A DNA stretch of 28,040 nt, taken from positions 1-28,040 of the IMG/VR virus record IMGVR_UViG_3300034068_000800; one strand, 5' to 3'. Source of the DNA: a virus. Positions 1-28,040 of this stretch are shown one piece after another. Both the position numbers and the translations under genes were made by a program. The notes under the pieces are model-generated. The model did no database searches and was not told the DNA's origin. It saw only the letters and a list, made by a program, of their open reading frames with translations. Position 1 is the stretch's first letter; each line of letters opens with the position of its first letter.

Positions 1-1
1 G

Positions 2-214
2 GCGAACGAACTGTCTGAACGGTTTAGGCTTGATCGTCAGTCACGTGAAGAGAACCGAGCCAGATGGCTGGATCTGAATTATCAGGACCTGCAAGCCATC
101 AACAACCTGCTTGACCGTCCTCAGACAACGATCGAAGAAGCCAGAGTCCTGTTGTCACAAGCCATGATCAGTTGTTCAAAGGTTCGATCTCTTGCCATGG
201 GAGACGACCGATGA
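2..214 (+). CDS. Partial hypothetical protein (C-terminal 70 residues)
   Basis: An open frame runs in from the left edge and stops at TGA 212-214. Only the C-terminus is visible. It is charged and helical in character, rich in Arg, Glu, Asp and Leu (for example NELSERFRLDRQSREE), with no signal peptide or membrane segment. Its stop overlaps the ATG of the next gene in an ATGA arrangement, which supports both as real and co-translated. I do not recognise the family. Since it sits upstream of replication-type genes, an early-region role is the likeliest inference. Confidence 0.6.
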   Translation, partial: ANELSERFRLDRQSREENRARWLDLNYQDLQAINNLLDRPQTTIEEARVLLSQAMISCSKVRSLAMGDDR

Positions 215-432
215 GCGTTAACTTTTGCGACATCGACAGCCACACTCAGCAGATTAGCCATATAGACCGGTTGACACGCGAGAACGCCAAGCTGCGGGAC
301 CAACTTCAAACACTTGTCTACGCAGCTTCCTATCCGCTTCATGACGACGATTATCAGTGGCATTCGGCCACTGCGCATCGAATTTTAGCAGACGAAATCA
401 ACGCCTCTAAAGCATTACTGGAGTCAATCTAA
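211..432 (+). CDS. Small hypothetical protein (73 aa), N-terminal coiled coil
   Basis: The start is taken at ATG 211, which overlaps the upstream stop (ATGA), rather than an in-frame ATG 13 codons earlier. Residues about 10-35 (QQISHIDRLTRENAKLRDQL) have a heptad-like pattern of the bZIP or coiled-coil type, followed by a more polar segment with aromatic and His residues (DDDYQWHSATAHR). No catalytic motif is visible. The stop shares one base with the next ATG at 432, so the three left-end genes form a coupled unit. Function unknown; a small helical phage accessory protein. Confidence 0.6.
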   Translation: MSVNFCDIDSHTQQISHIDRLTRENAKLRDQLQTLVYAASYPLHDDDYQWHSATAHRILADEINASKALLESI

Positions 433-740
433 TGTCCACCGAAACCGACTGCGTCAAAGCCGAGCTGCGTGACATTGTTGCACGCACTTGGGAGCAACAA
501 AAGCTGATCAACCGTGTTATGGCAAAACGGTTAGAGCGATCACAGGAGACCATCGACGACTCTCGCTGGATCCTCAAATTTATCACGCTTGCCGAAGCTG
601 GCCAGAAACTCGATTGGATCGAGTCTGAATTGAGCTGGCTTGAAGAAGACGGTTTACCGACCGTCCGAAAGCATCTTGTAGAACACGCTATCCGCACCGC
701 AAAGGCTGCGATAGCCAACAGAGCACCGTCATTGGTGTGA
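432..740 (+). CDS. Hypothetical helical protein (102 aa)
   Basis: It starts at ATG 432, overlapping the previous stop by one base. The protein looks almost entirely alpha-helical and charged: an N-terminal helix (VKAELRDIVARTWEQQKLIN), a central Arg/Glu helix and a C-terminal helix rich in Ala and Arg. No zinc ligands, Walker motif or membrane segment are visible. A strong GC hairpin (752-779) follows 11 bases after the stop, so this is probably the last gene of the left-end transcription unit. Family not recognised. Confidence 0.6.
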   Translation: MSTETDCVKAELRDIVARTWEQQKLINRVMAKRLERSQETIDDSRWILKFITLAEAGQKLDWIESELSWLEEDGLPTVRKHLVEHAIRTAKAAIANRAPSLV

Positions 741-751
741 CTCTCCAGCAC

Positions 752-779
752 CCTGGGCCGAACCTCCCTTCGGCCCAGG
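752..779 (+). terminator. GC-rich hairpin, possible terminator or 5' part of the ssDNA-binding-protein leader
   Basis: A perfect 9-bp inverted repeat, CCTGGGCCG (752-760) and CGGCCCAGG (771-779), encloses a 10-nt loop. It lies 11 nt after a stop codon and 65 nt before the next start. No T-run follows, so it is not a classical intrinsic terminator. It could be a weak terminator or the structured part of the leader before the ssDNA-binding protein gene. Confidence 0.55.
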
Positions 780-787
780 TGAGTTAC

Positions 788-835
788 TCAAAAGTCTTCA
801 ACAGTTCTCAAAAGTCTTCAAAAGTATTCAAAAGG
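788..835 (+). repeat. Five tandem 10-bp repeats (consensus TCAAAAGTCT) leading into a ribosome binding site
   Basis: The units are TCAAAAGTCT (788), TCAACAGTTC (798), TCAAAAGTCT (808), TCAAAAGTAT (818) and TCAAAAGG (828). The period is exactly 10 bp. The last unit contains the ribosome binding site (AAAAGGA) of the ssDNA-binding protein gene at 845. The stretch is A-rich and should be unstructured as RNA, with phased A-tracts as DNA. It may be a translational operator or a DNA-binding repeat array. Confidence 0.75.
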
Positions 836-844
836 ACCTGACAG

Positions 845-1573
845 ATGAGCACAGCAACCAAGACCGAATCGGTGTACGGGCAAAAGACATGGACGCCACA
901 AGGCATCCTGAGCTACCCAAATCTCTTTGAGGCCAAGCCCAACGAGTACAAGCAAAACAGGCTGTTTTATCAGGCCAATATTTTGCTGCTTAAGTCTGAG
1001 ATGCCAGATGAGCTGATTGCCGAGATGCAACGCATCTCTGAAATTGCTTTCGGCCAACAATACCGGAAGCTGACGACCCACACAAATTGTCCGATCAAAG
1101 ATGGTGACAAGTTGCTTGATAAGGATGGCAATCTTAAGACCGGCCATGCCGAATCGGGCTGTTGGGTCATATCGGCCAGCACAGGCGAATCAAAGCCACC
1201 TATGGTGATTGACAGGCACGGTAGGCCGATTACAAACCGGAATGAAATTTACGGTGGTTGTATCGGTCAGATGCTGGTGACGCCGGCCACCTATAAAGTG
1301 ACAAAAAATATTGGCGTATCTCTTTACCTGGTCGCCTTTATGAAGTTGGCCGATGGCGAATCGTTTGGCGGCTCCACAGGTTTCAATCCTTTATCGGACC
1401 TTCCCAAATCTGTGGAGATCGCACCACACCTGAGAGGCCGGATGCAGATCAGGCCAGGTGGTGGAGTGACTGAGACGGATGCGGATCGGGCCATGAAACA
1501 ACATCTTGACCAGACTCGCACGAATGGCCACGCCTTTGATCCACATGATGAAGTTGATGGGGTGCCTTTCTGA
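845..1573 (+). CDS. Phage single-stranded DNA-binding protein (T7 gp2.5 / DUF2815-like)
   Basis: Likely coats ssDNA during phage replication and recombination and recruits partners through its C-terminus. The 242-residue protein has the pattern of DUF2815/gp2.5-like OB-fold proteins: a segment about residues 80-145 with a CPIKDGDK motif, a KDGN-type turn, a strand ending in SGCWVISASTGESKPP, then VIDRHGRPI and the YGGCIGQ strand. Residues 155-178 (VSLYLVAFMKLADGESFGG) resemble the later conserved strand. The tail is acidic and ends DEVDGVPF, like the acidic tip with terminal Phe of SSB and gp2.5. RBS AAAAGGA lies 8-9 nt before ATG 845. The stop overlaps the next ATG (TGATG). Family call is by motif reading only. 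Confidence 0.75.
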   Translation: MSTATKTESVYGQKTWTPQGILSYPNLFEAKPNEYKQNRLFYQANILLLKSEMPDELIAEMQRISEIAFGQQYRKLTTHTNCPIKDGDKLLDKDGNLKTGHAESGCWVISASTGESKPPMVIDRHGRPITNRNEIYGGCIGQMLVTPATYKVTKNIGVSLYLVAFMKLADGESFGGSTGFNPLSDLPKSVEIAPHLRGRMQIRPGGGVTETDADRAMKQHLDQTRTNGHAFDPHDEVDGVPF

Positions 1574-1947
1574 TGGTCACTTCTTTGCAAATCATCTTCG
1601 CTGCCAGAACAGGTCAATCTGTTCTGGCGGGATCTGAGCGAGCCAGGCACCGCGAACAACTGCTTGCAGATATGGAAGCTGTGAGATCAGCCGATCCTGC
1701 ATATCTGAAACCTCACAATGTCCGATGGCGGAAGTTGCTTGAGGCCGAGCTGCTCACGACCAGGGCGACACTGAGGGCGGATCATCCCGAATGGACAGAA
1801 GAAAAGCTGGATTGGGAAAGTTCTCCTTACTCGCCTGAAAAGCTGGTGAGTGTTGGTAAAGACAAAGACGGCAACGATTTTCTAGTGAGTGAATCACAGG
1901 CAATGAGCCGGTGGTCACCTTACCCAGGCATGACAAGGGAACAGTGA
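1573..1947 (+). CDS. Hypothetical protein (124 aa) coupled to the ssDNA-binding protein
   Basis: Starts at ATG 1573 inside the stop of the ssDNA-binding protein gene (TGATG) and ends at TGA 1945-1947, overlapping the next ATG. The N-terminal half is basic and helical (SERARHREQLLADMEAVR); the middle has Trp/Arg-rich helices; the C-terminal third (EKLVSVGKDKDGNDFLVS) reads as a beta hairpin. No recognisable family. The tight coupling suggests an early replication or recombination accessory role, but this is inferred only from position. Confidence 0.6.
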   Translation: MVTSLQIIFAARTGQSVLAGSERARHREQLLADMEAVRSADPAYLKPHNVRWRKLLEAELLTTRATLRADHPEWTEEKLDWESSPYSPEKLVSVGKDKDGNDFLVSESQAMSRWSPYPGMTREQ

Positions 1948-2192
1948 TGACAAAGACAGATTTGGAATTTATCCACGACGAAATGGACCGCTTCAAAAAG
2001 CAAACAAATCCGATCCTGACCATTTCGCCAGGTGAACATCTGGACGATCAGGAATCGGCAGTTGTGGAACGGTTTGCACTGGATGTGATCAGAGCTATCA
2101 GAGGCTTTCGAGTCTCATCCAGTCGAGTGGTTTTGCCCAAGGCTACAGCAGTGGACGAGTGCTGTGATGAATCAATCCCGTCAGGCCGCTGA
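1947..2192 (+). CDS. Small hypothetical protein (81 aa)
   Basis: The start chosen is ATG 1947, which overlaps the upstream stop (ATGA); an in-frame ATG at 1911 would give a 36-nt longer overlap. The product MTKTDLEFIHDEMDRFKK... is acidic and helical at the N-terminus with a Cys-Cys pair near the C-terminus (DECCDES). No family recognised. It is the last gene before a 379-nt non-coding stretch, so probably the end of this operon segment. Confidence 0.55.
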   Translation: MTKTDLEFIHDEMDRFKKQTNPILTISPGEHLDDQESAVVERFALDVIRAIRGFRVSSSRVVLPKATAVDECCDESIPSGR

Positions 2193-2348
2193 GATTTGGT
2201 GAGACTTGGACTCCGGTGACGCATAGCGGCGGCATCTGTGGCGATTTTCATGAGCGCGATCAGTAATGAGCAGATGTCAAACGGGATTCATGGATGGTGA
2301 CCGCTGCCACGGATGGCATTTTGTCGCAAATGGTTTCAGATCTCGAGT

Positions 2349-2395
2349 TCTCTCTGTTATTGAGATTTGCAAGGGTTCAATTCCCTTGGGCGGCT
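2349..2395 (+). tRNA. tRNA-Asn(GTT)-like 3' half (possible attachment core or tRNA relic)
   Basis: The tRNA 3' half can be laid out in order with standard spacing. The anticodon arm is TCTCT (2349-2353), loop CTGTTAT (2354-2360, anticodon GTT, U33 and A37 in place) and TGAGA (2361-2365), with one T-T mismatch. The 5-nt variable loop is TTTGC. The T arm is AAGGG-TTCAATT-CCCTT (2371-2387). The 3' acceptor strand would be GGGCGGC (2388-2394). No matching 5' acceptor or normal D arm is visible at the right distance, and no CCA is encoded. It is therefore not a complete functional tRNA; a tRNA-derived attachment sequence or relic fits better. Confidence 0.4.
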
Positions 2396-2424
2396 TGTCA
2401 GGGGCTAAATCCAGCCTACTGACA
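2396..2424 (+). other. Hairpin immediately after the tRNA-like element
   Basis: TGTCAG (2396-2401) pairs with CTGACA (2419-2424), and GGCT (2403-2406) pairs with AGCC (2413-2416), giving 10 bp with a small internal loop. It abuts the end of the tRNA-like 3' half. No T-run follows. Confidence 0.5.
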
Positions 2425-2444
2425 GACTCCTAGTTGGTTGATTC

Positions 2445-2539
2445 GAGTTTGTTCGTGGGCAATCAGCCTGCCGAACTCACAAGGATACCAGGGGGAGTTG
2501 ACTGATCATACTCGCGCCGGGAGTTTGACCACTCCCGGC
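2445..2539 (+). promoter_or_regulatory. Two stems with alternative partners in the leader of the HNH gene
   Basis: GAGTTTG (2445-2451) pairs with CGAACTC (2472-2478) with one G-U pair and encloses a short inner GGGC/GCCT stem. GCCGGGAGT (2516-2524) pairs perfectly with ACTCCCGGC (2531-2539). Between them GAGTT (2495-2499) could take AACTC (2474-2478) away from the first stem, and GGGAGT (2493-2498) could compete for ACTCCC of the second. Such mutually exclusive pairings are typical of attenuators or riboregulators; function here is inferred only. Confidence 0.4.
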
Positions 2540-2571
2540 ATCAAATCAAACGCATCACGGAGGTTACAGCA

Positions 2572-3147
2572 ATGCTAGTGGCACTTGAGATAAAAAAAGG
2601 GAGCGGTAGCGGACGAATTGGAGTTTACTCGTGTCCGCACTGTAAAACAGTTTTTGAAAGAATTTCTTGCGTTGTAAATCGAAACAACCGGACAGGAAAA
2701 AAGCAGTCTTGCGGTTGCATGAATGGAAAAGCCTCAAAGCATGGAGAATACCAGAGTCCTATTTATTGGGCTTATCGGTCTATGAAATCTCGGTGCAGCA
2801 ACAAAAATAATAAGTCATATCATCGCTACGGAGGGAGAGGAATACAAGTTTGTGCTGAGTGGAGTACATACGAAGCGTTTGCGGCGTGGTCGAAAAGCAA
2901 CGGCCATGCAGTTGGCCTAACAATCGACCGAATCGACAACAATGGGGATTACAAGCCCAGCAATTGCCGATGGGTAACACAAAAAGAAAACTCGCAAAAC
3001 ACTTCCACAGTAAAACTCTGTGGAAGTGACGTACACGTCATACGCAGCCTGTATTTCGGTGGTTGGCCTCAACCTGAGTTGGCTAAAGTCTTTCAGGTAG
3101 ATTCGTCTACTGTTTCTCGGGTCGTGTGTTTTAAATACTGGTCATAA
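2572..3147 (+). CDS. HNH-type (homing-like) endonuclease with zinc-binding N-terminus and C-terminal HTH
   Basis: The 191-residue product resembles free-standing phage HNH endonucleases. Probable zinc ligands CPHC (21-24) and CGC (47-49) are followed by a His-Gly and YxxWxxMKxRC segment (57-75), YGGRGIQVCAEW (86-97), the DRIDNNGDY core (119-127) and NCRW with a late Asn (131-143), the usual layout of the degenerate HNH fold. Residues about 164-186 (WPQPELAKVFQVDSSTVSRV) look like a helix-turn-helix for DNA recognition. Start ATG 2572 has GGAGG 8 nt upstream. The gene is AT-richer than its neighbours, which fits a mobile insertion. Its stop TAA is the first part of the ribosome binding site of the CsrA-like gene. 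Confidence 0.75.
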   Translation: MLVALEIKKGSGSGRIGVYSCPHCKTVFERISCVVNRNNRTGKKQSCGCMNGKASKHGEYQSPIYWAYRSMKSRCSNKNNKSYHRYGGRGIQVCAEWSTYEAFAAWSKSNGHAVGLTIDRIDNNGDYKPSNCRWVTQKENSQNTSTVKLCGSDVHVIRSLYFGGWPQPELAKVFQVDSSTVSRVVCFKYWS

Positions 3148-3154
3148 GGAGGTG
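3145..3154 (+). promoter_or_regulatory. Perfect Shine-Dalgarno TAAGGAGGTG that selects an ATT start for the CsrA-like gene
   Basis: The ten bases match the full anti-Shine-Dalgarno complement. From the last G of AGGAGG (3152) there are 6 nt to ATT 3159 but 12 nt to GTG 3165. The motif also carries a GGA triplet (3148-3150), and another GGA is at 3175-3177; CsrA proteins bind GGA motifs, so autoregulation is plausible. Confidence 0.6.
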
Positions 3155-3158
3155 TGCC

Positions 3159-3353
3159 ATTTTAGTGCTATCACGGAAGGTCAATGAAGTTCTCGTCATC
3201 AATTACGGTGGCATTCAATTCAGGGTCTGCGTCACTGAGATCAGGGGCGACAAGGTCAAGATTGGTGTTGAGGCTCCACTTGAAGTCAGAGTGGATCGGT
3301 TGGAAGTGTGGGAAGCGAAACAACGGAATAATGGAGTTGTGACCAGTGAATGA
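3159..3353 (+). CDS. csrA: CsrA/RsmA-like RNA-binding translational regulator, probable ATT start
   Basis: CsrA homodimers bind GGA motifs near ribosome binding sites to repress or activate translation and stability of mRNAs. Starting at ATT 3159 the 64-residue protein begins with the canonical (M)LVLSRKVNE strand and continues LVINYGGIQFRVCVTEIRGD and KIGVEAPLEVRVDRLEVW, matching the family through the RNA-binding Arg (about residue 47) and the short C-terminal helix. The nearest standard start, GTG 3165, would delete the first two residues of strand 1 and sits 12 nt from the ribosome binding site. The stop overlaps the next GTG start. A phage-borne CsrA may rewire host or phage mRNA translation; its targets are unknown. 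Confidence 0.85.
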   Translation: MLVLSRKVNEVLVINYGGIQFRVCVTEIRGDKVKIGVEAPLEVRVDRLEVWEAKQRNNGVVTSE

Positions 3354-3915
3354 TATTTGCACCGATATTGAGTCTGCTGAAATAATAGATATTGTGTGGT
3401 CAGAAATGACAATAAAAAAAACGTATAGAGGGACTTGCTATCCTTTAGAAGTGAGTCAATCCGGCGGAATCTATTGGATTTACTGGCCTTCACAAAAGCT
3501 GTTAAAGGTCGGCAAAACAAACTATAAGATATCATCTCGTGTGCTTCAGCACGTTTCAGCACACGGCAACCCAGGGGTCGCATTCTACATGCTGATCGAA
3601 GATAAACGAAGGCAGCACCTTGCCGAACTATCACTTAAAAAGGCGATTTCCAGTAATATTGTTCGAGGCACTGAGTGGGCAAAAGCAAAGACCTTAGATG
3701 CGGCAGTTAAAATGCTGTCAGGAATCAAAGCCAAAGTGCCAAAAGTAAATGACTTAACCGATTACGATAAAGTGGTTTATCAGGCAACATATGAATTGCC
3801 TGTCGTACAACTTTCGAATCGGATAGATGAGCTTACAAAATATAGCCAAAACCAATCAATCCAAATCGAAATACTCGAGCGCAAACTAAATGCTTACCGC
3901 ATGATTTATCGCTAA
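3346..3915 (+). CDS. GIY-YIG-type nuclease-like protein (T5orf172-like)
   Basis: The 189-residue protein starts at GTG 3346, overlapping the CsrA-like stop, with GGAG 9 nt upstream. Residues 41-58 read GIY, then WIYW in place of YIG, then KVGKT; R65 lies on the following helix, and E94 in LAELSLKKAI is a good candidate for the catalytic Glu. This is the order of the GIY-YIG/T5orf172 fold. Residues about 150-185 form a predicted coiled coil (QLSNRIDELTKYSQNQ). The gene is visibly AT-richer than thyX downstream, consistent with lateral transfer. It may be a homing-type nuclease or a DNA-processing enzyme; the YIG part is altered, so activity is uncertain. Confidence 0.6.
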   Translation: MNDICTDIESAEIIDIVWSEMTIKKTYRGTCYPLEVSQSGGIYWIYWPSQKLLKVGKTNYKISSRVLQHVSAHGNPGVAFYMLIEDKRRQHLAELSLKKAISSNIVRGTEWAKAKTLDAAVKMLSGIKAKVPKVNDLTDYDKVVYQATYELPVVQLSNRIDELTKYSQNQSIQIEILERKLNAYRMIYR

Positions 3916-3938
3916 AAATCAACAAAGGATATAAAACC

Positions 3939-4697
3939 ATGAACATCATCAACGTCCCATCCGTCTACTTGGTCGGCAAGCAGGAACTCAACAGCCTTGA
4001 TTGTGCCGAGTTCTTGGAAGCTCACGGAGTTGAATACTGGAACAGCGACACCGACAATGCTAGCGAGCATCTCGTGGAGATCGCTGGCCGCTTGTGCTAT
4101 ATGAGCTTTGCCAAGCCTCGACCAGGTGGCAATCAGGCTTATATCAATCACATCTTAGAAGTGGGTCACGGCTCAGTTCTCGAACATGCTGTTTACTCGA
4201 TGATCTTCACCGGCGTCTCAAGGTCACTGACGCACGAGCTGGTCAGGCATCGTGCTGGCATGAGTTATTCACAGCTAAGTCAAAGGTATGTGGACAAGGT
4301 CTCATTTGTGCGTCCACCTGGTATCAAGCCTGACAGCTCCGCTGAACGGGTTTGGGCAAGCAATATTGCACATAGCTTGGCAAGTTATGAATCCATGATT
4401 GAGACGCTGGAATACAACGATTTTGCCGACATCGACAATCCAACCCTGAGACGAAAACGAGCCAGGGAAACTGCTCGTGCTGTCCTGCCGAACTGCACTG
4501 AAACCAAGATATTTGTCACTGGCAATGCTCGAGCATGGCGGCACTTCCTTGAACTTCGTGGTTCGATCCATGCGGACGCTGAAATTCAGCGACTGGCAAT
4601 TGCAGTTCTGGACGTATTGCAAGCTGAATCACCGAATATTTTTGGCGATTATACAGTGACGGATCAAGGGATTGAAACGATTTGGAGGAAGGTGTGA
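3939..4697 (+). CDS. thyX: Flavin-dependent thymidylate synthase ThyX
   Basis: Makes dTMP from dUMP using methylenetetrahydrofolate and FAD, supplying thymidine for phage DNA synthesis. The 252-residue product carries the ThyX signature RHR (103-105) followed by SQLSQRY (111-117), a HGSVLEHAVYSMIFTGVSR segment before it (FAD/dUMP binding), and the C-terminal RAWRHFLELRGS and HADAEIQRLA motifs. RHR and the SxR end of the signature are 8 residues apart here rather than the usual 7. A ribosome binding site AAAGGA lies upstream of ATG 3939. Its last codons (TGG AGG AAG GTG) double as the ribosome binding site of the RusA-like gene. Confidence 0.93.
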   Translation: MNIINVPSVYLVGKQELNSLDCAEFLEAHGVEYWNSDTDNASEHLVEIAGRLCYMSFAKPRPGGNQAYINHILEVGHGSVLEHAVYSMIFTGVSRSLTHELVRHRAGMSYSQLSQRYVDKVSFVRPPGIKPDSSAERVWASNIAHSLASYESMIETLEYNDFADIDNPTLRRKRARETARAVLPNCTETKIFVTGNARAWRHFLELRGSIHADAEIQRLAIAVLDVLQAESPNIFGDYTVTDQGIETIWRKV

Positions 4698-5164
4698 ATA
4701 GCATTTCCTTCACTGTCCTTGGCAAGCCATCGCCATCAGGCTCAAAGAAAGCATTCCAGCACAGCAAGACCGGCAGGATTGTTGTGGTTGATACGGCCAA
4801 AGGGAAAGCCAAATGGCAAACGCTCTGCAAGCGAGCTGCGACCACAGCCGTGAAGGAATCGGGCTGGGGGTGTGCATCAGGGCCAATCAATCTGCAAGTC
4901 CTGTTTACATTTGCAAGACCTAAAGCACATTTCCGGAGTGGCAAGAATTCAGCGATCATGAAGCCGACAGCACCATTCTGGCACACTCAGAAACCGGATA
5001 GAACAAAGCTGTTGCGGTGCCTGGAAGATGCTTTCAAGGGTGTGCTCTGGAAGGATGACAGTCAGGTGATTTCGGGAGAGGCTCGCAAATGTTGGGGCGA
5101 TGAGGATTCCGCTTTTGTCATCGTTGAAACTGTGGAGCAACCAAATGAAATCCAAGCGAGCTGA
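4694..5164 (+). CDS. RusA-like Holliday junction resolvase
   Basis: Resolves branched DNA made by recombination or replication before packaging. Start GTG 4694 overlaps the thyX stop (GTGA) and has GGAGG 5 nt upstream; TTG 4682 would lie before that site. The 156-residue protein begins with the family strand SISFTVLGKPSPSGSKK, then has HTQKPDRTKLLRCLEDAFKG with D102 and D112, the DDSQV motif (121-125) and a basic RK at 131-132. Most RusA enzymes have KPDxDN; here the second Asp is Thr (KPDRTK). This change also occurs, as far as I recall, in some divergent phage homologues, so activity is likely but not certain. Confidence 0.8.
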   Translation: MNSISFTVLGKPSPSGSKKAFQHSKTGRIVVVDTAKGKAKWQTLCKRAATTAVKESGWGCASGPINLQVLFTFARPKAHFRSGKNSAIMKPTAPFWHTQKPDRTKLLRCLEDAFKGVLWKDDSQVISGEARKCWGDEDSAFVIVETVEQPNEIQAS

Positions 5165-5465
5165 GATCAGGTTCTCACGAACTGAAATGGAAGTCATGCC
5201 ACAGCATCAGTTGTTGGAGCTGAAGCGAATCGGCACGGAATATGAGCGAATGCACGCAAATGCCATCTTGGATGATCGTTCAAATGGCAACACATCGAAT
5301 CACGGATATCCAGCAATCACCGAACTGATGGCCAGTACCAAAGGCCAACGGTCTGTGACCGGCATTCCAGTAAAGCAGAATCGTTATCTCCAAGGATATC
5401 ACCAGAACAAGAAAGTGAAACATGCTTACAGGGTTTCGCAAATTGACATGGAGAATGATGCATGA
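5145..5465 (+). CDS. Hypothetical basic protein (106 aa)
   Basis: ATG 5145 is chosen (MKSKRAEIRFSRTEMEV), 20 nt inside the end of the RusA-like gene and 8 nt after GGAG; the open frame extends upstream to 5100 but that start would overlap more. The product is basic, with Asn/His/Tyr-rich central and C-terminal parts (GYHQNKKVKHAYRVSQ) and no known motif. The frame ends in an ATGA overlap with the next gene. Family unknown; possibly DNA- or RNA-binding given its charge. Confidence 0.55.
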   Translation: MKSKRAEIRFSRTEMEVMPQHQLLELKRIGTEYERMHANAILDDRSNGNTSNHGYPAITELMASTKGQRSVTGIPVKQNRYLQGYHQNKKVKHAYRVSQIDMENDA

Positions 5466-5782
5466 GCTGTCCTGACTATTACTTGCTGGCCAGTGGCCGC
5501 GAGTTTATCGACTTTGCCAACAACGAACTGAGTGCCTGGCTGAAACCGCGAGTGAGCCATGAGGTTTATCACTGCATTATTTCTGCGATGGAGCATCGGT
5601 TTCGACGCGGGAATAAAGAAGGTGAAGCCGAGACAGATCAGGCGGCGGAAGCATTCTGGCTTTCTCAAGCGATAAGAACGAAAGACGAAAGCAAATACTT
5701 TATGAATGAAATCATACCAGTTGTTCTGGCTATGGTGGACACCGAACGGCGAAAGAAAGACAAGAAAGGCAAATCACAATGA
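5462..5782 (+). CDS. DUF3310-like small phage protein (106 aa)
   Basis: The product starts MSCPDYYLLASGREFIDF and has AMEHRFRRGNKEGEAE followed by a helix with AEAFWLSQ. That layout (YY..G.E..DF, then a hydrophobic helix, R..R.G.K, then a WL helix) recalls the DUF3310 family often found near phage nucleotide-metabolism genes. The match is partial, so it is a tentative call. The C-terminus is a Lys-rich tail (RRKKDKKGKSQ). ATGA overlaps on both sides place it firmly in the operon. Confidence 0.5.
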   Translation: MSCPDYYLLASGREFIDFANNELSAWLKPRVSHEVYHCIISAMEHRFRRGNKEGEAETDQAAEAFWLSQAIRTKDESKYFMNEIIPVVLAMVDTERRKKDKKGKSQ

Positions 5783-6096
5783 TCGAGCAAAGATGGTGCA
5801 CGACTGATGGCACAAGCTGGACCCTATCCCACGGCAAGTATTGGGCGCATATTGAGTTGTCTTTTGACAACATCAGATATTTTGCAAGCATTGGAAGTCT
5901 GAAATACATGCCGGAAGAAATGTCTTTAGAGGAATTGACTCAAGACTATTGGAGTGATCAATTTGACTGTCTAAAGAAAGCCAAGACAGCCTGCATTCAG
6001 CATATTACTGAAGCGATTGACGAGGTTACCAAGAGCTTACAGGTATCACCATACGAAGGCATCTTTGATAGGGAAAATTATGACGATCAATCTTGA
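5779..6096 (+). CDS. Hypothetical protein (105 aa)
   Basis: Begins with an ATGA overlap at 5779 and ends at TGA 6096. The N-terminal half reads as a beta sheet (WCTTDGTSWTLSHGKYWAHI), the second half as acidic helices (MSLEELTQDYW, AKTACIQHITEAIDEVTKSL). No motif of a known family. The region is slightly AT-richer than the terminase genes. Early-region accessory protein by position only. Confidence 0.55.
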   Translation: MIEQRWCTTDGTSWTLSHGKYWAHIELSFDNIRYFASIGSLKYMPEEMSLEELTQDYWSDQFDCLKKAKTACIQHITEAIDEVTKSLQVSPYEGIFDRENYDDQS

Positions 6097-6280
6097 TGAT
6101 ATCGCAGCACTCACAGACAGCGAAGGTAAGGCAGTTGCTCTGAGCCTTTGGAACCGATTGCAGATTGTGGACAAGGCGTTTCGCATGATGGCGGCTGAGT
6201 TTGATTACTCAGAGTTGAAGGGCGACAAGATGTACAAGGCGTACATCGAGTTTGCAGAGGCTGGAGGTACAAAATCTTGA
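6080..6280 (+). CDS. Small hypothetical protein (66 aa)
   Basis: ATG 6080 is preferred (MTINLDDIAALTDSEGKAVA), with AGGG 6 nt upstream and a 17-nt overlap with the previous gene; the longer in-frame start at 6017 would be buried in that gene. The protein is short, helical and acidic at the C-terminus (EFDYSELKGDKMYKAYIEF). No family recognised. The frame ends in a TTGA overlap with the next gene, whose ribosome binding site GGAGG lies in its last codons. Confidence 0.5.
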   Translation: MTINLDDIAALTDSEGKAVALSLWNRLQIVDKAFRMMAAEFDYSELKGDKMYKAYIEFAEAGGTKS

Positions 6281-6747
6281 GCACCCTATTGACGGTCGGT
6301 ACCTCCTGTGATTATCGTCAAGATATGAATGAACCATTAGGTTCAGACTCGATCGCTCCCACGGATGGGGAAATCGACCAGAATATCACAAGGCGACTTA
6401 TCCGTTCTATCCACGGCGTACAACCTGTTTTGATAGGTGTGGACGCATCTGGCTGGACGGAAGGTACGCCGAATCAACCCTGTCCTCATTGTGTTGATGG
6501 GCGGAAGGTTGACCAGCATCGCTATGCGATCTGCTTAAGTTGCACGAGAGCCAGCAAACAACTGGATCAGGCGATCAAACGAGCCATGACAGAACAAACG
6601 GAACTCATGGCTTTTTGGGCCAAGTTCCGCAACATAGCAATCAAGCAACGCGCTTTGATGCAGCGACTGCGGCGGAAGGGTGTGATTGACAAGCCTGGAC
6701 GGGGGAATCATGGCGCTAGGCCGCATGGATATCAAGGAAACGAATGA
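6277..6747 (+). CDS. Zinc-ribbon hypothetical protein (156 aa), TTG start
   Basis: TTG 6277 overlaps the previous stop (TTGA) and has GGAGG 9 nt upstream, supporting a non-ATG start; the first ATG inside (6325) is a poorer choice. Residues about 69-90 contain CPHC and CLSC, a probable zinc ribbon, followed by a helical basic segment (RALMQRLRRKGVIDKPGRG). This arrangement suggests nucleic-acid binding, for example a late-gene regulator next to the terminase genes, but the family is not recognised. Confidence 0.6.
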   Translation: MSTLLTVGTSCDYRQDMNEPLGSDSIAPTDGEIDQNITRRLIRSIHGVQPVLIGVDASGWTEGTPNQPCPHCVDGRKVDQHRYAICLSCTRASKQLDQAIKRAMTEQTELMAFWAKFRNIAIKQRALMQRLRRKGVIDKPGRGNHGARPHGYQGNE

Positions 6748-6780
6748 GTAACCTGAGAACAGGTGGATAACAGGTGCTAC

Positions 6781-7197
6781 ATGAGCAAATTCCCAAACCC
6801 ATCTACTCAGTTTAAGCCGGGTACCTCTGGCAACCGTGGTGGTCGGCCTAAGAAACACTCTATGCAGGCTGCGCTTGGGCAATTGCTGGACGCGAATCCT
6901 GAAATCTTGCGATCGCTGATCGACAAAGGAATTCAAGAGGCGATCAATGGCGATTTCCGTTACTGGAAAGAGATTTACGATCGGCTTGATGGCAAGGTTG
7001 CCAGCAGCATCGAAATCTCTGACAAGCCCCAAGTGGACTGGGCGGCCATAGACAATGAGTGCGACACCCCACCACGACAGACAGTTGATCCCAAAGGGGC
7101 TAAACCGGTTCCTGCAAGCCGCAAAGCCGGATCACCAGTGGTCGCCAGAACACTTGGCGGAGTGCCGCCGGGCGCTGGACAGGGTGACGACAGGTGA
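6781..7197 (+). CDS. Terminase small subunit-like (DUF5681-type N-terminus)
   Basis: The small subunit recognises phage DNA and hands it to the large subunit for cutting and packaging. From ATG 6781 the 138-residue product starts MSKFPNPSTQFKPGTSGNRG, followed by GRPKK; FKPGxSGNxGGRPK is a motif seen at the start of many phage small-terminase-like proteins. A helical part (residues 27-75) follows, with SLIDKGIQEAINGDFRYWKEIYDRLDGK. The last 48 codons overlap the large subunit by 143 nt and are Pro/Gly/Arg-rich. An upstream in-frame GTG (6763) is possible. Call rests on the motif plus its position just before the large subunit. Confidence 0.7.
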   Translation: MSKFPNPSTQFKPGTSGNRGGRPKKHSMQAALGQLLDANPEILRSLIDKGIQEAINGDFRYWKEIYDRLDGKVASSIEISDKPQVDWAAIDNECDTPPRQTVDPKGAKPVPASRKAGSPVVARTLGGVPPGAGQGDDR

Positions 7198-8407
7198 TGT
7201 CAAACGGTTGATGCTGTTCTTGCCGCCCAGGCACGGCAAGAGCGAACTGGCAACGATCCATTATGCTGCTTATAGATTATTGGTGGATCAAGGTTTACGA
7301 GTAATTATCGGGGCTTATAACCACTCACTGGCCTGCACTTTTAGCCGACAAACCAGACGCATCGCAAAAGAGTTTGGATTCAACTTTAGCGACGATCAAA
7401 ACAAACAGAATCAGTGGTCAAGCGAACATGGCGGCGGGCTATATGCGGTTGGTGTCGGATCGGGTGTGACCGGCTATGGTGCCGACCTGGTGATTATTGA
7501 CGACCCAGTGAAGTCACGAGCTGAAGCCGAATCACCCACCTATCGTGCTCGCGTCATGGACTGGTACCAAAACGACCTGTACACACGCCTTCACCCAGGT
7601 GCCGCAATCGTCCTGATTATGACCAGATGGCATAGCCTTGACTTGGCTGGTCAGCTATTAGAACAGGCCAATGAAGGTGGCGAACAATGGGATGTGGTCA
7701 GCCTGCCAGCCATCGCTGAGGAAGATGACTTGATTGGTCGCCAGCCTGGTGAGGCGCTTTGGCCAGAACGATACAGTGTGGAAGACTTTGAACGGATCAA
7801 AAAGACCGTCGGTTCCTACGCTTTTTCCGCTCTTTACCAACAGACACCAACGCCACGTGATGGAGGCTTTTTCAAGCCTGAATGGTTTCGCATCGTCGAT
7901 CCATCGCCGATCCCAACCAATTCCAACTCATGCCGAGCATGGGACACAGCCGCCACGGTGGGTGGTGGTGATTACACTGCCGGTGTGTGGATGAACAGGA
8001 CCGGCGACATCTACCGAATCAAGCACGTTTCACGGGGCCAGTGGTCGCCTGCTACCCGTCGCACAATCCAACGCCAGATCGCCGAGACCGACGGGCGCGA
8101 AACGATTGTGCACCTGGCACAGGATCCCGGCTCGGCTGGCGTCGATCAGGTCCAGCACGATACACGTAATCTGATCGGTTATGGAGTCATCAGCAAACGC
8201 CCCACAGGCTCGAAAGAAGTGCGGGCAATGCCGATGGCCGCTGCTTTTGAATCTGGTTCCATCGAGCTGGAAAAGGGCGATTGGAATCGCGACTTTATCG
8301 ACGAATTGTGCTCGTTTCCAACCGGTAAGCATGATGACCAGGTTGATGCTGCTGCCGATGCGTTCAACTATCTAAGCTCAATCCAGCCTTTCAGATACGT
8401 CTCCTGA
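7055..8407 (+). CDS. terL: Terminase large subunit (packaging ATPase/nuclease)
   Basis: Drives ATP-dependent DNA packaging into proheads and cuts concatemers. The 450-residue protein has a Walker A-type PPRHGKSE (57-64), Walker B LVIIDD (145-150) and a coupling segment with MTRWHSLDLAG. The C-terminal RNase H-like nuclease has acidic motifs RAWDTAA (about 293), LAQDPGSAG (about 352) and KHDDQVDA (about 425). Length and order match Terminase_6-type enzymes. ATG 7055 lies 143 nt inside the small-subunit gene without a clear ribosome binding site, so translational coupling is likely; the conserved part begins only near residue 29. Confidence 0.93.
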   Translation: MSATPHHDRQLIPKGLNRFLQAAKPDHQWSPEHLAECRRALDRVTTGDVKRLMLFLPPRHGKSELATIHYAAYRLLVDQGLRVIIGAYNHSLACTFSRQTRRIAKEFGFNFSDDQNKQNQWSSEHGGGLYAVGVGSGVTGYGADLVIIDDPVKSRAEAESPTYRARVMDWYQNDLYTRLHPGAAIVLIMTRWHSLDLAGQLLEQANEGGEQWDVVSLPAIAEEDDLIGRQPGEALWPERYSVEDFERIKKTVGSYAFSALYQQTPTPRDGGFFKPEWFRIVDPSPIPTNSNSCRAWDTAATVGGGDYTAGVWMNRTGDIYRIKHVSRGQWSPATRRTIQRQIAETDGRETIVHLAQDPGSAGVDQVQHDTRNLIGYGVISKRPTGSKEVRAMPMAAAFESGSIELEKGDWNRDFIDELCSFPTGKHDDQVDAAADAFNYLSSIQPFRYVS

Positions 8408-8412
8408 AAACT

Positions 8413-9720
8413 ATGCCAACACTATTTGAAAACATCCGCAGCCGGTTCACGAAGTCGGTGCGTGAAGGCGTTACAGCCAACACCGCTGACATTGCCGCGA
8501 CTTCATGGACTGTGGACATGATGACGGGCTTGTCTAACGACTATATGACCTTGGCTCGCCCGTACAACCAAGTGTCTGTGGTTCAAGCTGCGATACAGGC
8601 AATGAAGCGCAACGCCACCAAGGCGATCATGCAGGTGGGCCGATGGGATGAGGATGGCGGCTTTACGCCTGTCTATCACCCTTTGCAGTCACTCTGGCAA
8701 CGGCCAAGCCCCGGCGAATCGGATGCGACAGTTCTGGAGCACCTTTACTGTAGCCTGTGCGATAACGGCAACGCTTATATCCAAGTAATCACAAACACGG
8801 CTGGCACTGCGGTGACCGAACTGATGCCGATCCCATCGCCTTGGGTCCTTAGACCCGTCATGGGCGAAAGCATCAACGAAGTTCTCGAATATCCAGTCAT
8901 GGGAAGCGACTGGGGCCGGTCGTACAACTACTCTGTGCCTGTAGAATTGATGCTGGCATTTCGCCAGGGGCGATCGACCTACGCTCAGAGCCGGGGCGTT
9001 TCAACGCTCGATTCTGTTGTGGCTGAAATGGCGCTAGTGAAGATCATCGGCCAGTATGAGACAACCGTTCTCAGTCGGTCTGGTGTGCCATCACTGATCG
9101 TCAGTTTAAAAACACTGGGCAATCTCTCGGATGCTCAATTGTCGCAGGTCCAAGCCGACCTGGCACGAGCTGTGAGTGGTAAAGCTGTGGGCAGGCCATT
9201 CGTCGGGACATCCGAAATGGATATCAAATCGCCGGGCTTCTCGCCTAAAGATTTGTCCGTGAGCGAGATGGCCGACCTTGCGACCGCTCGAATCTGTGGT
9301 GTCCTTGGATGGGCGCCTATGTCGCTCAAACAGCCTGACACGGGCAAGACATACAGCAACCTTGTCGAGGCTAACAAAGCATCATGGCGCGATGCTGTGA
9401 TTCCTTTCTTGGATCTGGTGGCCGGTGAGCTGACCAGGCTGGTGCAAACTTTGCCGATTGCCTGCAACGGTATGACCTCACAGCCTGATCAATCTTTGTG
9501 TGTGCGGTTCGACACCAGCCAGATCGAAGAGCTTTCAGTGGACCGCAAAGCGCTGATGGATATCGCTACGGCAGGCGTCAACGCAGGAATATTCACCGTT
9601 AACGAAGCACGTGCAACGCTCGGACTTGGCGAGATGGAAGAGCCTCCAGAGGCTGAGGCTGAGGAACCTAAAGAGCCTGTCGAAATCGAGACACCTGAAG
9701 CGGAACTGGAGGCTGAATGA
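8413..9720 (+). CDS. Portal protein (HK97 family)
   Basis: Forms the dodecameric portal at one capsid vertex through which DNA passes. The 435-residue product has the HK97 portal layout: VVQAAIQAMKRNATKAIMQV near residue 55, WQRPSPGESDATVLEHLYCS and GNAYIQVI (about 95-125), a basic wing domain, and the C-terminal KTYSNLVEANKASWRDAVIP helix. The C-terminus is Glu/Pro-rich and acidic. It starts 5 nt after terL without a clear ribosome binding site. Its last codons carry GGAGG for the next gene. Confidence 0.9.
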   Translation: MPTLFENIRSRFTKSVREGVTANTADIAATSWTVDMMTGLSNDYMTLARPYNQVSVVQAAIQAMKRNATKAIMQVGRWDEDGGFTPVYHPLQSLWQRPSPGESDATVLEHLYCSLCDNGNAYIQVITNTAGTAVTELMPIPSPWVLRPVMGESINEVLEYPVMGSDWGRSYNYSVPVELMLAFRQGRSTYAQSRGVSTLDSVVAEMALVKIIGQYETTVLSRSGVPSLIVSLKTLGNLSDAQLSQVQADLARAVSGKAVGRPFVGTSEMDIKSPGFSPKDLSVSEMADLATARICGVLGWAPMSLKQPDTGKTYSNLVEANKASWRDAVIPFLDLVAGELTRLVQTLPIACNGMTSQPDQSLCVRFDTSQIEELSVDRKALMDIATAGVNAGIFTVNEARATLGLGEMEEPPEAEAEEPKEPVEIETPEAELEAE

Positions 9721-10061
9721 TGGCTGGAAATTATAACCTTGAGATCGAGGCCGGCGCTTCATTCAATCGGACGCTCACTTGGACCTCCAACGGCACCGCT
9801 GTGAACCTGACCGGAAGCAGTGCCAGGCTGATGGCTCGCACATCTTACAGTAACTCCAACACGACATTGAGCCTGACCACTCCTTCAGCCTGTTTGTCAA
9901 TCAGCAACGCGACCGGTGGAGTGATTGCAATCGCTTTGGATGCTGCCACAACTGCCAACCTGGTTGATGGTGTTTACGATCTCGAAATCGTGACCGGAAG
10001 TGTTGTCCAAAGACTGATATCAGGGACTTTGACAGTCTCACCCGAGGTGACACGTGGCTGA
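9720..10061 (+). CDS. Ig-like/BppU-type beta-sandwich tail or baseplate adaptor (113 aa)
   Basis: The product NYNLEIEAGASFNRTLTWTS, then VNLTGSSARLMARTSY and GVYDLEIVTGSVVQRLISGT with TVSPEVT, is a common phage beta-sandwich pattern found at the N-terminus of receptor-binding or baseplate-attached proteins. ATG 9720 has GGAGG 7 nt upstream; ATG 9717 overlaps the portal stop and is also possible. It lies directly before the fibre gene, which starts GTG inside its last codons, suggesting the two products work together, for example as the base that anchors the fibre. Confidence 0.65.
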   Translation: MAGNYNLEIEAGASFNRTLTWTSNGTAVNLTGSSARLMARTSYSNSNTTLSLTTPSACLSISNATGGVIAIALDAATTANLVDGVYDLEIVTGSVVQRLISGTLTVSPEVTRG

Positions 10062-11994
10062 TACAGTTATAATCACAGGCGAAAAGACTGTCACTGTTGT
10101 CACGGTGGGCGTTCAAGGGCCAGCCGGGATCAGCGGATCATCTATTCCAGCCACAAATACCACGCTGGGTGGAATCATCGTTGGGGATAATCTGTCCATC
10201 ACGGGCAATGGGGTACTGTCGGTAGCCAATACGTTTCAGCCAAAACTTGCGAACACGACATATGGCTTGACTGACACAGGCGTCCCTTACGCCCCTAGCT
10301 ACTCAAGCTATTATGTAAATGGCGATTATGTCACTAGCGGGCTTAAAAAGTCCTACATAGGCTTGCGTGGCGAAAGGGTGTTGTCTACCGGAACGTATTT
10401 AGACCCTGATCAATATGCGATGGGCAGTTATCTTTACAACCCAAATGGAACACTACAGTCTGCTACCAGCGTCGAAACGGACGGGTCTACCCTTTCTTTT
10501 CAGTCGTCAAACACTCAACAGTTCTCTTTTATAGCAGCCCAACCGGGCTTTGCCTTCATTAATGCAAGTAACGCAACATCCCAAACCATTCTCAACCTTG
10601 GCAGTGGGGTTATCTCTGGTAATGCTCAGGGTGGACATTTTCGGCTCCGAGGCAACCTAGGTGGTACAGGGGATAACAGCCAAGACTATCAGCTTGCATT
10701 TGGGCCTACCTCTGGCTTTGACAGGGGGATCTGTTTTCAGCAGGCCGCTTTAAAGTCTACAATTGGATTCCAATATGCTTATACGGATTCCAGTATTAGT
10801 TACAAAATGACGAACGGATTGGTCTTTGATAACACGACAGGTTTAGGCGGGTTTACAGGAATCCCAGGTAGTTACACTTCTTTCCAACACACAACTGACG
10901 CTGTCATTTCAGGCGTAAGAACTGGCACAGAGATCAGGGCTTCACGAAATAAAGCCGAACTGTTTTACCTCAATATTTCGCCTGTCTACACATCCGACTC
11001 GATTCTAACGCAAGGCTATGCTGACACTCGTTATCAGGCTGTCGGGGCTTATCTCACATCCGCAAACCTGACCTTTGCCAACCTCACAGGCACGCCCACA
11101 ACGCTCGCTGGATATGGCATTACAGACGGTTTAACCTCGGCCAATCTGACGCCATACCTGACAATATCCTCTGCCAACGCCACCTACGCAGTCTTGGGAC
11201 ATACGCACTCGATTGCCAACGTCACTGGCTTGCAAACCGCACTGGATGCCAAACTTGAGACAGCCAACTTTACTTATGCGAACCTGACAGGCAAGCCAAT
11301 CGCGTTTGCACCATCCGCTCACAATCATGCCATTTCGGAGGTCACAGGGCTTCAGACCGCACTGGATGCCAAATTACCATCGGCGAATTTCACTTATGCA
11401 AACCTGACTGGCACGCCGAACCTAACGCTTTACCTGACCACGGCCAACGCATCCACGACTTATCAGCCTCTGGGCAACTATGCCACCACATCCTGCTTGA
11501 CCTTTGCAAACCTCACTGGCAAGCCAACCACGCTATCAGGCTATGGCATCACGGACGGCTACAGCACAAGCAACCCGTCAGGATACATCACTGCTGGTGC
11601 AAACTCGTTTACAGGCACGCAAAACCTTCAGGATAACGAGCTGATCCGAGCCAAACTTCGGGACTATTCCGAATCTGTCTCCAGCCCAACGATATCATCC
11701 GGCACGCTGACGCTGAATCTCGAAACATCCAATATCTTCACGGTCAGCCTCAACGCTGCGATCACCACCCTGACGATCTCCAATCCTCCTGCAAGCGGCT
11801 CCGGTGGCTCATTTACCCTGATCTTCACCGCAGACGGAACGCCACGTTCAGTCACTTGGCCTGCGGCGATCAAATGGGCGGGTGGAACTGCGCCAACGAT
11901 CACATCGGCGATAGGCAAAGCGGACTCGTTCGCATTCTTTAGCTCAAACGGTGGTACAAGCTGGCAGGGTTACGTTGGAGGTCAAAACTTCTGA
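10054..11994 (+). CDS. Tail fibre / receptor-binding protein with repeat region
   Basis: GTG 10054 overlaps the previous stop by 8 nt and has GAGG 6 nt upstream. The 646-residue protein has a short collagen-like GVQGPAG turn near residue 22 and a long variable beta region (about 60-325). A repeat block (about 329-510) has TFANLTG.P.TL.GYGITDG and VTGLQTALDAKL units plus HTH/HNH metal-site motifs typical of trimeric fibres. The C-terminal domain (about 520-646, DYSESV... TLTISNPPASG... VTWPAAIKW) is common at phage fibre ends. It likely binds the host surface. The repeat block is GC-richer than the variable region, which suggests domain exchange. Confidence 0.85.
   Translation: MADTVIITGEKTVTVVTVGVQGPAGISGSSIPATNTTLGGIIVGDNLSITGNGVLSVANTFQPKLANTTYGLTDTGVPYAPSYSSYYVNGDYVTSGLKKSYIGLRGERVLSTGTYLDPDQYAMGSYLYNPNGTLQSATSVETDGSTLSFQSSNTQQFSFIAAQPGFAFINASNATSQTILNLGSGVISGNAQGGHFRLRGNLGGTGDNSQDYQLAFGPTSGFDRGICFQQAALKSTIGFQYAYTDSSISYKMTNGLVFDNTTGLGGFTGIPGSYTSFQHTTDAVISGVRTGTEIRASRNKAELFYLNISPVYTSDSILTQGYADTRYQAVGAYLTSANLTFANLTGTPTTLAGYGITDGLTSANLTPYLTISSANATYAVLGHTHSIANVTGLQTALDAKLETANFTYANLTGKPIAFAPSAHNHAISEVTGLQTALDAKLPSANFTYANLTGTPNLTLYLTTANASTTYQPLGNYATTSCLTFANLTGKPTTLSGYGITDGYSTSNPSGYITAGANSFTGTQNLQDNELIRAKLRDYSESVSSPTISSGTLTLNLETSNIFTVSLNAAITTLTISNPPASGSGGSFTLIFTADGTPRSVTWPAAIKWAGGTAPTITSAIGKADSFAFFSSNGGTSWQGYVGGQNF
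11071..11558 (+). repeat. Imperfect DNA repeats in the fibre shaft
   Basis: Two families are visible. Copies of about 59 bp at 11071-11129 and 11500-11558 both encode FANLTG.P.TL.GYGITDG. Copies of about 76 bp at 11221-11296 and 11341-11416 (120 bp apart) both encode VTGLQTALDAKL, then NFTYANLTG. Such shaft repeats allow length change by recombination. Confidence 0.75.
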
Positions 11995-14057
11995 TGTTAG
12001 CCAACATTATTCGCAATAGCAAAAAGACTGTCGGTGGTGGTGGTGGAGGTATTGTCATAGATGGTGGCGACCCTTACTATTCAGCCGTTTCGCTGATGCT
12101 CAGTATGGATGGAACGAATGGATCGACCACGTTTACCGATAGCAGTTTAAATGCACTGACGGTGACTCCAGTCGGTAGCACGCAGATCAGCACGACACAG
12201 AGTAAATACGGTGGAGCAAGCGGCTTTTTTGATGGGACGGGCGATTACCTGTCGATTGCAGCGAACGCAGCTATCAACCTGTCGTCTAGTGATTTCACAA
12301 TTGAATTCTGGATCAGACCAGCCCCTAAGACTAATGCTGTGGACGCCGCTTTTGGATACAGCAATTACGCTTGCATGTTTTATCATAACGGAATAAATTG
12401 GACGTTAGAGATGTCGTCAACAGGCTTTTCTAACCAATTGGTTATATCTTTTGCTGTGAATTTAAACACATGGCAGCATATTGCAATTGTAAGATATGGC
12501 ACAAGCATTGTCGTCTATAAGGACGGAGTTTCATCGGCAACTGGTACATTCTCTGGCACTGTAGTGACTTCAGGAAGGAACTTAAGAATTGGAGACAACG
12601 GTAATAGCCAAAACATAAATGGCTACATAGACGATTTCCGCATTTCCCGATTCGCTCGCTACGTCTCCAATTTCACGCCTCCCACAGCAGCATTGCCAAC
12701 AACCGCATCCTCCACGGTGGCCGACCCTTACTACAATTACACATCGCTCCTGCTGCACATGGATGGCACGAACGCATCGACGAACTTTGTGGATAGTGGG
12801 CCGAATGCACTGACGGTGACTGCGACATCCGCGACTATTTCGACGACACTGAGCAAGTATGGTGGATCATCAGCTTTCTTCAATGGTTCTACAGGGTTTT
12901 TGTCGCTGACGGGGAACAGCTCGTTTCAATTTGGCACAGGCGATTTCACAATTGAGATGTGGGTGTACATCTCTGCGAACGCAAATAGTCAGCAGACTTT
13001 CTTGGATACCAGAGGGGCAGCTACAGCAACCCCGTTTACATTTGGGTTATATCAGTCGAAACTGGCTTTTTACGATGGAACGATGAGGCAGTCCTCTGCA
13101 ACAGTCACAACAGGTCAGTGGTATCATTTCGCGGCCTGCCGATCTGGCGGAACCTTGCGTCTATTTATCGACGGAATAAGCTACTATAGCGCGTCCAACA
13201 CGACAAATTTCACGACTGGTGCAAATAGTATTTATATTGGCAGAGGATTTGATTCAGCGGCATATTACACAAACGGCTACATCGACGACCTCCGCATCAC
13301 CAAATACGCTCGATTTACATCAGCATTCGCGCCGCCCGCTGCGGCACTACCAGACATTTACAACCCAAATACAACCCTGCCTGTCTCCGGTGCTGCGTTA
13401 TGGCTTGCTGGCGATGACAGTTCAACGCTTTACACAGATGCTGGTAGCAGTGCGGTTAAGAAGAGCGGCGATCTTGTTTACCAGTGGTCGGATAAGTCAG
13501 GCAATGGCCGAAATGCAACGCAAGCCACCAGCGGAAACAGGCCCACCTGGGTTGCCCCCGCATCTGCCAGAAACACTCTTGGAGCAGTTGGCTTTAATGG
13601 ATCTCAGTGGATTGATCTGGCGGACAACACTTCTTTGGCATTTGGGACTAGCGATTTCACAGTAGAATGCTGGATCAAACCAACTTCGTTTTCGGGGACT
13701 TCATTCCTTCTTGGTGCTGCAACAAATAGCTTTTGTATTTACTTTGCAAGTACGGGTGCATTAAATATAGGCCAATACGGTGTTGCTGGGCTAGTCGCAT
13801 CATCTGTTATCTCCACCAGCACTTGGACGCACATTGCAGTTTCACGTTCTGGAACAAGTCTAAGGGTGTTTTTGAATGGGACATTGACAAATACCTTAAC
13901 GAATTCCAGCAACTTTCAAGGCAGTCAGGTCGCACGTATTGGATGGGACCCAGCACCGTCAAACGGCAATATCAAATACAACGGACAGATCCAGAATCTG
14001 ATCATCTACAAGGGTCAAGCCCTCTACACCGCAAACTTCACCCCGTTTATGTCATAA
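11994..14057 (+). CDS. Triple LamG (concanavalin-like) adhesin / fibre protein
   Basis: The 687-residue protein starts at ATG 11994 within the fibre stop (TGATG). A Gly run (residues 14-19) is followed by three LamG/concanavalin A-like lectin domains. Two are clear sister copies (about 26-235 and 243-455), each running from DPYY...MDGTN through YGG.S.FF, FTIE.W and NGYIDD.RI to a closing FTPP or FAPP.AALP. A divergent third (about 470-687) has LWLAGDDSS, WSDKSGNGRNATQA, FTVECWIKP and QIQNLIIYKG. These beta-sandwich domains usually bind glycans, so it is a likely receptor-recognition protein. The domain interiors (12340-12640, 13720-13970) are AT-richer than their edges, which points to mosaic exchange. 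Confidence 0.85.
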   Translation: MLANIIRNSKKTVGGGGGGIVIDGGDPYYSAVSLMLSMDGTNGSTTFTDSSLNALTVTPVGSTQISTTQSKYGGASGFFDGTGDYLSIAANAAINLSSSDFTIEFWIRPAPKTNAVDAAFGYSNYACMFYHNGINWTLEMSSTGFSNQLVISFAVNLNTWQHIAIVRYGTSIVVYKDGVSSATGTFSGTVVTSGRNLRIGDNGNSQNINGYIDDFRISRFARYVSNFTPPTAALPTTASSTVADPYYNYTSLLLHMDGTNASTNFVDSGPNALTVTATSATISTTLSKYGGSSAFFNGSTGFLSLTGNSSFQFGTGDFTIEMWVYISANANSQQTFLDTRGAATATPFTFGLYQSKLAFYDGTMRQSSATVTTGQWYHFAACRSGGTLRLFIDGISYYSASNTTNFTTGANSIYIGRGFDSAAYYTNGYIDDLRITKYARFTSAFAPPAAALPDIYNPNTTLPVSGAALWLAGDDSSTLYTDAGSSAVKKSGDLVYQWSDKSGNGRNATQATSGNRPTWVAPASARNTLGAVGFNGSQWIDLADNTSLAFGTSDFTVECWIKPTSFSGTSFLLGAATNSFCIYFASTGALNIGQYGVAGLVASSVISTSTWTHIAVSRSGTSLRVFLNGTLTNTLTNSSNFQGSQVARIGWDPAPSNGNIKYNGQIQNLIIYKGQALYTANFTPFMS

Positions 14058-14066
14058 GGAGCAGTC

Positions 14067-14645
14067 ATGCAGTATTGCCAAGTCAGTCCCAACGGTCAAA
14101 TCTCCGGCCCACAGTGGCTACCACAGTCATTCACGACTGTATCTAATTTCAACGCCCTCGACGATGCGAGTTTGGCCACATACGGCTATTACCCGTACAC
14201 CCCATCGCCCATCCCAGCGTACAACCCTGCCACCCAACGACTTGATCAGCATTTCGCAGTCAATGGCTTTACCGTAACCGATGTTTATATTGTCGTTGAT
14301 CTGACAGCCGAAGAACAGCAAGCATACGTCATTCAAAGGCTCACCGAAATCGGCAACGGCATCGGCTCGTTTCTCGACCAGGCAGTTTCGGTAAAGCAGT
14401 ACGATTCCATCCTTTCAGCCACAAGCTGGACTCTGAGCAACATCACGACCTACAAGTCTGAAGGTGATGCCGCAATCGCTTATCGCGACTCAATCTGGAG
14501 CTTGTTTTATAGCATGGTTCAGGCTGTTCAGGCGGGTACTCAGGCTGTCCCTACGGTGGGCGAGTTCTTCGCCAGCCTACCACCACTTTGGCCTGTAAAC
14601 AACGGCAACGGAACATCCAACGGAACAGCTAACGGGCCAATCTGA
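14067..14645 (+). CDS. Tail-fibre-associated / assembly-like protein (192 aa)
   Basis: It starts at ATG 14067 with AAGGAG 6 nt upstream. The N-terminal half (YGYYPYTPSPIPAYNPATQR, VTDVYIVVDLTAEEQ) resembles the small beta domain found at the start of fibre chaperones and DUF4376-type proteins. The C-terminal half (FLDQAVSVKQYDSILSATSW, YKSEGDAAIAYRDSIWS and VPTVGEFFASLP) is a conserved helical segment of many phage fibre-associated proteins. It follows two adhesin genes, so a role as fibre chaperone or fibre-bound subunit is likely. The C-terminus has an Asn/Gly/Thr-rich run. Confidence 0.65.
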   Translation: MQYCQVSPNGQISGPQWLPQSFTTVSNFNALDDASLATYGYYPYTPSPIPAYNPATQRLDQHFAVNGFTVTDVYIVVDLTAEEQQAYVIQRLTEIGNGIGSFLDQAVSVKQYDSILSATSWTLSNITTYKSEGDAAIAYRDSIWSLFYSMVQAVQAGTQAVPTVGEFFASLPPLWPVNNGNGTSNGTANGPI

Positions 14646-14854
14646 TGACCTTCAGCACTGCCGCCAAGAACTTTGTCTTTCTCATCACGGTTGCAATCGT
14701 GCTGCTGATTGTTGATCTGATCAAGTGGCAGTCTGGCGGCGTGACATGGTCTGAAGCGATCTGGGAAGTGAATCAGCACAGTCTCAGTTTTGCACTCGGT
14801 GTTGGAATCGTACTGGGCCACTGTTTTACCGTTCCAAGAGGGCTATCCAAATGA
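14645..14854 (+). CDS. Small two-TM membrane protein, holin candidate (69 aa)
   Basis: ATG 14645 overlaps the previous stop (TGATG). The product has a strong N-terminal hydrophobic helix (FVFLITVAIVLLIVDLI, residues about 10-26) and a second one (SFALGVGIVLGHCF, about 48-61), with a charged connecting stretch and a basic C-terminus. Size and topology fit a class II holin, but no family is recognised. Several other small membrane proteins follow, so which one forms the lysis hole is unknown. Confidence 0.6.
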   Translation: MTFSTAAKNFVFLITVAIVLLIVDLIKWQSGGVTWSEAIWEVNQHSLSFALGVGIVLGHCFTVPRGLSK

Positions 14855-15096
14855 CCGGACGTGAATTACTCGACTGGTTCATGAAAAGACAAAAGCCAAG
14901 CCTTGAAGAAATGGCAAAACGTCTCGCACGGCAAAAGGCAATCGAACGGTATTCAGTGGATTCCAGGCGGCACGCCCAGTTGGTCACCCAGCTCGTCAAT
15001 GTGCCTCCACCAGTGTTTCAGAACTATCTGGACGATCCAAATTACGTCTGGAATCCCAGCGTTATCCCAGTACCACCTAAACCAAGGCCAATCTAA
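14851..15096 (+). CDS. Hypothetical basic protein with Pro-rich C-terminus (81 aa)
   Basis: ATGA overlap at 14851 couples it to the upstream membrane protein. The N-terminal 45 residues are strongly basic and helical (LDWFMKRQKPSLEEMAKRLA); the C-terminal third is Pro-rich (VPPPVFQNYLDDPNYVW, then VPPKPRP). No membrane segment, no known motif. It may be a cytoplasmic or structural accessory protein of the fibre/lysis cassette; function unknown. Confidence 0.55.
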   Translation: MTGRELLDWFMKRQKPSLEEMAKRLARQKAIERYSVDSRRHAQLVTQLVNVPPPVFQNYLDDPNYVWNPSVIPVPPKPRPI

Positions 15097-15107
15097 AGGA
15101 CTCCGAT

Positions 15108-15326
15108 ATGAACGACTGGATTGGACAAATCAACGCCCAGCAAGCCAGAGCGATAATTATCCGCATGGCTCTTGCAGGAACTATAACTGCGCTTGGCGTT
15201 CTAAGCCAACACCTTGACTCGATTATTGCAACCACCAGCCCATTGGGCATGGCTTTGGCGTTCGGGATCGCCCAAACGCTTATCTACCTGAATTCTGGCC
15301 AAACGCCACCAGCACCAAAGGGCTGA
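15108..15326 (+). CDS. Small membrane protein, holin candidate (72 aa)
   Basis: ATG 15108 has AAGGA 7 nt upstream. Two hydrophobic stretches, ARAIIIRMALAGTITALGVL (about 13-32) and PLGMALAFGIAQTLIYL (about 45-61), separated by a short polar loop (SQHLDSIIATTS), suggest a two-TM membrane protein with a short Pro-rich tail. It fits a holin or antiholin by size and by its neighbours, but without a family match. Confidence 0.55.
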   Translation: MNDWIGQINAQQARAIIIRMALAGTITALGVLSQHLDSIIATTSPLGMALAFGIAQTLIYLNSGQTPPAPKG

Positions 15327-15330
15327 TGAC

Positions 15331-15516
15331 ATGCGTATCGAGGATGTCATCAACCCTGACTATGGATGGATCGTTCCTGTAGCCCAGATCGCAACCGATC
15401 AAGCGGTGAAAGGCAGTTCAATTGACCCGTCTATCCCGCAAACCATGTACGCTGCTGCCGCAATCATCTACGCAATCGCAGCTTACCGCAGGTCTCTGAG
15501 AGACCCGAAGAAGTGA
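15331..15516 (+). CDS. Small membrane-associated protein (61 aa)
   Basis: ATG 15331, with AAGGG 8 nt upstream and only 4 nt after the previous stop. The central part is amphipathic; residues about 38-53 (TMYAAAAIIYAIAAYR) form a probable membrane helix, followed by a basic C-terminus (RRSLRDPKK). The last codons include a 6-bp hairpin (GGTCTC 15491-15496 / GAGACC 15500-15505), the first of a cluster of hairpins that follows. Function unknown; lysis-cassette context. Confidence 0.5.
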   Translation: MRIEDVINPDYGWIVPVAQIATDQAVKGSSIDPSIPQTMYAAAAIIYAIAAYRRSLRDPKK

Positions 15517-15630
15517 GCAGTCTCCCGCCGCCTACCGTCTCACCGTCGAGATGACTGGCGAGACGGTTACCATTTTGCTGATGTCAGCAAAATGGTTGAC
15601 AAATGTTCCCGAAATCTGTTTCGGGAACAT
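15491..15630 (+). promoter_or_regulatory. Cluster of four inverted repeats between lysis-type genes
   Basis: The repeats are: GGTCTC/GAGACC (15491-15505); ACCGTCTC/GAGACGGT (15534-15541 and 15560-15567) with an inner stem; a perfect 13-bp repeat from ACCATTTTGCTGA (15569-15581) to TCAGCAAAATGGT (15584-15596) with a 2-nt spacer; and a perfect 12-bp repeat ATGTTCCCGAAA (15603-15614) / TTTCGGGAACAT (15619-15630). None has a T-run. They could be RNA structures limiting read-through, RNase-processing sites or protein operators. The 144-nt gap holds no other gene I can support. Confidence 0.7.
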
Positions 15631-15660
15631 ACCCTAAACCCAAGAGAGGTAAGGTGATCC

Positions 15661-15888
15661 TTGTTCGCAGAGTTCATGATCTATACAGCTTGCCAGTCTG
15701 GCCAGTGTCCAAAGCAGACAGTGACCACAACGACCACCACAGTCGAGCAAAAAGAGGTCAAGGTTCAATTCCTGCCTCCCCGACCAATCAACGGCAAGCC
15801 GCGACCACCAAGATTCCTCTTGGCCAAACCTCGCGGCTTATTCAGCCCCAAAGCAATTTACATTTATGAAGTGGAAGCAAGCAAATGA
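15661..15888 (+). CDS. Small Cys/Thr/Pro-rich protein (75 aa), TTG start
   Basis: TTG 15661 has AAGG 6 nt upstream, and the frame ends in an ATGA overlap with the next gene. The product contains ACQSGQCPKQT followed by a run of six Thr and a Pro/Arg-rich part (PPRPINGKPRPPRF). An ATG at 15676 (MIYTAC...) is an alternative start; the Tyr-Thr-Ala-Cys there resembles a poor lipobox, but there is no hydrophobic leader, so a lipoprotein is not supported. Function unknown. The overlapping frame from 15603 is judged a shadow. Confidence 0.5.
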   Translation: MFAEFMIYTACQSGQCPKQTVTTTTTTVEQKEVKVQFLPPRPINGKPRPPRFLLAKPRGLFSPKAIYIYEVEASK

Positions 15889-16073
15889 TCAGCAAGATCA
15901 TCATCCGGTTGCTAACACCGATCATTGTCGAGGTGATCCGCGAGCTGCTCTCCAAGCTGGCCAACGGTGAGCTGGTGAGCATCGACGAATCTAGTGTCAA
16001 ACTGGCACTTAATCAGCGTGAAGAGTCGATTCAGTCTCAGCTCAAATCTGTTCAATGGGAGGTCGGCCTGTGA
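15885..16073 (+). CDS. Small protein with hydrophobic N-terminal helix (62 aa)
   Basis: ATGA overlap at 15885. Residues 1-23 (MISKIIIRLLTPIIVEVIRE) are strongly hydrophobic or amphipathic and could lie in or along the membrane. The rest is polar and helical (QREESIQSQLKSVQWE). The stop overlaps the next GTG (GTGA), and its last codons hold that gene's ribosome binding site GGGAGG. No family recognised; it fits a spanin-like or holin-partner role only by position. Confidence 0.5.
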   Translation: MISKIIIRLLTPIIVEVIRELLSKLANGELVSIDESSVKLALNQREESIQSQLKSVQWEVGL

Positions 16074-16564
16074 TCGGACTTCTGATCGCAGTTCTACTGG
16101 CTCAACAGCCTGTTCCCTCGACTCTGGTTCCGCCAGCAGTCGAGGAACGGGTGGTGTTTAGCCATGCTGGATTTACGTACTTTGTGGGCAAGTCCAGCGG
16201 AAGTGTCATCGCCATTGAGCAAGGTGGTGTTCGACCTGTTCCGCCACCAGTACCAGACGAGGATGAAAAGCCTCAACCAGTCAGTGGCATCAAGTGGTTT
16301 TCGGTTGTTGTGGATGAATCCAAACCGGAGCAGCAAGCATGGCGTACCGATCCAGAGATCCGCAAATTGCTAGAATTGCGTGGAATACAGTATCGCTCGT
16401 ACACCGCCGAGGAGACGGACATCGACCGACTAGGGTTTCAGCAAACCGTTGGTCAGATAGGTTTACCGACCGTCATCTTGCAGGATCAGGCAGGAAAGAT
16501 CGTCAAGTCTGTCAGTCCCAGAACCAAGGATGACATCATAAAGCTGGTGGAGGTGATCAAGTGA
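16070..16564 (+). CDS. Exported thioredoxin-fold-like protein without CxxC (164 aa)
   Basis: GTG 16070 overlaps the previous stop and has GGGAGG 7 nt upstream; the ATG at 16055 contains that site and is rejected. The first 16 residues (MIGLLIAVLLAQQPVP) look like a short signal or anchor. A Pro-rich linker (about 65-82) leads to a domain with KWFSVVVDES, EIRKLLELRGIQYRSY, a GLPTVILQDQAGKIV strand-turn-strand (the cis-Pro site of thioredoxin folds) and a final helix. The CxxC is missing, so redox activity is unlikely. It is probably outside the cytoplasm; role unknown. Confidence 0.6.
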   Translation: MIGLLIAVLLAQQPVPSTLVPPAVEERVVFSHAGFTYFVGKSSGSVIAIEQGGVRPVPPPVPDEDEKPQPVSGIKWFSVVVDESKPEQQAWRTDPEIRKLLELRGIQYRSYTAEETDIDRLGFQQTVGQIGLPTVILQDQAGKIVKSVSPRTKDDIIKLVEVIK

Positions 16565-17352
16565 GCAATCTGCTTGGCTGGGTAACACCTGACGGCGAGC
16601 TGAGGTATTTGGGAAGCCATGAATCCACGCTCATGCTGGCCACTGGCAAGCAACTCCCAGATATTCCCGAAAGCGAATGGCAAGAATTCGACCTAAGAGA
16701 TGATTCAAAGTATCCGGTCAAAGTAAAAGACCAGAACGGCAAAGGGGCTTGCAATGGCCATGCAGCGGCAAGCAGTCTGGAAATTGCTCGGTACGTTTCT
16801 GGTGCTGCTTATGTCGCTCTTAGTCCTTGGCTCGTCTATGCTGATTTGTGTAACGGTTGGGACGTTGGCTCGAATATTGCGGAAGCTCTGGTCTACCTTG
16901 AAAACAAAGGGACTTGCTCTGAGCCACTGGTTCCTTATGCGACAATTAACCCTTCAAGAATTCCGCAGTCGGCCAGAACTGACGCCAAGCGGTTCAAAGT
17001 TGAGATCGGATACAGACTCAACACCTTTAAAGACTTATGTATTGCATCACAGCTCAGAATGCCGTTTAACTTTTCTGTGCCGGTCAACGCCAACTTTAAC
17101 GTCCTCGACAAAGATGGAGTCCCAGGCAACCGAGCCGGAATGCACAATCACGCTGTAACAGGCGGAGTGGGAATGAAGCGATTGCCCAGCGGAAAATGGG
17201 CCATCTTGATGCAGAACTCATGGGGAACCCAGTGGGGCTGGAATGGCTACTGCTGGATTACCGAGAGAAACGTAGAAGGCAGAGGGTGGGATGCCTACTG
17301 CGTCAGTGCCACTGTGGCCGATCCAAATAACTTACCTCCAGTGCTTGCATAA
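16561..17352 (+). CDS. Papain-like (C1-type) cysteine protease
   Basis: The catalytic triad of the papain fold can be placed. C64 lies in KDQNGKGACNGHAAASSLE, with Q58 as the oxyanion Gln. H197 is in AGMHNHAVTGG. N219 is in MQNSWGTQWGWNGYCW, the highly typical Asn-Ser-Trp-Gly motif. Length (263 residues) fits a mature C1 domain with a short N-terminal extension. No signal peptide is visible. GTG 16561 overlaps the upstream stop. Its place at the end of the small-membrane-protein cassette, with no peptidoglycan hydrolase in sight, makes a lysis or host-degrading role possible; processing of virion proteins is the alternative. Confidence 0.82.
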   Translation: MSNLLGWVTPDGELRYLGSHESTLMLATGKQLPDIPESEWQEFDLRDDSKYPVKVKDQNGKGACNGHAAASSLEIARYVSGAAYVALSPWLVYADLCNGWDVGSNIAEALVYLENKGTCSEPLVPYATINPSRIPQSARTDAKRFKVEIGYRLNTFKDLCIASQLRMPFNFSVPVNANFNVLDKDGVPGNRAGMHNHAVTGGVGMKRLPSGKWAILMQNSWGTQWGWNGYCWITERNVEGRGWDAYCVSATVADPNNLPPVLA

Positions 17353-17360
17353 ATCGCACA

Positions 17361-18272
17361 TTGAAACGCAAAACACCTCAGAGCAGGCTCAACTCCATGC
17401 CAAGCGGCACGGAGTTGGAGCGTATTGCCCGCCGGATTCTCACGGAGCTGGGCAACAACGTAGCAAAACCGTGGCTCGCGATTTACGACCGGAAAAAGGA
17501 AGCCGATCCGTTCACGGCTCCACTTGATATGGCTGGTCAATTTATTCCAGTCATTGAAGCATGGATCGACGAATCAGGCCGGTCCTTTCTGGTGTCACTT
17601 GGCCAACAGGATGCCGACCAATGGTTGGTTCGTGCACCAGAAGTGATTGAGGCCGCACGGAATGCCACGCTGGATCTGTGCCAAGAGACGATCGACCAAT
17701 TCACTACCGATACGCTCCGCACTCTGGAAGGTATGCGGGCTGATATCGCAGCTTCCATTGAGGCTGGCGAGACGGCTGGAGAATTGACCAACCGAATCAG
17801 CACATGGATCAAGGACAACGCTCGATGGCGAGCACGTCGAATCGCAATCACCGAATCAGCACGGGCCTATAACACCGGCCTGACAAGTGCTGCTGAGGGG
17901 CTTGATTTTATCACCGGTTGGGAACTGCTCCTGTCGGGTGATGCCTGCCCGATGTGTCAAATGATCTTTCGATTATGCCCGGTCATTCCAAAGGGCGGAA
18001 CCTTTGGGGCCAACGGTAAGAACAAAACCTATAAGGACTTAAAGTTCCCTCCTTTTCATCCCGGTTGCCGGTGTTCTCTCTTGGAAGTCTTTGAAGACGA
18101 GATGCCTAAGGATTTAAAACCACCTGTCAGGCCGGGTGAGAACGGTTACCTACAGCCTTCAGACATCGACTTTGCTGCGGCTGAAGAGGGCGGTTACTTA
18201 TCGGTTGCAATCGGCAACGCGAAATCATTCACAAAAACAGGCCGGATATTGGAGGCTGATAATGATCACTAA
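17361..18272 (+). CDS. Minor head protein (Mu gpF-like)
   Basis: A capsid morphogenesis protein present in few copies, usually beside the portal. Residues about 155-250 have the Phage_Mu_F pattern: RARRIAITESARAYNTGLTS, then WELLLSGDACPMCQ, ending PPFHPGCRCSLLEV with paired Cys and His ligands. The N-terminal half is helical. The start is uncertain: TTG 17361 (303 aa) has no clear ribosome binding site, and ATG 17397 has a weak AGCAGG. The gene overlaps the protease start by 11 nt. Its distance from the portal (7.6 kb) is unusual. Confidence 0.85.
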   Translation: MKRKTPQSRLNSMPSGTELERIARRILTELGNNVAKPWLAIYDRKKEADPFTAPLDMAGQFIPVIEAWIDESGRSFLVSLGQQDADQWLVRAPEVIEAARNATLDLCQETIDQFTTDTLRTLEGMRADIAASIEAGETAGELTNRISTWIKDNARWRARRIAITESARAYNTGLTSAAEGLDFITGWELLLSGDACPMCQMIFRLCPVIPKGGTFGANGKNKTYKDLKFPPFHPGCRCSLLEVFEDEMPKDLKPPVRPGENGYLQPSDIDFAAAEEGGYLSVAIGNAKSFTKTGRILEADNDH

Positions 18273-18897
18273 ATCGACTGATTCCGGCATCAAGACAAGC
18301 GATACAGGTGGGTTTGTGGGCTATGCTGCCCGCTTCCTCAACATCGACCGCCAAGGCGACATCATTTTGCCTGGCGCGTTTCAAAAGTCTATTCAAGACT
18401 TTATGGATTCTGGCGGACTGGTCCTGTCTGATCACGAAAACAAAACATCCGCGGTGATCGGCACGCTCAATGATGCGACCGAGGACCGGTCTGGTTTGAA
18501 AGTGGATGTCACGTTTTCCGCCACCAAAGCCGGTCAGGATATCCGCACTCTGCTCCGTGAAAAAGCGGTTCGCAAGATGTCGATTTCTTTTCTCGCGAGA
18601 CAGCCAGAACGATTGAGCAAAAAGCAGGTCTCAGACCTATGGGACCGCTACGGATACAAGCCAAACGCAAGTCAAATCAGGCTCTCTGAAAAGGGTGCAA
18701 ATCTGATCAAAGAAGTATCGGAGATTATCGAAGTCTCAGTGGTGCCGATCCCGGCCAACGCTGACGCTTCGATTATTAGCGTGAAATCGCTATCCGACGA
18801 TGAAACACCGACCCCGGTGGTGGATGCCAAGCACCTGACGAAATTGTTTCGCCAGGCGGAATTGGCTGATTCGATATTGACCGCCGCCAAGCGGTAA
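18262..18897 (+). CDS. HK97-type prohead protease
   Basis: Cleaves the scaffold-like delta domain of the capsid protein and is itself lost on maturation. Start ATG 18262 has GGAGG 6 nt upstream; the open frame runs up to 18136 but that part overlaps the minor head gene. The 211-residue protein has FVGYAARFLNIDRQGDIILP (18-37), H58 in LVLSDHENKTSAVIG, the catalytic Ser in KMSISFLARQ (about 107) and an acidic strand EIIEVSVVPIPANADA (about 153-168), the pattern of the U35/HK97 protease family. Confidence 0.93.
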   Translation: MITKSTDSGIKTSDTGGFVGYAARFLNIDRQGDIILPGAFQKSIQDFMDSGGLVLSDHENKTSAVIGTLNDATEDRSGLKVDVTFSATKAGQDIRTLLREKAVRKMSISFLARQPERLSKKQVSDLWDRYGYKPNASQIRLSEKGANLIKEVSEIIEVSVVPIPANADASIISVKSLSDDETPTPVVDAKHLTKLFRQAELADSILTAAKR

Positions 18898-18913
18898 ACG
18901 AAAGGTTCTTAAG

Positions 18914-20341
18914 ATGAGTATTGCAAACGAAATCCGCTCTGCGGCATCCATTGCCGAAGACCGCATCGCACTCGCTTCCAGCGTGATCGCCCTGCGTGAT
19001 GAAATTCTTGCCGCTCCGGACGATGTTCGGGCTGAGAAGTCTGCCGACCTGCAAGCCGCCAACGATCGGCTTGAAGCCTGTGATAAAGAATATTATCTGG
19101 TGAAGGCTGTTGAAAACGCCAACGCCATGATTGAAAGCCTGTCGGCCAAGCCACAGCGCCCACAGCCAACCTACAAGGCGGCCACAATCGACCGTCGCAG
19201 TGGTCAGGTGATTGACGGTGGCGACCTTGCCAGCCTGACAGACGCTGAAGCGGTTTCCTCTCGCGACTATAGCAAAGCGTTTGAAGGGCTTCTGGAAGCC
19301 CGTGGTAACGTTGATCGCGTGACGAGTCGCAATCACCGCGACATGCTCGAACGATACGGTAAAGGTGGTGACAGGAACCTTGGATGGAATGAATTCTTTA
19401 TTCCTTTCTCCAAGGCCATGACTCTGGCATCGTCCACAAACGGTTCCAATGCTGTCGCCCCAGACTTCCGTTTTGATGTGATCACGCAACGCTCGGTCAC
19501 ACCGAAGGCTTTGCAACTCTGTCGAGTGATCACGACGAATGTTTCGAGTGTCACGTTCCCGAAAAATACCGACACCAACACGGACAGTGGCCGCGTCGGT
19601 ACCATCGGAACCAACAACCGCCCAACCAAAGGCGAATCGCCAACAGCCACGGCGATCGACACTGGGCCGTTCTCGCAGCTCACCATCACGGCCAAGACCG
19701 GCACGATGGTTCAGGATATTTCGGCTGACTTCTTCCAAGATGCGCCGGGAATGTCATCTTACCTCCAACAAGAGTCGAGCAAATTGTTTGCAAACCGAAT
19801 TGACAAAGAAGTCTTTTCAGCGACCACTCTTTCTGACTCACTGGAAGCCATTCTGGCCAACACCGGAATCGGCACCCAGCTTTCTGGCACATCGGCAAGC
19901 CTCGGCACTGATAATGCCAAGGTTTATGACAACATGGCTGACCTGTTCTTCTCGTTCAAGGAGAGCTACTCCAGCAACCTTTCATGGGTCATGAATCGTG
20001 CAACGCATGGAAAGCTGTATAAGGTCAAGGACTCCCAAGGTCTTCCTTTGCTTTCAGCTTTCCAGCAAGGCACATTCTCCAATTCGCCGAGCTATCAAAT
20101 GTTCGGTATTCCGGTGAGCTACGTTGAGTACATGCCAGCCTCTGGCGCAGCCAATGCCCGCTCGATCCTGATTGGTGATTTCCAAGAGTATTACTTGCTC
20201 GTTCGCCAAGGCTTCACCGTGATCATTGATGACATGTCTAAGCAAGGTGATAACCTGATTCGGCTGAATTACAAGTACCGCATCGGCGGTGCTGTTCGAG
20301 ATGCCAGCGCATTTGCTAGCCTCAAAGAAGCCGTTTCCTGA
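18914..20341 (+). CDS. Major capsid protein (HK97 fold) with N-terminal delta domain
   Basis: It forms the icosahedral shell. The 475-residue product starts with a helical, Ala/Glu-rich delta-like domain (about 1-125; LASSVIALRDEILAAPDDVR) expected to be removed by the protease upstream. The HK97 fold then runs from about 160 (MTLASSTNGSNAVAPDF), through VSSVTFPKNTDTNTDS (E-loop region), MVQDISADFFQDAPGMSSYL and FGIPVSYVEYMP, to IGDFQEYYLLVRQGFTVIID and a final YRIGGAVRDASAF. AAAGG lies 8 nt before ATG 18914. A strong hairpin follows the stop. Confidence 0.93.
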   Translation: MSIANEIRSAASIAEDRIALASSVIALRDEILAAPDDVRAEKSADLQAANDRLEACDKEYYLVKAVENANAMIESLSAKPQRPQPTYKAATIDRRSGQVIDGGDLASLTDAEAVSSRDYSKAFEGLLEARGNVDRVTSRNHRDMLERYGKGGDRNLGWNEFFIPFSKAMTLASSTNGSNAVAPDFRFDVITQRSVTPKALQLCRVITTNVSSVTFPKNTDTNTDSGRVGTIGTNNRPTKGESPTATAIDTGPFSQLTITAKTGTMVQDISADFFQDAPGMSSYLQQESSKLFANRIDKEVFSATTLSDSLEAILANTGIGTQLSGTSASLGTDNAKVYDNMADLFFSFKESYSSNLSWVMNRATHGKLYKVKDSQGLPLLSAFQQGTFSNSPSYQMFGIPVSYVEYMPASGAANARSILIGDFQEYYLLVRQGFTVIIDDMSKQGDNLIRLNYKYRIGGAVRDASAFASLKEAVS

Positions 20342-20360
20342 GTTTGGTTTTGTTGGTCAG

Positions 20361-20387
20361 CCCGGCGGGTCCTCCCTGCCCGCCGGG
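20361..20387 (+). terminator. Terminator-like hairpin after the major capsid gene
   Basis: CCCGGCGGG (20361-20369) pairs perfectly with CCCGCCGGG (20379-20387) around a 9-nt loop and is followed by TCTCATTTTAACTT. This is a good partial Rho-independent terminator, 20 nt after the capsid stop. It would leave less transcript for the connector and tail genes than for the capsid. Confidence 0.75.
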
Positions 20388-20412
20388 TCTCATTTTAACT
20401 TGAGGTATTTTC

Positions 20413-20751
20413 ATGGCCGCTTACATCTCGCAATCTGAAGCAACCACCTATACCGATGTGATCGGCACCTGGGCGGCATCTACTGCTGTGGCCTACCTGT
20501 CGGCAGCATCATCGTTAATCGACCAATATTGTGCTCGAATCTTTCTGCCCGCTGATTTGACTGCCGATGTGAAATTGGCGATCGCATTAACGGCTGTGCA
20601 TCTAAAAAACAATGGCCAGAATCCCGGCGTCCTTACCAGCGAACGAATCGGCGATTATTCTGCCACTTATCAGATGGCGACTACTGGTGGCGGTCTACCT
20701 GCGATGGCCATCCAGATTTTACAACCCTACCGGGTTATGGTGATTGGATGA
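20413..20751 (+). CDS. Head-tail connector (gp6-like adaptor)
   Basis: The 112-residue, Ala-rich helical protein (SQSEATTYTDVIGTWA, VAYLSAASSLIDQYCARIFL, DVKLAIALTAVHLKNN) has the pattern of the HK97 gp6/DnaT-like connector that docks under the portal. GAGG 7 nt before ATG 20413. It directly follows the capsid gene and its terminator and overlaps the next gene by 4 nt, as expected of the connector block. Confidence 0.75.
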   Translation: MAAYISQSEATTYTDVIGTWAASTAVAYLSAASSLIDQYCARIFLPADLTADVKLAIALTAVHLKNNGQNPGVLTSERIGDYSATYQMATTGGGLPAMAIQILQPYRVMVIG

Positions 20752-21359
20752 TTAACGCGACATTTAAACTTGATTGGCAGGGTGGCGCATTTGCATCCCG
20801 ATTACAGGGCGAACTGAGGCAGGCTGTCCAGAAGTCAGCCAGGCTTGTGCGAAGAGCGGCTGTCGATCTATTGAACGTGACTGGCAAGGCAGCGACACGC
20901 GATTTGAATCGGTCATCTGGCAAGGCTTTTAGGGGTTTAAACAAGACTCAAAAGAACGCCCTGATATTCTCAAACGGAATGGCCAAAATCAAGGGTCTGA
21001 AAACGATTAAAAGCGTAAAGACTGGTGCATCACTCACAATGGGCGGTTCTCACAATGGGGTCAAGGGGATTTACTGGTACGGTTCACCGTTGAACCGTTG
21101 GGTGAGTTCCTCTCCGGCTGGATCACCACCTCATAAACAGAGTGGAAATCTTCAGAAGATTAACGTCGAATACAGTCAAGGTGACTACAAGGCTAGGATT
21201 GGTCCACAGCAAGGTTTAAAGTACGCCAGAATCCAAGAACTTGGCGGCAAGGGATTAATCAGACTTCCACCACGGCCTTACATGCGACCGGCGTTTGAGT
21301 CGCAACAGGAAGCGATCATGTTTCAATTCGCCCTGGCACTTCAGAGGGCTGCGAAATAA
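20748..21359 (+). CDS. HK97 gp10-like tail-joining / minor tail protein (203 aa)
   Basis: ATGA overlap at 20748. The N-terminal helix is basic (LQGELRQAVQKSARLVRRAA, DLLNVTGKAATRDLN), and the C-terminus has YARIQELGGKGLIRLPPRPY followed by MRPAFESQQE, the typical end of HK97 gp10-like tail-completion proteins (…R.P.RP.MRPA). It is longer than usual (about 130-150) because of a Gly/Ser-rich middle (KTIKSVKTGASLTMGGSHNG) that includes YWYGSPLNRW. Fits assembly between head and tail. Confidence 0.7.
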   Translation: MINATFKLDWQGGAFASRLQGELRQAVQKSARLVRRAAVDLLNVTGKAATRDLNRSSGKAFRGLNKTQKNALIFSNGMAKIKGLKTIKSVKTGASLTMGGSHNGVKGIYWYGSPLNRWVSSSPAGSPPHKQSGNLQKINVEYSQGDYKARIGPQQGLKYARIQELGGKGLIRLPPRPYMRPAFESQQEAIMFQFALALQRAAK

Positions 21360-21685
21360 TGCAGACGCCACACGTCATCAACTACTTCGCAGCCATCGAA
21401 ACCGTCTCCGCAACGCTCGGAGGGATCAACCGGACCTATCCGGCCACCGGTGTCGCGATGTCCGCGTTCGTGCAATTTCGGACCGATTCCATTGCGATCG
21501 TAAATCAGACGGAAGGCAACAACGTGATGGCTTTAATTTACGTCAACGGTTTATTCGCTGCCAAGGCTTATGACCGGATCAACTACAACGGCGTCTGGTA
21601 CGAGGTCATGGCTGTGGTGCCCGGCAATGGGCCGCGTGGTACTCAGTACACTCGCTTAAGTGTGGGAGAGAATGAGCAGATATGA
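21359..21685 (+). CDS. Head closure / head-tail joining-like protein (108 aa)
   Basis: Starts in a TAATG overlap. The product is a small beta barrel: VAMSAFVQFRTDSIAIVNQT, then AKAYDRINYNGVWYEVMAVV ending RLSVGENE. The D.I.YNG..YEV strand pattern is typical of phage head-closure (SPP1 gp16-like / HK97 gp7-like) proteins. Its position between gp10-like and tail-terminator-like genes agrees. No hydrophobic or catalytic features. Confidence 0.65.
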   Translation: MQTPHVINYFAAIETVSATLGGINRTYPATGVAMSAFVQFRTDSIAIVNQTEGNNVMALIYVNGLFAAKAYDRINYNGVWYEVMAVVPGNGPRGTQYTRLSVGENEQI

Positions 21686-22056
21686 ATATCTCGAACACAA
21701 TTCAGGCCATCCGTGCCAAATGGTCGGCAACATTCCCTGACTTGCCCCTGTCGTTTCAACTGGCTCAGGCGACTGCCAAGCCGCCTTATGCTGTGCTGAG
21801 GTTTTCCCGAATCACGCCAAACGAACCCACCACAACCTATCGTGACTGGGAAACAACCGGCACGTTTTACCTGTTCGATGTATCCGACACTGCAATCATT
21901 GCCAAGGCTCAAACGCTTTCAGATACCTTTGATCGTGGCGTGATCACGGGCGTAGATTCATCGCTGGTGCAATCGGTCGAAATTGATGTCAATTACACCG
22001 ATCAAGGCGCATTGTGGTCCGCCACCGTGCCTGTAGAGTTCCGTTGGACTACCTGA
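21682..22056 (+). CDS. Tail terminator/completion-like protein (124 aa)
   Basis: ATGA overlap at 21682. The protein reads ISNTIQAIRAKWSATF, then PPYAVLRFSRITPNE, YRDWETTGTFYLFDVSDTA and a last strand ALWSATVPVEFRW, the alternating helix/sheet pattern of small phage tail-terminator or tail-completion proteins (lambda gpU-like). Position right before the major tail protein gene supports this. Confidence 0.6.
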   Translation: MNISNTIQAIRAKWSATFPDLPLSFQLAQATAKPPYAVLRFSRITPNEPTTTYRDWETTGTFYLFDVSDTAIIAKAQTLSDTFDRGVITGVDSSLVQSVEIDVNYTDQGALWSATVPVEFRWTT

Positions 22057-22084
22057 CTTCCTTACGATTGAAAGGGCTTGAACC

Positions 22085-22438
22085 ATGCCATCCACTCCCA
22101 AAACCACGTTCTATTCCACCACCGTCACGTTCGGTGGGTCGTCAATTGCAGCCGCCTCGGCAAGCTACACAGACTCGATTGAATTGGCTGACACTACCAC
22201 CACTGCTGATGGTGGATACAAGTCGGTCACGCCAACGCTAAAAGATAGGAAGGCCACCGTTACAACTTATGTTGGATCGGCAAACAGCACACTACCAACC
22301 ATCGGGGCCAACGGCTCGCTTTCGTGGACCGGTGGTGGGGCTGCGTTTCCAGCCTATGTGGCGGACGTTTCATTTGGCCAGGCACAGGTCAACGGGGCCA
22401 TTCCTGTGACGATCACATTTCAAGGCAATGGGAATTAA
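22085..22438 (+). CDS. Major tail (tube) protein, short type (117 aa)
   Basis: Thr/Ser/Gly-rich beta protein (TTFYSTTVTFGGSSIAAASA, YTDSIELADTTTTADGGY, VTITFQGNGN) with AAGGG upstream of ATG 22085. Such short, beta-rich proteins located between tail terminator and tail chaperone genes form the tail tube in siphoviruses. The C-terminal VNGAIPVTITFQG strand is typical of the tube fold. The call rests on position and composition rather than a sharp motif. Confidence 0.65.
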   Translation: MPSTPKTTFYSTTVTFGGSSIAAASASYTDSIELADTTTTADGGYKSVTPTLKDRKATVTTYVGSANSTLPTIGANGSLSWTGGGAAFPAYVADVSFGQAQVNGAIPVTITFQGNGN

Positions 22439-22441
22439 TCC

Positions 22442-22951
22442 GTGGCTAATCCTGCAAAGATCGCGAATCCTGTCCTTACTCGCGATTTCAACGGCACACC
22501 TTACAGGGTGGGGAAACTCACCCTGGGTGCCGCCCTTGAAATCGAGTCGTATCTGTCCGAACTGAAAACGCCGTATGAAATCCTTCAGGATTCCAAGGCG
22601 CTGGAACAAATCGGCAAGGAACTGGCTGATCAGCTTGTTTCCAAGGCACTTCAAGAGACTCACTTCTGGCCACCGGATGCAATCACCGCACTCTGTACCC
22701 AAAAGTTCCTCGTGAAAGCCGATTTCGGAATTGCATTCCTATCGGCAGTTTTGCGGCACTATAACCCGCACTTACAGCCGGATGAAATCTTGGCGATTGC
22801 CAAGAACGCCACCACAACCGATGTGGTCGAGATGCAATTGATTGCATTTGGAGCGAATGAAACCGACCCAAAAGACGAGAACGCCGCAGGTCAGCCGACG
22901 ATGGCGGACCTCGCGAGCGAACCGATTGGAGTCGCATCATCGCCTATATGA
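22442..22951 (+). CDS. Tail assembly chaperone, short form (gpG-like, 169 aa)
   Basis: Chaperones the tape measure during tail assembly. GTG 22442 lies just after the tail tube gene. The helical product has LTRDFNGTPYRVGKLTLGAA, EQIGKELADQLVSKALQETH and DFGIAFLSAVLRHYNPHL, typical of small phage tail chaperones. A slippery CCCAAAA near codon 143 lets a fraction of ribosomes enter the -1 frame and make the GT form; the short form ends at TGA 22949-22951. Confidence 0.8.
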   Translation: MANPAKIANPVLTRDFNGTPYRVGKLTLGAALEIESYLSELKTPYEILQDSKALEQIGKELADQLVSKALQETHFWPPDAITALCTQKFLVKADFGIAFLSAVLRHYNPHLQPDEILAIAKNATTTDVVEMQLIAFGANETDPKDENAAGQPTMADLASEPIGVASSPI

Positions 22952-23049
22952 TGAGCGAAATGCACGTCGGCTATAAAGACCTGATGGATATGCCTGTGAC
23001 GGCACTGTTTGAGATTATGGACGGTGCCTCACGCAATCGGGGGAATTGA
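22442..23049 (+). CDS. Frameshifted tail assembly chaperone (GT-like fusion, about 202 aa)
   Basis: After a -1 slip at 22867-22873 the reading continues without a stop to TGA 23047-23049. The added 58 codons start basic (RRERRRSADDGG) and end in WSRIIAYMMSEMHVGYKDLM, then DMPVTALFEIMDGASRNRGN. The Trp start, a Met-rich helix and a ..DMP... closing helix are what lambda-like GT extensions look like. The frame has no start of its own and fills exactly the gap before the tape measure gene at 23051. The fusion is inferred; it has not been measured. Confidence 0.78.
22867..22873 (+). promoter_or_regulatory. Slippery heptamer C CCA AAA for -1 frameshifting
   Basis: In the chaperone frame the codons are GAC CCA AAA GAC, so the sequence fits the X XXY YYZ rule exactly (X = C, Y = A, Z = A). 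After a slip the next codon is AGA. The -1 frame has its last upstream stop at 22858-22860, so this is the first good heptamer that can lead into the extension. Confidence 0.75.
22888..22911 (+). promoter_or_regulatory. Frameshift-stimulating hairpin candidate
   Basis: AGGTC (22888-22892) pairs with GACCT (22907-22911) and GCC (22894-22896) with GGC (22903-22905), separated by one A-G mismatch and closed by a 6-nt loop. It begins 14 nt after the slippery heptamer, slightly long but in the range for stimulatory structures. No pseudoknot was sought. Confidence 0.6.
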
Positions 23050-23050
23050 T

Positions 23051-24355
23051 ATGTCTACCAGCGTTGGAAATCTCTCGGTTGAACTTGGGATATCAGATGA
23101 CCAGCTCAGGGCCGGGCTTGCACAAGCGGTTGTACAGGCTCAGCAGGCCGGTCAGAAGATGCAAGCGGCATTGAATAAATCGACCGCAGGGCCAAGTCAG
23201 GATGCCGAGGCACAAAAGCACCGCAACATGGCGCTTCTGCAAGCCTCCCGCGGTGTGCAGGATTTTCAGGCTGGTGGGCTGATGGGCGTGGTGAATAACG
23301 TGGAAGGCGTCAGCATGTCCATTGCCCGTGCGATGGGCAAGTCTACGGATGTTGCCGCCGCCCTGGCTGGCAAGATGACTTTGATTGCTGTCGCCGTTCA
23401 GGTCGGTTTACCACTGGTCAAGAGCTTGGCAGACTCTGTTTCCGCCAGCCTCGGACTGGTCAGTACAAACGCTGAAAAGGCCGCGAATTCTGTCAAAGGG
23501 ATGATGGGTGGTGGTGGTCATTCGGCGGCAATGGCTGAAGGTCGAAAAGCCGACGCGGAATTCCTGACCACTCGCACCCAGTCTCACAATATCACCTCTG
23601 AATCCAGTTTAAATGCCATTTCGCGATTTTTTGGCATGGCCGCCACAGAGTCCGAGGCCGCGTCAATCAATATGAAGAAAGCCACCGCCGCAACGGCAGC
23701 CATGTCGGAATCATTCCAGATGGGTGCCAAGGCCGCAAAAGATATGCGATGGCTTCAAAAGGGTTCTACGGCAGAAAACGACAAAACGACCGGACGGATG
23801 GAAGCGGAGGTGATCAATAAAAAGGTCTATCAAGCCGCCGTGGATAAATACGGTGGTGGCGACAATCTGCGAACCAAGCTGGAAACCGAAGGTCGCAAGG
23901 CGGGCATGACCAAGACCCAATCGCGTGAACTTTACGGAGGTTTTAGTGAGGGCGACGCGGCGGCCACAAAGAAGGTCGAAGGAATGCTGAATCTGAAGGA
24001 TGAACGTACCAAGGCGATGGCCGACGATTACGAGCGGGCCACGGGATCGGCTCAGGAACTGCTGAGGATCGAAAAAGATCGGGCCAGTTCGGAGACCAAA
24101 AGTATGGTCGATGAATATGATGCGATGGTTGCCACGGAACTGGAGCGGCAATCGCTGGAAAAGGACAAAGGGAAGGCTCAGGAGCGGCTTGACGAGCTCA
24201 CAGCACAGCGAGCCAGAACCGAAGTCGTCGGCTCATCGGACGTGTTCAACCGCAACTTGAACGCTGGAACTGGCGACGACCCGACCGTGAAAGCGATCGA
24301 AAAACAAACCGAAGAGATCCGCCGAATGACCGATGAAATCAAAGGACTAGGCTAA
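23051..24355 (+). CDS. Short tail tape measure protein (434 aa)
   Basis: Sets tail length and scaffolds the tube. ATG 23051 has GGGGGA upstream; the open frame reaches back to 23009, but that part overlaps the chaperone extension. The N-terminal LSVELGISDDQLRAGLAQAV, followed by VQAQQAGQKMQ, is typical of tape measures. A hydrophobic segment LTLIAVAVQVGLPLVKSLAD-like stretch lies about 107-130 and is followed by long charged helices with Lys/Glu/Ala-rich repeats. At about 0.15 nm per residue the tail would be near 65 nm. It is short compared with many siphoviruses and shows no lytic domain. Confidence 0.7.
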   Translation: MSTSVGNLSVELGISDDQLRAGLAQAVVQAQQAGQKMQAALNKSTAGPSQDAEAQKHRNMALLQASRGVQDFQAGGLMGVVNNVEGVSMSIARAMGKSTDVAAALAGKMTLIAVAVQVGLPLVKSLADSVSASLGLVSTNAEKAANSVKGMMGGGGHSAAMAEGRKADAEFLTTRTQSHNITSESSLNAISRFFGMAATESEAASINMKKATAATAAMSESFQMGAKAAKDMRWLQKGSTAENDKTTGRMEAEVINKKVYQAAVDKYGGGDNLRTKLETEGRKAGMTKTQSRELYGGFSEGDAAATKKVEGMLNLKDERTKAMADDYERATGSAQELLRIEKDRASSETKSMVDEYDAMVATELERQSLEKDKGKAQERLDELTAQRARTEVVGSSDVFNRNLNAGTGDDPTVKAIEKQTEEIRRMTDEIKGLG

Positions 24356-24356
24356 C

Positions 24357-25226
24357 ATGGGAGCACCCACCGTACCTTATAAGCAGGCCGCCAGCCCATC
24401 GCCACGTATCACAGCCAACCTTCAGGGCTTATCGTCAAACGTCCGGTATAAAGTCGACTGGGCCGATGCTTTCGCGTTTGTCAATTCCGCTCTTGGTTTG
24501 GTTGATGGTAGCCCGTGGGCGTGGCCAGCATCACCCAACATGCGGGCCACATCGGCCAATATCGAGCCAGTGGGGCACATCAGCCGAGGCGGCATCGGAT
24601 CGGCACCAGGCGAATATTACGAATCGGCTTTTGTGGACGTGACTTTTTCGTCGATTGTTTCAACCCCGCCGGGTGCCGCCTATGAGCAGCCGGTTGCGAC
24701 ACAGTTTGATCCTGCAGACCCTATTGAGATGAGTTCATTTCAGGTCCAGTACGCTGCGGAAATGATCAAAGTGCCATCCGGTGCCGTCAAGTGGGCTACG
24801 GCGGACGCTGACGGGACGGCTCAGAATGTGCCAGTAGACCTGCCACAACCGTCAAGCGGAAGCGATTTTATGCGTGCTCCAACTTTCAACTTGTCACTCA
24901 CGTTGCATAACTGCCTGTACGCCAATTCCAGCATGTTTCAAGACCGAGTAGGGAAAGTCAATATCTCAACCATGTGGGGGTGCAAGGCTGAGACCGTTCT
25001 GTTCGACGGAGTCAGCACATCTCGTCGTGAAATGTCGAGTGGACTTTCTATCCTCGATATCACTTTGAATTACAAATGGAAGAAATCTGGCTGGAATGTC
25101 GCGATGGCCCGCAATGGAAGACTCTATCGCTATACTGATCTGACTAATACGCCTATTTACTACCGAACCGATATAAAGCCACTTACCATTGTCCCACCAT
25201 CATCACGATGGTTCCCAGGCGCATAA
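24357..25226 (+). CDS. Tail tip / distal tail candidate (289 aa)
   Basis: It starts 1 nt after the tape measure stop, the usual place for the distal tail protein. The 289-residue product is beta-rich (RYKVDWADAFAFVNSALG, ESAFVDVTFSSIVSTPPGAA, LSILDITLNYKWKKSGWNV) with Trp/Tyr/Pro-rich turns. A conserved-looking LTLHNCLYANSSMFQDRVGK is near residue 185. I do not recognise a family. An A9 run (25226-25234) follows the stop before the next ribosome binding site. Confidence 0.6.
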   Translation: MGAPTVPYKQAASPSPRITANLQGLSSNVRYKVDWADAFAFVNSALGLVDGSPWAWPASPNMRATSANIEPVGHISRGGIGSAPGEYYESAFVDVTFSSIVSTPPGAAYEQPVATQFDPADPIEMSSFQVQYAAEMIKVPSGAVKWATADADGTAQNVPVDLPQPSSGSDFMRAPTFNLSLTLHNCLYANSSMFQDRVGKVNISTMWGCKAETVLFDGVSTSRREMSSGLSILDITLNYKWKKSGWNVAMARNGRLYRYTDLTNTPIYYRTDIKPLTIVPPSSRWFPGA

Positions 25227-25244
25227 AAAAAAAGGCTCGCAATC

Positions 25245-25742
25245 ATGCCATCAATTTCGACCGGTTCAGGCACCACCACAGGAAACACCCCCATGCTGAC
25301 AGAAGCAAATATCAATTCGATCTTTTCCGCTACATCGGCTACCACCGTTGGCAGCACGACCAATAACGCTGTTACAGGTCAACGCGATATCTACACGTTC
25401 AGTGATGGAACCGGCGCAGCTATGGCGAAAGCGGTGATAGACCCGTCGATCGTGATTGCTTCCAATTCCACGACATTTGCACTGAGCAGCACATCAACCA
25501 CATCAGGCGGAGCGTTTGCCTATACAGCAATAAAGGGGCTGAGAATGTACAATGCCCCGACAAATGACATAATTACAATCACAAGCAATATCACGGGTTT
25601 CCCGGGTTGCAAGCTGCCGCCAGGTACTTACATGGTTTGGGCAACTGAGTCGGCAAATGGAATAACAATTGCCGCCGGGAACACCATCACAGCCGCCGGA
25701 ACAAACGGAAATATTGCCGTTGTGACCATGCTGGTATCATGA
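25245..25742 (+). CDS. Thr/Ser-rich beta structural protein (165 aa), unknown
   Basis: ATG 25245, shortly after an A-run. The product is low in charge and rich in Thr, Ser, Ala, Gly and Ile (IFSATSATTVGSTTNNAVTG, TITSNITGFPGCKLPPGTYM, NTITAAGTNGNIAVVTMLVS), typical of an extracellular beta-stacked virion protein. No known motif. Located between a tail-tip candidate and a large tail-end protein, it may be a tail decoration or tip subunit. Confidence 0.55.
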   Translation: MPSISTGSGTTTGNTPMLTEANINSIFSATSATTVGSTTNNAVTGQRDIYTFSDGTGAAMAKAVIDPSIVIASNSTTFALSSTSTTSGGAFAYTAIKGLRMYNAPTNDIITITSNITGFPGCKLPPGTYMVWATESANGITIAAGNTITAAGTNGNIAVVTMLVS

Positions 25743-25762
25743 TTTAAGAGAAAGGGAAAACC

Positions 25763-27631
25763 ATGGCACAGAATGAAGGCCCATTTGCCAAAGGTGAACG
25801 CCTAACAGCAGTCAAGTTAAACGACTTGGCCGCAGGCAGGACGCTCACTGTGGCAGGCGATGGCGTTGTACAACGATCCGGAGGCAGGGAAACTGTTGAG
25901 TTTCACAAGCCAGAAACGATTTATATACGTCTTACCGAAAAAGACACCACGAAAACACCTATTCGTTACGGATGGAAAGAGGTTGACCGGCTTGGCAACC
26001 CTACTGCCACGGTCAGCGCCACATGGGGGAACATGGCCGACCGGAAGGCGAGGATGACGGATGATTACGCGATTGAGCTAAATAACCAAAATCTTTCAGT
26101 CACAGACAATTTCATCTATCGTGCCGAACGCTCTCCAGTTACTGGTGAGTGGCTTTTTTTTTTGAGGGCAAACCGTTTTTCAGGATGCTACGTTTATTTT
26201 TATGGTTATACTGGCACAACAATTACTGCCACAACAACAAATATTACTATGAACAGGATGATGGAGCAAGTCGAGCATCAGTGGGCAATCTACAATTATC
26301 CTAGTAACTTCTCTCCAAAACTGTTTATCGAGTACGATTCCTACGCTAAAAGATGGAGAATCTGGGATTTTCATGCAACAGCATCGGCAAGCATTGCGCC
26401 ATTCGGATTTGTACGCATAGGGCCGACAAACAGTTTATCAAGTAATATTACGTGGATGTCTCCTGCATGGAAAAACGAGGGCGAAACAGGAATTGCTTAT
26501 GACGGAACAGCAACTTTCTATTATACAAACCCTCCTTTTTCAAATTCCGAGGTCGGTCAATTAGCGACTGGAACTATAGGAGGCTGGTACTGTGAAGTTC
26601 AAAAGACATGCTCTTTCACGCCACAGTTCCCCGGTGCATTGACAGGTGGCACAACGTACACATGGACGGACTCTCTAGTTGCATCCAACATCACCGGCGA
26701 CAATCGTTTGACTGCTTATGGGCAATTCTTGCGATCTACGAACTACTCATTCCAAGCAGTAAAGCCTTTCACTTTGCCCAGCTCAAACGGCACAGCGAAT
26801 CTGTCTGTTTACAACCAGGCAAACTCAACTTTCCAATGGATCGACTCGACAGGGAACACCGTTACGGAGACAGGTTTGACGGTCAATTACAATTGGTCCA
26901 TCACTCCGGTTAACTCGACGGTATCGCATTACACATCCAACGGGATACTGGCAAACGGTCCAGCAAATTCGCCTGGCATCACGTTTTATCAGGACGGAGA
27001 TTTCGTTGTTCCGCTTGCAAATCAAACCACATCCACCAACCTGACTTTAACTTTCAGTTCCGTGCCGAACGTGACCACGTCTGGGACTGCCTGTTTGACC
27101 ACAAGGAACGTGACCAGGGCATTTCCAGTTCACAAGGTGATCAAGGCAACTTTCATTTCCAATTCGGTGGTTGGAGCCTTACCGTCAAATCTTCCAAATG
27201 TCCCTGTTGCCGTGCAAAATGCTAACGGAACATACTTCTATATTTATCGCACTGGCCAAACCACCTCGGCTGCATCGAACATGACCCTGGGCGGATATTA
27301 CTGGCCAGTCCCTTCGCAATATCAAGCGGTGAACTCAAGTAAACAAAGCCATGCTCGCAGGCTGTTTACTGTGACGAGTTCCAGCGTATCGGCCAACACC
27401 ACTGCAAACGGTGTGGCTTATCAAGTCGCCTTCAGTCACAATTTTGCAAGCACGATTGATATTCAGGGTTCAGGGACAACGCTCTACCAGTTCACTTCAA
27501 ACCTCTCGTCAACCCTTCCGTACACTCAAGGCGCTAAAGCAAACATCACCCTCACAACTTCGTACCCAGGCGGCGGAACTTACCAGACTTTAGACTTGGG
27601 TACACTCGAACTCGAAGTGCTTGAAGTTTAA
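25763..27631 (+). CDS. Large tail-end structural protein / adhesin candidate (622 aa)
   Basis: ATG 25763 has AAGGG 6 nt upstream. The N-terminal about 130 residues (AKGERLTAVKLNDLAAGRTL, EKDTTKTPIRYGWKEVD) resemble a virion-binding collar, followed by a long Thr/Asn/Ser-rich beta part (TATTTNITMNRMMEQVEHQW, TTYTWTDSLVASNITGDNRL) that continues to the C-terminus (YQTLDLGTLELEVLEV). No family recognised. The section from about 26160 to 26540 is AT-richer than the rest, again suggesting exchange. A T10 run (26154-26163) lies in frame near codon 132. It is the last + gene of the late operon. Confidence 0.65.
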   Translation: MAQNEGPFAKGERLTAVKLNDLAAGRTLTVAGDGVVQRSGGRETVEFHKPETIYIRLTEKDTTKTPIRYGWKEVDRLGNPTATVSATWGNMADRKARMTDDYAIELNNQNLSVTDNFIYRAERSPVTGEWLFFLRANRFSGCYVYFYGYTGTTITATTTNITMNRMMEQVEHQWAIYNYPSNFSPKLFIEYDSYAKRWRIWDFHATASASIAPFGFVRIGPTNSLSSNITWMSPAWKNEGETGIAYDGTATFYYTNPPFSNSEVGQLATGTIGGWYCEVQKTCSFTPQFPGALTGGTTYTWTDSLVASNITGDNRLTAYGQFLRSTNYSFQAVKPFTLPSSNGTANLSVYNQANSTFQWIDSTGNTVTETGLTVNYNWSITPVNSTVSHYTSNGILANGPANSPGITFYQDGDFVVPLANQTTSTNLTLTFSSVPNVTTSGTACLTTRNVTRAFPVHKVIKATFISNSVVGALPSNLPNVPVAVQNANGTYFYIYRTGQTTSAASNMTLGGYYWPVPSQYQAVNSSKQSHARRLFTVTSSSVSANTTANGVAYQVAFSHNFASTIDIQGSGTTLYQFTSNLSSTLPYTQGAKANITLTTSYPGGGTYQTLDLGTLELEVLEV

Positions 27632-27659
27632 CTCATCCTGTAAGAACAAAATTTAAATA

Positions 27660-27690
27660 GCCCGCAACCCACACCTCGTAAACCGCGGGC
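27660..27690 (-). terminator. Hairpin with T-rich flank on the - strand, candidate terminator
   Basis: GCCCGC (27660-27665) pairs with GCGGGC (27685-27690). Read leftward, the stem is followed by TATTTAAATTTTGTTC, so it may end transcription coming from the - strand gene at the right edge. It lies 28 nt after the last + gene and could act on both strands. Confidence 0.5.
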
Positions 27691-27720
27691 CAATCGTAAG
27701 ATTTAACTGAAGAAGCGTGT

Positions 27721-27806
27721 CCAGAGCGATCCGGGCGACCCCCTTTGTTTGCTGATCACTGGTGGGCAAACATACCCGCCAACAATCCCGCTCTGGCCTT
27801 CGCCAG
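27721..27806. other. Nested inverted repeats at the convergent junction
   Basis: CCAGAGCG (27721-27728) pairs with CGCTCTGG (27789-27796). Inside is TGTTTGC (27746-27752) / GCAAACA (27766-27772). At the edge CTGGC (27793-27797) pairs with GCCAG (27802-27806) around CTTC and competes with the outer stem. The 222-nt gap 27632-27853 has no gene I can support; this is its main content, perhaps a bidirectional terminator or a small structured RNA. Confidence 0.5.
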
Positions 27807-27853
27807 TTGTGTGAGATTGGATTATAGCGGGCATGAGCCAAATTTTCCTTGAA

Positions 27854-28040
27854 TTATTCTGGCGCTTCACGTATCCACCGCCGGACTTGCTCGGAATCCA
27901 TCACGCCGTTCTTTTTCGCCACCCTGCTGATTTTTGCACGGTCTGCCGCTGAGAGCGAGAAGACGAACCGGATGGCTCGCCCCGGCGCTTCATCAACCTT
28001 GTAAACACGCTCGGCCCTTTGCGTCTTCTCGACCTTAGGT
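27854..28040 (-). CDS. Partial ribbon-helix-helix-like DNA-binding protein (C-terminal 61 aa)
   Basis: A - strand frame enters from the right edge and stops at TAA (complement of 27854-27856). Its end reads YKVDEAPGRAIRFVFSLSAA, DRAKISRVAKKNGV and MDSEQVRRWIREAPE: a strand (RAIRFVFSLS) followed by two helices with a basic, polar spacing, as in CopG/Arc-type ribbon-helix-helix proteins. The N-terminus is outside the window. It is the only gene on the - strand and converges on the late operon, so a repressor-type regulator is plausible. The call is tentative. Confidence 0.6.
   Translation of the reverse strand, partial: PKVEKTQRAERVYKVDEAPGRAIRFVFSLSAADRAKISRVAKKNGVMDSEQVRRWIREAPE

Follow-up and report, generated by a model that had tools for sequence, protein, structure and literature searches.

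An AUU start codon in a phage csrA gene, probably derived from the insertion of a homing-type HNH endonuclease gene

Introduction

AUU and AUC start codons are very rare, and few genes are known to use them. IF3 discriminates against noncanonical starts and represses them in E. coli and Streptomyces (PMC5472188), and the conserved noncanonical starts described in S. aureus are all accompanied by extended Shine-Dalgarno sequences (SDs; PMC13009471). The free-standing homing endonucleases of T4-like phages are encoded by promoterless genes that lie between or inside phage genes, overlap their neighbours and sometimes split a gene (PMC2988022). Both ingredients of the case reported here, AUU/AUC starts and free-standing endonucleases beside phage genes, are already known (PMC2988022), while in the open-licence literature no report was found of AUU/AUC starts in csrA, or of an endonuclease seizing the start codon of a gene and leaving a non-AUG start behind. 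Here, we describe a phage csrA in which the two occur together. The window, the whole stretch of DNA analysed, is a virus record of 28,040 nt, and a search of viral contigs returned twenty-four relatives.

Results

The csrA start site

The features of the csrA start site in the window are as follows.

3145..3154, + strand: new csrA SD, TAAGGAGGTG, overlapping the stop codon TAA of the HNH gene; the only copy in the whole window (0.02 expected)
3159..3161, + strand: ATT, putative csrA start codon; siblings have ATG, and the GTG alternative is gone in L008 and L009
3159..3353, + strand: csrA, 64 aa; Pfam PF02599, 52.8 bits; under purifying selection
3165..3167, + strand: GTG, codon 3, rejected as an alternative start; GTA in L008 and L009

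A first-pass annotation had proposed that csrA starts at this ATT, behind a strong SD and with a canonical CsrA N-terminus, and these points were borne out: AGGAGG ends at 3152, 6 nt before ATT, and the product read from ATT begins ILVLSRKVNE and matches the Pfam CsrA profile. Between the upstream TAA (3132) and ATT the window contains no in-frame ATG, GTG or TTG, and no canonical start is usable near the SD; every other likely gene of the window has an ATG, GTG or TTG from which it can be read. The codon at the aligned position in relatives, proposed in the annotation as a check on the start, is ATG in eight endonuclease-free sibling loci whose CsrA is nearly identical or related, ATT in L002, L003, L004 and L009, and ATC in L008, where an in-frame ATG 7 codons upstream has no SD preceding it. 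Because the same ATT recurs in four contigs from other metagenomes, with ATC in a fifth contig, a sequencing error at this codon, which the annotation had named as a way for its reading to fail, is excluded. Comparison thus supports ATT well as the csrA start.

The AUU site is less folded than shuffled sequences (z +1.65), and an autoregulatory hairpin at the SD was rejected on this ground. The GGA motifs claimed for the site came down to one, within the SD, and strict autoregulation of csrA would be speculation. Two other possibilities were dismissed as well: a phage tRNA for AUU/AUC initiation, as neither the window nor any of seven related loci contains a tRNA, and an HNH-CsrA frameshift fusion, as TAA 3132 closes the csrA frame and no slippery site was seen from there to the HNH stop.

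The CsrA protein and selection

The window protein exceeds the cut-off of the CsrA/RsmA profile (27 bits) with a match beginning at residue 2 and also belongs to PHROG 9500 (CsrA-like), but misses the cut-off of the NCBIfam csrA equivalog (TIGR00202, 51.3 versus 70.1 bits); by these scores it is classed as a divergent family member, not an equivalog. By inspection, the residues corresponding to E. coli L4 and R44 are again Leu and Arg. Between AUY lineages csrA is under strong purifying selection (window/L009, dN 0.012 and dS 0.41; window/L008, dN 0.020 and dS 0.52; L008/L009, dN 0.032 and dS 0.32; L012/L014, dN 0.020 and dS 0.16), although these ratios could partly record a history on ATG backgrounds, through recombination.

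An HNH endonuclease gene at the csrA start

Upstream of ATT lies an insertion, described by the following features.

2516..2539, + strand: leader hairpin with a 9-bp stem, GCCGGGAGT/ACTCCCGGC; fold z -2.07; immediately 5' of csrA in endonuclease-free siblings
2559..2563, + strand: original csrA SD (GGAGG), now that of the HNH gene; the same or a near-identical leader precedes the ATG-started csrA of L005, L006 and L010
2572..2580, + strand: ATGCTAGTG, csrA-derived codons 1-3, now the HNH start; the BLAST match to intact phages stops at 2580
2572..3147, + strand: HNH endonuclease with C-terminal helix-turn-helix, 191 aa; PHROG 374, 3377 and 517
2581..3164, + strand: segment inserted relative to endonuclease-free siblings; BLAST breakpoints 2580/3165 against L005 and L006
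3148..3165, + strand: read-on of the HNH frame beyond its stop, GGVPF followed by TAG; similar to GGVSF-stop, the C-terminal tail of the L405 endonuclease

The HNH protein matches PHROG 374 (E 5e-42), PHROG 3377 (HNH endonuclease, E 9e-39) and the helix-turn-helix family PHROG 517 (E 2e-7), and so unites the HNH motif and the DNA-binding module of a free-standing HNH homing endonuclease. Close relatives differ in whether they have its gene at this fixed site: it is carried by the window, L002-L004, L008 and L009 and lacking in L005-L007 and L010-L014. The boundary is clean against the intact L005 and L006, which align with the window through 2580 and resume at 3165. The 584-nt insert consists of the HNH gene less its first three codons, the new SD and ATTTTA, and the GTG of csrA is duplicated, with one copy at each edge. 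The HNH gene itself starts with ATGCTAGTG in the window, ATGCTTGTG in L008 and ATGTTAGTG in L009, a csrA-like ATG-Leu-Val being found in each endonuclease-bearing sibling, and these versions resemble csrA alleles found among relatives. At the other end, the TAG that closes the post-stop HNH frame sits in csrA codons 2-3. These data indicate a homing-type gene placed exactly at the csrA start, with its activity and mobility predicted; the odd start codon and the new SD of csrA would then be explained by the position of ATT where such a mobile insertion ends, a cause that the annotation had missed.

As a separate observation, a hairpin before csrA (2516-2539 in the window, and in the leaders of L013 and L169) is retained in siblings despite differing stems (CCGGGAG, GCCGGGGG and CCTCCCGCC types), which hints at a structured leader. 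Downstream, an ORF at 3346-3915, between csrA and thyX, overlaps the csrA stop and looks GIY-YIG-like by eye (GGIYWIYW...KVGKT); this identity found no support in Pfam, PHROG or PDB, and siblings L005-L010, L012 and L014 show no DNA matching the ORF. In the phage structural gene region, a papain-like cysteine protease (16561-17352) and a thioredoxin-like protein (16055-16564) were likewise recognized by eye.

Recurrence in other phages

Viral contigs were scanned with the pattern GGAGG-spacer-ATH-LV, and the search for AUH csrA covered GGAGG or AAGGA SDs and Leu-Val N-termini. Beyond the window family, it matched seven L186-type contigs (ATC), L187 (ATT; on the contig of L405) and L193 (ATC; an in-frame ATG 9 codons upstream makes it ambiguous), and a second scan added L501 (ATT). 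The pattern AAGGAGGTGTGCCAT, found in 91 viral stretches, was set aside as near chance for a 15-mer given the collection size. Among related phages, the csrA of L412-L418 and of L407 (at 2427) reads ATG GGC AT(A/G) CTN, possibly a two-codon N-terminal extension, with Ile in L407 where Met usually stands.

L405 and L501 carry a different endonuclease, composed of HNH and an AP2-like C-terminal domain (below the Pfam cut-off, E 2e-6 and 5e-4), and its TAG stop falls within csrA codons 2-3. The homology of L405 to its relatives ends 695 nt 5' of csrA, at a hairpin that in other phages stands about 30 nt before csrA, so an insertion at the 5' end of csrA is suggested here too.

Judged by HNH sequence motifs, which diverged genes could escape, 5 of 13 AUY/AUA loci have an HNH-type ORF whose end falls between -60 and +20 nt of csrA, as against 0 of 100 ATG loci among the matches listed (p 9e-6). 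As loci are non-independent, lineages were counted too, with the same proximity in 3 of 6 AUY/AUA lineages versus 0/100 ATG among the matches listed (p 1e-4). An SD of the GGAGGTG type precedes csrA in 4/5 AUY lineages, compared with 8/90 ATG loci among the matches listed (p 7e-4).

AUY starts also occur at csrA genes that lack the endonuclease. In L012, L014 and L173, which have no in-frame ATG, GTG or TTG upstream, the original leader is joined to GCCATTTTAGTGCTATCA, with the position of the sibling ATG and its SD spacing kept; the CsrA body of L173 is quite different. These three look like recombinants or excision products. The seven L186-type AUC genes have no adjoining HNH gene now; L186 has 19 identical bases, GGAGGTGTGCCATCTTAGT, in common with L008, yet their CsrA proteins differ, and the group may be of similar origin. 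Therefore, the AUY codon works or persists on its own. Endonuclease insertion is not the sole route to such a start either, because the L186 type lacks an HNH neighbour and none was detected at the three prokaryotic loci described below.

Rarity in prokaryotes and the host

When applied to about 85,000 prokaryote genomes, the same pattern matched 84 stretches, three of which are AUH-start csrA genes: L204 (Adhaeretor mobilis, ATA), L216 (a Clostridiaceae MAG, ATA) and L282 (ATC). Across 298 genomes of the Adhaeretor class, AUH csrA was found in that species' own gene only; the second match of that scan, in G213, was not csrA. The A. mobilis genome (G003) has thirteen csrA-family matches, one of them the ATA-start gene. 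In L216 (1500-1560), the ATA csrA comes directly after another gene, and the TAA stop of that gene overlaps the SD (AAGGAGGGATAAGT ATA), a stop-in-SD layout like that of the window. Of six Planctomycetia genomes with a readable infC, five (L485, L487, L489, L490 and L491) lack ATG, GTG and TTG close to the beginning of this gene; in them AUC follows a purine-rich SD and is likely to be the start. The multiplicity of CsrA and the noncanonical infC had suggested Planctomycetia as a possible host, but the portal protein has distant matches only (59 genomes; best 30% identity, E 1e-25).

Discussion

Based on these comparisons, we propose that translation of csrA begins with fMet at AUU 3159, aided by the long SD, and that this start arose through the HNH insertion, an explanation we hold to be quite probable. 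A homing-type HNH gene would have settled at the csrA start and taken over the SD, the ATG and codons 2-3 of csrA, so as to be translated from csrA's old signal. Ribosomes finishing the HNH gene would halt at the TAA within the new SD, and initiation of csrA would follow at AUU, 11 nt past this TAA, through restart coupled to HNH termination or through de novo binding, while the AUY codon would spread together with the endonuclease. From the known biology of AUU/AUC starts, weak and IF3-sensitive initiation is plausible (PMC5472188, PMC13009471), and a long SD in an unfolded region fits the expectation for an SD that makes up for a poor codon. More tentatively, and doubtful at present, several endonuclease families may target the start of phage csrA, bringing along a portable cassette for re-initiation (an SD plus AUY), with homing making CsrA weakly initiated and IF3-responsive.

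The alternative that deserves most weight, possible but well short of the preferred reading, is that selection favoured the AUY start for regulation, with weak initiation that depends on IF3 holding CsrA low or linking it to ribosome state, and with the endonuclease secondary. AUU has changed to AUC in L008 and yet no endonuclease-bearing copy has reverted to AUG, AUY endures endonuclease-free in L012, L014, L173 and the L186 group, and unrelated AUH csrA genes (L204, L216, L282) and the Planctomycetia infC point the same way; the strong endonuclease association and the at least 90 distinct csrA genes in viral contigs that start with ATG speak against it.

The remaining readings are far less probable. 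A relic csrA, no longer translated after the insertion, would fit the loss of its ATG and the separation from its original leader, but the frame is full-length, dN/dS is low across AUY lineages and the SD is strong and correctly spaced, which makes this improbable. A CsrA two residues shorter, started at GTG 3165, has a canonical codon present in the window to recommend it, and we regard it as very improbable: GTG is 12 nt from AGGAGG, as the annotation had measured, and two first-strand residues would be lost. The annotation's rejection of GTG is upheld by relatives, since codon 3 is GTT in the L186 group and GTA in L008 and L009, where the next canonical start is codon 45 (GTG) and a start at codon 3 is consequently unusable. 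Equally hard to credit is an intron, in which splicing ATGCTAGTG to CTATCACGG (3168) would restore an ATG start. In its favour, with one GTG at each edge of the insert the join would give precisely MLVLSRK; against it, an ORF fills almost all of the 584-nt insert, neither a group I/II intron core nor any Rfam intron match even at E 10 was found, and AUU/AUC csrA genes occur without any insert.

The recurrence of AUU/AUC starts in one phage gene family beside endonuclease insertions offers a mechanism for the origin of such starts, namely that a mobile gene seizes the initiation region of its target, and the target survives by a non-AUG restart. In practice, automatic annotation that allows only ATG, GTG and TTG will truncate or miss genes of this kind.

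Among described systems, infC, encoding IF3 (AUU/AUC), and Streptomyces sigR (GTC) resemble the window csrA as regulatory genes with noncanonical starts (PMC5472188), but involve no mobile element according to that paper, whereas the csrA start lies at an endonuclease insertion. The S. aureus genes cvfC1 (AUU) and ccpN (AUA) likewise combine a conserved non-AUG start with an extended SD (PMC13009471), and the enrichment of GGAGGTG-type SDs at AUY csrA is in line with this; they are chromosomal and supported by ribosome profiling (PMC13009471), while the csrA start is supported by comparative evidence. The mobE, mobA and seg genes of T4-like phages are, like the HNH gene of the window, free-standing and lodged at phage genes (PMC2988022). 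In contrast to them, the window HNH gene appears to take the SD and ATG of its target, which would restart at AUU or AUC.
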